Origin: Cladochytrium replicatum | Lineage: Eukaryota > Chytridiomycota > Chytridiomycetes > Cladochytriales > Cladochytriaceae | NCBI GenBank assembly: GCA_025526935.1 | Contig: JAHLKD010000009.1 | Location: 372,001-436,000, forward strand | DNA length: 64,000 nt | Reading direction: 5' to 3' | Shown here: positions 1 to 64,000 of the stretch, in pieces | How the letters are laid out: each line of letters starts with the position of its first letter | Numbering within the stretch: the stretch's first letter is position 1 | The notes under the pieces: model-generated | What the model saw: the letters and a program-made list of their open reading frames with translations, nothing else | The model's database searches: none | Told to the model about the DNA's origin: nothing | Made by a program: the position numbers and the translations under genes

Positions 1-403
1 ACCTTGCGTCGTGGAATCCGAGGACGATCTCAACGGAATGGGGAAATGCGGAAGCGCGAGGTGAAGTGGGAGGGATTGGGGCCAAAGACGTGGTGTGACG
101 AGCTGGTCGGGCTCGGAGGTGACGAAGGCCGCTGGTGGAGTGGCAGGGACAAAGGACTCCAGGTACTGGCTGCATCGTCTGGTGCCTTGCGGGAGAGGGT
201 ACGACGGAGATTGGCGGACGCGTTCGCAAGGACTGGAGCGACCGCTGCAGTTGGACTTGCGGGTTTTGACGCTGCTATGCCGCCAATGATTCTGGATTCC
301 TCATCCTGTTCAAGAGGGGAGATCGTGGAGCTCCATTTGGGAAGTTGTACATGCACCTACACAGCAAGTCAATAAAAGGATATTGGAACTGGAGGGGAAT
401 AGC
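1..403. other. No gene resolved at left edge
   Basis: A Ser/Pro/Ala-rich open frame lies on the minus strand (30-356) and other frames are open on the plus strand. None shows a recognisable domain or splice structure. It may be the edge of a gene outside the window, or GC-rich non-coding sequence. Confidence 0.3.
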
Positions 404-1618
404 CTACATGTTGAGTCGAAGCCCATCCTTGCTCAAAGCGTCACAAATCAAAGTCAACACCACATACTTGCGCTCCAGCGGGGCAACTGTTTGATAACGA
501 CCATCCGACGGCATCAACCACACGCGTTCCACCAAATGAAAATGCAGTTCTTTCACTTTTCGGAGCAGAACTTGTCGCCTGCCTATGGTTCCCGTTGCGG
601 TAGAGACCCCTGATCGTTCAGAAACATCAATGAACGCATTCTCCGTTGATCGTGGTGTGTTCTCATCGCCTTCTTCAGGTAGGTGAAATGGAAATCAGAT
701 CCAAGCAAGGCAGCTTCAGGAACGCGAATGCGGTAATGAATCTTTGAAAAGCGATTCAGTATTCTCAAATTAAAACGTCACCAGATGTCACTCACATCCT
801 CGTAATCGTCGTTGATGAGCTGAGGTACTCCGACCACTGTCCAGTCTACGATCGGCATCCACAGAATCTGCTCTTCCTTTCTGTAAGTTTTGTCGCCAGG
901 AAAACGTCCGGAAGCTCGGCAATGAGCTTATACGACACCTCCAGTTCCTTCTTTCCACCTCTTCACCGGGAACTCGGTGGAATATCCAGAGCCCTATGAG
1001 AAGGAATCTGGAACGAGAAATCTTCGATATGCGGGTCGGCGGGGTCACAACGTGCGCTCATGGTGCGGGTGTCCATCAAATTGTACTCGTTAGAGTGTTG
1101 TTACTTCAGTATGATGGTCCGACTCGTCGGTAGTAGTTCCCCAGGGAATCTCATGATGAATTCCCCAAGGAAAGTAACGCATAGATGGTTGAAGGCGATA
1201 ACTTCGGGAACAGCAAGGTCACCGAGCATATCAAAAGGTCGCCGGATCCTTGTTATTTTGGTGTCAAAGAGCTGTATAAAACAATTTCGTTCGTATGCTA
1301 ACCTTCTTCACCCCGCGAGACGATGAAAGTTCCTTGAGAACCCAGGGCAGGGACCAAGTCCATTGTGACGGCGTCACCACGCAAGTTTGTGTAAGCTTTC
1401 GCGACCTAGAGTTTGATTCATGGTGAGATGTCTTATACTATCAGCATGCTGTCGGACGTACCTTGCTTTTGAGGCCACTCAGGAATGTGCCCATAACATG
1501 CACAGATCGAGAAGATTCAAATTTTCGCAATTCTTTAGTTGCTAAGAATGGAAAATTCTCTCTACCCAAATCAATGGGATTCGTTGGCTGGATGGAAGCC
1601 TGGCGCATAAGCGCTAAC
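404..1618 (-). pseudogene. Unknown multi-exon gene, possibly decayed
   Basis: I do not recognise the family. Read on the minus strand, protein-like segments occur in colinear order. A start near 1618 (MRQASIQPTNPIDL) leads to a first segment ending at a GT donor (LSGLKSK) and a second segment containing LVPALGSQGTFIVSRGEE. Then come LFDTKITRIRRPFDMLGDL, a segment with MDTRTMSARCDPADPHIED, one with ILWMPIVDWTVVGVPQLI, and IHYRIRVPEAALLGSDFHF after a clean GT-AG intron. The C-terminus ends DALSKDGLRLNM and a stop at 404-406. Several junctions do not keep one reading frame with canonical splice sites, so either some introns were missed or frameshifts have broken the gene. No signal peptide or membrane segment is evident. 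The coding strand looks convincing; the product and integrity do not. Confidence 0.45.
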
Positions 1619-2353
1619 AAGAGTCATTCTAAGAGCTCATGGATTTTGCTAAGTTCTGCTGGTCAAATTCCATGTTGATTTAGGACTCATCGGCTGAGCA
1701 AAACCAACAGTACCGAGGGGTACACATAAGAGCCAATCTTAATCTGACAGCACAGGATTCAGTGCTGAAATTTCCTCAAAGAAGATCGTGATTGTTAATA
1801 GGTAGGCCTTGGTTATCAATGCACACTCCGTATGGTAACCGAACAGTCAACCCACAAGCACCCCACACTGTGATCATTGCCTCACGCCGCCTCAATGGTG
1901 TTCAAGTATCAGTCGCAACGATCTGGGAGCAACTCAAACCCGAAAACCAGAACGCGGTTGTTGCATGCGAGATACCGTTAGATTAGTCTTCTTCACACGT
2001 CAAAATATTCTCGATGTGGGAAGCGAAAACGTATCCGGTCATATACAGCTTCGTGATCGAAGCCTCGTGCTCAACGCCGGCGATTTTGGTGTTCTGGGCT
2101 GATCTAAACCACAACCGTTACTTTGGAGGGAGAGTGAGTGAAACGCTTGAAAACGAGGGGCGATCTGATCGTTTGCAAGTTCACTCTTTGCGTAACCGAC
2201 GAGTCGTTGCTGCCCAGATCAACGAGAAAGCGCACGAATACGCCCAACGGATCCAGTATGATCAAGCGACAGTTCAGGTTTGTAATTATTTCGTTGATAA
2301 ATTTCTCCATTCTTTGAAAAATTCTTCTATCCGTCATCTCTAATCTCCAAGAA
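1619..2353. other. Intergenic stretch before transporter gene
   Basis: Short open frames exist (for example 2014-2343, plus) but none has a recognisable domain. The stretch lies between the divergent unknown gene on the left and the DMT transporter and probably holds both promoters. No other structure seen. Confidence 0.35.
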
Positions 2354-3773
2354 ATGTCTCCGTCCTCAGAGTCTGATCCGCTCCTGCCCTCCGTCGTCCC
2401 GCAACGCAGCGAATCTCTCGCCGCCTACGGAACATCCAATCCCTCCGCGCCAGCGCAGCACCCTCTGCTCTCTCGAGCTGCTCCTTCCGCAGCACAGACC
2501 AGCAGCATCAATGGGCCCCTCGCAATGGTCACCGCCTCCTTCCTCCTCGCGACAATGAACCTTGGGGTGAAGGCACTCCAGAACCCCCCACCCCTGTTCA
2601 GCTCTCCGCTTCCCGATCCGCCACCGGAGTTCGGCCCGAACGAATTGCGGGAGCCGGAAGTCCTGCATTCGTTTGAGATCATCTTTATCCGCTCCATCAT
2701 CACGTATATCTTGTCCGCAGGCACCATGCTGTTCTACAAGATCGACGGCGCGCTTATCGGTCCCAAGGGCGTTCGCGGACTGTTGATGCTCCGTGGTCTC
2801 GAAGGATTCCTGTCGCTTTCATGGTACGATCCCTCAAATTACAGCCTTCATGAAGTATAGTTTTAATATTCTCCTTAGCTCATACGCTGCCGTCGGTCTA
2901 CTTTCCCTCGGCGACGCCACCGTACTCCTCTTCCTCGCCCCAACCATCACCGGCATCCTCGGAGCTCTCATCCTCAAAGAACCCTACTCCCGCGCCGACC
3001 TCGCCGCCTCCTCCGTCGCTCTCGTCGGAGTGATCTGCATCGCCCGGCCCGCCTTTATCATGGGCCACATCTCCGGATCCCCGCAGCAGCCCCAGAACCC
3101 TTTGGGGGTCGCCACTGCGATCTTTGGCGCCTTCTTCCAGAGCTCCATCTTCCTCACCGTGCGCTTCATCAGGAACCGCGCGACCCCGCTGCATAACCCG
3201 CTCAGTCTCAGCATTGTGTGCTTCTTGATGGCGGGAATCGGGTATGCGATTGCGATCGCGGTGTACGGGTCGACCCTGACCCTGGGCGAGGGGGCCCTTG
3301 CGAGCGGGAATATAAAGGTGATCTACCATGCGATGAGGATGGCGGTGAGGACCGCGGGTCCGGAATGGAGATGGATCGTTCCGACCACACCGAGCGTGTG
3401 GATCTGGATGGCTTTGGTGTGCCTGTCGGGATTCTTTGGTCAAATCGCCTTATCTCGCGCATTGATTGTCGAATCTGCTGCCCGCGCAGCAACACTCAAC
3501 TACAGTCAAGGTAAATTATTCTTACAATCCCCACCCAATAAGTATCACTAATCCGGTGATTCAGTTGTGTTTGCGTTCTTGCTAGAATACTTTATCTATC
3601 GCACCGAACCTAACCCATGGTCCATCCTTGGTGCTATCATTATCGGCTCGAGCGTGATCGCACTGGCGGCTCTCAAAGTACGTCACCATGGTTCGCATAA
3701 TTCGCATAGAACTGGTGCTCATGCGGAGGAGCACGTCGAGGTGAACCCTACCGTCGTGCTGCACCGATCTTGA
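2354..3773 (+). CDS. EamA/DMT-superfamily membrane transporter
   Basis: Predicted multi-pass drug/metabolite-transporter family protein; the substrate cannot be told from sequence. Three exons (2354-2823, 2879-3510, 3565-3773) with GT-AG introns of 55 and 54 nt give 436 residues. A disordered, Ser/Pro-rich N-terminal tail of about 55 residues precedes the first hydrophobic helix. Two EamA-like halves follow, marked by GDATVLLFLAPTITGILGAL in the first and by AATLNYSQVVFAFLLEYFIY with LGAIIIGSSVIALAAL in the second. The C-terminus is hydrophilic and His-rich. The architecture resembles fungal proteins related to SLC35G/DUF6, which is family knowledge rather than a search result. It converges on the DOMON-b561 gene. 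Start chosen because it is the first ATG of a long frame with a disordered cytosolic N-tail. Confidence 0.85.
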
Positions 3774-4066
3774 TTCGTTATGTCGTTTGTGGACCCTTTT
3801 TTCATTCAGACATGTCATTTCTTCCTTTCGGTTTGTGTGCACCTCCCCTGATGATGATGGTTGCTGCGGACATTGACGCTTTTGGTAATGGTACTGAACC
3901 GGGCGCTGGTCTAGTTTGTTATGTTTGAGCAGTAGTAATTAAGAAATGCCAAATACAATAAACGAAACAGAGAACATGTTACAAATAAAGCCACAGACAA
4001 ACACTGTTGACATTGCAATAAAGCAACCCCAGTGAAATATGCGACCTTTTAAACACAACATCATCA

Positions 4067-5423
4067 TCAGAAACCAGAGTACTTTGGCAACATCTTCTTG
4101 CTGTTCTCATTGAACGACGGCGCTGGCACGCTCTGGTACTTTGTGTCGGAATGATGTTGCTGTCCAAAGACGTATTCGCACGCACCCACCCCGATGACGA
4201 CCATCAATGCCCACAGCCCGTACACAACCCCCGAGATTTTCCCCAAAGACGAAGCAGAGGAGTCGAAGTACGAAGAGTAGAGCGCAAGACCGATCGGCAC
4301 GACGACGGCGAAACCGAGGAGAAGCGCCGAGCGACCTACCCACCAGTGAATTTTGTCACGAATGGGGATCGCGGAGCGCGCGGGGTCGAAGAGTTTATCG
4401 ATGACGATACCAAGCACGGCTTGTAGCGGTGCAGCGCAGATCAAGAGCATTCCAAGAACCTGCAACGAAACAAAACAATTTGTCAACTCTGATCACATTT
4501 CAAGGTTCCCACACCAGCTTCATACCACATGGGTCCCCTTCAATGGATCCGAGACCGAAAACTGCTCCCCGCCAGAAGATTCAGTGTAGACGTAAATCAA
4601 TCCGAGCGCGATGAACGTGAACAGCACCACGAGGGTGAACAGGATATAGTGGATCCGGAACCACCACACCCCGAGCTTGGGCTTAAAGTATCGGGCCACG
4701 ATCACTGCGGATGGCGCAAATACTCCCCACGCAAGCGCCATCAACCACCCATGTGCAACCAACAGCATCGTGTTTGCACCTCCACCTCCAATATCCGAGT
4801 CCGCAGAAGCTCCCGACGAGCTCAACAGTGTCAACCCACTCAACGCCTGCCGAGCGAACGAGGGGTGCTTTGAGATCGATGAGGAGGGGTTGCTGCTCGT
4901 CGGGCGTTCTGTCGGGTTCATGGCGTAGATGTAGGCTTGTTTTTGGTCGACGCCCTGGAAAGCGAGGGAGGCCGGGAGACCTGAGAGTTGGGCGTAGGTG
5001 CGGTCGAAGGTGGCGACCATTTTCTGCGTGCCGTTGAGGTTCATCACTTTGGTCTGTGCGGATACAATGCTGATGGTTCCTGGCATGTGTCGAGGCAAGG
5101 AGTAGCCAGACACTAAGCGGCGTGATACTGTGACGGTTCCATCATTGTTCGGCCAAGCAATCTGAAATAAAAATTAGAAAATTGGCCGAGCAGAGTTCTC
5201 TATATGAACGCACGACAACGTCCGCCGACGACATGCTCGAGCCTGGCCCGAATGCGACCCAACCGATGTTCGGTGGCGCTGTGTATACGATCCTCACTGC
5301 GGTGGCATTGAGTTGGGTCGCAGTTATGCAAAACTGGTCGTTTGAGCTGGGGACTTGAATGCACGATCGTGCGTAGACTGCAGCCACGAAGAAGTAGAGG
5401 ACCAGCAAGGAGAGGCGGAACAT
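4067..5423 (-). CDS. DOMON domain-cytochrome b561 membrane reductase
   Basis: Three exons on the minus strand (5423-5214, 5161-4526, 4459-4067) give 412 residues. A signal peptide (MFRLSLLVLYFFVAAVYA) is followed by a DOMON/CDH-cytochrome-like domain (about residues 20-190; IGWVAFGPGSSMSSADVVV). The second half is an eukaryotic cytochrome b561 core of about five helices. Histidines suited to haem binding occur in AHGWLMALAW, RIHYILF, KGTHV and DKIHWWVGR. The N-terminal domain should face outside the cell or the vesicle lumen. By family analogy it would move electrons across the membrane to reduce ferric iron or feed extracellular redox enzymes; the partner is inferred, not seen. The C-terminal tail is polar. 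Both introns have canonical GT-AG ends. Confidence 0.88.
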
Positions 5424-6152
5424 CTTTGGAGTTGAATGTGGTAGCTAGCTAGCTTGAGAGCGGATGGCCGAGATGGGTTCCGCCGTCCTAAAGTCGAGTC
5501 GAGGGTCGGGCAGGTCGCAGTTGTCTTATGGGTGGCGGGGACCGGAGACATCGAATTCCCACGGTGGTGTGCAGATTGTCTGTGCGGGTGGAACAGCGCA
5601 CCAACTTAGCAATTGTGTGATCAGTAGTACTTCAAAAGGACAAGAGTAAACTATTACCGTGATGTCACCGATCCAGAAGTTGCGGCTGACAGTGCATGGG
5701 TTTAATGTAGCACAGAGGAGCCTCAAAATAACAAAAAATAATAACAAACCCATTACGGCACGGATGTGTCCGCAGAAGTGCGCAAGACAAGGAGCTTCGT
5801 CTGGATTGCACATATCACCGACGCAGACGTCTGCAGCAGCGGCTGACTTGTCTATGTCTGGGTCAGAGATCAGCATGCTTTCCGGCAATTCGCAAGCACA
5901 ATGTGGCAGTACAGTCTGTTTTCCAGGTCTGGACGGTGCCAATCGCAACAGGGGCCTCGGATGAAAACGCGCACCATGAGTGGTGGGAACAACCCCCAAT
6001 CATGGCAACAAGCTAGGGCCTTCTAAAAAGGGGCAGAAAAAGAGAGCTCAGAAGATCTCTGTGCAGCTGCACAACACGGCTATCGACAAATTTCTCTAAC
6101 CATGTCTTTATGAATGTCCCAAGATTCATGGTGACATACATGAAATTGAGGC
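5424..6152. other. Upstream region of DOMON-b561 gene
   Basis: The minus-strand open frame 5526-5999 has no domain and no splice logic, so I treat it as spurious. The region presumably contains the promoter of the DOMON-b561 gene. Its right edge is the insertion site of the hAT-like element (target duplicate TAGGAGGT at 6153-6160). Confidence 0.4.
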
Positions 6153-6599
6153 TAGGAGGTAAGGTTTGGCAGGTCTGGGTTGGGTCCGGGTTTCAGTGGC
6201 GACCTGCATTAAACCCTTTATTTTGGGTCGTGCTTGTCCAGCAGGCACCCGGCGGGTCACTGACGGGTATGAAGGGAATACCCAGACCCGAAGTGGTTGA
6301 AACCCGTACCCGACCCTGACCAGCCGGGTTTGTTGCTGCTCAGGAGAGGAGTGATTGAACTTGAGTTAGAACACGCTTGATATTTACATGAACTCTTTGT
6401 GTCTGTGTGGACCGTGTGATATTTACAAACACTATCTCAAAGATGAACAAAACTCCACTGAACAATCACAAGTTGATAGGTGGAACAGCCCAAATCAGCT
6501 TCTGTATCTGGTTCGAGAAAGTGTCTGTGGACAAAATCCTATTGCTCGTAGTATTTGTAGAGAGGTTAGCTGCATCTGATAGAGATTACTGAAGTACCG

Positions 6600-6930
6600 T
6601 GCTGCTGCAGGCTAAGCAATGCAAGGGAACTGGTTGGAGAACTGGTTTATTGTACTTTCGGAATTCTACCAATCCCCTTGATAGCCGACGAGATGCTTAT
6701 TGGGCCGCCCGTTGATGTTGGCACTGCAGGTGTATCAGCTTCTGAATGACCAGCCTGTAGTTTCAGAGCAGCAAGCTCTCCCTCCAGGGCAGTCACACGT
6801 GATTTCTATTGTGAAATCTCCTGGGAAGCCGCCTGCTTCTCCCTTTCTATTGCAGCGGTGATCTCCCTGAATCTTGCTAGCTCTTCATGCTCGCCGTGCT
6901 GAATCAATGCACCCGCCCTGCCCAATCCCA
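6600..6930 (-). repeat. Coding-like fragment also present inverted at 47150-47470
   Basis: On the minus strand this translates to a charged, coiled-coil-like stretch (containing GEHEELARFREITAAIERE) with an in-frame stop. The same sequence recurs in the opposite orientation near 47150-47470 with roughly 85-90% visual identity. It is probably a remnant of a second protein of the mobile element rather than a host gene. Confidence 0.5.
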
Positions 6931-7006
6931 GAGATGTTTCAGGTGCAGTCACCGGTTCTGACTTGATTCTCTTTCAGATGATGGTTTGGATTGTTTCAAA
7001 GCTCGT

Positions 7007-7481
7007 GTTAAAAACTAGCATATCAGACTGTTCCCTATATGGGTTATCCTTTGGGTTGTCTTTTTTCTCTTTGGTCTGAGTTTTATTGTCAATCCCTCTT
7101 CGTTCTTATTTATGGACTTGTATTTCATGTATTTATTTCCATGTTTGGCAGGTCCTGTGTGGAGTGATCTTGGCATTTAGTGGGGAATGTGGTGTGGCTT
7201 GGTCCTTTGAGTTGATGTGACCAATGTCTTTGACCACAGGTATGCCCACAGGCACTGTTCACTTGAATATAGGAGTTGATGTGCCCAATGTCTTTGACCA
7301 CAGCATTCCCTGGCTGCCTGACCAGCTTGGGTGTAGTGTACAGCCTGTCTGAGTATTAGGCATATACACACACCTGGGAGAATAGGTACTGGGCCAAGAG
7401 ACAGAACCTGGCGCTGTTGTGCTAGCTACAGTACAGCTAAAAACGCCCTACCGCTGCCAGGAGAGGCCTTTGGTTTTTAAC
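7007..7481 (+). mobile_element. 475-bp MITE-like element, copy 1
   Basis: The ends are perfect inverted repeats, GTTAAAAAC at the left and GTTTTTAAC at the right. Imperfect short direct repeats flank it (AGCTCGT before, AGCTCGC after). The body is non-coding and near-identical in order to copies at 35192-35667 and 46331-46805. It contains an internal near-repeat in which 'gttgatgtgaccaatg'-like sequence occurs twice. It is nested inside the hAT-like element and is therefore younger than that insertion. Confidence 0.75.
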
Positions 7482-7685
7482 AGCTCGCTTCTTTGTAGTT
7501 CGAGGCATGGTGTTGGTAATGTTTGTCGTGGGAAGATACAGACCCAGCGTCTTAGCCGGAATAGTAAAGGAATGTATGCTATAATACTTCCCTGACACTG
7601 TACCTCTTGTTTTCTACCCAATCATGAAAATAATAATAAGCTACGGAAGAAACTGTCTACCCAGACACAGTGACACTCAGACTCC

Positions 7686-7935
7686 CAGATTCTGTCAACC
7701 CGGACACTTTCTCAACTCATTGACGGTACTTCAGTAATCTCTATCAGATACAGCTAACCTCTCTACAAATACTACTAGCAATAGGATCCTGTCCACCCAG
7801 ACACTTTCTCAACTCATTGACGGTACTTCACTGATCTCTATCAAGTCTAACCTCTCTATAAATGTTATAAATGTTACCAGCAATAAGATTCTGTCCACCC
7901 GGACACTTTCTCAACTCATTGACGGTGCTTCAACA
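7686..7935 (+). repeat. Tandem repeat of about 107 bp, 2.5 copies
   Basis: Each unit runs from a degenerate CTGTCCACCCGGACAC palindrome through CTTTCTCAACTCATTGACGG to GCTAACCTCTCTA and ends near AGCAATAGGATC. The same unit appears inverted near 6520-6600, 8040-8150 and 9010-9135, all inside the hAT-like element. The array therefore belongs to the transposon's internal sequence. Confidence 0.65.
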
Positions 7936-8261
7936 GATGAACAGTCTAAACAACAATTTACATTTAAAAGATTGGGTTATCATCAGTTGCTTCCAACTCT
8001 AAGACAACATCAAAATCCTCGCCAAAATTATGCACCTTTGCAAAATCCTCACTAATGCTAGTAACATTGATAGAGAGGTTAGTTGTACTTGATAGAAGTA
8101 CCGTCACTGAGTTGAGAAAGTGTCCGGGTGGACAGAATCTGGGAGACTGAGTGTCACTGTAACGCTCATTTTGACCATATAGAACCTGCTATTCCAGCGA
8201 GTTGTCACATCGATAATTGGTAATAGAGGAACCAGCTTCACAAATTGCACGAATCAATAAA

Positions 8262-8923
8262 TTACCTTCGTCGTTTTGGGGAAGAACAGATTCCACTGAC
8301 TAGCCATCGAAGAAGGTTTATGACATTAACGCCGGAGTTATCGACATGTGCGACTGTGTCCCCTGCAGGCCCAAATGTATCGATAAAATCCTTTGCTGCA
8401 AGATTGATATTGTGTGCCATACACCGCATGGCTTGAGTTTCTGCTGACCACGCAATATCCCTATCTTCCAATAGCGTCTCCAGCTTAGCACTCATGGTAA
8501 AGTTGTTTGAACCGTTGTCGGTTGTAATGCACAATAAGCATTCACCCACTGCCAAATTCATCCAGACACTTGTCAAGCTGATTAGCCATGGCGATGGCTT
8601 CATGCGTTCCAACCATCGGAATCATCTGCAGCAGCAAGTCCTGCAGCTCCTATTCTTTCGTGAAGAAGTGGGCAGTAAATTCCAAGAAAAGAAATCTGGT
8701 TCTTTGATGTCCAACAGTCAGCTGCTATTGATACTTTTGAAGGCGAACCAACAATCAGACTTTGAACGAGCTCCTTCTGCCTATCGTAAAGATCCATCTC
8801 ATTTTGCTTCACTGCTTTTGCCATCTTTGGTGTATAGTTTGGCTGAAAAGTCTTCAGCATGCTGACAAAGAACTCGTTCTCCACAACAGTAAAAGCCTGA
8901 TTGTCTGCAGCAATCCAGTCCAA
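8262..8923 (-). pseudogene. Broken hAT-family transposase fragment
   Basis: Minus-strand frames show hallmark hAT transposase segments. The N-terminal side has a run beginning WIAADNQAF and VSIAADCWTSKNQISFLGI. After a frame change come TTDNGSNNFTMSAKLETLL and MRCMAHNINLAAKDFI, which correspond to the DDE/RNase H core region before and around the large insertion. Between these segments the frame changes and stops appear (for example the TAG and TGA around 8640-8540). The C-terminal dimerisation region was not found. The gene is thus inactive. Its position inside 6161-9326 identifies that element as hAT. Confidence 0.8.
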
Positions 8924-9340
8924 AATCCACTGCCAGGTGCACAGAAAGCAGAGCTCTCGAGGTCTGTAGTGGTAGAAATTGTTTGTTACAGAACTTCCGT
9001 TGTGACTTCTTGGAAAGTGTCAGGGTGGACAGAATCCTATTGCTAGTAACATTGATAGAGAGGTTAGTTGTACTTGATAGAGATCACTGAAGTACAGTCA
9101 ATGAGTTGAGAAAGTGTCCAGGTGGACAGAAAATATATGCCCCGATGTCTGTAGTGATACAAAATTGTATGTATCAAAGTGTCCGCGTAGACAGAAAGAA
9201 CAATAGCTTCGTTTTAGCTTGCTTATCACATCAGGTTTTACTCGGGTCTGAATCTTGATCCGAGGAGGGATTTGCCACTGGACGTGATACCCGACCCGAA
9301 AGACCCAAAAACCCGCCGATCCTTACTAGGAGGTCTTTCC

Positions 9341-11195
9341 CCAATGTATCAGCCAAGCAGCGATGGGGCCGCGTTTGCGCTTTTTTGAAAAACTTGGTGT
9401 TAACACCATTCAAGAGGAGGAGGAAGGTCAGGATGAGGATGGCAATGAGGATGGCAATGATGGAGATTTCAAGAATGTTAGTGATTCCAGTGAAAGAGAG
9501 GACCCCACTGGCGGAGTGCCGATCAATGAGATTGACTTCGGGGTAGATGATGGCTTGGATGATTCCAACTTCGGGAGATGTTTTTGTGGAAGTACTTGCT
9601 CACCCATGCTCCCTTACCTCCCACACAACCCTCACAGGCTCGATGACGAAGTCATCCAAAAAAGTTGGACACTCTATGGTATTTGAATGATTGACACATT
9701 TGCCCTACTGAATCCCACTTCTTATCAACAGATGCCCTTGATATATTCAATCACAGATATTGTAACCAGAATACCTCTGCTTGACCCATGCACCCTTACA
9801 CCAGCCCAACAACGACGCCAAGTTCCCCACCAAAGCTAAACTCTGTCCCATTTCGAGCGCTGAAAAACTTTGCGACTGACAGGAAGCAGCTCATTGGGCC
9901 ATACATGAGGTACAAGAAGCAGCATCCCAACGACGATGACCTCTCAAAAATCAAAGACATGGACTCAGCTGAATTGTATGAGCCATGGGTCAACTGTGCG
10001 TTCCACAAGATTGCACTTCCAGATGCCTATGCACGCAATTTGGCAACTGGAAAAATCATCACAGACAGCGTCTCAGTTTTGATTCATTGTTGGAAAGCCA
10101 AGATCAAGGACTGGTCTCCTCACCATCCAGATTATGTGCCTTGGGACGAAGCGAAGAAGCGCTTTGATTATCGCGAGGTTGGTATTGGAATGATTTGTAT
10201 GCCAAATATACTGAAACACTCTTTCTGTTGCAGTTGCACTTCCACTCACCCACTTTGTGCTAGGTGCCGATCCCGGAAAAGGGTACATCCGATTTACCGG
10301 CTCCCAAGTCCAGGACACCTGTACCACTCCAAAGGTCAATTTCTGATACAGCTTTGCCAAGTATTATCAGCGTGCAAACATGAACTCAGCGAGAAAGTGG
10401 CAGGAATGGCCACTGGCAGAGAACCTGATGGTGCGGCGAGCTAAGAGCTTATGTCCTTCACTGGTCACCACAGACCCTCAGCAAGTTGGCACGGGCATTC
10501 TTTGGTTTGAGCGATACATTGAGGGAATGCTCGCACACTACATCACCTTGAACAATCACAATCGGAATGGTGCTGGCGAGTCTACTGGTCGAAGCAGCAA
10601 GAAGTGGAGCGAGCGTGCAAGTTGATTGCCACACTGGGTGGGACGAGGTACAACTGGCGGGACTCCAAGACAGATCTGATCATTGCCTGGGGAGATGCAC
10701 CAGTCAACCGGTTCCAACGCATATCCGCATCCAAACCCCAGAAGGGCATCAAGGCACGACTGGCGTTGCGTGTATGGCTTATCTGTGTAACGGCCGAAGC
10801 GCACACCTCGTCAGGGTGCTTTTGATGCGCGATGGAGGCGCTGAAGGCGGAGCCTCATCAGTTGCCCAAGTCTGCCCACCTATGTCTTCGCTTCGAGTCT
10901 GGCTGCCCGTTGAGACTCCCAGACTGCAAGGATCGAAGACGCTGGCACTCAGATGACGACTGCGGCGATCCATGCTACACCGACGATGGAAGCTTCTGGA
11001 CTGCCCTGGATGCCATACTCGGTGGAACAGGGATGTGTGTGTAGCCATGAATATCCGACTGATATTCATGTACTCCAACCAGCACGGGGGGGATCGGCCG
11101 TGGATGTTCAAGAACTGGGTGCTTGTATGATTTTTTGGTTCCATCTGTTTGCTACGAAAGTCCCCAATTCGGGTGGTCCGTCCAGCAAGTCACAT
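9341..11195 (+). mobile_element. Element A, copy 1 (most complete; type unknown)
   Basis: This is a multicopy unit that I cannot assign to a known transposon class. Related copies lie at 24440-25350 (inverted), 33321-34468 and 35668-36697. Shared landmarks are the left end (CCAATGTATCAGCCAAGCAG), an acidic Asp/Glu/Gly/Asn repeat region, a conserved central coding part, and a right end running from GGATCGGCCGTGG through GTGGTCCGTCCAG. No terminal inverted repeats, LTRs or target duplication could be seen. It abuts the hAT-like element's right target duplicate. Confidence 0.55.
9363..11043 (+). pseudogene. Element A coding region, unknown protein
   Basis: Two clear open segments are seen. The first (9363-9686) starts MGPRLRFFEKLGVNTIQ and is strongly acidic (EEEEGQDEDGNEDGND). 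The second (from 9788) contains KQLIGPYMRYKKQHP, DAYARNLATGKIITDSVS and KAKIKDWSPHHPDY and ends near KRFDYREV. Further downstream segments (ILWFERYIEGMLAHYITL, then SPQxCKDRRRWHSDDDCGDPC-like sequence around 10930-10980) are in changing frames and may be joined by introns or broken by frameshifts. I do not recognise a transposase, reverse transcriptase or integrase signature. The segments are conserved between copies, which argues that they were once coding. Confidence 0.4.
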
Positions 11196-11235
11196 TTATA
11201 ATACATAACAAATCTTCACACTGTCAATGGTACTA

Positions 11236-12712
11236 TCACTTCAAAGACAACGTGCTTGACTTTGGTTTGGGCGGCTTAAATCCCGTCCTCTTCTTCAACA
11301 TCTCATCTCTCTTCGCAGGAGCGTTGGCCGAGACTCTGTTTTGACTCCTCGTTATAATAGTTTTCTGAGGAGATGCGAATCGCTGTTTCGCTTTGGCTGA
11401 GGCACAAACAGGGATATGTCGCTTTGCTGAATCTTCGTTAAATCTTCGTCCACAATGCTCACATTGAACATAGTCGGCGTACGGGTCAAACCCTCCCTGA
11501 TTTCCGGCAGCGAAGGAGCTCGTATCTTTCGCATTGGGATCACGAGCTGCTCTGACCATCTGAATGAAATTTTGATGTTTCGCACGCCAGTTGTTTTTCT
11601 GTTCGATGATGGTAAGTTTTTGAGGTACCTTCAAAAATGCAAATACACAACCTTTAACTTAATGGACTCAGCCGCTGGATTCTTGTGTTTACTGATCTCC
11701 GTGTATTTCTCCAAATCCGTCCCGCGGACCCTTGCCTTTCCAGCGTCAAATACCTTGCGTGTTTTGGATGCAACTTTGCACGCTTTGACATGGACATTCT
11801 GAAGCGACAATCTCAGAGAATGAATTATTAGAATGAAGTCTACTCACAAGTCTATCTTCAGCAAACTTTCGTCCGCATTGCTGGCATGGGATGCGGATCA
11901 CGTCATCCGCATAGTTGTTTTGCTCATCGTCATCTGGAGGGTTTGGCACGTATTGTGACGAATGCTTTTCATGATCACTGGCGTCGCTTTCATAAGCCTT
12001 CTCCTGCTTGTGCACATGTTTGGACTTCAGAGGGAGGTCGTCGATATTGATGGACCTATCAATAAGCGATAGACGCTCATGAAATTGATTTCCAAGCGCC
12101 TTTTCAAGATTTCTGCCTGTTTCTTGAGCCCTCTCGGCAACCAAACTGTCTCTCGTATTCTTTTTGTTATTCACTGGCTTCTCTGGTTCCGGTTTGGGGC
12201 TTTGCCTTTCTAAAGGCCTCTTGGGAATTGCTTGTCTCTTAATCGGCCCATCAGCTGCAACAGCCACAGATTCTATGCTCTCAGATTTCAAGCTTCCGCG
12301 AGGAATCGGTGGAACCAGAGAAAGAGGAGATGCATATCTGAACTCTGATTCTGGTAAATCCTTCGCTGTTTTATGTACATCCATCGCGTACTCTGCACGC
12401 TTTCTGTCTAATCATCGAGGCTTCAAACTTACAGGTTGAACAGTTTGCTCATTTCCGTCTTACCCCGGACAGTTGATGTATCCAATTGTTGGCTGGTCCC
12501 TTTGCACACGCGCAGATGAGCGGAAAGTCTGTTTCGAGGAACAGTTTGCATGCCTAGAGATGGAGCACAGACTATGTTACATTTACAGAGAAGTTTTGTC
12601 CGTACACTCACAGTTCGCGCAGGGCTGGGAACCTGCAAATTTTTCTTGAAATCCCAGAAACTCGACGGAATTAAGTCCTGTCCTTTGTGAATTAGTGTAG
12701 CGCTTTATGCAT
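11236..12712 (-). CDS. ZC2HC1-type zinc-finger protein (three C2HC fingers)
   Basis: Minus-strand gene encoding three C2HC/C3H-type fingers of the zf-C2HC_2 class. Finger 1 is QPCANCMQTVPRNRL..H..C, assembled across an intron near 12555-12610. Finger 2 is CQQCGRKFAEDRLNVHVKAC, assembled across an intron at 11799-11847. Finger 3 is CEHCGRRFNEDSAKRHIPVC. After finger 2 an intron (11599-11651) joins SIKLK to KNNWRAKHQNFIQMVRAARD, a stretch typical of animal ZC2HC1A/B proteins. A disordered Lys/Glu/Ser-rich linker separates fingers 1 and 2. The last exon is 11598-11236 and ends in a basic tail. The first exon lies upstream of 12712 and I could not place the start codon. Function in this family is poorly known; zinc binding is inferred from the Cys/His spacing. 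Confidence 0.75.
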
Positions 12713-13065
12713 CTGAAATTATTTGCTAAATGAAGGAATGTAACTGACGTTGTGTGATGGCCTTACTGTCTCTGGTGCACAGGCAAAAACGATTTTGGGA
12801 ACGTGCAACCGCAGATATGGCAGAGTTTCGAAGCTCCAGCAGCTGCCATATCGACTGAATGCGCAATATCCAATCCCGGATCGCTCGCATAGCTCTCTCT
12901 GTACCACCTGTCGCGATGCATAGTGTTGGTTCTTGATCTGCAGATCTCAGACCCGCGTGTGCGTGTGCCAAAAAACTTGCTCTCTATCCCAAAAATCTAA
13001 AAATTGATATTAAATTCCGACTTCCGAATTCCCCCCAACAACTTCACTTTTAACCCCTTTCGCAA

Positions 13066-14167
13066 ATGCCCATCGACTGCGGGACCAGCGCTGTTTGCAG
13101 TGCTATTGTCAATTACGCTGTGCCCGGCGTCGGCTGCATCACCACTGCGGCGATCTTCCTTGCCCCGTGGGCGGGTGTGGTCCAAGTCACAAAGCGAAAG
13201 TCCCTGGGTGAAGTGAACCCCGTACCCTTTGCATGGATGTGTTGCAACTCCCTCGGTTGGGTTGTCTATGGTCAAAAAGTTCAAAATTACTTTGTCGGTA
13301 AGAGTTGAGTCGCCTTTCACATCGACAATATGTTTGACATGATATTCTTCGCTCAGCTGTTCCTAATGTCGTTGGCTACCTTTTTGGAATTCATTACTTC
13401 CTCACGACGTACCCATTCGCAACTATTCGCCAGCGAAAACTCCTTTTCTTGATTCTCTTCCTCGGAAGCGCGGTAGTCTTCAGCATGGCCGTTGTTGCAA
13501 ACATCGGTCTTTCAAACGACGCTGAAACCTCGCGTCTCGTTCTTGGCTACACCGCTGTTGCAATCTTGATCGTATTCTACAGCTCCCCGCTCTCAACATT
13601 GTACGATGTTATCAAACGCAGAGATGCAAGCTCATTAGGGCCCGCATTAGCTATCGGTAACTCCTAAATAGATCTATGCACCTCTTTCCGCAACTGATTC
13701 AATGTATCGCCAATTTATCCCTTCACTTAGCCTCTGCTGTCAACGGCGGTTTCTGGTCCATCTACGGCTTTGCCATCAACGACGCCTTCGTCTTCTCACC
13801 AAACCTCGTCGGCGCCGTGGTAGGCATCGTCCAGCTCATTCTCATTGGCATCTTTGGTCGCGGCAAGAGCCGCACACCCCTCCGCCAGGATCCGGAGAAC
13901 GATTCGCTCGAAGGTGCCACGTCGGCTCGTGACACGGTAAGCGATAGCAATGAGGCCCTCACTGCAGGCCTCTATTCGCCTGGGAAACAACGTGGTCTGG
14001 AGAGTGGTAATGGGTCCAGCTCTGCAGCGGTGCCAGCTGCAATATATGATGCGCTGGAGGGGATGGAGAGCGCGAATGAGACCGTGGTGGTAGATCACGG
14101 TCGGTCCGATGTGGGCTCAATACGATCTGTGAAGAAGGGTGCACAAGCGACAACATCAAATTCTTAG
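13066..14167 (+). CDS. SWEET-family (MtN3/saliva) sugar transporter
   Basis: Three exons (13066-13297, 13357-13656, 13731-14167) encode 322 residues. Two MtN3 repeats are visible. The first covers about residues 12-100 (PVPFAWMCCNSLGWVVYG, then VPNVVGYLFGIHYF). The second covers about residues 125-220 (YSSPLSTLYDVIKRRDASSL, NGGFWSIYGFAINDAFVFSP). With the linker helix this makes seven transmembrane helices, the standard eukaryotic SWEET fold. It would move sugars down their gradient across the plasma or vacuolar membrane. About 95 disordered, Ser-rich residues follow the last helix. Both introns are canonical and fall within the conserved repeats, which supports the model. SWEETs are sparse in Dikarya as far as I know. 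Confidence 0.87.
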
Positions 14168-14663
14168 TCACAATTTCTTTTACCTTCTTATGAAGACTTC
14201 GTGTGTTTTAATTAAAAATTTTGGAATGAGAGTGGTTGGGTTTTCTTTCCATCCATTGTGCTCCATTTCTATTGTTTGCCTTGTTTGAAAGTGGTTTAGT
14301 TTTTTGGGTCAACCAAGTAAAATCCTGTTGTTCCCAACTTCGATTCCCCGTTTGCTCGACTGTCTCCACTATAATCCTTCGAATAGGTTTCATTAGAATT
14401 CACTATGCGTTGCGTTCGTTCTTTGCGCGGTTGCAATCCCAAAACAAATGAAAACCTAACTAGCTCGTTTTCGCACTCTTTCCATTAAACAGTGATAATA
14501 CGAACTGGAAGCATTCGGTGATAGCGAGCACAACGGGAACGCCAACTTACGATGGTGACTACTCGTCACACTTGGGAAGTAGCGTGGGGGCGGAAGGCGT
14601 CAAAAAATCAACTTGGAAACCGACTCTCTTCTGTAACATTTCAGGAAATCAATGTAAATTTTT
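14168..14663. other. Intergenic, no gene seen
   Basis: AT-rich 3' region of the SWEET gene and the upstream region of the next gene. An alternative upstream start (14552) for the next gene is open but in a different frame from its hydrophobic exon. Confidence 0.35.
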
Positions 14664-15535
14664 ATGATCCGATCAAAAGCTTTTATCCTCCCTGCGAAGA
14701 TGGCCTTGCCTATGATTCGTCGTGCCCGTTCTCTAGTCCTCACTCACTACCACGGCGCAGCGAACCACCCTCGATGGATCAGGTTCAAAGAAAAGCTCAA
14801 AGCATTCTTCTCAATCTTTACCGCAACACGGATCCTCAAAGTCATCCTGCCAGCGCAGATCGTGAGTTTTCTCACCCAAACTCCCATAACCTGATCATTT
14901 AAACGATACTTTTTCATACAAGATTGTCTGTGCAGTGCTTATCATCGATCGATCTGTAGAGCACAATGAATCCGAGTACTACCGCTTCGACACTGTGTGG
15001 TGTCACGTCATACAGCTCCTGGTTGGCGTGGTCAACTTTATCTACCTCCTGTGGAGGCATCCGAGGGACCGGGGACTGATGCTGAGCAATCAGAAAGAGG
15101 AGGACGAAGACGATGAGGACGGACATCGATCCGGGAAGCTGATCATGCGTTTGGTGGGTCTGTTTCCCATTTGCGCAACAGTCAGCTCACTCATAAATTG
15201 ATTAGCTTCTTCACGCAACCGGAACTCTCGGGTCTATTTCGTCCATCATGTTTATGCTTACATCGAACGAGCACGAGTTGAACTGCACTAGAGGCGGACT
15301 GTATCCACTGGACAAGGGGTTTGTGCCGCCGGTACCGTGCGCCGTGACACACATGATGCGCATACGCACTGGGATATTTCTCTTGACACAGGTAGAGCGA
15401 AACTGTTTTGGCAAACAACCTAGTGACTTTGTTGATCAATCGAAAAAAAAGGTGATGGTTTTGCATCCCGGCGTGACTGTTTTCATGGAGACGTTTGTGA
15501 CAAGATCTACGGTTAGAGTGGTTGGTGTAGATTGA
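14664..15535 (+). CDS. Small multi-pass membrane protein, unknown
   Basis: I do not recognise this family. A plausible model starts at 14664 (MIRSKAFILPAKMALPMIRR). An intron from about 14862 to 14922 leads into IVCAVLIIDRSVEHNESEYYRF and a hydrophobic segment (VIQLLVGVVNFIYLLW). A second intron near 15154-15205 leads to LLHATGTLGSISSIMFML and GLYPLDKGFVPPVPCAVTHMM. Acidic Glu/Asp residues (EEDEDDEDGH) lie between the two membrane segments. About three hydrophobic segments can be seen. The 3' end (after TGIFLLTQ) is uncertain, because either the frame reads through to 15535 or a further intron begins at a GTAGAG donor. Confidence 0.5.
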
Positions 15536-15543
15536 CCAAATAA

Positions 15544-15927
<384 letters not shown>

Positions 15928-16068
15928 TCTGTGCTGTTCCATATTCTCGAAGAAAACGTCAAAATAATGGGAAACCTTTCGCGGGTAGATTGCGAGGATA
16001 TTTGATGCTGGACTTAGAAGAAACTTTATCCGCAAACTTGTGTGTATGTGTTATCGGAAAGTTTAGAA

Positions 16069-17947
16069 TCAGGAGTTCAAACTCCGTAGATTCATTAACG
16101 CTTTCGCTGCCAAGGTCTCCTCCCCTTCGGCACACCAGTTAGTGCCTTTGCTCTAAATATTCATGGGATCCAATCACTACCTTTTGCAATATGAATCCAC
16201 GTTCTCAGAGATGATGGATACCGCGATATGATGCCGTCAAGTATTTCCACCCCCCCTAGCCTATCCCTCGAACCCTCTCTTGAAATGGCCTCGCCAATGA
16301 TCTCTTCTGCCTTTCCCAGTGATTCAATGAAAGATGGGCGATTTTCATCGCCAACTCCGATTGGGTCCCCGTCAAACTTGGTTGCAGAGTCTATACAGAG
16401 TGCAGCTGCATGTGCGAATTGTGCCAACGTATGCCGACGAGAGAAGTTTCTTTGGCCGCGATGTGACATAAGTTCAGCAAATACATCCGATTCGAGCCGA
16501 GTCACTTCGTCCAATGCTTCTTCGGAGTTGTTAAGAGACAGGAGTGCGTGCACCGCATACAAGCGAGCCAGGAATCTAACAGTTCGAAAATATCAGGCAT
16601 CCACCTCGCGTGCTTTCAAGGGAAGAAAAACCTGGTGTAATCCAGAGCGTCCGATTGTCGGAAATCCGGAATGTTTTCCCACCCATCTGGTGTGTGTAAT
16701 GTGTCGCATTCACCATTATCAGATCCAGAATCTGAATCTGACATCGTCTGCTCGTTGGAGAGCATGGAGAGCACGGAGCGGACATCTACGTTGTTCCCAG
16801 CTGCGGTGTGCGCCAGTTTTAGCGCTGTCGAGAAGTCTCCCAGTTTGATGGCGCAATAGGACCATCCAGTCATCGCGAAAACGGCAACAGGGTGTTTTTG
16901 TATTCTACTGTCCTCCAAGCAAGATAGCACATCGTTAAAGTCTGGGTCGGAAGTCTGTCGATGGTGGGCGACGAAGTTTGAAGCTCTGCGGCAACATGTA
17001 ATATACAGCGCTTAAAACATGCCACAGCATAGGGTAGACGTGGGGAATCCCAGGAGGAGCAAGGACCAACGGGAGTACTGGAGGAGCAAAGTTAGAGATA
17101 ATGCTACTCATATATGAAACTTGACTTGCGTTTTGGGTGGCAGCCGTCGCTCTACTGAGCAAACGAAAATGTCGAAGTTACCAACAGAAAGACTCTGCGG
17201 ATCGGTAGTACACTATTGGGGATTGTCAGTCCACATGCAATCATGGGATGAGGTGTGGAAGATTACCTGACTTAATGACAAGTGACGAAAATTGGATTCG
17301 GAAAACCTCAGCCAGAGCAGGGAATCTTTAATAACAGCCATTGGCGACGCACTCGAGGCAGATGACTTGGCATCCAGTACCATCGCCACTTCTTTGAAAC
17401 AAATGAATGCCGACTCGGGCTGATCTCCGTAGAGGTACTGAATTCCGGCATTATAAAGAACCTCCGCTCTTATATCCAGGCGCGACTCTCCTGAATCTGC
17501 AACACCCCTTGAGTGAATGCTTACTGCTTTAGCCTAACATGCACAAACCTGGGATTGTTACATTCTCCAGAATATGGCTATCACCATCAATCTGCGGCTG
17601 CTTTCTGAGTTGATTAGCATTGATTTCGAGTGAACGGGAGAAGCAGAGTACTGCGATATTGTAACGTCCGTATCTAGCATTGAGACATCCGACATTGTTG
17701 AACCAATACTTTAAGTGAAAGCTTAGTTGATTGAGAGCGGATGTAGCATCGATAGGGAGAGATGATGGGTCATGGAGCAGAGAATCTGGGGCATCGAGGA
17801 TGTTCTTGCAGTCCAGAAGGCGGGTGAGAGCAGTCCGGTACCTTCCTTTTCGAAATGCACGGTGTGCCTGGAAATATCTCAGATGAGAGCAACTGATGAA
17901 TCGTCATGGGTTGCGTCAATGTCGGCAGGATCAGGATTCAAAGACAT
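16069..17947 (-). CDS. CCR4-NOT complex subunit 10 homologue (TPR)
   Basis: Minus-strand multi-exon gene with TPR-like helices in the order found in CNOT10. AHRAFRKGRYRTALTRLLD is followed by LKYWFNNVGCLNARYGRYNI (family: 'WNNLGCIHF'). Next come YNAGIQYLYGDQPESAFICF ('YNCGIQLL'), MTGWSYCAIKLGDFSTAL and MYAVHALLSLNNSEEALDEV ('LYAAEALISL'). CNOT10 anchors on the CNOT1 N-terminus and with CNOT11 forms a module of the cytoplasmic mRNA deadenylase. The start is set at 17947 (MSLNPDPADIDAT), but joining it to the next segment would need a 26-nt intron, so the 5' model is doubtful. The family's usual N-terminal part of about 200 residues is not found upstream, where the divergent PhzF gene lies. The stop is either at 16161 or, after a 35-nt intron, at 16069. 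Confidence 0.72.
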
Positions 17948-18010
17948 CAGTTGTTGTGTCGGACCACATCAGTCGGGTATCACGCGGAAGGGCATCACAA
18001 AGCCACAGAA
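17948..18010. promoter_or_regulatory. Very short divergent promoter region
   Basis: Only about 63 nt separate the proposed start codons of the CNOT10 homologue (minus) and the PhzF-family gene (plus). If both starts are right, the two genes share or overlap their promoters. I saw no clear TATA element. Confidence 0.35.
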
Positions 18011-19185
18011 ATGGTTGACAACCTGGAGTTCACTGTGGTTGATGCATTCACAACGGAGCCATTCCGTGAGTTGATATCTTTATTGCCTGAAAGGAACTAG
18101 ATTTTAAATTATTCCTTGCATGCTTTAAAACAGGGGGAAACCCGGCTGCCGTGATCTTGTTTTCAGGTGAATCATATCCAGTCGAAGCGTTCTTGTGCAA
18201 AGTTGCTGGCGAATTCAACCTCTCCGAAACCGCATTCCTTCTTCCACATCCTTCTTCAAAACCAGCGCATCCAAGCTTCTTCATTCGCTGGAAAACACCG
18301 GGTGGGAATCAACATGATCATCAGAAAGAGCAACCCACTAACAGTATCATCATCAACGAATCGAAAAGATGGCCAAGATATATCCCTCTGTGGCCATGGC
18401 ACACTGGCGTCCGCCCACTTCCTATTCAGCCACCACTTCGTTGACCGTGCAGCAGACATCGATGCGATCGACCTGTACACAGTGATGTCCGGTGTTTTGA
18501 CAGTTTCCTTGAGCAAAATACAACCATTGGGCGGCCACGACATGTCTCCTGCAATAGAGATGGACTTTCCTCAGAACCTCTCCGGGCCTATACACGAAGA
18601 ATCTGTGGATTTTGTTGAGGATATCATCAAGGCGTTCGCTGGAAAGTCAGCATCAGAGCATATTCGTGGAGAAGATATCGAGCAAGTAGGACGGACAGTT
18701 GATAACAGATATGTGGTCATTGTGAACGAACGCGTGAATGTTGGTGAACTCAACCACATCAATCACTCCGTCTTGGTCAGTTGAGTGCGACATTAGCCCA
18801 AAGATGATGAAACTCAACAATCTGCTTCACACAGGAGAGGATCGGCGCACGTATGATATCGATTAGCAGCCGGGTTCCCGCAACATTCTCTGTTCCTTTC
18901 GCTTCTCCCACAACGGGTGAAGCTGTAAAACCAGATTACCTTGTTCGTGTCTTCTCCTCGAAGGGCATGAAGGAGGATCCGGTCACAGGCTCAGCGCAAA
19001 CATCGCTCTGTCCTTACTGGACAGAACAGGGTCTGAATGGCAAACGGGTCGGCGACACCTTGTACGCGTACCAAGCGTATCCCGGCCGTGGTGGAGTTAT
19101 TCAACTGCTTTGGGAGAAAGAAAGGGGGCGAGTCAAATTCGTAGGATCTTCCAGAACCGTTATGCAGGGCACTTTGTATCATTAA
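18011..19185 (+). CDS. PhzF-family isomerase-like protein
   Basis: Four exons (18011-18065, 18134-18301, 18369-18775, 18835-19185) encode 326 residues, a typical PhzF length. The N-terminal signature VVDAFTTEPFRGNPAAVILF is rebuilt across the first intron. The catalytic-glutamate region reads NLSETAFLLP, then DGQDISLCGHGTLASAHFLF after the second intron, and the C-terminal lobe has KEDPVTGSAQTSLCPYW. The fold is a two-lobed diaminopimelate-epimerase-like enzyme. In bacteria PhzF isomerises trans-2,3-dihydro-3-hydroxyanthranilate. Fungal members are usually stand-alone with unknown substrates, and no phenazine genes are nearby, so a phenazine role is not supported. All introns have GT-AG ends and keep the frame. 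Confidence 0.9.
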
Positions 19186-19229
19186 GTATGAAGGTTTTTG
19201 GTTTTGCTGATCAAAATCCTTTGAAGCAT

Positions 19230-19860
19230 TCATTGTAAGGCGGTATTGGGCCATGCACAGCTTGTCCGCTCATCATCAGAATCTTTGTCCACCATCATAT
19301 CTTTGTCGCCATCGGGTATCTCAAAATTGGGTGACACTTCCTCCCAAACATTTGGGACAGGTAGCATCACAGGGACACTTTGAACTCCCTGCTCGCCAGA
19401 CGTAGCTCCTCTCGACACATGTCCGATTGTTTGATTGCACCCTGACGAATCGCCGTGGCGTAAAGCAAGTGCTTCAACAAGATCAGGCGAAGCAGATACA
19501 ACTTTTTCATATGAACTTGTCCCATCTTCTGTTTTGCCGATAGCGTCGTAGATCTGGCCGAGACAAATGTACGCTATTGCAGTGTGCAAGGAAGACTTCG
19601 CACTGCCAGCGTACAGGACCAGGCGATCGATGTGAAGTTTGTATTGATCGATGCTCTTCGCAGGAATGTGGGGATTGCGGCGCGATTCCGAGAGATACAC
19701 TGCTCAGGTCATTGCAAATAGACAAGAGCGTCTCTACTTTCTGAGCCGTGTCTAATGGTATCGATGAATGACCTTTAGTAGGAGTACGCAGACGCTCAGC
19801 AAAGACGAGGATGTCGATGTTTCTACAAACCCATCAGAAATAACACGTGCACAGCACACA
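19230..19860 (-). CDS. TPR-like protein, unknown, 3' part clear
   Basis: The minus strand encodes helical segments ending in an acidic tail and a stop at 19230. The upstream part reads [20 protein letters not shown] and [14 protein letters not shown]. After a frame change (probably an intron near 19690) comes [20 protein letters not shown], then a TPR-like pair ([39 protein letters not shown]). The C-terminal 75 residues are disordered and acidic ([14 protein letters not shown]). The start codon was not placed; a short exon beginning MYRKCPAK near 19890 is possible. It lies immediately downstream of PhzF on the opposite strand. It could be part of a larger TPR gene, including a displaced piece of the CNOT10 homologue, but I cannot show that. 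Confidence 0.45.
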
Positions 19861-20072
19861 GTATGACAACACACTTGGCGGGGCATTTCCGATACATGCC
19901 TGGCTCTGCTGTGGGCTCCAAGTTAGCTCCCACTCTTTTCCATTGTAATTTTCGTCATGCGTTGATCGGCACAACGTGTGCCCGGCTCGTCACGTGCCCA
20001 GGCAGTTCACGCCCGGCTACAAATTCTCCCGCGCTTCACAAAATCCTTCACATTCGAACGCTCGTGCTAGCC

Positions 20073-22350
20073 ATGTCCGTCAAGCAGTACACTCTCGCTG
20101 AAGTTGCCAAGCACAACAAGGAAGACGATGCTTGGATCGGTATGTGTGAATGTGCAGCGTCCAGAAGTGTAACTAACGAAAGTGAAGTCGTCCACGACAA
20201 GGTTTACAACATCACCCCCTTCTTGGAGGGCCACCCCGGTGGAAAGCGTATCCTTCTTCAGGTCGCTGGTCAGGACGCGACCAAGCAGTTCGTCCAGTTT
20301 CACAACCTCAATGCGATCCCCGTTCTCACCAAGTACAAGAAACTGGTCGTGGGGGAGGTCAAGGGAGTCACTCCCGCCTCTCAAGAGGACCCCGAGTCTG
20401 CCACTTTCGGCAACATGATTGCCTTCGGTATATAAAAGTCATTTTGGACCGCATACACAATTCTAATCGATGATGTGATCTTAAATTAGCTGACCCGGTA
20501 TGGTACCAGGGCTGGTCAACACCTTTCTACAAGGACAGGTAATCACCTTATATCAGCCCCGTTCAATGTGCTCAAAGCTCGATTCATTAGCCACCGTCGT
20601 TTGCGTGCATGGGCTCGCAACCTCGTCGAGACCGAGCTGATGCCTTACTGCTTTGAGTGGGACACAGCTGGACAGGTGCCTAAATCTGTCGCGCGCAAGT
20701 TTGGTGAGGTCGGTTTCCTTGCCGGTCTTGCGGGCATGACCCCGTGGCCCAGCGAGTATGCTCCTTGCCCTCCACCTTGTGGGATCAAACCCGAGGAATG
20801 GGACGTGTTCCACGAGCTCGTTCTCGGCGACGAACTGTCTCGTATCGGATCTGCCGGTATCGGTGCATCCTTCTCGCTCGGTAATCTTCAATCGCGCACT
20901 ATCGGTGATTTCTTTGGATTCATATTGGTTGTTAACTCCAGGACCCAGCATTGCCTTGCCCCCGGTGGTCCACTTTGGTTCTCCCCAGATGAAGAAGAAG
21001 GTCGTGAGGGATGTGCTCGCTGGAATCAAGTTCATCGCTTTGGCTATCACTGAGCGTGAGTACAATTCCAGTTTCGGTGCAACAGTTTCTCAACTTGAAA
21101 TTTCCTAGCTCACGCTGGTTCCGATGTGGCCAGCATCACAACAACTGCTACTAAATCCGCTGACGGCAGCCACTACATCCTCAACGGAGAGAAAAAATGG
21201 GTATCAGTTTGAGCGATTTTTCACTGCGTTAAGTTCTAACCATCGATGCTCTAGATCACCAACGGTGTTTGGGCTGACTACTTTGTCGTTGCCGCTCGGA
21301 CCGGCGGTCCCGGTATGGGCGGCATTAGTCTCTTCTTGCTTGAGCGCGATGGTGGTGCCCTTGGCCCTGCTTCGACCGAAGGTTTTGCGAGCCGCCCGAT
21401 CAAGTGCCAGGGTATGTTGAATGCTAGAATGCGCCGAACTGTTTACATACAGCTAACAATTTGAACAGGTAACAGCGGTTCCGGCACAGCCTACCTTACC
21501 ATGGAGAACGTCCGCGTTCCAGCGGAGAACATCATTGGCAAGTTGAATAACGGCTTCAAAGTACGTATCTCTGACATATAGGCATTTTGACTGTGGTGTA
21601 ACTCTTTTGTCTTTTTCCAGTGCATCATGTCCAACTTCAACCACGAACGTCTGGGAATCTGTGTCAACGCTGTTCGCTACGCTCGCGTTTGCTTCGAGGA
21701 TGCTTACAAGTGGGGTATGTCAGTTTCAAATTCCCCCAGATCGATTATCAACCGTGCCTCTCTCCTTTAGCCCAGGTTCGCCGCACCTTCGGACAGAAGC
21801 TGTTTGACCGTAAGTGCCGTTTTGGATACCCATTGTAAATTCATCAACCTGAGCCAACGTCAACTTCTCATAGACGGTGTGATCCGCAACAAGCTCGGTA
21901 CGGATTACTCAACTATCCTGTTTCAGTACTCATACGATGTGCTAATCTTATAGGACACATGGCGCGACAAATTGAGGCGACCCAGGCTTGGCTCGACTTC
22001 ATCGTGTACCAACTCTCCGAGATCAAGGACCCCCAGGAAGCTATGATCAAGCTCGGTGGTCCCTTGGCCCTGCTCAAAGCACAGTGCACCGTCACCCTAG
22101 AGTACTGCGCCCGCGAGGCCACCCAGATCTTGGGAGGTGTAGGATACACCCGCGGCGGACAAGGAGAGCGTGTTGAGCGCATTTACCGCGATGTTAGAGG
22201 AATGGTAAGCCGCCCTCAAACTCGCTTTTTGGCCTTTTTCTGAATTTTGCTCTAATGTAGGCTATTCCTGGTGGAAGTGAGGAGATCATGTTGGACTTGG
22301 GAATCCGACAGGCTGCGAAGGTCAGTCAGCTTATGGGTGCAAAATTGTAA
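20073..22350 (+). CDS. Cytochrome b5-acyl-CoA dehydrogenase fusion
   Basis: An intron-rich gene (about 11 exons). The N-terminal cytochrome b5 domain (about residues 1-95) has the haem motif [15 protein letters not shown] and [10 protein letters not shown]. The rest is an acyl-CoA dehydrogenase: N-terminal helical part ([20 protein letters not shown]), a segment [23 protein letters not shown]-binding part ([26 protein letters not shown]) and C-terminal helices ([44 protein letters not shown]). The GGSEE glutamates fit the substrate/FAD region. It would oxidise an acyl-CoA and pass electrons via FAD, possibly to its own haem domain. This two-domain form is known in fungi. First intron 20140-20187 is canonical and rejoins DAWI to [10 protein letters not shown]. 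The C-terminus ends QLMGAKL and lacks an obvious peroxisomal SKL signal. Confidence 0.9.
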
Positions 22351-22574
22351 AGAAAAGAATAGGTGCAATTGTTATTAGAGTCAATTTGGCCTGAGACGCG
22401 CATTCTGTGACAGTACTGTTCCATGGCTTCTATGATTGTCACATTTGTTTTCAATAAGTTCACGGAATGTCAATTCGCTTGTTCGCTATGCTCCTGGATG
22501 TGTTAATGACCACATATTTACTGAGCTTTTGGTAAAAACATATCCTCCTCAAGGCCCAAAACAAAAAAGACCTT

Positions 22575-23491
22575 TTATTTCGCAAAGCGCTTCTTGTAAC
22601 CTTCGATGACGTTATCATCACCCCAGTAGGTCTTTACAACAGACTCGCGCGCAGAAATGGCCTTGACCCACGCATTGTATCTGTCAAGACCGTCGGTGTT
22701 GATCCTGACACCCAAGACAGGTCCGGCGACGGCACTGAAACGCTGAATGAAAGGAACAGCAGCAACATCTGCCAGGGAAAACTGCGAACCGAGGAAGTAA
22801 GGTCCTTCAGCAGATTGCTCCCGGAGGACGGCATCGATCTGATATAGAGATGTCAACCCAAGCAAAGAGCATAACAATGACCCGCACCTTCTTCAGGCCT
22901 TCATTGAAACCTTCAGCAGCAGCAGCTTTCGGAGCCTCGTCGTTTACACCGCCCAAGAGTTTGAACCATGCCGCATTGACCTTGTCGGTGAAGTACTGGA
23001 TGAACCATCTCACCTGTGCACGAGCGATAGGGTCGGTTGGGAGAAGGTTTGACTCAGGGTAGAGATCTGCAATAAGCTATTCCACACAATGAGTGTAAAT
23101 GTATCTTGGAGAGCAGACTTCACGCAAAATTGCGTACCTCTACAATTACAAGCGACTCGGCGATGGCGACATCTCCGATTTTGACGGCGGGGACTTTGAG
23201 CTCTGGGTTCACGGTGTGATACCTGGCAGACAGCCGGAATTATCAGTTAAACACATAACAACTGCACGTTCTCCAAGCATACCAGGATGGCTTGTCCTGG
23301 AGATCAATCGGCACGAGCTCAAAATCGACCTTGGCCTCCGCGAGCGCAATAGCTGCCCGCTGACCTGCAGTTCATTATTCGTTGATGAGAGCCCATTCGA
23401 CAGACACGTTTGGCTTCACATCATCATTTGTACCGAAGGGGCAGACGATGCTGTTGTAGAAAGTGACTGGCAAAGATGCGGTTGCGGCCAT
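22575..23491 (-). CDS. Glutathione S-transferase, omega/Ure2-like
   Basis: Minus-strand multi-exon gene. The start at 23491 gives MAATASLPVTFYNSIVCPFG, and the first intron (GTACAAATG donor) rejoins CPFGQRAAIALAEAKVDF. The Cys in VCPF sits at the omega-class catalytic position. The thioredoxin-like N-domain continues with DLQDKPSW and a cis-proline-type stretch (NPELKVPAVKIGDVAIAES). The helical C-domain holds ARAQVRWFIQYFTDKVNAAW, YFLGSQFSLADVAAVPFIQR (the conserved GST N-capping box region) and ends GYKKRFAK. It likely performs glutathione-dependent reduction or deglutathionylation in the cytosol. The upstream in-frame Met at 23596 would add 35 residues without GST similarity, so I prefer 23491. 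Confidence 0.88.
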
Positions 23492-24439
23492 CAAGTCGAG
23501 TCCTTTGTGTTGCTTGTTGATGTATGTAACGAAGCTTGTGGGTGGTGCGGGATATTTATATGTCGCAAATTGATGATAAATTCGGCAGTTGCGCAATTGA
23601 GGTTATTAAGCGAAGCTGCGCATAGAAACCCTCAATTGATCATTCTAAATCGTACTTCGAGACTGGCATTCTTCATTGTCGTATACAGCCATCCAGTGCC
23701 CCCAAACATCTTTGAAGTCTGCGGTCTTTTCATCACAGCGCATCAAAACATACGGGATATTGCATGAACGTGATGAAATTACAGGATAGAGATGAGCCAC
23801 ACAAGCGCCTTCATGTCCTTCCGGTTGAACTATATGACTGCACAAAATTGTGACAAAAAGAACGTGTTCAGTGTTATAACCTCCATCCGTACCTTTGTGA
23901 ACGTAACCTATTGTGTACAGATCACTTATCCACTATCCCCGTCCCTGACTTGGAATATGTTCCCCCTGTGAAGAAACCCTAGTTTCAGCTTGGGTCATAC
24001 TCGTTTTTAAATATACTATACACTTGTTAATTCACGGCCCTGCACGGGAGAAACGAGACCATCTGATCAACTACAGATGGCACGACTGCCAAATGATAAA
24101 GGGTCCGGCAAGAATACATTGAGCCGTAGCTGGTTTTCCACCTCAGCTTTCGAATCCTGACGGAAGCCTACGCGCTCTTAAAATACTTGGAGCCAAAGTT
24201 CTTGGGTCTTTGACTGACGTGTGACGATTCACCAGATGTAGAAATTTTGCTGCCGGATTTTGCCATTGGCAGAGTTGATCAAGCTTTGCTGTCACTGTGA
24301 AGATGCCGGCGTTGAACATCAGGGCATGGCGTAAAGGCGGATGATCTTGCGGAACAGGGCCAAGACATGTGCGTAGTTGATACGTCTGTGACCAAGAGGG
24401 GTCGCCATTCCCTCCCCCGCCCGTTGCTTCATTCAAAGA
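23492..24439. other. Intergenic, no resolved gene
   Basis: Short frames on both strands (for example 23645-23845 and 24143-24493, minus) show no domain or splice logic. The right side merges into the inverted element A copy. Confidence 0.35.
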
Positions 24440-25350
24440 GGTGTTTCTTTTATTTCTCCGTGATCCTGATAACACTCGGCAACGCTGCACCAAAATTCAC
24501 CTTTGGAGTGGTGCAGGTGCTCTGGACTATAAATCGGATATCTCCTGTTCCACGATCGGCACCTAGCACAAAGTGGGTTGGAAGTGCAACTGCAACAGAA
24601 ACAGTGTTTCAGTATATTTGGCATGCAAATCATTCCAATACCAACCTCGCAATAAGCAAAGCGCTTCTTCGCTTTGTCCCAAGGTCATAATCTGGATAGT
24701 GAAGTGACGAGTCCTTGATCTTGGCTTTCCTGCAATGAATTGTAAAAGACACTTCGTCCGTGATGATTCTTCCAGTTGCCGAATCGTTCTTATGGGCATC
24801 TGGAAGTGCAAACTTGTGGAACGTATGGTTGACCCACGGCTTGTAAAATTGTTGTTGTTGGGCTGGTATTAGGGTCATGTGTCGAGCAGAGGTATTCTGG
24901 TTACAATGTCCGTATATCAAGGGAACTGTTGATAAAAGTGGGATTCAGTAGGACAAATGTGTCAATCATTCAAACATACATAGAGTGTCCGGTTTTATTG
25001 GATTACTTGTCGTCGAGCCTGCGAGGGTTGGAGGTAAGGGAGCTGGAATCGTGCTGCTGAGCAAGTACTTCCACAACCAAATCCACAGTCCCGAAGTTGC
25101 CATCGTCCAAGCCGTCATCTACCCCGAAGTCAATCTCATTGATCGGCACTCCGCCAGTGGGGTCCTCTCTTTCACTGGAATCACTACCATTCTTGAAATC
25201 GTCCTCGTTGCCATCCTTGTTGCCATCCTTGTTGCCATTCTCGTTGCCATTCTCGTTGCCATCCTCATCCTGACCATCTTCATCCTGAACATCCTCCTCT
25301 TGACCGTTGTTTACACCCAGTTTTTCAAGGCAAGCGCAAGCTTGGCCCCT
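24440..25350 (-). mobile_element. Element A, copy 2 (inverted, 3'-truncated)
   Basis: On the minus strand the same order as copy 1 is seen. The start near 25350 (AAGCTTGCGCTTGCC) leads to a long acidic Asp-Gly-Asn/Lys repeat, then the central coding part (TSARHMTLIPAQ, NDSATGRIITDEVSF, HYPDYDLGTKRRSALLIARL). It ends after a segment matching the region near 10360 of copy 1, and about 800 bp of the right end are missing. Frame changes relative to copy 1 show decay. Confidence 0.6.
25198..25275. repeat. 12-bp tandem repeat in acidic region of element A
   Basis: The plus strand shows five to six near-perfect copies of GTTGCCATCCTT. On the minus strand this encodes repeating Asp-Gly-Asn-Glu/Lys. 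Copy 1 has only two such units (around 9440-9460), so the array has expanded or contracted between copies. Confidence 0.7.
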
Positions 25351-25439
25351 AGAGATCCGTTGTCAGAAGTTGTAATAGATTTTGTAAAGCTTTCGCTTAT
25401 ACAAGTTTATTAAACGAGTTGTGTAACAATAGCAAGAAA

Positions 25440-26940
25440 AACATGTATCGGCTAGCCCTCGAGAACTCCCTGCTGTAAAGCAAAGAGCTCTGGACCATCC
25501 CTCCATGCTCAAATGGGACCCGCAGGTACACGCTCCTCAAGGAACTACATACCCGCCATGGTGGCCAACCTGCCGGAGTGCAATACAGGTACTGTTACAC
25601 ATCCTGCATGTTCCAAACAGACCTATTACTGACTCCTCCTAGGTATCCACCCAAGACATCAATGTACGTCCGAATCACTCTCACACCTGGGAATGAAGGC
25701 AGTCTCGAGTATCCTTCCCAATGCGGCGCTGCTGCTCCGTGATCTGCGGGTACATACAAAGTCCGACATTCCGACGCTCGCGTGACCACCAGCAGATCAT
25801 GCAGATCACAACCCTGAGGGGATGGGAATTCCCATACGCAGGGCGAACGATGGAGAACCAGGCACTTCACCAGCCGGGCGTCATTGTCCCCTTTACAAGA
25901 ACGCGACGGGGGGAGAGCTGTTCTTCAGATCAAGATAGACGGGATCGAAGAGCTTTCCGCAGGAAATGTATGTAGTACCCGGACGAAAGCAATATCAACT
26001 CGTAGTGACATTTTCTTTGATCGCACAGGTCGGAGGGTCAACCCTCCCCGAGCTTTTCAGTGCCACCACCCTTACCGTCACAGATATGAACACCATGACT
26101 CTAACAGGATCCAAGATCATATCCACCATCCTGTTCAATGCCGTCATTCCGTCGTGACTGTCGTTGCGGTGTGCACGGACTGGTCGAACAATCACGTTAG
26201 ATCGGATGGAGGAGCAGATCAAGGCTGCATACGGAAATGTGTGGAGGAGTTTTCGGAGCGTGCGGTAAAGAACGTTTCCATTATTACAATGTCCACACTT
26301 TGGCCGATACTTCAAAGACGTTGCTTTACCCGGTAGCTTGGTCCGAGTCAAACGGCATGCCGGGTGCTACAATAGGACAGGAGCAGCAGCCCAGCTCCTC
26401 CGCTGTACAAGGAACATCTCAAGAAGTTGCAACTACAGTACAAGTGCGCCAGCTCATGATGCGCCCACCTTGCCTGGACATCACCGAAAGCGATTAATAG
26501 TATGCGATTCACGTGGATCTTCAATGCACAGATATCCTAGGAAGCACGCGGATTAGCTTGTAATTCGTGAAACCGATCGCATGGGAAACACGCTTTTGCA
26601 TCAGTCGCTTTGAACCGGTCCTACTTCAGTCCCGGAAGGTGAGCGAAACGCCGCGAAACGAGGAGCTGAGAAGCACATCGAGATTCAGCGGATGGCAGGC
26701 ATGGAGGAAACAATTGTACATAGCGGATTGGAGTGAATATGGTTTGCCTTTATTTTCAGCCCAGTCTAGATTTCCCTTTTCGTTCCACAGTTTTGCTTGC
26801 CACGTGTCCAAAGTCATCCCCACCAATCCCATCCCCATCTCGTCCCGTTTCTTTTTTCAAAAAATTTGGACTTCTTTCTAGGCGTGCCCGCCTGTCGCTC
26901 CCGTCCACTCACTCACCGCCCTCCTCGCCTCCGCTATTCT
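25440..26940. other. No intact gene resolved
   Basis: Open frames on the plus strand (25884-26336, 25966-26157) and minus strand (25595-25870) overlap without a consistent coding strand. Some pieces look protein-like (ILQIKIDGIEELSAG) but no domain or intron chain could be built. The right part (from about 26720) is pyrimidine-rich and probably the casein kinase promoter. Confidence 0.3.
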
Positions 26941-26943
26941 AAG

Positions 26944-27130
26944 GTAAGTCCAATCTCTCCCTCCTCTTTCTACGGTTTGAGTACTCTTCTCTTCTTTACA
27001 AACGGGGGGGCTCCACTGAGTCAGTTGCTCAGTTGCTCAGTGCGGCTCTTCATCGCGGTTCTCTTACATCACGGAGCCACCTTGTCTGTGTCTGTTCCGC
27101 CTTGCTAGCTTTTGTCTCCTACTTTCGCAG
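26944..27130 (+). promoter_or_regulatory. Possible 5'-UTR intron of casein kinase gene
   Basis: A strong donor (AAG|GTAAGTCC) at 26944 and a pyrimidine-rich acceptor (TACTTTCGCAG) ending at 27130 bracket a 187-nt stretch. It lies about 250 nt upstream of the casein kinase start. This is a splice-motif inference only. Confidence 0.35.
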
Positions 27131-27383
27131 GCGTTAGGGAGATCTGTGCCGCTTTTGCGTTCCTTGGGAGGATTGGATGAAGTGTTTGGTTTCATTGTAA
27201 AATATTGGATGGTTTTAAGATGTGGACCTCGTCTTGAATTCAGCCTGAAACTGGTTCTCCTTTTCTTTTGCCAGTACCTTGGAGCAAACTTCTTATTCCG
27301 TTTTATAAATGTTCTAGAATCGCTATCCCTTATTCACCTCAACAACCTCTCCTTGATAATCATCTTCCGAAAAGTACTACGTC

Positions 27384-29160
27384 ATGTCGACGCCGTTCAT
27401 GTTGATGGATATCCGGATTGGAGGGAAGTTCCGGATCGGTCGGAAGATTGGAAGTGGTAGTTTTGGAGACATTTACCTAGGCAAGTATTCCGAATTTTGT
27501 AAGCCCAATGTTTCAGCCCTAATTGGTGGTTCTTGTAGGAACGTTTATTGTCACAGGTGAGGAAGTCGCCATAAAGCTAGAGTCTATTCGTGCCAAGCAC
27601 CCCCAATTGGAATACGAATCAAAAGTGTACAGAGCGCTCGCTGGTGGAGGTAGGGCTGCAGGGAAGGAAGTATGGTGCTCGTTGCTAAATATCTCCCTTC
27701 TGAAATAGTGGGTATTCCTTTCGTTCGTCACTTCGGGACCGAGGGAGAGTATCACTGCATGGTGATTGACCTGTTGGGCCCGAGTCTCGAGGACCTCTTC
27801 AACTTTTGTGGACGGAAGTTTACGCTGAAAACTGTGCTTCTGCTTGCCGATCAATTGGTAAATTTTCTGACAAAAGTCTGCAAGTCTTTCTTGACCGCAT
27901 GTATCTGTAGATCTCTCGCGTCGAGTACATCCACTCCAAGAACTTTATTCACAGAGATATCAAGGTAATTCTGGACGATCTGTTACTGAATTGCCCAGTT
28001 CTAATTTTCCATATTAGCCGGACAACTTCTTGATGGGCCTGGGCAAGCGCGGTAACCAAGTGAACGTGATCGACTTTGGATTGGCGAAGAAATACAGAGA
28101 TCCGAAGACGCACCTCCACATTCCTTACAAGGAGAACAAGAACCTTACAGGAACCGCCCGTTATGCTAGTATCAACACACACTTGGGAGTTGGTAAGAAG
28201 ATCTGTGTATCTCCAGTTGAGCCTTACCATAGTTCTCCTAATCAGAACAATCTCGACGAGACGACTTGGAATCCCTCGGATACGTTCTCATGTATTTCTG
28301 CCGAGGATCTCTTCCTTGGCAAGGGTTGAAAGCTGCCACCAAGAAGCAAAAGTACGACCGCATCATGGAGAAGAAGATGACCACACCAACAGAGGTGTTG
28401 TGCAGGTACCCTAGTAGTTATATGCTGGAAGAATGTAAATTGAGGAATAATGTTCTCAGGGGATATCCAAATGAGTTTGCTCTCTACCTCAACTACACTC
28501 GCTCTCTTCGATTCGACGACAAGCCAGACTACAGCTACCTCAGGAAGCTCTTCCGTGACTTGTTCATTCGTGAAGGCTACCATTACGACTACGTATTCGA
28601 CTGGACCGTTGTCAAATACCAGTCGGAGCAAGTGCCTCCAGCCGTTGCAGACGCTCCAAAAGACGATGAAATGGACCGGTACGTTTTAAATAGAATTAGA
28701 ACTGCAAGTGTGACTTAAAACCCGAGAAAATAGCAAAGCACGCGATGCCTCCGGATCCTCCCAGCTTCGCCCCTCTGGAACTCAACAGCAAGTTGGCGCT
28801 AGTCAGTCTCGGCGCGCTGCCGGCCAGCCATCCGGATCTGCTGGTGTCAACCCTTACCGTCCCAGTACCGGCGGTGGAGCACCCTCACCTTCGATCCAAC
28901 CAGCAATGAACCCCGGCCCCGGATATTCTTCCCAGTCGCCCCAATACTACCAGCAAGGCCAAGGATATTACGGTCAGACCAGCGCCTCTCCCGTACAAGG
29001 TCAATCGGCCCAGGCTTATGGACAAGGTGGCTACGGACAAGCTAACGACACTCGCAGCAGCTCGAGGGTGGCAACACCGGCGATGAGTGGACCAAGCCAG
29101 CCTGGAGCGAGCGCTGGACAACGAAAGGTCGGGGGGAACGGGTCAGGACGTGCGTACTGA
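27384..29160 (+). CDS. Casein kinase 1 (delta/epsilon, Hrr25-like)
   Basis: Eight exons (27384-27480, 27539-27649, 27709-27857, 27911-27964, 28018-28192, 28246-28405, 28460-28678, 28734-29160) encode 463 residues. The Ser/Thr kinase domain fills about residues 8-300. It has the glycine loop [15 protein letters not shown], the lysine in EEVAIKLE, the catalytic loop [22 protein letters not shown], and the CK1 signature [20 protein letters not shown]. The C-tail is Gln/Gly/Ser/Pro-rich and disordered, as in CK1 delta/epsilon, where it restrains activity; the final residues (GSGRAY) carry no CAAX box. By homology it acts in DNA repair, vesicle traffic and ribosome maturation. Intron 1 starts with GC instead of GT. 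The start is the first of three in-frame Mets ([12 protein letters not shown]). Confidence 0.95.
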
Positions 29161-30534
29161 TCCCTCCATTGCCAAAACGTGCTATGGAGGGATTAGGTAT
29201 AGCGTTTTATTTCAACGCTGGCGTCGTTCTTTGGTTATCGGTTGGACCCCTTTAATAGTGTTATCTTATCCTTTTAGACTCCCGTTTCCCCCGAAAAAGA
29301 AAACTTAAACCCTTTTTGAGCGGTCCTTCTTGTTTCTTGTTCATCCTTATTTGTTTTTGAATTGTGTTTGTGACAGCCACATTTTGGATTGCTGCAAGTC
29401 GTACACTTTTGAGTCATTTTCTTCCCAATGGAGAGCGCTTCCACCTCTCCCAATCTTTTTCTTCGGTGCTCTCGATCGTTATCAGGTTGTTAGTTGTTGG
29501 GATCTGTGCTTCCATCCACCAGAAAAAGTCTAGAGTTCTCTCCTTACTTTACATTTCTCAGTTCGGCTTTTCGGAAGCTGATGGGAGAAGTATTTCATGG
29601 AACGTCCCTTCAACTCAAACCGGGAGCGCGTGCTTTTGACACATGAAAAGGTACGGTTGAGAGTGTTTGAGTTTTGTGCATTGTTTTTGAGTAGCAGAGA
29701 AAGGGACTAACCACTTCTTTCTCTTTTTCATTTAATTTCACACCAATCCACCAAACACCGAAACCGTACCCGATCCCAACTATCACCCCTTTCCGCTTTC
29801 GCATAGACCTCTTTTGTCAAATTTTTTGTTCCAGCATTTCATTTTGGTTAATGTTGGAACCCCTCGAACGATTATTCTTACTCCCTCAAATCCATTTATT
29901 TTAACACAAATATGGGCGGTCTGGTTCTGAGAGAGGCACCCCTGTTCTTTCTCCCCATCAGCGTCTCCTCTCCCCCTGCCCAGAACTTTCATGTGGGAGG
30001 CATTCCTTTCTTGACCAAATCATCATTCTCTTTATTAGTCCGATGATGTTGGTCATATCGGAGTGTGTGTTTATTGGATTCCACTTTCTTATCTCTTCTT
30101 ATAAGCCCGCAATTCCACAAAAAGTCAAATGACACGGGGGTCCTGGCTCTTCTTGTGTGCTCTCTCTGCCTACATACACTCGAAGTTGGTGTTTCTTGAT
30201 ATTTGACGTCCAGCTTTTGCTATTCGTTGGCAAGTGTTGGATATTCCTCCCGTTTGTTTTCTCTACTCTGGCGACCGGAGTTTCTTAACTCCTCATTGTC
30301 TTTAGGTTCAGGGCGAGTTTAAGTGAACTCTTTTTTCTCCGTTCATGTGGTACAAATCATTTGTCATGAATACAAGGATAATAAGGCGCCGACAAATTAA
30401 AATTTGCAAATGTTTCCATAGTTTTCGAAGACTTCGGAAAGGGGAAGCGATTTGGTCAGAGGTGAGAGAAAGGATTAAATATAGCGTCCGTTTCAGTGGG
30501 AAGCCGGAATCCGTCCAACATGGAATGAACCTAT
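29161..30534. other. Long intergenic region, T-rich, no gene
   Basis: About 1.4 kb with T-rich plus-strand composition, short frames only and no domain or intron chain. It separates the 3' ends of casein kinase (plus) and the transporter (minus), so it should hold both 3' UTRs. Confidence 0.4.
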
Positions 30535-32052
30535 CTAAGGTTTCTCCATCTTCCGAGTTTTTGGGTCCAAAAGCTCGAGAACGACTCTGGCCTCTCTCGC
30601 TTTCAGCCATGTGTATGCACACGATCCAAGAAGGATCAGTATGATTCCGACATTTCTTGGAAGAGAGGTGGATTCACCGAGGATTGCAACCGCCAAAACT
30701 GTTTGCAACCTTTCGAAAGAGTCAGTGATGTTCCACAAAGTTCTCATAAAGCAACGTACACTCCTCGAACTGCCGAGCTGATCATGTGGGAGACCGGGGA
30801 GGTTACTTTGATCTGCAAGAATCCCGCGATGTTGATCATAAACCCAACCATTCCCTAAGCTCCAAATTAGAAGACAATCCCCGCAAGTTTCCAGCGACAA
30901 TAACTCACAGTCGCAATGGCTCCCACGATGAAGAACTTGACTGCCCGCAACGCATCGTCTTCCTTCTGCGCGCGAGCAAAGCTCCACAGCGGACTCGAAT
31001 GGCCCGCTTCTCCGGCCTCCTGATCCTCATATGCCTCTCTTCTCGCCTGATCTTCCATCCCGGCGACGGCGAAGATAAACGACGACCAACGAAAGTTCCT
31101 GACCATAGCCGGCCACGCCGTCCGGACCATCGCGAGCAGTTTCCCGACCTCTCCAGTGTAAAACACGACGGGCAGCATCGCGAACGTGGAGAGGACGTTG
31201 TTGTAGTACACGAGCGCGAGCGTACTGCCCCTCACCGCGTCGACTGAGGACTTTATCACGACGGCGTGGAAAGACGTTGTGATCGAGGAGAGGATGCCGA
31301 AGAGGATGCCGAGGTTCTGGCGGTGGGGTTCATAGGGGAGGGAGTTCGGCTCGGGGAGGTCCATTTCGGGGATGTTGGGTGCGGCAAGGTCGCCGGCGAG
31401 AGCGAGGGGATCGGCGTCGTGAATGAGTGCGTCTGTGGTCGTGGTCACGACGATGGATTGGACCACCCTGTGGTCCATCAGGGTGCCGATCAGGAAGCCG
31501 GAGAAGATGATGGAGCAGCAGACGAGGACAGGGATTGACGAGCGTTGGCCGAGGAAGATCCAGTTTTGGAAGAGTGTGAATGGGAGAATCAGGGATCGAG
31601 CGACCTGAAATTTAGATTGTGAGTTCTCGAACTTTGAATACATTCGAAATGCAGAGCTTAACCTGGTAGAAGCTGGCGTCAACGTACTGCAGACACAATG
31701 TATTCAAGCTGAGTCCCAACACGTTTGCGCCAACCATGGGGATCAGACGCCTGCTTATTGAGCGGTCTATCTTGGGACAGTGATATACGCCCAGTTTGTG
31801 GCCAACTCTCATGATAATCACAGCGATCACCATTTGTAGCAATAAGAAGAGTAGTGGAAGATCAACGGTGTTCAACACAGCTTTGTTGACCAGGATCATA
31901 GCTTGGAGGGTAGTTTATAGCTTAATTTGACATTTGTGTAGTGTCTTACCAATCGCTGTTACAATGTAGAAGGAGACTGAGAACACAACAACCCTGTAGG
32001 AGTCTGATCCGCTGGACCCCCCATGTGGTCTGATCCTCCTGTCGGCACCCAT
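30535..32052 (-). CDS. SLC35/TPT-family nucleotide-sugar-type transporter
   Basis: Five exons on the minus strand (32052-31950, 31901-31663, 31604-30909, 30854-30760, 30709-30535) encode 435 residues with canonical introns. About ten hydrophobic helices are seen, starting VVVFSVSFYIVTAIAMILVN and LPLLFLLLQMVIAVIIM. Other family-like stretches are VGANVLGLSLNTLCLQYVDA, SITTSFHAVVIKSSVDAV and TVLAVAILGESTSL. The pattern (NKAVLNTVDLPLLFLLLQM; SFYQVARSLILPFT) fits the triose-phosphate/GDP-fucose-like (SLC35C) branch, so a Golgi location is likely. Loops between helices 5 and 6 and within the third exon are unusually long and acidic (AYEDQEAGEAG). The substrate is inferred only from the broad family. 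Confidence 0.85.
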
Positions 32053-32604
32053 TTCGAACCCTTCCTTGGAATGAGGAGTTCACTGGAAGGACTCAAACAG
32101 AAAGAACGACACGTTGTCACGAGACCACCGGATTGGTCAATGGGGGGACTTCCCGTCTAATGATGCTGGATTGACCTAATGTGTTTGAGTTACGGAGGAT
32201 AACATGAATTTTACAAATGTCAGCCAGAAAACAGCAAGAGTGTCTGTTCAAATAGTCTGGCCATTACAACATCAAAGAATATCATCTCATCAAGAATAGG
32301 TAGGATCTGTTGGATATCGAGGAATAAGGCAGCCTTGGTATTTTGGCTCATGGTTTAACAGGATCAAAGTCTTGTTCGACTTTTCAGCTAGTCTTGTTTG
32401 GCAAGTGACTGATGATGTTGAATCCACCGTTCCGCATTCCCTCAGATTCACGGGCGCCCCACATTACACGAGCTTGCCCCGACGCGGTTGCCATACTCTC
32501 ATTGTACACGGAGGCCCTGGATACTTTCTGGACACCTTTTGAGAAAAGAGAAAATATTAAGCATAAAAGACTAATTGCCTTGGCCCTTGAGCTAACCGGA
32601 CACA
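32053..32604. other. Promoter region between transporter and small genes
   Basis: Overlapping short frames on both strands (32384-32605 minus; 32412-32711 plus) have no clear support. Likely the 5' region of the minus-strand transporter. Confidence 0.3.
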
Positions 32605-32799
32605 ATGTCGTATCTCAAGCCATCTTCCAATGGGGTCGGTTCAACCGGCTTCTTCCGACGGAATTGGTTCCACTCCGCGTCGTTGGTGGACTTAGTAGCA
32701 GCGGCGAATGATTTCTGGACCGGGCTGCTGAGAGAAGGAGCCGGATTACTTTGGTGCTTCATGCCTCGGAGGGATCGTCTGGGATCCTCTTCTTGCTAG
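32605..32799 (+). CDS. Small unknown protein, 64 residues
   Basis: A single frame from ATG to TAG begins MSYLKPSSNGVGSTGFFRRN and includes an amphipathic/hydrophobic stretch (LREGAGLLWCFMP) followed by basic residues. I do not recognise it; the layout is faintly like small single-pass ER proteins, but that is a guess. It ends 9 nt from the stop of the convergent 32808-33068 gene. Confidence 0.3.
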   Translation: MSYLKPSSNGVGSTGFFRRNWFHSASLVDLVAAANDFWTGLLREGAGLLWCFMPRRDRLGSSSC

Positions 32800-32807
32800 A
32801 TTGGATG

Positions 32808-33068
32808 TCAAAGTGATGAGGGTTCGTTCCGAGAGACTCCTTTTACAAAAAGATCTACCTGGACAGCACTGGCACCCCACCAGTCTCCACCGGCCGTTGA
32901 ACGTTCCTTGTTCTTCTGGTAGTCGTTCTTATCGGATTTGTACCCGTCCGTTACCTGAAATAGCAATATGTTAAGATGGGAATTGTGATCAATCCGGGAA
33001 CATCTCACCTCCTTTTCGAACCCACCGTCGTAACCTTTGAAAGAGTCGCGTTGCGTTGAGGACATCAT
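32808..33068 (-). CDS. Small hydrophilic unknown protein with one intron
   Basis: Two exons on the minus strand (33068-33009 and 32954-32808) encode 68 residues. The clean intron (GTGAGATG...ATTTCAG) rejoins GYDGGFEKE to VTDGYKSDKNDYQKNKERST. Its N-terminus is MMSSTQRDSFKGYDGGFEKE. The protein has no membrane segment or known domain. The intron removes a run that would otherwise be read through, and the composition is more natural without it, which supports a real gene. Confidence 0.5.
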   Translation of the reverse strand: MMSSTQRDSFKGYDGGFEKEVRCSRIDHNSHLNILLFQVTDGYKSDKNDYQKNKERSTAGGDWWGASAVQVDLFVKGVSRNEPSSL

Positions 33069-33320
33069 TGCCTGATTGCTTGCGTTTCACAACCTCCGCG
33101 TCAATCACGTGCTACTTTCCCTTTTTAGCAAAAGAATGAACACCATCATCCTGTTCAGGATCAACAACAGTTCGGTCAACCAAGCTTTCGTTACTGTCAG
33201 GAAGTTGACGTCTCACCTCATGTCGAACCACAACGAAGTGCAATAGTCCATAGTTACTTACCCCACAATGTACATTGTGGACCACTTGACGATTCTTAAT
33301 TTTCTATCCTTTGAATACTG

Positions 33321-34468
33321 CCAATATATCAGCCAAGCAGCGAGGGGCCATGTTTGCGCTTGCTTTTGAAAACTGAGTGTAAATAACGTTCAAGAGGAGG
33401 AAGATGGTCAGGATGAGGATGGCAACAAGGATGGCAATGAGGACGATTTCAAGAATGGTAGTGATTCCAGTGAAAGAGAGGACACCACTGGCAGAGTACC
33501 AATCGATGAGTTTGACTTCAGGGTAGATGACAACTTGGATGACGCCAACTTCGAGTCTGTGGATTTGTCTGTGGATGTACATGCGCACCCAGCCCAACTC
33601 CATGCTCCCTTACTACACACACAACCATCGCATGCTCGATGATGAAGTCGTCCAAAAAAACTGGACACTCTATGGTATGTTTGAATGATTGACACATTTG
33701 CCCTACTGAATCCCACTTTTGTCAACAGTTCCCTTGATATACGGACGTTGTAACCAGAATACCTCCACTCGACAAATGCACCCTTACACCAGCCCAACAA
33801 CGATGCCATATTCACCCACCAAAGCTAAAACTCTGTCCCATTTTGAGTTTACGCTGAAAGAGTTTAGCTCATTGGCTATACATGAGCTACAAGAAGCAGC
33901 ATCCTGAGGACAACGACCTCCCAACAATCAAAGACATGGACTCAGCCGTGGGTCAACCATGTGTTCCGCAATATGGCATTTGTTGCTTTGTGCGATACAT
34001 TGAGGCAATGCTTGCACATTACACCACCTTGAACAATCATGCAGAATGGTGCGGGGAGTGTACCAGTCAATCAAGTGGAGCAAGCGTGCAAGTTCATTGC
34101 CACACTGGGTGGGACAAGGGACGACTGGAGGGACTCCGGGACAGTTCTGGTCATTGCCTGGGGAGATGCATGTTAAAAACCAAGCGCTTCTCGTAGCAGC
34201 AGTCCAAGTGGTGGCGTCTTCGATCTTGTAGTCCAGAAGGTTCAATGGGAAACCAGACTTGAGGTGAACAGATGGATGGACAAGCTTGGGCAACTGGTGT
34301 GGCTTTGCATTCAGCAGCCCCATCGCGCATCGAAAACACCACCCTGACAAGGTGAACTCTTTAACTGTTTCATGGATAAGCATTACACACAGCGCCAGTT
34401 GTTCCTTGATGCACTTCTGTGGGCCAGAATCACTGGAGATGTGTTGGAACTGGTTGATTGTGTGCATT
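33321..34468 (+). mobile_element. Element A, copy 3, with internal inversion
   Basis: Starts CCAATATATCAGCCAAGCAG as copy 1 does, then carries the acidic stretch (about 33390-33470) and a shortened central part (Lys-Lys-Gln-His-Pro region near 33885). From 34172 to 34468 the element A sequence runs in reverse complement and both borders carry the GTTAAAAAC end of the MITE-like element. Part of the central coding region present in copy 1 (about 9960-10500) is deleted. Confidence 0.6.
34172..34468 (-). repeat. Inverted element A segment bounded by MITE ends
   Basis: Read on the minus strand this block matches 35668-35910 (copy 4) and 10690-10960 (copy 1). Its left border carries about 28 bp of the MITE right end, with GTTAAAAACC directly following ATGCAT. 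Its right border is directly followed by another reverse-oriented MITE end at 34469. Confidence 0.65.
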
Positions 34469-34632
34469 GTTAAAAACCAAGGGTTTCTCGTAGCAGCGGT
34501 AGGGCGTTTTAGCTGTGTTGTAGCTAACACAACAGCTCCAGGTTCCGTCACTTGGCCCAGTACCTGTTCTCCCAGGTGCGAGTATATGCATAATAATCAG
34601 GCTGTACACTACAACCCAAGCTAGTCAGGCAC
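34469..34632 (-). mobile_element. MITE-like element, truncated reverse copy
   Basis: Begins with GTTAAAAACCAAGG and matches the reverse complement of the right 160 bp of the MITE at 35192-35667, up to GGCACCCAGGG, after which similarity stops. No second inverted repeat follows, so it is a fragment. Confidence 0.65.
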
Positions 34633-34879
34633 CCAGGGATGTGGTCCAAGACAGCAAGGTTCCAATGGTGGGTGTTGCACTGACAATTGGCTTTGCATTA
34701 GCAATTGTTTACAACTCCACCTAAACCTGGTATTTGTAAAAGTTTTAGACCCAATGGGTCACACTTGACGTTTGACTTACAGATCACCTGAAATGGTACA
34801 AGCAGTGTACTCTATCCTTTGGTCTTTCTTTATTTCAAAGTCGGTCATACTACATTGGGGTTGCGTAAGTTTAGTAGTG

Positions 34880-35075
34880 AACACCACACACTTCCTTTCA
34901 TTTCTCTTAAACAGGTTCTTTTATGAGTACTTCCTTTCGTTACTCTTAAACAGGTTCTTTTTATGAGTAGTTGTGGACACTTCCTTTCGTTACTCTTAAA
35001 CAGGTTCTTTTTATGAGTAGTTGTGGACACTTCCTTTTGTTACTCTTAAACATGTTCTTTTTATGAGTTGTGTCG
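34880..35075 (+). repeat. 50-bp tandem repeat, about four copies
   Basis: The unit starts ACTTCCTTTCGTTACTCTTA, continues AACAGGTTCTTTTTATGAGT and ends AGTTGTGGAC. Two units are almost identical and flanking units are shorter or more diverged. It is non-coding and sits between mobile copies. Confidence 0.75.
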
Positions 35076-35191
35076 GATTAGTAGTGAACTCCACACACAT
35101 TTCTTTCGTTTCTCTAAAATTTGTTTTCTTTTTGGCCTTTTTTGATGAGTGATAGGCAGGGACCCGATGTATTGTCTTCGATGCGGCATCT

Positions 35192-35667
35192 GTTAAAAAC
35201 TAGCATATCAGACTGCCTGCTGTACAGGTTATCCTTTGGGTTGTCTGTTTTCTCTTGGATATGAGAAGTTTTTTTCAATCCCACTTATTTCCTATTTATG
35301 GACTTGTTATTCATGTATTTATTTCCATGTTTGGCAGACTCTGTGTGTGTGGAGTGAGTGTGGCATTTAGGGGGGGATGTGGTGTGGTTTGGTCATTTGA
35401 GTTGATGTGACCTATGTCTTTGACCACAGGTAAGCCCACACGCACTGTTCACTTGAATATAGGAGTTAATGTGACCAATGTCTTTGACTACAGCATGCCC
35501 TGGTTGCCTGACCAGCTTTGGTGTAGTGTACTGCCTGATTATTATGCATATACTCGCACCTGGGAGAACAGGTACTGGGTGAAGAGACGGAACCTGGAGC
35601 TGTTGTGTTAGCTACAACACAGCTAAAAACGCCCTACTACTGCTACGAGAAGCCCTTGGTTTTTAAC
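35192..35667 (+). mobile_element. 476-bp MITE-like element, copy 2
   Basis: Ends GTTAAAAAC/GTTTTTAAC are intact and the body is colinear with copies 1 and 3. The right flank (AATGCACGCAGTC) is element A sequence, while the left flank is unrelated. The expected direct repeat instead matches the flank of the reverse MITE end at 34172 (ATGCA), pointing to a rearrangement between the two. Confidence 0.75.
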
Positions 35668-36697
35668 AATGCACGCAGTCAACCAGTTCCAACGCATCTC
35701 CAGCAATTCTGGCCCACAGAAGCGCATCAAGGAACAACTGGCGCTGTGTGTAATGCTTATCCATGAAACAGTTAAAGAGTTCACCTTGTCAGGGTGGTGT
35801 TTTCGATGCGCGATCGGCCAAGCTTGTCCATCCATGCGTTCGCCTCAAGTCTGGTTTCCCATTGAACCTTCTGGACTACAAGGATCGAAGACGCCACCAC
35901 TTGGACAGCGACTGTGGGGATCCATGCTACCACCGGCGATGGAAGCTGCTGGACTGCCCTGGATGCCATACTCGGTGGAGCAGGGATGTGTGTGGAGCTA
36001 TGAATTTCTAGCTGATATTCATGTACTCCAACCAGTGCTACGGTTCGGCTGGTCCGGGTTAGAAAGTCAACACGAAGAAAATCCCGAATGTCGGGTCGTG
36101 TATGTCCGGGGACGTGCTGGGTCACTGCGGGTAGCAGCGCCAAACCAAACCCAGACCCGCAGTTATTGAAACCCGTACCTGACCCTGACTCTGTCCGTTT
36201 TGCGTTTTAACTTGAAGTAGGAGAAGGTAAACCTAAATCTCGATTGGGTCTTCTTGGAAAGTGTCTGTGCGGACAGAAAGCGCAGCTCTCGAGGTCTGTT
36301 GTGGATAGAAAAAATTTGTTACAAAACGTCGATTGTGATCTTGGAAAGTGTCCAGGTGGGCAGAAAATACAAATCGCTTCCTTTTATCTTTTCTTATTGG
36401 ATCGGGTTTTACACGGGTCTAAAGCTCGACCCGATAAGGGTTTTGCTTCTGGACCAGATACCCGACCCAGATCCGACCCGAAAACTTTCCTGAAAACCCG
36501 CCTATCAGATCTGGTACATTTTATCAATGGACCCGAACCTGACCCGTTAGACCCGAAAACCCGCCGATCCTTACCAACCACCACAGGGGGGTATCGGCCG
36601 TGGTTGTTCAAGAAGGGTGTGTTTGTCTGATGTTCTTGTCCTTTCTGATTGCTGAGAAAGTTGCCAATTTGGGTGATCCGTCCAGTAACTCACACTA
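35668..36697 (+). mobile_element. Element A, copy 4 (right half)
   Basis: Colinear with 10690-11195 of copy 1, from the sequence matching CAGTCAACC to the common right end (GTATCGGCCGTGG...GATCCGTCCAG). It is interrupted by a 540-bp hAT-like insertion at 36035-36574. Coding segments (GLPWMPYSVEQGCV) are shared with copy 1. Confidence 0.65.
36035..36574. mobile_element. Short non-autonomous hAT-like element
   Basis: Inserted in element A copy 4 at CCAACCA, which is repeated on the right as CAACCA (36575-36580). Its right end (ACCCGCCGATCCTTAC) is identical to that of the 3.2-kb hAT-like element and its left end contains CGGTTCGGC, a partial inverted repeat. Inside are two TGTCC-type palindromes (36262 and 36350 regions) and sequence matching 8934-9035. 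It looks like an internal deletion derivative. Confidence 0.7.
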
Positions 36698-37240
36698 TAG
36701 TAATAATTAAAAGAAAAGTTAATTGGTGAGTGATTGGCAATACTTGAAAGTAAAGTAGGAAACAAAAACGGGCTGTCAAGGCTGCAAATGCTGGGTCTCG
36801 ATCCGTTTCTCAACAGCCCCGAAATCTACATTTTGCAACCATTGGTGGCTCAGTTGCCCGAAAAGCCAATACTTAGCCGAGAAAGTGAAAATCTCAAAAT
36901 GGCTCTTCAAAAGCACATGCTTGGATTCCTTTGAGGAATTTGGGAGAAAGGTTGATACTTCAACGGGATGGAAATGTCATAGAAACAAAGTTAACAATGG
37001 ATTAATGGTGTTTACGGGAAAGTTCATGTGTCTTATAATCTTTTTGTGGGCGATCACCCTCTGGTGTTCACTTTTATAATCTTCGCTATCGTGCAGTGTG
37101 AATTTGGATTCTTGACACCGCAGATGAGCACTCGCACCATCCGCTGGTCTAATAGGACAACCTTGTCATACAGGGCTGCGACGAAGGCAAGGCCATCCCA
37201 GTAATAGAGTGGCACACTCTGCGATTGCAATTCGATCTGC
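36698..37240. other. No gene resolved
   Basis: Between the right end of element A and the decayed ankyrin/RING gene. Short frames only; a plus-strand segment near 37060-37200 may be an additional damaged exon of the next gene. Confidence 0.3.
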
Positions 37241-40020
37241 TTGAATATTTCGGGTCCCGCGAGGCCATTTTCGGCATCGACGAATGGATCGAGGAAGTGG
37301 ATGCTCCGGAGCAACAGAGTATCGCTCCACGTTGTAAACCATAAAGGCTGTAACCTCCTTCATGGCGCAATTAGCAGAGGACACAACAGGATCGTAGAAC
37401 TGGTGCTTAACCAGGCTGGGTCTGAAGCGTTGATGCTTCAACGCAGCAATCGTGGTCGCACACCTCTCGAGATTGCTGTTCTTTCCAACCATTCGTGGTT
37501 TATCTCTGAGCACTTCTTCCAAAAGGACCCATGCTTCATTGAGAACATGCTGAGACTCAGGTCCGTCGTTCCAAAGTCATAACTGTTGCCAAGGAGTTGT
37601 AGGTGTCGGCTCAAATAGAACATGAATGGCAACAGTTCCAGCTTCGACAATTCAAACGCCATCTTATAGGTTTCAGAGAAGTTGATGGAACCACCGCGTT
37701 CAACCAACTCGATCTGCTCGCACAGGAGCACCTCGATTTTTTTAAGGACAACGAATCGATTGCCTATGTTTGGGAAGACTCAAGTGAGAAACCGGAAACA
37801 ATGTTAGAGGACATCCTCTTGCTTTGTAAGCCGGCCGTTGTTGGATGGTTTGTTGACAGATTCAAACCAGATTTATCGGATTCAGAAATACTTTTCCGAT
37901 ATGGCAACCTCATAGCCTGCGTTGACGGCTATTCTGTCACTTATGATTTCTTTGCCTGCGTTGACGGCAATTCTGTCACGTATGATTTCTTGGAAGAGCT
38001 CCCCAATGGAATGTATTACCTTCTTTTATCATGGACGGGAATCTGGAAAAGATGATCGAACACTTTCAAGCAACCCCACAAGTTACTCTTCATAACTTTT
38101 CGGAGAAGCATACTGCCGATAGGTGGATCAAGCAGATGCACTCGAATTGTTCCTGTGGCCCAGATAAGTCGAGCATGCTCAAAATGCTCTCCGAGACCAC
38201 CGCCCATGCAGTCTTTCCTTCGCTCGATCACATCACTTTATATGGGTCTGTTGTTATTCTTCGGTGGATTATTGACAGTCAACTCGTTGATCTGTCGCTT
38301 GAGGTCGTGCACGACGAAACTTATCCCATGGAAGAAGACGACAATCCAAATGATGTAGATGTTTGCTCGGTTTGCCTTCGCGCATTTGGAAATCAGACTG
38401 AGACACTGCCGTGCCGACATACATATCATATCGGATGCTTAAGTCAATTGGCCTGCAATGTTGAAGCGCCGTACACTTACCCGCTATGCAGATCGCCTTT
38501 CAGTTTACCTCTCTCCGTTGTGCATCTACGACATCTCTTGCGTAATCTGGAACAAACTGGTCAGTGGCTCAAACCAAACGTAACACAGCGTTTGGATGAA
38601 GTCCTTTCTGGGTCTTGCAGCTTGATCGCAGACATCTCTGTTTGTTTTCGATTACTTGGTCAAAGAATGACAGGCCGATCCCAGATCCGTTCGATTCCGA
38701 AACGGCGACAATATCATGCACATTGCAATCGCAAGACTCTCACTTTTTACCATGAAATACTTGGTTTGGAATGGATACAGGGATTTAGCTTTAACACCGA
38801 ACGAGCTTTGAGTTACCCCTGCAACTCAACCCATATTAGCACCGCCAGATTTGAAAACTAAGCACAATCTTGATGCACAGATCGTCTTGCTTTTATTAGA
38901 AGAGGGCATTCTTGGTCAAAGCTGGTGGACCCTCGCTGAGAACTCACCTTCTGAAACCATCTTGCTTGCCCGGAAAAGAGCTTTTGTTGAGTACGTTGAG
39001 ACCATGCTTGCGGACTACGTGAATTACCTCGACGAACCATCTCACGATACTGAGCAAGCTATTTGGCGACTCCTGGATACAGAGTTTTCCAAAACCTTTG
39101 ATGCCCAGAGCGAGGTTTGCTGGCCGAGATCCCTGTGCATTAATCTTTGGGAGGCCCGCCATCCGCCTCAACATCCCCCTGGTCTTTCGTGGTATCCCCT
39201 TTTGAGCTTTGGCGACAGGGAATAAGACATGGTTGTTAGCATTAGGATATATCTGATTAGGATATCAAGTCTCTATTCTCGGATCAGTGCGGTGAACACG
39301 TCTCCGAAGAGAAAATGATCTCTATATAAAGAGTATACGGAAATCATGAATAGCCGTATCGTTAGGAACCGCCAATATCGTACTTGTTCAAGCGCGCGGA
39401 TTCGCCCTTACACGATTGCTTTCTTTGCTTTCATACGCGATAAATGATTGCGATGCAGAATTCGTCAACTTTGTGCTCGAAAAATTCGATTCTATCGATC
39501 CACCGATCCCGCAAAGCCAGCCCACACTGGGAAGAAGAATCTCGCAACCTCAAGCTCGCCCCTCAGTGATTCAATATTCATGTTTTCCCACACTGTAGGC
39601 GAATACTTCCAAGCTTATGGGGAGCAAACTGCGGCTGATGTTGTTCTGGAAAGAGTAAAAAGTGCTGAGGAAATCATGGGGTGGATAATCGAGTGCGGGG
39701 ATTCCTACCGATTTCGAAACACCAGACGGTTCTTCGACCTTACTGTTTTCACTTGTGTTTGGTTTCAGCATTTTGAAGACGAAGAAAGCGTCGATGGAAA
39801 CGGTTGAATTTTTTGGTCACAAGATTGCAGAAGTGTACAAGCGGCTGTTGCGATGCGGAACGAACATAATCGAAAGAGGGTGTGAAAGTGGCCACAAACT
39901 TATTAAAACGTTGATAGAGTACAACGACGTAGTGGTCATTCGCCTGATTCGAACAATGGTATTCGAGGGCGGTTTCGATCTTCGTTTCTCAAAATCCCGC
40001 ATCATGCTCTCTTCGAACTG
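37241..40020 (+). pseudogene. Decayed ankyrin-repeat/RING-finger gene
   Basis: Plus-strand segments in changing frames. An ankyrin part (NHKGCNLLHGAISRGHNRIV, RGRTPLEIAVLSNHSW) is followed by a linker with an in-frame 39-bp duplication (37915-37992). Then comes a RING-like domain at 38354-38500 (CSVCLRAFGNQTETLPCRHT, YHIGCLSQ), and helical regions (AQIVLLLLEEGILGQSWW, further ones to about 40020). Several junctions need frameshifts rather than introns: near 38010, between about 38580 and 38740, and an in-frame TGA in NEL*VTPATQP near 38810. The RING also lacks one metal ligand, because TAC (Tyr) at 38478-38480 replaces the expected Cys of the final CPxC. It would have been an E3 ubiquitin-ligase-like protein. 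It may be a multi-intron gene I mis-parsed, but decay is the better reading. Confidence 0.6.
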
Positions 40021-40439
40021 AGTTCAAGAATATTCTTGAAGAGGTGCAGCTTGAGCAAAAGATCCTCGTTGCGATGTAATTCTGCGAGATCGCTGGTTTG
40101 TGTTTTGCCAGTGATGCTTTCGAGTGTTGCTGGGTGTCTTTGAATACTACCGAATGTTCAGCTGGTACTTATCTAGGTAGAGGGCCATGTATTATACAAT
40201 ATGAACTAAGAGAGAGAATGGGGATCACAAACGCGACCGTTGAAAGACAGACTGGAGGTGTGACCACTTTGAAGACAGAGGCGTGTTGCTTTATCAGTGA
40301 AACAAACAACCAGAGTCCACACTTCTCACAAAATTCGAAGGGAATCAGTGTACGGTCACGTCTGGCGTTGTGCAGCCCAAAAGGCTGACTCGCATCCTCT
40401 TTCTTTCGTTCTGTTGTCGTGAAACGTAAACCATTCCAA

Positions 40440-43400
40440 TCAACTGACTCCACGCCGCATTTCAATTCTTCTCGTTCTCGCCTTCTGCTCAACGCGTTTC
40501 GTCCACTCCCGCATCGTGCATGTTGGTAATCCTAGCTTCGCGGCGAATCCCGCCAGCTCAGTGTCATTGGTTACAAGAGCAAAGGGAATATCGGAGTCGT
40601 CGACAGGACGATGCTCTACGTTCGCATTGTAGTGTAGACAGCAGGCTAGCATACTTCGGTACGCTTTTGGGATTACGAGTGGTTCATCCTCGCTTCCTGC
40701 ATTTGGAGCATCTACCGTTCCCGTGCGGTCCCAAAGAACGATCTCTTCGTTCTCTTTCTGTGCTTGAAGATACTCCGTGCGATATTTGAAGCGCTGCAAA
40801 CGAATTTGTTCAGAGTTAATTCAAGAATGATACAAACAAGACACACCTGCTCGAGATAGCGAGTGGCTTCACGGGATCGCGCGTTGTATGGATCTGTTCC
40901 CTTTTTAGTGCGGTCCAACGAGCTTATAACTGTACAAAGGTAAGTCCAACGATAGCAAAAAGAGATTCCCACCAACCATCTTGAGCCACAACTATTGAGC
41001 ACGACTTTGCCATAAGCCAGTTCTTGATCTTGCGAAGGTGGGAAACGAAGCAGTCCGCGTCGAAAATGGCCATAGGAACTGAGAGGTCTTGGATTTTCCT
41101 AACCTGCCTCTCAAGATTGTCCACCTGGTCACGCAAGCGCTCGCGAGCTAAAGCCTGCATGATTTTCTGTTGTCCTTTTTTCTATGTTACAATAAATGGT
41201 TAACATGGCATATACCACGAAAACACCAAGAATACTAACGCGTGCTTGGTCATCGTAAACCGCAAACGTTCCATCGCCCTCCTCAAACCGAAAGAACTCG
41301 CAATCCTGAAAGTGGACGATCAGCAAAGCTTCGTGAAGGGACAGAGGGGATATTTCTTACACTTTGTTCAGACATCCGCTTAGCAAGAAAAGCGACGCGA
41401 GACACGCGGGCGGCAACTCTCTCCGACTCCGGGATGTAGCTTCGGCCAACCTTTTCCCACATCGAGCTCGGCTGTCCGGTGTTGCCATCTGCCCTAAACT
41501 TGGATTTTGGCGCATTTGGATTTGAAGGGTCGGAGAGTACACAGTCCGGTATTGGTTGAGAAAGAACTGCACGTAAAGATTCAGGATTCATGGTCGTTCT
41601 ATAATGCTCTCGCAACGGAGATGTTCCAAGTAACTCCTCATCCTCAGGTAAACAGTCTTCGCTCCCGTCCATGTCGGCAAACATAGAGAACAGGTTGGTA
41701 AATCCTGCGACCGCTCGGGCAAAACGGTATAGCCTCTGTATTGAACGATTTTGAGCACGGAAGATCAGAGATATGAAGCTTTGGCGATTTTGTACCTTCA
41801 TCAGATATGTTTTCGAGTCCCCGTTGGCGAAGGTGCCAATGTAGCGTCGGTACTGGGTTATGACGTTCAGGTTCGTGGCCAGCCACATACAGCCTAACCC
41901 AACGGGCGCAAAGGCACAAACGATCGGATTTCTCCTTCTGCGAACATCGGCTTGAGGTCCGTCCGAACCAGTCACAATAATCTCCGGACCGTTCTTCGGT
42001 TCATTTGCTCCCTCGGTGTCATCAAATAGCATTTCCAAAAAGTCTGGCTCTGTCTCAATCCCGCCAAGCAATTCAGGAAGATCTACAGAGCCTTCTGGGT
42101 CCTGGTGCGTCCACAAAATCCCACTCGGCGCTTCCGACCTTTCACCAGGATGTTCGCCCGAAACATTGCTGGCGTTCGACACCTGAGATAAACTGAGGCC
42201 TGAAGGTAGACCGCTTGTATCGCTCTCAGAACCGCCCTCTGATCCTTGCGACAATTGGTCTCGTGAAGCTCGATGCTCCTGTTGGTTAATTGGTAGAAGG
42301 CCTGGTGCTGAAGCCAGTTTGGGCGATCCAAGATGGGAACCTTTCCCCTTCGCAGGTGCATGTGTGGGCTTAATCGTCGGACCCTTCAGCGTCATTTCTG
42401 TCTGGATAGCTCTCAGACCCCTTGCAATCAAATCAAAGAACATCACGGCAATCATGACCTGAACATGACGGATCTTTTCGAGAGTAGCGCTTTGCTCAGT
42501 GGTTCTATCTGTGGCAAGAGAGAATCAGTGATGGTCTTAACGGTCGCTACAATAAATCTCTACCTCCTCTCTGCGACACTTGGGTAAACTGAGAGTTCAG
42601 CTCGTGGTATGTGATTATGAGGATCACTATGGCTTTCTTCAAGAACCACGCGCAGTCCTCGGCCACATCCCACCATTCCGGTACGCTATGATCCATCTGC
42701 CATGCCTTGTCAGCTAGGTTCGAAAACACTTCAACAACTTGGCCGTATTGAGTAAGAAGCCTTTTGGAATTTCTATCTTTAATAATAACGTTTGTGATGA
42801 AATTCAAACTGTTACACTGACCCTGCGGCAGGAGCATTATCGAAGAAGAATGCATTCCGATGAAACTCCAAAAAGAGATCGCTGATATTTTTGAGCATGG
42901 TTCTGTACAAAGCAGATGAATATGAAGCGGTATCAGCCATGTTTTATCATACTGGATAGCAGAGACTTCAGTTCCATCATCCCAACTTCCCGTTTCACCT
43001 CTTGTAGATTTTCTGCGATCCAATACCTTTGAATATAGCATTCTTAAATTGTCTTTCGCAATGCTGCTCGGAATTTTGCAGGACAGGCTCAAACAATTCC
43101 AATACGCTGCATTGAAGTTCCTCTTTTGTTGGGTTGCAACTAGTGCTAGCTTGGATAATGGTGCACCTGGAAAGATATGAGTAAATATTCAATGCCTGTG
43201 TATTTACGGGATCAACGAACCGTCTTCGGGTTTCATCCGTGCCGCTTGAAAGTAAAGAAGCTCACTCGTGATCCATACATTCGGGCCCGCGACTGGTTCA
43301 TAACCTGCGGCATAGCGGGCAGTGTCCCCGGCGTAAAGGAGAGATCTATGAATGCAAAAGTAGGCCAGGCCAGCACCAGAAGAGTACACAGGATATCGGT

Positions 43401-44382
43401 CGCTTTCCACTCCTCTTCGAAACAAGTCTATAAAACCCGATTTCTAAATCAAACTTGCGATGGGACATCTGTAACGTCGAAACCTACCAACTCCCATCCC
43501 ATTGAAATCTACATCCCACCGAAACTTCAGAGTTAGAATCTGATTTTGAAAAACTGAGCTGCAGAGGCGCAAGTGCTTCTTCATCTCGCTCATGACTTTC
43601 GCTTGCCCAGGCTGCGATGAAGCCTGCATCTAAGAGCAACATTGTCAATGGACAGTGCACATTCCGCCTCTCATGAATATTACTTTGGAAAGTACAAGCT
43701 TTAACTTGTCGAACTTGATACGCAGAAAGCTCCATTGCTTATCCACAAGCTCTGGTACTTTAGACCTCGCGGCACTTTCCCATACAGCAACAGCATCTGA
43801 TCCAACGTCCTCTGCATCAGAGATTTTCACCAGTAGCAGATCTTCGTATATCTCCAAGAGGGATAATATGTAGGAGGTCGTGATTGCATCATCAGGCTTC
43901 ATGATTCTTTCCTGTTGCATTTTCTGCTCATGGGCGCTCAGCTGAGTCTCGAAGATTTGAGCATCTCTTGATGCGGATAGGATCAAAATTCTTGCATTAT
44001 TATCGCCCCGGGATGGCATCCAAACACTCTGTACTAACCTGAGAAGTCGTGGAAGATCCTCAGGGGTGTCCGATTGAGACGGATCAGCAGTGGGTACAGT
44101 TGGTGGCACTGGAGCATCGTTTGAGGTGTTTCTTAGTTCGAGGGGATCTGTTCGTCGTTGAATACGGATTTGAGGTACTCCTGATGATGCACTCTCTTGC
44201 GGGTTGTTGATTGACACCGATACCCTTGTCATAGTCTGCGAAATGCGTCTTTGGCTGTCCCAACCCGCCGTGCACCTCCTCCTAGCAAGTGGAAGTTCGA
44301 GCCCGAAACGCAAGAAATCTCCAGACTTTTTTCCGCTGCGCTTTGGCACTTCCGTTGTGGAAGAGGAGGAATCGGATTTCAA
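40440..44382 (-). CDS. SMG6/EST1-like protein with C-terminal PIN nuclease domain
   Basis: Minus-strand, about eight or nine exons. The N-terminal part is disordered (start 44382, or 44232 at MTRVSVSINNP). A 14-3-3-like TPR region follows (RSLLYAGDTARYAAGYEPV, YFQAARMKPEDG), then an EST1-type helical region (RAVAGFTNLFSMFADMDGSE). The C-terminal PIN domain starts SVPMAIFDADCFVSHL and continues IVVAQDVISSLDRTKKG, with the intron removed. It ends MLACCLHYNANV and FALVTNDTELAGFAAKLGLP. Aspartates in FDADCF and VTNDTE fit two catalytic acidic positions. SMG6 cuts nonsense-containing mRNAs, and EST1 relatives also act at telomeres; which role applies is not visible. Unusually long Ser-rich linkers occur around residues 500-600. 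Confidence 0.82.
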
Positions 44383-46008
44383 GAGAAATTGACCGCTTGT
44401 TTCAGTTGATTTTTGATTTCAGAGTTGTGATGTATCGCCTGTTGTTCATGCAAGCGCATTGCTCAGATACGAAAGTGGAATGGTTGAGGTTGAGAGACGC
44501 TTGTCTCCTTTGGCGATTTGAAAATCTTTGTAAGGCTGCCGTTAATGAGAATGCAGTTGAGATATTTTCCAACAGTCAACGCCTTTGCAACTCTGGTTTC
44601 CGCGGAAAGCACCGATGTTCCTCCCAAGCGCCAGGGCAGATGGCGCGGGTTTGTCAAATTTTTGTCACCACATCGTGGGAGAAAAGATACCCATGCGGCC
44701 GATCAGAATGAAGAGAAGACCTTTTCACCCCCTGCTTGCCGAAAGGATGCTCGCTGCATACCTGTACAGACTGTCCTAAATACTCGACCGTACATATCAG
44801 GTTTTCTGAACAAGCATCCAACTGATGACTCCATCATTCCTCACACCAAACTCAGTCTTACTGCACAGGCTTCATGCTCAGGGTCAGGAGCTCTATCTTC
44901 TTTGGGGCATGCGAATTTGAGAGATCACTGCAGCAGTTGACTTATCAAAATCCTTTGGGGCACAATCCTAACGCTCTACTCCCTTAGATCTCGAAAACCT
45001 GCGTAACCTCAACTGGCTGCATCTGCTACCTCGTCTTCAGCGTAGAATGCAGCTCAACATGCAGGTGTAGTGAAGCACTGTCATGTTCGAGGATAACTCA
45101 AGCTGTGGATATCAGGAAATTTTTCCAGCGGTTTTGCGCCAACAACACCTATACCGTTTTTTGCAAAATTAGCCAAGTAAGGTCGCAATTTTTGCTTCTC
45201 AAGCGAATTTTTCCCAAGTGGCTCACAGGACTTCCTCATTGCCTACCTCTCCAGGCCATTTCTCACTAGTGGAGCCGCGAATTTCTGCATCTCAAACAAT
45301 CCAGTCACAAAATGACTGGATGATGACCAGGGACGCGAAGATGTGGACTCAGGCTGGGGAGTAGGAACAAACCAGGTTGACTTGGCTACGAATGATGGGG
45401 ACAGAATATTATTCTGCTGATCTGTTTGGGAGGAATCAAGCTGTCAAATCTCACCCAACCTCGCCAACTTCTCTGCCACTCACAATCCAAGCTCCAAAAA
45501 CACATCAGGAGGGACTGCTTTGGAGAATGAGAATCGGAACAAGTTGACACACCACCCCAACAAGCCGTTTTTGCCGGATTGAGAGCTGAATGGCTCCAAG
45601 GGCAAGAGGAAGAGACGAATCATCCAAGAAGGCAGCAATGTCAAGACAATTTTTGTTTGTACATGCAATAACCTTTTCATTGTCAGAGGTCTGACATTCT
45701 TACCACCATAACAACTCCTAGACAATGCTGAATTGGTAAGTCTCATTCAATTCTTCACCTACACAGCCAATTAACAAAAATGTTCCTAAATAGTTGATGT
45801 CCAAGCAAGTTCCCAGCTGCTCTCTCGATCTAAGCGCACAGACAATTGCTGCAGCTCCTGCAACGAGACAGGCCACAAAACAACCTGAAGCAAGAAGTGC
45901 ACTAATTACATTGGCATCAGCAAAATTTCGAACTCTTCAATTGTGGGACCATCCACCTCTGCACACCATGGACTTGGACGAGAGCAACATTTCAGGTGAG
46001 CAATATCT
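44383..46008. other. Repeat-derived region with coding remnants
   Basis: No intact gene. The plus-strand frame 44518-44940 looks partly coding (QGRWRGFVKFLSPHRGRKD) but has no domain. Around 44985-45070 a short piece reads DLENLRNLNWLHLLPRLQRR. At 45848-45900 a zinc-knuckle-like motif (CSSCNETGHKTT-stop-SKKC) is interrupted by a stop, typical of decayed mobile-element proteins. The right edge is the left end of a hAT-like copy. Confidence 0.35.
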
Positions 46009-46330
46009 AAGGTTTGGCGGGTCCAGGTCAGGTTCGGGTTTTAGAGGCAACCGGAGTAAAACCCTTATTTCAGGTCGTGTTTGTCCAGGCACCCGCCGGG
46101 TCACTGCAGGTAGGAGTGGTATACCAGGACTCGAAGTGGTTGCAACCCGTACCTGACCCTGAGTTAGAAAAAGCTTGGTATTTACATAAACACTTTGTGT
46201 CTATGTGGACAGTGTGATATTTACAAACATATCGAAAAGATGTATAAAAACTCCACCAAAAAATCACAAGTTGATAGGTGGAACAGCCTGAATCAGTTTC
46301 TGTATCTGGTTCATATCGTCGGAGCCCCAT
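46009..46330 (+). mobile_element. hAT-like element, left-end fragment
   Basis: Starts AAGGTTTGGCGGGTCC, matching the left end at 6161, and stays colinear with 6161-6520 (including AGTTGATAGGTGGAACAGCC and the TGTGTGGAC-type motif). It is cut by the MITE-like insertion at 46331, and no right end was found downstream. Confidence 0.65.
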
Positions 46331-46805
46331 GTTAAAAACTAGCATATCAGACTGTTTGCTATATGGGTTATCCTTTGGGTTGTCTTTTTTCTCTTTGACC
46401 TGAGAGTTTTTTTGTCAATCCCTCTTCATTCTTATTTATGGACTTGTATTTCATGTATTTATATCCATGTTTGGCAGGTCCTGTGTGGAGTGATCTTGGC
46501 ATTTAGTGGGGAATGTGGTGTGGCTTGGTCCTTTGAGTTGATGTGACCAATGTCTTTGACCACAGGTATGCCCACACGCACTGTTCACTTGAATATAGGA
46601 GTTGATGTGACCAATGTCTTTGACCACAGCATTCCCTGGTTGCCTGACCAGCTTGGGTGTAGTGTACAGCCTGTCGGAGTATTAGGCATATACACACCTG
46701 GGAGAACAGGTACTGGGCCAAGAGACGGAACCTGGAGCTGTTGTGCTAGCTACAGTACAGCTAAAGACGCCCTACCGCTGCCAGGAGAAGCCCTTGGTTT
46801 TTAAC
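46331..46805 (+). mobile_element. 475-bp MITE-like element, copy 3
   Basis: Perfect GTTAAAAAC/GTTTTTAAC ends flanked by GCCCCAT (46324-46330) and ACCCCAT (46806-46812). The body is nearly identical to copy 1, including the final CTAAAGACGCCCTACCGCTG-type stretch. Like copy 1 it lies in hAT-like sequence, but at a different position. Confidence 0.75.
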
Positions 46806-49800
46806 ACCCCATCCACCACTGGTTATGTCCTTTGCCAACCCGGTCCTGATGAACTGATCAATGTCGTCATTTGACACCATGAAATCCTTGGATACACCTC
46901 AGGGAGCGTTATGGACAACAGATGGTCGATGTATGCCGTCCAGAACCTCAGCCACGCAGAAGGATACGTATCCACTAAAAGTCTGAACATGCGATATATA
47001 GTGGCAGACATACTAAGCGAGTTGTTCTGCCAAATCCAGTTTCCGAGCAAAATGCGCACCCATAGAAGAGTAATGCAGCTCCGAGCACTACTACTTGAAG
47101 CACCCGATTTGCAGCAGAAGTGCGAGAGAAGGCACTCATTGATCAATTAGGCAGGCCGGTGCATTGATTCAGCACGGAGAGCACAAAGAGCAAGCAAGAT
47201 TCAGGGAGGTCACCATTGCAATGGAAATGGAGAAGCAGGCAGTGTCCCAGGAGATTTCACAATAGAAATGACGTATAACTGCCCTGGAGGGAGAGCAAGC
47301 TGCTCTGAAACGACAGGCTGGTCATTCAGACGCAGCTACACGTGCAGCACCAACATCAATGGGCGGCCCAAGAAGCATCTCGTAGGCTATCAAGGCGATT
47401 GGTAGTTCCCAATGCCCAACGAACCAGTTCTCCAACCAGTTCCTTTGCATTGGTTAGCCTCCAGCAGCACCGTCATACAGCTATCGTTTTGGTGAAAATG
47501 GGCATCCAGGGTATCTACTTCCAGATGCATAAGATCAATGAAGTTATCCATGACCTCAAATTGCCGTCTCTACCACCATCAACCAAGTTCGTCAACTGCC
47601 ACTACAAAATCCTCTCCCAAATGAGTTCTTACGGCCCATCTTTGTTGAATCTGACGAATGCTCAAGCTGACCATCAAGTTCTCTCATTCATTGCCGTCTC
47701 TACAACATCCTTTGTCATGTTCAACAGTAGTTCTGACTGTTTGAGGACCCGTTTTGTCCTTTCACGGACCTCATCCGCTTGTTTGATGGTCGCTTGGAAG
47801 TCGTCAACCTGTGCAATGACAGGCATTTAGAGAAGCAGAGGATGGAATTGACTCTCCTTTGAACCGTGTCTCGACTCAACCACTTACTGTCCGGAAACAA
47901 GTGCTTTGAGAGTGGCCAGCTCGCCGAGGGCACTGAGACGACGGCAACAACCACCACCTCCACCGAATGCAACAAGATGGGAGCGTTATCAGCAACAAGG
48001 GATTGTGCTTCCTTTGTCGCAACGATGGGATCCACCCCTGGCGATGTTCGGGAATGGTGGGGCACGTCGTTGGAACTTTTCTTCCACGCCAAAGCAGTGG
48101 AGCATACTGTTCGATTGAACGAATTTCATGGCAGACGGTTGGTCGAGGCAACAGAGTTTATGGTAGCAGCTGCGCTTACGCAATTTGCGTTCTACCATCA
48201 ATCTTTTGATATCCTCAACGACATGACCAAGACCATGCCCTACCCAGCTCCAGTCGATTCACACCTAAAGAAGCGAGTCTCCCAGATCAAAGTGAAGCGG
48301 CACCGCCAGAAGAAAGTGCTGAATCTCTCTCTTCTGAGGGCTCGACCAAGCCGGAGGATAGGGAAGATCGAGTTTCCAAAGGCGAAGCAGAAATAAGTGA
48401 TACTGATTCCCAACTTTTGAGCCCGTTGTGGGGGATTGAGCTTTTCAGCTCCGCCAATGATGGCTACACCTCATTCAACTACCAGGCTTTTTTTGAAAAA
48501 TCACCCATGCTCAATTCAGAACAGCATTCTTGCTATGCAGATAAGCGAGAACATCCCTTGCGTCGATATCTTTCAAGACGGACTTCCTCGCGGAGCACCA
48601 CCTCAAGTAGGGGTACGTTTTTAATTTGTTAGGCGTGTGGTCTCGAAAAGCTCATGCAGATTTCCCGAGGGCAATTTAATCCCCAATGCACCGAGATCAG
48701 TGCTGCAATATTATCTCGAGGATGCAATTTTTTCAATAGATGTATGTTTAAAAGTTAAAAAATCAACGACGATGAAGCAGCCAGCCGTCGTCGTCGCCGT
48801 ACCACGACTTCGACGCTGAGGATGAACACCATCGCATGACTGCGAACGTTCCTGGGCTGAGCGTTGGCATAACAGCTCCACAAGAAGATCGAGGGATCTA
48901 GAAGAGCTTGACCAATTTCAGCGTGCACTTGCGCAAGATCAGGACGATGATACGTGCGGGAGAGTGAGCACAGAAGATGGTTGGGAATAATCCATGATGG
49001 TTGGGAACGCCACCAGACAACGAACGCCGGGCTGAAAGTAGTTAATTCGAGTCGAGAAATTAATTGTTTCTTGTCTGATTGGGACGATTTGACAGTCGAA
49101 GTTGGCAAGCGTTTCATGACCTGACCCGGAATGCCTGACCAATTATACACATCTTTTAAAGCTTTGAGAAGCTGGAGTTCAAAGGAATCAACAGCATACC
49201 ATAAATGTCTTGATCCGGCCAAAAAAAGATGCCGACTAGAAATGACCTCCAAACTACATTGGGCAGTCCTGTTGCTCCAGTTGTCTCTTCTTTTTTATCA
49301 TCATTATTACCACGCTGTGTGAATCCGAACACTGAGTCACCCAAAACCCCAAAATCAGCCGGATGATGTCAGCCATTTCCAATAATTTGAATTAATCGAA
49401 ACATTGAGACGTCCGGCTCACTCTCCTCCGTAAAAAACCGAGCAACCTGCGACAGCTCCCCAAAGCAACTGCAGAACTTCTCTCTCTTCAGCAAGGAATT
49501 CTTTCACACTTCATTCAGATCCTCGCACAGACTATCCATCAGTCAAGCGGAGAATCAACTCACAGTATAGCGATTTCCCCACTATTCAATGTCTACTGTT
49601 GTGCTAAGAGATACTGCTGCCGTCGATATTCCCGCCTTAACTCCGTAGCCGTTCACCTCCATCAGTATTATCGTAATATTTTTGGTGCCATTGTCATTAT
49701 CGACCTATTAGCAAGGTGAGGTGCTCTTACTACTTTTTGATCAAATCGACTTGTTAACTCTGTCGCTCCTTCATTTTCAGCATTCGTAATATCACCTCAA

Positions 49801-49833
49801 TAACGGAACAAGTCGCGTGATTGTAATCTGCAC
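46806..49833. other. Repeat-rich stretch, no intact gene
   Basis: 46806-47150 has a minus-strand coding-like piece (KDFMVSNDDIDQFIRTGLAK). 47150-47470 is an inverted copy of 6600-6930. On the minus strand near 47690-47830 a coiled-coil-like segment (QVDDFQATIKQADEVRERTK, VLKQSELLLNMTKDVVETA) follows a good GTAAGT...CACAG intron, but the frame does not join to the upstream piece (LSALGELATLKALVSG). The plus-strand frame 47866-48396 has no domain. From about 49320 on, sequence is probably the promoter and 5' UTR of the next gene. Confidence 0.35.
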
Positions 49834-52095
49834 ATGCAGCTCGATACGATCATTCCTCAGCAACTTTCGCTGCCTGCCTCTCTTCAGCAAATGCAGGAAC
49901 TGTCAGCATCACCTCCTCGAGCACCATCTCCAACTGCGCTGGTTACAACGTCCTTGCTTTCGTGGATCACCTCTTCCGCGAATACAGCTCACATCTTGCA
50001 CGCAAACAACATAAGCCGCATTCCAATCGATCGCATGAGTGAGGAGGCAGAGATTTCTGCTAAAACACTTGTTGCCACTGCCGGTATTGCAATGGCGGCA
50101 GCGTCAATCTCTAAAAAGGACAATGTACTCTCCTCCTACGGCCCCTACATCGTCACGGCCGCTGCATGTGCTGTGGGCTTTTTTTCGATAGCATCTACTG
50201 TCGCGCATGTAGCTGCTCTCGCTGCGTCCGGCGAGAATCAGAAACCACTTTCACACATTCCGAAGCGGCGGAAACGGCGGCAAGCAAAACCAGGCGTTGC
50301 TCACCTTACTGATTCGCCAGCATCCTCCATCAACGATTTGCTATCTCCCTCTCTTTCAGCCATCGTCTCAGATTCAATACACTCCTCGACTGCCTCGTTT
50401 TTCCACTCTGAGCTGACCATCCATTCACCCCTACCGCGATACTTTCGCTCTAATATCGCAGATTCACCGGAAGACAGCGCCTTCCACCTTCCCGAACCTG
50501 TCCCAATTGCATACGGCTTTGTGTCAGTGCACGATGCCGAAGCACTCACCGCCCACCGGGCTGACTCCTCACCCGAACCCACATCCCCACTCGACTCAAC
50601 AAATTCGTCAGAGACACAGCGAGCCCTCCTTGCCCACTACAAATCCAAGTCCCATCGCCTCTCGAAGCACCTCCGCATATTGCAGCGCCACTCAACAGCA
50701 CAGTCGGCTATGATCGCCTCCCTGCACCACGAGATACAGGCGGAGCGGGAGGCTCGCTCTATTGTAGAGAAGGCTTGCAAAGACCGAGTAAAAAACGTAG
50801 AGGTCTTTCTTCAGCTTCGTGAGGATGAATGGGCGGAAGAGCGGTCACGACTGCTTGAGAACGAAATGCGGTATTTTGGGATGGCGACACCGGTACAATC
50901 AGAGTCAGTTCGCTCAGCCAGTTATGCCGAGGTGAAGAACGGCGGGGAAGTTGAGAAGGAGGAAGAAGAAGAAGAAGACGATATTGTCATCTTCAAAGAG
51001 GATTCTCCCGACCAGGCCGCGCCAAATGCATCTCAGACAGCACGACAATATCTTGAACGGTGGTGTGTTGGAACACTTAGTCAGCTGGAGGAGGATTTGG
51101 AGGAGCGATCGGCCTGGCAAGATTACATCACGATCGCGCACCACATGCGAGAAGCTATCATTTCGAATGCGCAACCGGAGACATTGATGCTGACGCTCAA
51201 GGATCTGGGTGGAGAGGTCGCAGCCGACGAAGGGCTAATGCTTGGGATCGTGCTCTTGTGTGTGTTAAGAGTTGTGCAGGATCGTAGCCAGCTCAGCCGC
51301 GATGACCTTCGAAAGGTGAGTTTATGCTTACCTACCAATGCATAGTTACTGAAGTATGCACACTTTTTGCAGACAATGCGAAGGTATCGCATGGTTATAT
51401 GGGGATACATGAAGAATGAGGGCGACCAAGAGCGTCTCATTGAGCTCGTGGAGCGTACTGTGGCTGCGGAAACAAACTGTGTGAATGAGAGCCCACCAAA
51501 CGACACTGACCGAGTTAGCCTCAAAGACGCTTTCCTTGAGATTGTCATGGCCCTCTACGACTCCGATCTTGTGGACACCGGCGCCGTCCTCAAGTGGTAC
51601 CGTGCAAAACTCAAGCAAGATGGACCAGACGAGCTGACCGCAAAGGTATGTACAATTGCTTTGTGCTCAAAGCCATCGAAAATTGATTATGACTTTCAGA
51701 CCAAAACATTTGTTGATTGGCTCGAGAAGCAGGACGACGAAGATTCGGATTCAGAGGGCGATTGTGGTTCTGAGGTTGCAGATGATGATGACGACGACTC
51801 TTCTGAGGATGAAGATACGCTTCACGACCATCCTGTCACCGTTTCTGAAGCATCGTGCGACACCCCACTGGCACTTCCAAAGTCACATGCCGTCGATGCA
51901 GCATTGCTGGAGGGAAGCCATTTTGCAGCTGCGAAGCCAAAGCTTGTGGACGAATCGGGGGAGAAGGATGGGTCGGTCGACGGGACCCCACCGGGGGACA
52001 AGAAGCGGGTTTGGTTTAGCGAGGAGAAGCAGGAGTGGGGTGGCGGTGAGGAAGACGACGATGAGGAAGAAGAGGACGAGGATGGAGAAGAATGA
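49834..52095 (+). CDS. Membrane/coiled-coil protein with C-terminal W2 domain
   Basis: Three exons (49834-51315, 51373-51645, 51700-52095) encode 716 residues. In order: Ser/Pro-rich N-terminus; one or two hydrophobic segments (about residues 78-90 and 103-130, SSYGPYIVTAAACAVGFFS); basic patch PKRRKRRQAK; disordered Ser/Pro region; coiled coil (about 259-350); acidic patch EEEEEEDD; then a helical domain at about 400-600 resembling the W2/MIF4G-C-like domain of eIF2B-epsilon and eIF5. Key W2-like pieces are LKDAFLEIVMALYDSDLVDT, GAVLKWYRAK and TFVDWLEKQDDEDSDSEGD, the usual W2 ending of aromatic-Trp then acidic residues. A further acidic tail ends the protein. No nucleotidyltransferase-like or eIF5 N-terminal domain is present. 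A second possible start is Met68 (MSEEAEISAKTL). The membrane part could place the W2 domain on ER or mitochondria; that is inference. Confidence 0.75.
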
Positions 52096-52460
52096 AGGAC
52101 ATAGTGTCTGCCACTTGACATGTTCAATCGCTGTAATTATTTTATTTTTTGTCTATTTTTGGGAGAGCGGGCATGAGGGATTGGGGGGGCTGTCTTTCCA
52201 GCGCCCAAGTTTGCATTGTTTTCTTTCGGTATGTCTTCTCACACACAACAGGTTTTTCGGTAGTTTTCGAACCCGGTTTTACTGTATAGCTCTCATTGCT
52301 GTGTACACTATAACACCGATCATCGAAGCAGTGGCCGCGAACATCATCGGTAACCTCAACACGCTTTATTGTGTGTTTTCAGCCATTCAATTGTAAGCAG
52401 AACGAATGTTCTTGACCAACCATTTTGTCAAATGTCCCCGCCAGCTTCGTAAGTCTTCCT
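52096..52460. other. 3' region of W2-domain gene
   Basis: T-rich stretch with no convincing frame; likely 3' UTRs of this gene and of the damaged minus-strand gene to its right. Confidence 0.35.
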
Positions 52461-53000
52461 TTATGATCCGTAACAATCGAGAGAAGCTGGTATAGCCAGA
52501 GCTGGAAAATCGACAGACCCGTTCTTCCAGTCTGGATGATCCACGCTCAGAAGTCTTTCTGTGGATGTGATTATCTTGCCGTCAAAATTCTGGAAGGAGG
52601 GGTTGTCCAAGAAACTTAGTTCTTGCTGACACCGAGCCATGTAGGCGTTAAAGGGTCGCGCCATACTTTTCGATCAACTGGGATAATGCGTAAGAATAAC
52701 GGACGAGCTTATCGGACGAGCTTATCCATCATGTCCGGGTCAATTTTTGCGGCATCATGATTTTGTCGTTCACGTCCAAGCGCCGGAGTGTCCTATCGTT
52801 GAGAGGTATCCCGCTCAATTGTTCTGCAACATTTTCTAACGGAAAACGTTTGTCTGAAGCGAAGAGCCTTCCCTTTCGCGGCTCAGCCGTGTCCCATGCC
52901 GCACGATAAGGAGCTCACGTTTGCCGTCCAGGATCGTATGATCAACGACCAACCAATGATTACATGTTGCAACCGACCAGGTCGGGTTATGTCGATTATA
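52461..53000 (-). pseudogene. Damaged unknown gene with 13-bp duplication
   Basis: Minus-strand coding-like segments: HWLVVDHTILDGKRELLIVR, then (after a possible intron ending CGATAG) DTPALGRERQNHDAAKIDPD and MMDKLVR. At that point GGACGAGCTTATC occurs twice in a row (52701-52713 and 52714-52726). Without one copy the frame would continue YSYALSQLIEKYG; with both it meets a stop at once. A further frame change precedes the terminal part (FNAYMARCQQELSFLDNPSF...DCYGS, stop at 52461). I do not recognise the family. The duplicate is the visible lesion. Confidence 0.45.
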
Positions 53001-54748
53001 AGAGGCAAAGCAAGACGTTGACGGCCAGGACTACAAATGGAGAAATATCGAGGCATTTCTGCTTTTCGGGGGATTCAGATGAGGAGTGTGAGAACGTCTG
53101 TTTCCTCATTCAAAGCCGTGCCGTTGAAATAAACATATTCGCTTGTCAGAATAGAGGAAAAGGCTAAAGACGGGGTGTAGCATGCCATCTTTGTGTCATG
53201 CTCAGTACCGGTTTATATTTGGTCACAAAATCTGGAAGCCTACCTCAAGTTGAAAAATTGCTTACCACTTGAGATAAGCGATCTTTTCGTTCAAGTAGGT
53301 AACATTCACGTTGAAGATATCTGTCAGCAAAGCGAAGGACACCCTGAACTGCAGTTACCCAAGGCAAACTGTGGTGCCATGTGTGTTACAACTGGTCCAT
53401 AATGCTTGTCCATTGCCAGGCTTGAGCTCTGTCTCGTACATGGATTCTTTGTCGCGGAGTTTAAGATCGGTATACTTGAATGATTTGATCCTCCAAGAAA
53501 TAACTGATCTTCGTTTGATATCACTTGAAGCTGTCTTGGAGCAAGCGGTTGTCGAGAGTAGTCGACAGACAATGGGAGTAGGATGGTGGCCAAGACACAT
53601 AGTATCTGTTGATTTTTCCTCCCATTTTCTTCACCTCGCTAAGGATAGACAACTTAACCCCAATCACCAATACCGAGCTGTGGAATTGCGATACTCGATC
53701 GGAAAACTTTATAAAACATTTCAATGTTTTTCAGTGAAGATATTTACATGCGAAACATATTCCCCATGCATTCCACAATGTTGTATCAGTTCAAATTTGT
53801 TACCAGGATATTAGTTCCTGGTATATGGATTCCGTTGTACTGACGAAAGGATCAGGGATGTCAATTCACGATGTTGAGGATCGACGAAGGAGTAGATGAA
53901 TGAGAAAGACAAAGGGAGAAATGTTGTTCAGCGGCCGAAACAAGAGTCGAGGTTTTCACATTAGTATCTCGAGTTTCATCTAAATTGGGTCGGCACCGAC
54001 ATGAAATGAATTTCGCCCTCGGTGTACTGTTTTAAGTGTATCGCCATTCTGATGAGTTCAAATTTTTGGTTCCAGCTCTTGTTTCAGCATCTGCACAGCC
54101 TGATCCGTTCGTTCCAAAAGGCTGTGCTTCCCAAGGCAGTGACGAGCGTCAACTCTGGGGGAGTGAACATCGGTGGAGCCACTCCGCCCTATTCGTCAGT
54201 GAAATCATCCAAATTTTCTGGTGCCACACAGCTTCGCCCGATGAATTTGGGAGGTCGATGGGTGTGGATCATGACGCGACACTTTCACACGAATTTGAAA
54301 GTCAGGCTGAGCCATTTGTTACGGATGTTTCACCATGGCCTTTGTTGTCTTTGTTTCATTGAGCTGGCCGCACTCACACGGCCTTAAAAAGACAACACTT
54401 CAAAATTAGCCTCTATTCAGCCCTCTAATTCCATAAAAGGTCGGTCACCCCCAAGCTGTGGTCACCAACACAATACAACATACTCGAAGACAGCATCTGT
54501 CGACATCATCCTCGTTTCAAACAACTAATCAAACTGCTGAGTAGCTCTCATTGCTCTTCTATTCTTCCACTCTCGGACTATCCGCACCTGTCACACTTGC
54601 ACAACGACGCGTTTTGGACGGATTTCCCAGGAAGGACCAGACCCCCGTCAAATACCTCCATTAAAGAACCTGGACGACTCGTCAATCAAATCAAGTTATT
54701 ATTTACGTCTTCTACGCATCATCGATATTCGACCGGAAAATTCCAACC
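53001..54748. other. No gene resolved; promoter of next gene
   Basis: Several overlapping frames (53311-53814 plus; 53324-53724 minus; 54022-54387 plus) without domains or consistent introns. The last 350 bp (from about 54400) are pyrimidine-rich plus-strand sequence ending at the 54749 start and look like a promoter/5' UTR. Confidence 0.3.
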
Positions 54749-55528
54749 ATGAGTCTTTCCTTCTCCCATACAGTTCCACTTGTCGCCGTTGTTAATTTCG
54801 AGCCTCTCAAACAACAACAACCTGCCACATCATCCGAAACTTCTCCCGACTCTCCATCCGAATGTCTCACCACCACCGTAGGTCAGTCTCTCTGGGCACT
54901 AGCATATGACCCACGAACACGGATCGGCAGCGGCCCAGCCGGCGCGTACCTCGCCACGAACTGCCCTCAACTACCCTTCGCCTCCGTCGCTTCAACGGGC
55001 TGGATCCCGGCATGGACCGTACGACGCACAGAGAACTCGGACCCCGTTCTTCGCAGCATTGCAGCACCGTTACAACGCGTGAGCCACAGGAATACGACCA
55101 CCACAGCGACGGAGGGCAAGCCGACGCGTGAGGTGCCGAGTATCCGCACAACAGACGTGCGAGCCCCGTCAGTTGTGAAGTTCCACCCGAAAGTCGCGAC
55201 GGACGACGCGTCGAGCAACGCGGTTCCGGCTGCGGCTGTTTCGCGAACAAGGAGACGCTGGCAGCACCCGCAGGACGTCGTTGCGCCGGCGGGGTATACC
55301 GTTGGCTCGGCGAGCGTGCCAAGGCCGACTATTGCTGCATCGGTCGTTGCACACCGACACGCGGAGCTCAGAGCACCCACTAGTGAACCTCCCATGATGA
55401 TCCGAGAAAAGCAAGTGCCATCGGCTTCTTCTGTGCCGGCTGTTCGCAGCGAGCCTAAGCGTATTGCTCCCGCGAGGCCTAAGTCGTGGGCACTGTTTGA
55501 CATGTTGATGGGTGACAGTTGGAGATGA
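54749..55528 (+). CDS. Intronless disordered protein, unknown
   Basis: A single frame of 259 residues starting MSLSFSHTVPLVAVVNFEPL. It is rich in Ala, Ser, Pro, Thr and Arg and largely disordered, with a basic middle (SRTRRRWQHP) and a hydrophobic C-terminal end (PKSWALFDMLMGDSWR). No membrane segment or known domain. The plus strand is preferred because of the natural ATG context after a pyrimidine-rich leader and a short Trp-containing terminal motif. Long antisense frames exist because of high GC, so the call is moderate. Confidence 0.55.
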   Translation: MSLSFSHTVPLVAVVNFEPLKQQQPATSSETSPDSPSECLTTTVGQSLWALAYDPRTRIGSGPAGAYLATNCPQLPFASVASTGWIPAWTVRRTENSDPVLRSIAAPLQRVSHRNTTTTATEGKPTREVPSIRTTDVRAPSVVKFHPKVATDDASSNAVPAAAVSRTRRRWQHPQDVVAPAGYTVGSASVPRPTIAASVVAHRHAELRAPTSEPPMMIREKQVPSASSVPAVRSEPKRIAPARPKSWALFDMLMGDSWR

Positions 55529-55986
55529 ACGCGCTTTTGTTCCCACTCTTTGAAGATCCTGCGCATCTTCACCCTTTCCTCCTTTCGTTATTATTGGTTT
55601 TTAATTCTGTGGTCCCTCTTAGCGGTTTGATCCCCGAGTCTCCTTTCTTCACTCTTCATTTCCTGGGTCCTCTTATTACTGATAGAGGAAGTTTATTTGT
55701 ACTATACACATTTTGGGTAATCCTTATAACCTCGTTATGATTATTGGATAATTTCTTGACGGATTGTTCTGTTCCGCAATGTTATGGGTAACAGGCTGGC
55801 TCCTGCTCTCTTATCTTACACTCTTCTCACCTGAATAAAGCTTGAAAATAACTTTTAAGTATAAAGCAGTGATATTAACGGGTGGGCGTATGATAATTAG
55901 CCTGAGGTGGAAATATATCTTCAATAAAATGTGCCACACACGCATTCGTTTGGATAAATTATTAACTATTTGTTTCAATTGCCGGC

Positions 55987-56542
55987 TTAGAACTTCCTGG
56001 CAGTGAAAAAATCTCTCAGCTTATCAACATAATAACCATCCAACACAACATGTCCGTTTGTCGTTTTGATGTGAATTCGTTCATGTGGTATGTATGCGCT
56101 TAGGTCCTTTACAAGTCGCTGCAACATAAGACGATCAATACTGTCTCCTACACTTGAGGCCTGATCTTAATACCTGCACGTCACCCTCAATCCTTCGGAT
56201 GATTGTTTGAACGCGAGAACCACCCCCTCGAATATCATCGTAGACTGGCAGCCATCCGTTCATCGTACGTTTTACATTGTATGGTAGAGTCTCTGCAGCA
56301 ACAGTGTTATTCGATCGTAATTTTCAAACATGCTTCGGCGCACCTTTTGTTTCAATGTCAGTCGCGGTGAGGTCTTCGGATGGGTCTTTCAGAAGGATGG
56401 TTTTGGTCTTGTAAGGGACTGGAACCTGGCCGATGATCCTGGAGCGGTACCTCCGCTGTTCTAAAGCAGCGGGTAGCGCGCCGCATACGAATGGTTGTGA
56501 AGTGCGAATTGCAGGTAGAGCATTACGGAGAGTTTGCAGCAT
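55987..56542 (-). CDS. Mitochondrial ribosomal protein mL49 (Img2 family)
   Basis: Three exons on the minus strand (56542-56344, 56292-56174, 56118-55987) encode about 149 residues. A basic, Ala/Arg-containing N-terminus (MLQTLRNALPAIRTSQPFVC) fits a mitochondrial targeting signal. The conserved Img2/mL49 part follows: LPYNVKRTMNGWLPVYDDIR, RGGGSRVQTIIRRIEGDVQ, RLVKDLSAYIPHERIHIKTT and GYYVDKLRDFFTARKF. The protein is a component of the mitochondrial large ribosomal subunit. Both introns are canonical; the first joins ETKETLPYN across the boundary. No anomalies. Confidence 0.9.
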
Positions 56543-57307
56543 GCTTGTGAAAGTAGTGGCGCAGCACTCTGATGGGAAGAATTGTACCGCAGCTTGCTTG
56601 TATCACCGGAGAAAAAAAGAAGGTATCGCACTACTACTACACAGAGAAAAGATAGTTGATCTTTCATAATGAGTCTGGCTGGCTGACAATCTCACAATTA
56701 CGAAAAGTTGTTCGTTCAACTTTCACAAGTTCTTTCTAAATATTTTTTCGACAACATGAATTCCAGACTACAAAGCCGCCCATCAAAGGCTGCCGCCCAT
56801 CATGTGCGCTTCCAATTTACAAGGAAGTGATCAGCAAGCGGCAATGACGTTCCAATAATTTACCACAATTTTACGTTACCGCATCAGCGTGGCGTCCGAG
56901 TTTGCACCCTGACACGAAAGGTTTTGCGTTTCATGAAAGTTTGTTCAGCAGAGGGGTGCTGGCGTGGGGTTGAGATAGGCGTGACACTCAAGTTCCTCAG
57001 CATGAGAATGGTAGTCCGAGTGAATTCCACCCTCCTTGTTGATTGCCGGTCGGACACGGATAGCCAGTCCACCGAGTCCCTTATCCGATTATTTTTCGAA
57101 TCGTTGAGCAGCCGTGCCACACCGCAGCATGTGTGTGGCAGTGCTAATTAGACCAAGATTTATTTATCATTTATTGATTTTATATCTCCAGCCTCGTGCA
57201 CCAAAAACAAACAAAACCCAGTCCGCCTCCCCATCTTGCCTGTCCCAAACGCCTAAATCGAGACCTGGGCAGTTGTTCCTGCTGTGCATCCCTCTCCATT
57301 CTCGCAA
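56543..57307. other. Divergent intergenic region
   Basis: Lies between the mL49 start (minus) and the 57308 start (plus); short frames only (56884-57120, 56924-57151), no domain. Presumably holds both promoters. Confidence 0.4.
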
Positions 57308-58447
57308 ATGACCAATATCATCGCTCCGCTGCCGAGGAAGGATGTCCTTCCATCCATGATGCTGCACATGATGCCACAGCTCGCACCCTCTCCCGGACCT
57401 GGTGGACCTTTTGCACAGTCTGCCGATGCCTCTCTTTCCCTTGCGGCCAAGCAGCAACTTCCTCCTTCAGGCTTACGTGAGTCCGTTCGCTCTGCCACTG
57501 CTCAGCTGCAGACTGTCCACGAAAACGAGGAGATGGACATGGATGGGTAAGCAAAATTGCTACTTTTCTATACTCGTGAAAGTGAGTTTTTGCTAACGGT
57601 CTGTGTGCTCTTTTCGACACCTAGGATCTCCAACTCTCGCAAGCGCATGAGTGAGAGCGACGAGGCATACGCTGAGTTTTTCGAGATTTTCTCCGCGCTG
57701 TCTCGTCGGCCTGCGGCTGCAATGGCCGCCTACGTCAATGTCGTTCAAGCCCAGGAGCCTACTTCCACTACCGCGACACTTTGTCGTCGCAAGTCCTCGG
57801 TTCCGTACTTGTTCCCGCATGCCGGAATCAGCCACTTGGAAGGAGAAGTAGTGGATGCCGAAGTAGAAAACACTACCGGGTCAACCGAAGCCGCGCCTTC
57901 GTTCTTTGAGCCCCCGCGTCTTTCTAAAACTCCGGTTCCATTAGCTCCAGCGCCACAGAAGCAGCCGCTGCAGGTCAATACTATTTTGAGGGCAAGAGAG
58001 CTTTCGAATATGGCGCTGCAGAAGCTTGTATTGGAAGACAACAATGAAAAGTTCTTCGACTTCGACAAAGGTTGGTGCTCTACCATGCATTCCTTTTTAA
58101 TATCTAATCGAGATAAAACAGTTGCATCACCGGTCTCTCGTACTCGCAATCCTGTTCCGCTCAATGTTACCTTTGTGCGTCCGGTGCTTGATTACGAAGA
58201 AAACTCCTTTGTCTTCCCGTCTCTCCGTCGCATGCAACCCGTCTCGAACGGTGCTCCAACCGCCGACTTGCTCGGCCTCCTCGCTCCTTCACCTTCGCCC
58301 CTGTGCCGCACTCCTACTTCTGCCGGTTCCACGAATCCAGCGGGTGTAAACCTCGCTGCTGTTGAACAGTTTGTGAAGAACCGTCGTGTCAGGAGTCGTT
58401 CCATGTCAGCGGCTTCAGACCGCCACGGCCCGTTCCTCGTTTACTGA
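57308..58447 (+). CDS. Disordered unknown protein, three exons
   Basis: Exons 57308-57546, 57625-58070 and 58122-58447, with canonical introns that keep frame (MDMDG|ISNSRKRMSE; FFDFDK|VASPVSRTR), encode about 336 residues. The N-terminus is Met/Pro-rich (LPSMMLHMMPQLAPSPGPGG). A short helical segment (SDEAYAEFFEIFSALSRRPA) may be a small interaction motif. The rest is Pro/Ser/Ala-rich. Near the C-terminus lies VEQFVKNRRVRSRSMSAASD, a basic, phosphorylation-prone stretch. I recognise no domain. Preserved splice phase across both introns supports a real gene. Confidence 0.65.
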
Positions 58448-59530
58448 GAAGTCGAAAAGTCGGAGGGAAAGGGTTGTAATATATCGCCCATATGTTGACG
58501 TTGAAGCCCGTGCTGTGGTCGGGAGTGCGGGCTCTCAGTATATTCTTATGGAGTTATCGGGAAAGGATGCTCTCAATCCCGATTTGTACATTCTCTTACA
58601 TCTTTTTTATCCCTCCATTCTGTTGCATCTCCCCCAGCACTTTGTTTACATGACAAAACATTTTTCCTTTTTGTACTCTTTCTTTTTGTGGCTCTCTCAC
58701 CAAGCATTTGTATAACTCCCTCACCCCATTTTCATATAGACTGTCTTTATTTCGATTGGACAATCCTATTCTTTTTATTATACTTTCGGAACAGCTCGTT
58801 TTCGAACAAATAACGTTGCCCCCTAACCCCGTTTTATGTTTCCATGTACAGACATATCTTCCCACCAAGGAACGTTTGTTTTTATGTCAAATTGCATTGC
58901 CAGAAGGAGTTTGGGTTTTGCCAAACTTTAGTGTGCGTTCATTGTTTGTGTAGGTGGCATCACCATCTACTTCCAACCGCACTGTCGTTGTTTTGCAGTG
59001 CAGGAGTTTGATGTTTGTTCTTTTCAACCATGTTATAGACTTGTATCTGGCGCTTTCGCACTTTTTGGAACATTGAAACATTGTTTTTTTCTTTTGTTTC
59101 AGCAGGCAAGCATGTGGGTGGTGAAAAGTGTTTTGTAAATATCGTTAATACGGTTGATGTGCTTCAAGCTGCTTCAGATGTGATGATTGTTGACACTTTC
59201 TTGGTCGAACCTGCGGTGTCATGTGACTCAACTTCATTGCGCCGCTTGCGCTCACCAAAGATTGCGATATCAACAAACCAAACGACGGAAATAAACCCTC
59301 GCACGGTGGGCTGTCAAAGGACTGTCGTTCGGAACGCCTGCCCTCACATCCACAGTTGCTCATCTTGCTTTTGATCCCCGATCGGAAAAAGGAACAGTGC
59401 TCTACAACCGGTGTTATCGCACTCCCTCCAATTTTGGTGTTCGTACGTGCAGAAAACAGTCTTCATAAGATTGCTCGGTTCGGCTCAGCTCGGAAGTCAC
59501 ATCCCCAGCACATCCCATCGACTACACTCA
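58448..59530. other. Intergenic, T-rich; no gene
   Basis: The 3' region of the preceding gene and the promoter of the BTB gene. A plus-strand frame 59081-59374 has no features. The BTB open frame extends upstream to 59411 but that part looks non-coding. Confidence 0.4.
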
Positions 59531-61003
59531 ATGGACCCAAATTCGTCACTTGGCACCCCTTGGGGTAGAACACCACCGCCCTCTGAGATTTCTAACCCGA
59601 AAAGGGTTGTCATAAATGTGGGTGGACAGCGCACATTCGAGACGTATGAGGAGACTCTTCTTTCAAAACCAGACACACTTCTTGCTGACCTAATGAACGG
59701 TTTCGCCACCACGAACGATGGCAAAGTTGCCCCGTGGATTCAAGTTTCTACAGCTGGAGGTGGGGGAGGTGGTGGTAAGGCTCCACCGAGCCCGCTTGGT
59801 GGTCCTTCACTTACTCCACCTGGGAAGCACGCTGGAGCTACAGTCGCGGAGCCGGAGGAAATGCAATTGCCGGCCACACCGGATCCCCATCAGGTTCTAC
59901 AAAAGCGACTGGGAGGGCAGCACACCCTTGTCAAGCGAAACTCGACTGCATCGATCACCCGCCAAGTTGGGGCACCCAATGAGATATTTATCGACACTTC
60001 GCCAGATCTGTTCGCACCAATTCTAGACTACTACAGGACTGGAGTACTTGTTGCACCTGTTGGAATTTCTAGGATGCGTTTCCGACAGGAGCTGGAACGA
60101 TTTGGCCTTCAGTCTATCCCGCTTGCTGATCCGCCGGACACTCGATGGGTCAACGAGACATCGGGAGGCAGTCAGGGAATGGGTGTTCATGGAGCAGTAT
60201 CTCAGCCAACGACCGGATTACGGCCAGAAAACGACCTTGCGTTTAGAATGGTTCCGCTGCTTGTTCGTGCACTCAAGGCTGGAATAGCTGAAATCTCTTT
60301 CACGGTGGCACTTCCTAACCATAGCCCTGGCCCCACACATGGAGCCGATAATCTTCTCCGAGCTTCTTCGCCCTCTCCACCTCTTGCCACTGCTTCTATC
60401 CAGTCCGCATCTTCCTCAGCCGCGTCCCTTTCAGCTACAACCGCCGCCTCGAGTACTGCAACACCATCTTTGGCGATGCAGAGCACCTGGGGCCACATGA
60501 ACGACCTTGCCACGATCCCACAATATGCTCTCAGAACGGTCAACGGCACCTACGAGGACCGTGCCCTCTTCCACGACCTAGCTTCGGCGTTCTCGCGCGA
60601 ACTGAGAGTCACGCTTGAGCCCGCCGAGTTCCTCAAGCGACTCGAGACAGCTGTTGCGAAGGCATGGGTGTCGATGGTGCTCTACGACTCTGAAGTCACC
60701 GGAATCGCCGCACATCCCACTGTTGGAGGCGGGTCCGCTGCGTCAGCTCACCCTGCTGCGTTGCTGACACCCGCGCCGCAGAACCAAGGGTTCTTTGCGC
60801 CCCCACCACCGCAAAAGAGTATGGTGAAGGTGCTGAAGACGATGGTGACGAAGGTGCCGAGCTCTGAGAGCGTGACGACCGCGACGGCGGCGATGGAGGG
60901 GTTGAATTTGAAGAATGTGAAGCCGCAGGATAAGATTGGGCAGCCGCATGTGGTGCAGGGTTGGAAGATCCATTTGTTGCTCAAGAGGGAGTGGAAGGAC
61001 TGA
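59531..61003 (+). CDS. BTB/T1 (KCTD-like) domain protein
   Basis: A single exon of 490 residues starting MDPNSSLGTPWGRTPPPSEI. The T1-type BTB domain is split. The first half at about residues 25-58 reads KRVVINVGGQRTFETYEETL and KPDTLLADLMNG. The second half at about residues 149-195 reads NEIFIDTSPDLFAPILDYYR and MRFRQELERFGLQS. Between them lie about 90 Gly/Pro-rich residues (AGGGGGGGKAPPSPL). A long Ser/Ala/Thr region (about 260-320) separates it from a C-terminal domain (about residues 285-490) with ALRTVNGTYEDRALFHDLAS and EFLKRLETAVAKAWVSMVLY and a final WKIHLLLKREWKD. T1 domains oligomerise; KCTD proteins often act as cullin-3 adaptors. No transmembrane channel follows. The start at 59531 is preferred over 59411 because the upstream part lacks coding character. 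Confidence 0.8.
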   Translation: MDPNSSLGTPWGRTPPPSEISNPKRVVINVGGQRTFETYEETLLSKPDTLLADLMNGFATTNDGKVAPWIQVSTAGGGGGGGKAPPSPLGGPSLTPPGKHAGATVAEPEEMQLPATPDPHQVLQKRLGGQHTLVKRNSTASITRQVGAPNEIFIDTSPDLFAPILDYYRTGVLVAPVGISRMRFRQELERFGLQSIPLADPPDTRWVNETSGGSQGMGVHGAVSQPTTGLRPENDLAFRMVPLLVRALKAGIAEISFTVALPNHSPGPTHGADNLLRASSPSPPLATASIQSASSSAASLSATTAASSTATPSLAMQSTWGHMNDLATIPQYALRTVNGTYEDRALFHDLASAFSRELRVTLEPAEFLKRLETAVAKAWVSMVLYDSEVTGIAAHPTVGGGSAASAHPAALLTPAPQNQGFFAPPPPQKSMVKVLKTMVTKVPSSESVTTATAAMEGLNLKNVKPQDKIGQPHVVQGWKIHLLLKREWKD

Positions 61004-61439
61004 GAGGATTTATATTTTCTTATTGTACAGTGTGCTTTTTTTACGTGATATCGGTTTTTGATTTTTCAATTCATTTTACCCATTTTATTTGCTTCTCAAA
61101 CTGCATCTACCCTTATAATTGTTCTTGTGAGTGTTTTCTGCTCTTGTGAGGAGGGCTAGTTTCAATTTTTTTTTACGACTGGGATTCTCGTTTAGATTTC
61201 ATTTGGCAGCATCGGAAACTTACACTCGTTCTCCTTTGACTTACCCTAGTCCCCCATTTGACTCTAGCCCACTGAACGTAAATGTACTACGTAATTGTAC
61301 TACTTACTTCCCTCACGCTCTCACTTTTAACTCCTGTTCGAATCACAATACACGTCGTGGGGTGCGCTGCTCATTGAGTAACCAATAGAGCTTTGATTTC
61401 TCTCTCCTGTGACAACTCCGATGTTTTTAGGTAGTTGAG
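61004..61439. other. 3' region, no gene
   Basis: T-rich non-coding sequence between the BTB gene and a direct repeat. Confidence 0.35.
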
Positions 61440-61588
61440 TGGATTTTGCTGTACAAAAAGTAATGATGAACCTGCTGTTTTCGATTGCCTCGCAAAACCG
61501 TTGGCATCACCGTGTGGGTTTTGCTGTACAAGAAGTAATGATGAACAAGTAGTTTTTCGATTTGCTCACAAAAAAATGTTGGCATCAC
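61440..61588 (+). repeat. Direct duplication of about 75 bp
   Basis: Two tandem copies of a unit running from GGGTTTTGCTGTACAAGAAG-like sequence through AGTAATGATGAAC to TGTTGGCATCACC. The copies (about 61440-61512 and 61515-61588) differ by several substitutions and small indels. Non-coding, just past the 3' end of the carotenoid-oxygenase-like gene. Confidence 0.65.
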
Positions 61589-61630
61589 CCCGTCAGTTGG
61601 GTTGTCCACGCACCATACTCAAGGTCTTAG

Positions 61631-64000
61631 TTAGACAAAATTTCTTCCTACATGGTGCTCACCATGAAGCGACAAGGGCAAGACGTAAGGGACGTTAGCC
61701 CTGCCAACCTCAGTCATTGTGGCAGCATCCAAAAACAGAAGGAAGCTTATGTTTGATCTGATGTCCATCACCACGCTGAGCAACACCCCTGAATCCTCTT
61801 CGTGGCTAAATGTGTTGCCGTGACTTGCAAATGAAGTTGGCTTATGAGGATCGGCTGACGGGCCAGGATCGGAATCTCCTCCTTCGACAGCAATGCCTTT
61901 GAACTTCCCGAAAGAATCTGGGGATGGTTCTGGATGGTGCGAACCTGGGGATGCTAATTGCGGTGTTAGAAATGCAGTGATCATGGATGGAGTTGCAGGT
62001 TCCGAGCGCGATGTCGAACTTGTCGGCGTTGTTGCATGAGCTATTTCTGGTGGGCTGATATCCGGCTTTGGGTCAATGTGCCCTGGTGTTGGCACCATGA
62101 TGGGTTCACCTGAGAAAAACGAACTAACTCACTAAAGTTCGATAAAGCCGTAAGGAACGCTTTACTGGGATAGCAGTAGTCGCAACGCCATTCGATCCTT
62201 GTTTTCCCCAAAAGATCTGCTTTGACGATCGAGTCCCAGATGGTGCCCTGCTGGGTGGTGGGGCGACTCTCGGGGCCGACGCTGACTCCCCATGCGTATC
62301 GATTTGGTTTGGTACTGTAAAGAGGATTGATTGCTTTCGTGGAATAAGTTTGCGAAAGGAAGCAAGGAGTTGAAGTTGGTCCTCACAGGGAAACTCGACG
62401 GAGAAGTCTGTGCGGTGAGTAAAGTGAGCCTTCAGAAATGATAAGTGGATCATAGAATCCATTCAAGGGATTTGCTGCAACCTCATATACATCATCGGGC
62501 TTGATTTTGTAAATTGCGGCTGCCTATTCCTCTCGATGTGAGACAGGATTCAAAACTGTGATAATAAGAAGACCATACCTCCGACAAGCGACCCAGGACG
62601 TATTGACGAACAGTACTGCTGGGAAGAGTGAGCATGTTGGCTGTTCTCAGGTTCGAAAGCTCGAGGGCTCGAAGGATCTGAGGATCGCTGTACGCATTAA
62701 AGTCGATGCAGATGCAGTTATTTGCGGAGGTGGTTGCGGACATCGAAACACCTTTAGGAAAGGTCAATATCAGCATAATTGCATCAAGCGAGGGAGATTT
62801 TGGACGCACCGCTGAGAATATGGTCCTCGTTTGCCTCAAAAGCATTCACAATATTCAGAGCAAAGAATGCTGGAGCACGGTAAACACAGATTTGCTCCCT
62901 TTTTTCTCGATCCTAAATCCACCGGGGTGAGTAAATGTTGTGGATGATTTGTACCTGCCCCACAATGACGTGGAAGAATACGTAGTCGGTGCAGTCGAAT
63001 TTGAGAGTGTCTGGTGTAGAGTTCGAGCCCAGGAGGCTGAACCCTGAATTTGGAGCGTAGAAAGGATAACGTACAAGGATAATGTAGCGACGAGTGATGG
63101 CCACCATGTGTGGCAACGTTGGCTTTCCTTGAATCTGTTTCAAAACTTGACCCTGCCCGGCAGTGCATCAGCGAACTTGGTGTCTTCCACACTGATCGAC
63201 ATAGCTTACAGGTGGATCGAAGTTGTCGTCATTCGAAAATGACCACAGATTATATGTAGCCCCTCCGCCCCACGCCGAAGTCTCCATCGTGAACCCGATT
63301 GTGTCTGAAGTGCGGATGTCCCGCGCAGGTTTTGCCGTCGCGATGTCCCCAGTAAACGAAGGGTTGATGTCGCGGTACCGGAATACTCGTTTCGGAAGCA
63401 ACGTGATCGGATCGAGTTCCTGCAATATGCTGGAGAACATGGAGGTTGCAACAAGCCCACGTCTTCCATGCGCTGCACCGAGCGGGAAATCAGGGATTAT
63501 GTTTGCGTTGCATATCACGGCTGAGGGGGAATTTTGAATTACAGAGGTGGAGGATAGTTTTGATCTCGTGAGGCCCAGGACAGCGGCGTTTGGAGAGGGA
63601 TGGGTTAAGATGTTCAGGGATTGACGACGACAGTATGAACGAATGTTTTGCTCTGCCTCGGAGGATGTAAATCGGCTTCGAAATTGAACGGTTTGCTTCT
63701 CTCCGTCAATCTCGTACCTGATTGTGGATAAGTGTGTTGCTCCGGATATACAGGAGGAGAGAGTACGTTTGTACAAGAGGGAGAGCGTTAAAGCAGTGAT
63801 TTAGAGTTCCAACGCGAATCTCGTCGTTCCAACGGCTTATAAATTCGATGTCGAAGATCCCCGGGCCAATCCGGTATAAAGCACCTGTTCGTCTTTTGTA
63901 TGAATTTTTAAGATTCTTCATTGTGCAATTACCTTTAATCCAGGATGGAAAACATGTTAATGGTTTTACGCTCAGCACAAATGGGGTCCTGCGCTCGTTG
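61631..64000 (-). CDS. Carotenoid-cleavage-oxygenase-like protein, 5' end outside window
   Basis: Minus-strand, about seven exons; the start lies beyond 64000. N-terminal family motif FPSWIKGALYRIGPGIFDIE (rebuilt over an intron at about 63905-63955). Then ATHLSTIRYEIDGEKQTVQF, AHGRRGLVATSMFSSILQEL, GDIATAKPARDIRTSDTIGF, PTLPHMVAITRRYIILV, AFFALNIVNAFEANEDHIL, and C-terminal LLSVVMDIRSNISFLLFLDA with VLPLSLHGEHHVG. Carotenoid oxygenases hold iron with four His. Here the second (PHMVAIT) and fourth (LHGEH) are present. The first site (usual AHP) reads AKP and the third (usual FHxxNA) reads LNIVNA, so two ligands appear replaced by Lys and Asn. One junction near 63720-63830 could not be resolved in frame. 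Either catalysis is lost or changed, or the gene is decaying. Confidence 0.75.

Follow-up and report, generated by a model that had tools for sequence, protein, structure and literature searches.

The gene at positions 49834-52095 (+) of the window, the 64,000-nucleotide stretch of DNA analysed here, encodes a protein in which a predicted helical hairpin (residues 66-131) is followed by a basic cluster, a disordered linker, a long helix (residues 258-347), a W2 domain (residues 397-604, approximately) and an acidic tail. W2 proteins are mainly known as soluble translation factors, and the order hairpin-coil-W2 is an architecture of a known domain that is not described in the literature surveyed. 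We think that there is about an even chance that the protein is a membrane-held adaptor for eIF2. Among the top-ranked literature results, judged by the openings of their abstracts, no W2 protein with a membrane anchor of its own was found, the nearest being the mammalian W2 protein BZW2, reported at ER-mitochondria contacts (PMC10835002, in part); W2 proteins near membranes are thus not without precedent.

The gene, which sits on contig C9 of an assembly of 50.5 Mb in 198 contigs, reads from the sequence as one gene of three exons, with the ATG at 49834, a TGA stop at 52093-52095 and 716 amino acids once the introns are spliced out. Exon 1 (49834-51315, +; residues 1-494) holds the hairpin, the linker, the coil and the modelled first half of the W2 domain; exon 2 (51373-51645, +; residues 495-585) holds most of the Pfam W2 match and the first of two conserved motifs, LYDSDLVDTGAVLKW; exon 3 (51700-52095, +; residues 586-716) holds the second motif, FVDWLEKQDDEDSDSE, the acidic tail and the stop. 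Intron 1 (51316-51372, +; 57 nt) carries an in-frame TAG, and intron 2 (51646-51699, +; 54 nt) is open in frame. Both look real, because in a second copy of the gene, at C24:181122-183388 (-), they have diverged and differ in length (60 and 62 nt, the latter not a multiple of three) while the splice sites are kept; reading intron 2 as coding was ruled out on the same grounds. The N- and C-terminal parts are unlikely to be two genes, since exon 1 encodes not only the hairpin and the coil but also the helices that the models assign to the N-terminal half of the W2 fold, in agreement with the single gene of the earlier note. Further upstream, the sequence holds a candidate upstream ORF (49589-49648, +; 20 codons including the stop), the AUG of which has U at -3, and a predicted 5'-UTR intron (49716-49780, +) whose GT and AG lie at the same places in C24. 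In the pair alignment, the C24 copy also has an AUG with U at -3 at the place of the 49589 AUG, from which the frame continues differently, and the main AUG, flanked by C at -3 and at +4, coincides in position between the two copies. The upstream and the main AUG are both in poor context.

Identity to the C24 copy is 85% for residues 1-495, 88% for residues 494-587 and 78% for residues 574-714 (85.3% for 712 aligned codons). This copy lies in a mostly collinear stretch of 12 aligned blocks within window positions 20072-63521 (66-85% nucleotide identity), two of the blocks being inverted, and across the alignment of the two genes the exons and splice sites are kept and the introns diverged. A dN/dS of 0.114, at a dS of 0.70 (Nei-Gojobori, 712 codons), shows strong purifying selection on the pair. 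By part, dN/dS is 0.133 for residues 68-135, 0.041 for the coil (residues 256-355, 95% identical), 0.305 for the acidic linker (356-395), 0.062 for the W2 domain (396-605) and 0.091 for the tail (606-716). Other diverged duplicates occur in the genome, namely those of eIF5 (C1/C58; dS 0.79 over 158 codons), eIF2-gamma (C18/C39; dS 0.49 over 200 codons that were chosen as identical peptide) and eIF2-beta (C4/C1), and probing the genome with 5MP and with the CCCH-W2 protein (see below) revealed no second copy of either; the duplicates perhaps go back to a large ancient duplication, to a hybrid origin or to strongly diverged haplotypes. Two stretches of the window match other contigs at identities well beyond those seen with C24 and are perhaps recent dispersed repeats, 31536-32080 (99% identity to C49:84402-84946) and 29571-29757 (92% identity to C90:119579-119766). 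The window also encodes a BTB_2 protein (PF02214, 52.9 bits; 59375-61003, +), which lies within a block that shares 85% identity with C24.

The W2 domain proposed in the earlier note was recovered by Pfam (PF02020; 46.8 bits against a cut-off of 30, E 3e-12, residues 535-602, profile positions 18-78 of 79; 43.8 bits from the unspliced DNA of the gene) and is the only Pfam family above cut-off, a zf-C2H2_jaz match of 14 bits falling below its own. When the whole protein was compared with the PDB (phmmer, E up to 1), five of six sequences found were eIF2B-epsilon or eIF5 (best E 0.0033; best match 1paq, eIF2B-epsilon) and the sixth was an unrelated bacterial protein matched elsewhere in the query; a profile of the domain from the two copies (E up to 10) found eIF5 or eIF2B-epsilon in 15 of 15 cases (best E 0.0083). 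Against the W2 set of the same genome, made up of the domains of eIF5 (two), 5MP, eIF2B-epsilon and the CCCH-W2 protein, hhalign gave a probability of 97.3% (E 2.6e-11, domain columns 104-206). It is chiefly the second half of the domain that sequence comparison covers. In the structure alignment, eIF5, CCCH-W2 and 5MP are represented by their second halves, the first 5MP piece being left out, and eIF2B-epsilon is represented by one exon throughout; a first version, in which the N-terminal halves of eIF5 and others fell on intron columns, was replaced by trimmed rows. The paired motifs of W2 domains are named acidic-aromatic boxes (AA-boxes). Those of the window protein, LYDSDLVDTGAVLKW and FVDWLEKQDDEDSDSE (the latter at residues 589-604), align with the boxes of eIF5 and others, the first being less acidic and devoid of the acids seen in eIF5 (LVEEEV to LVDTGA); both boxes and the acidic run are retained, and Ser-Asp/Glu runs come after the second. 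Upstream of the second box are FLEIVMALYDSD (residues 548-559) and LKWYRAK (residues 567-573), which marked the C-terminal helical region of the earlier note and is indeed helical in the model.

An AlphaFold model of the domain, for which both introns were left in and translated, consists entirely of helices (mean pLDDT 53.3, pTM 0.56). A Foldseek search with it gave 227 matches in the PDB under an E limit of 10, none of which reached 0.001. The top five (6o81_A, 6o85_B, 3jui, 7f66_J and 9hve_I; E 3.4e-3 to 4.5e-2, probability 1.00, 218-240 gapped columns, query-length TM 0.37-0.44) come without exception from structures of eIF2B or eIF2-eIF2B; epsilon is named for 3jui, in the title as the C-terminal domain, and for 6o81_A, and the other three chains are not named among the matches of the domain profile. 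Below them rank designed helical proteins and chains of the cap-binding complex, with eIF4GI at rank 49 (E 3.0) among the best 50 of the 227. The first half of the domain (51022-51315, +; residues 397-494) is beyond the reach of sequence searches, and its membership of the same W2 fold rests on the models. A W2/HEAT fold for residues 397-604, approximately, is thus supported, but not proved, and would be held in common with the W2 domain of eIF2B-epsilon (PDB 3jui, 1paq). Unlike eIF2B-epsilon, which is encoded by a separate gene on C104, the window protein has neither a nucleotidyltransferase nor a beta-helix domain (Pfam, E up to 1). Nor does it have the N-terminal domain of eIF5 (PF01873; Pfam), for which six matches are listed in the genome, on C1, C4 and C58 and none on C9.

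Eight W2 matches were found in the genome. The six above cut-off, judged by their surroundings, are eIF5 (C1 and C58), 5MP (C81), eIF2B-epsilon (C104), a CCCH-associated domain (C65:268748) and the window gene; the C24 copy and a degraded relative on C65 (see below) account for the two that fall short of it. At the CCCH-associated locus (piece L025 of C65), two CCCH zinc fingers are on an open frame at 6080-7150 (-), about 700 bases upstream of the W2 frame (63.4 bits; 4748-5359, -) on the same strand, and the two frames possibly form one CCCH-W2 protein. The contact with eIF2 or eIF2B suggested by the earlier note is plausible, and the usual W2 partner is at hand, as the genome encodes two copies of eIF2-beta that keep three lysine boxes: in each, two long runs of lysine were found by a pattern search and one more, KKKKSKKPK, by eye. 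The lysine boxes of eIF2-beta are bound by the W2 domains of eIF5, eIF2B-epsilon and 5MP (PMC12224906, in part).

With the gene structure, the W2 domain, the long helix, the constraint and the lysine boxes of eIF2-beta computed, a membrane-held eIF2 adaptor may be pictured as follows. The hydrophobic hairpin would fix the protein to an internal membrane and, if the segment is a hairpin, both ends would be in the cytosol, where eIF2 is. The 90-residue coil would serve for dimerisation and as a spacer. With its two AA-boxes and the acidic run, the W2 domain would bind the lysine boxes in the eIF2-beta tail, competing for them with eIF5, eIF2B-epsilon and 5MP. The adaptor would in this way concentrate or hold eIF2 at the membrane, and could thereby affect translation.

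The protein could instead be a membrane-bound mimic of 5MP/BZW, likewise a non-catalytic W2 protein, that only sequesters eIF2 and tunes start-codon choice, its own mRNA perhaps being self-regulated; we regard this as possible, but unlikely. When the four W2 proteins of the genome were compared one by one by local hhalign, 5MP came first (94.1%; eIF5 88.3, CCCH-W2 87.5 and eIF2B-epsilon 84.4). BLASTP, however, places CCCH-W2 first (35.0 bits), followed by 5MP (33.1), eIF2B-epsilon (32.3) and eIF5 (23.5), so that kinship with 5MP is not clear. The poor AUG contexts of both gene copies recall the poor start contexts reported for BZW and the poor-context uORFs reported for eIF5 (PMC5823381, in part). 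Yet 5MP has an N-terminal MA3 HEAT domain (PMC12224906, in part), in place of which the window protein has a hydrophobic hairpin and a coil, in addition to its tail of 112 residues; no MA3 domain was detected by Pfam, and a true 5MP is encoded on C81.

The predicted hairpin, a putative membrane anchor (50029-50226, +; residues 66-131), comes from a low-confidence AlphaFold model of exon 1 (two input sequences; mean pLDDT 47.3, pTM 0.23), which consists of helices at residues 66-92 and 103-131, extended disorder, a single helix at 258-347 and helices at 397-493. Nearly all of the first two helices has a pLDDT below 50. The hydrophobic segment that the earlier note placed near residues 103-130 coincides with the second of them: the top 19-residue Kyte-Doolittle mean, 1.95, is at residues 106-124, a modest value for an Ala/Ser-rich stretch, and a second window (residues 74-92) reaches 1.51. 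The best window of the C24 copy scores 1.75, and that of the C65 relative 2.47. On a Wimley-White octanol scale, none of the five best C9 windows is in the hairpin (the top one is at residues 36-54), as against two of five for C24. The basic cluster KRRKRRQAK (50263-50289, +; residues 144-152) is identical in C24, and KRRKRR, following the hydrophobic segment, could act as a positive-inside signal or as a nuclear one. The coil at about residues 259-350 of the earlier note corresponds to the predicted 90-residue helix (50605-50874, +), which is likely to form a coiled coil; pLDDT is 63-78 per ten-residue block across residues 261-350.

A nuclear or cytosolic coiled-coil protein, the W2 domain of which would bind some other basic tail, is an unlikely reading, even if the hydrophobicity is modest and PKRRKRRQAK resembles a nuclear signal. 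What argues against it is the C65 relative, in which a more strongly hydrophobic segment and then a basic run lie upstream of the coil, on the same strand. In this relative, C65:164265-164507 matches the coil at 28%, and C65:164727-164915 has a Pfam W2 match of 25.5 bits, below cut-off. Compared with shuffled sequences, the similarity to C9 has a z of 4.2 for the hydrophobic segment (5 of 1000 shuffles as good), 13.7 for the coil and 12.1 for the W2 end (none of 1000 in either case). The relative looks degraded, having lost the greater part of the HEAT region as well as the tail, and its frame is shifted and contains stops; the order of the parts is nonetheless retained, and C9, C24 and the C65 relative all have a hydrophobic segment with a basic run after it. 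An N-terminal membrane anchor in this W2 protein is plausible.

The tail is identical at 88 of 111 residues between C9 and C24, falling to 46% over residues 703-716. It contains a block, KKRVWFSEEKQEWGGGEE (52000-52053, +; residues 686-703), that is identical at 18 of 18 residues in spite of five synonymous changes and includes KRVWF; V689 and F691, the V and F of an RVxF-like motif, are borne by KKRVWFSEEKQEW. KRVWF fits only the loose RVxF pattern, and the W at the x position is unusual. The loose pattern occurs in 56% of shuffled whole proteins and in 6% of shuffled tails (5000 shuffles each), and permutation of the tail lends no significance to the identical run of 18 (p 0.24), which ruled out its conservation as proof of PP1 docking. 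No SILK motif was found in the protein, and the KRVWF-bearing tail is absent from the end of the C65 relative. Since the motif is common by chance, we consider it improbable that the protein is a membrane-held eIF2-alpha-phosphatase scaffold, similar but unrelated to CReP/GADD34, in which the W2 domain holds eIF2 and KRVWF docks PP1.

In favour of such a scaffold, the conserved block has basic residues before and acidic residues after the motif, as is typical of RVxF (PMC8262944, in part). Both eIF2-gamma copies, moreover, appear to lack the extended N-terminus with which the yeast and Neurospora proteins recruit PP1: their apparent starts, MADVDISALHPLSPEVISKQATINIG (C18) and MANFNISTLHPLSPEVISKQATINIG (C39), are just ahead of the G domain, with a stop 17 codons ahead of the start Met on C39; on C18 the frame is open further up to another Met, through a stretch that has no RVxF and is not kept on C39. 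In Neurospora, however, the eIF2-gamma N-terminus recruits PP1 without an RVxF (PMC8262944, in part), so that a missing motif is not a missing function. S. pombe and Aspergillus have neither GADD34/CReP nor an RVxF in eIF2-gamma, and additional proteins or mechanisms have been suggested (PMC10743859, in part); phosphorylated eIF2 is acted on by PPP1R15 proteins while bound to eIF2B (PMC7618491, in part). The likeness to PPP1R15 (GADD34/CReP) is hypothetical and would lie in N-terminal membrane association, eIF2 binding and a C-terminal RVxF-like motif, putative in the window protein, in which no PPP1R15-type domain or C-terminal core was detected (Pfam, E up to 1) and in which the eIF2 contact would instead go through W2. 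A literature search combining RVxF, PP1 and the W2 domain found nothing. That flagellated fungi use the protein as a targeting subunit for the eIF2-alpha phosphatase, and so have a third route for reversing eIF2 phosphorylation, next to the PPP1R15 of animals and the extended eIF2-gamma of yeast and Neurospora, is just as doubtful.

The orthologue search envisaged in the earlier note assumed an Agaricomycete, a setting that the genome does not support: an IFT57 gene (five neighbouring pieces on C97), a radial-spoke gene (Radial_spoke; five pieces on C49) and 31 Zn2Cys6 (Zn_clus) matches together point to a flagellated, zoosporic fungus. The same genome has the 5MP/BZW gene on C81, whereas a 2014 paper reported 5MP/BZW, among fungi, for Basidiomycota only (PMC4176352, in part). 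Pattern searches for relatives matched 120 stretches in IMG/VR viral contigs and 81 in GTDB genomes, none of which was confirmed by tblastn.

For fungi with neither PPP1R15 nor the eIF2-gamma motif of yeast, the protein is a candidate recruiter of PP1 to eIF2. If it is membrane-anchored, as a membrane-held eIF2 adaptor would be, a dedicated protein would localise eIF2 control to a defined organelle, and some fungi may hold part of their protein-synthesis control machinery on a membrane.
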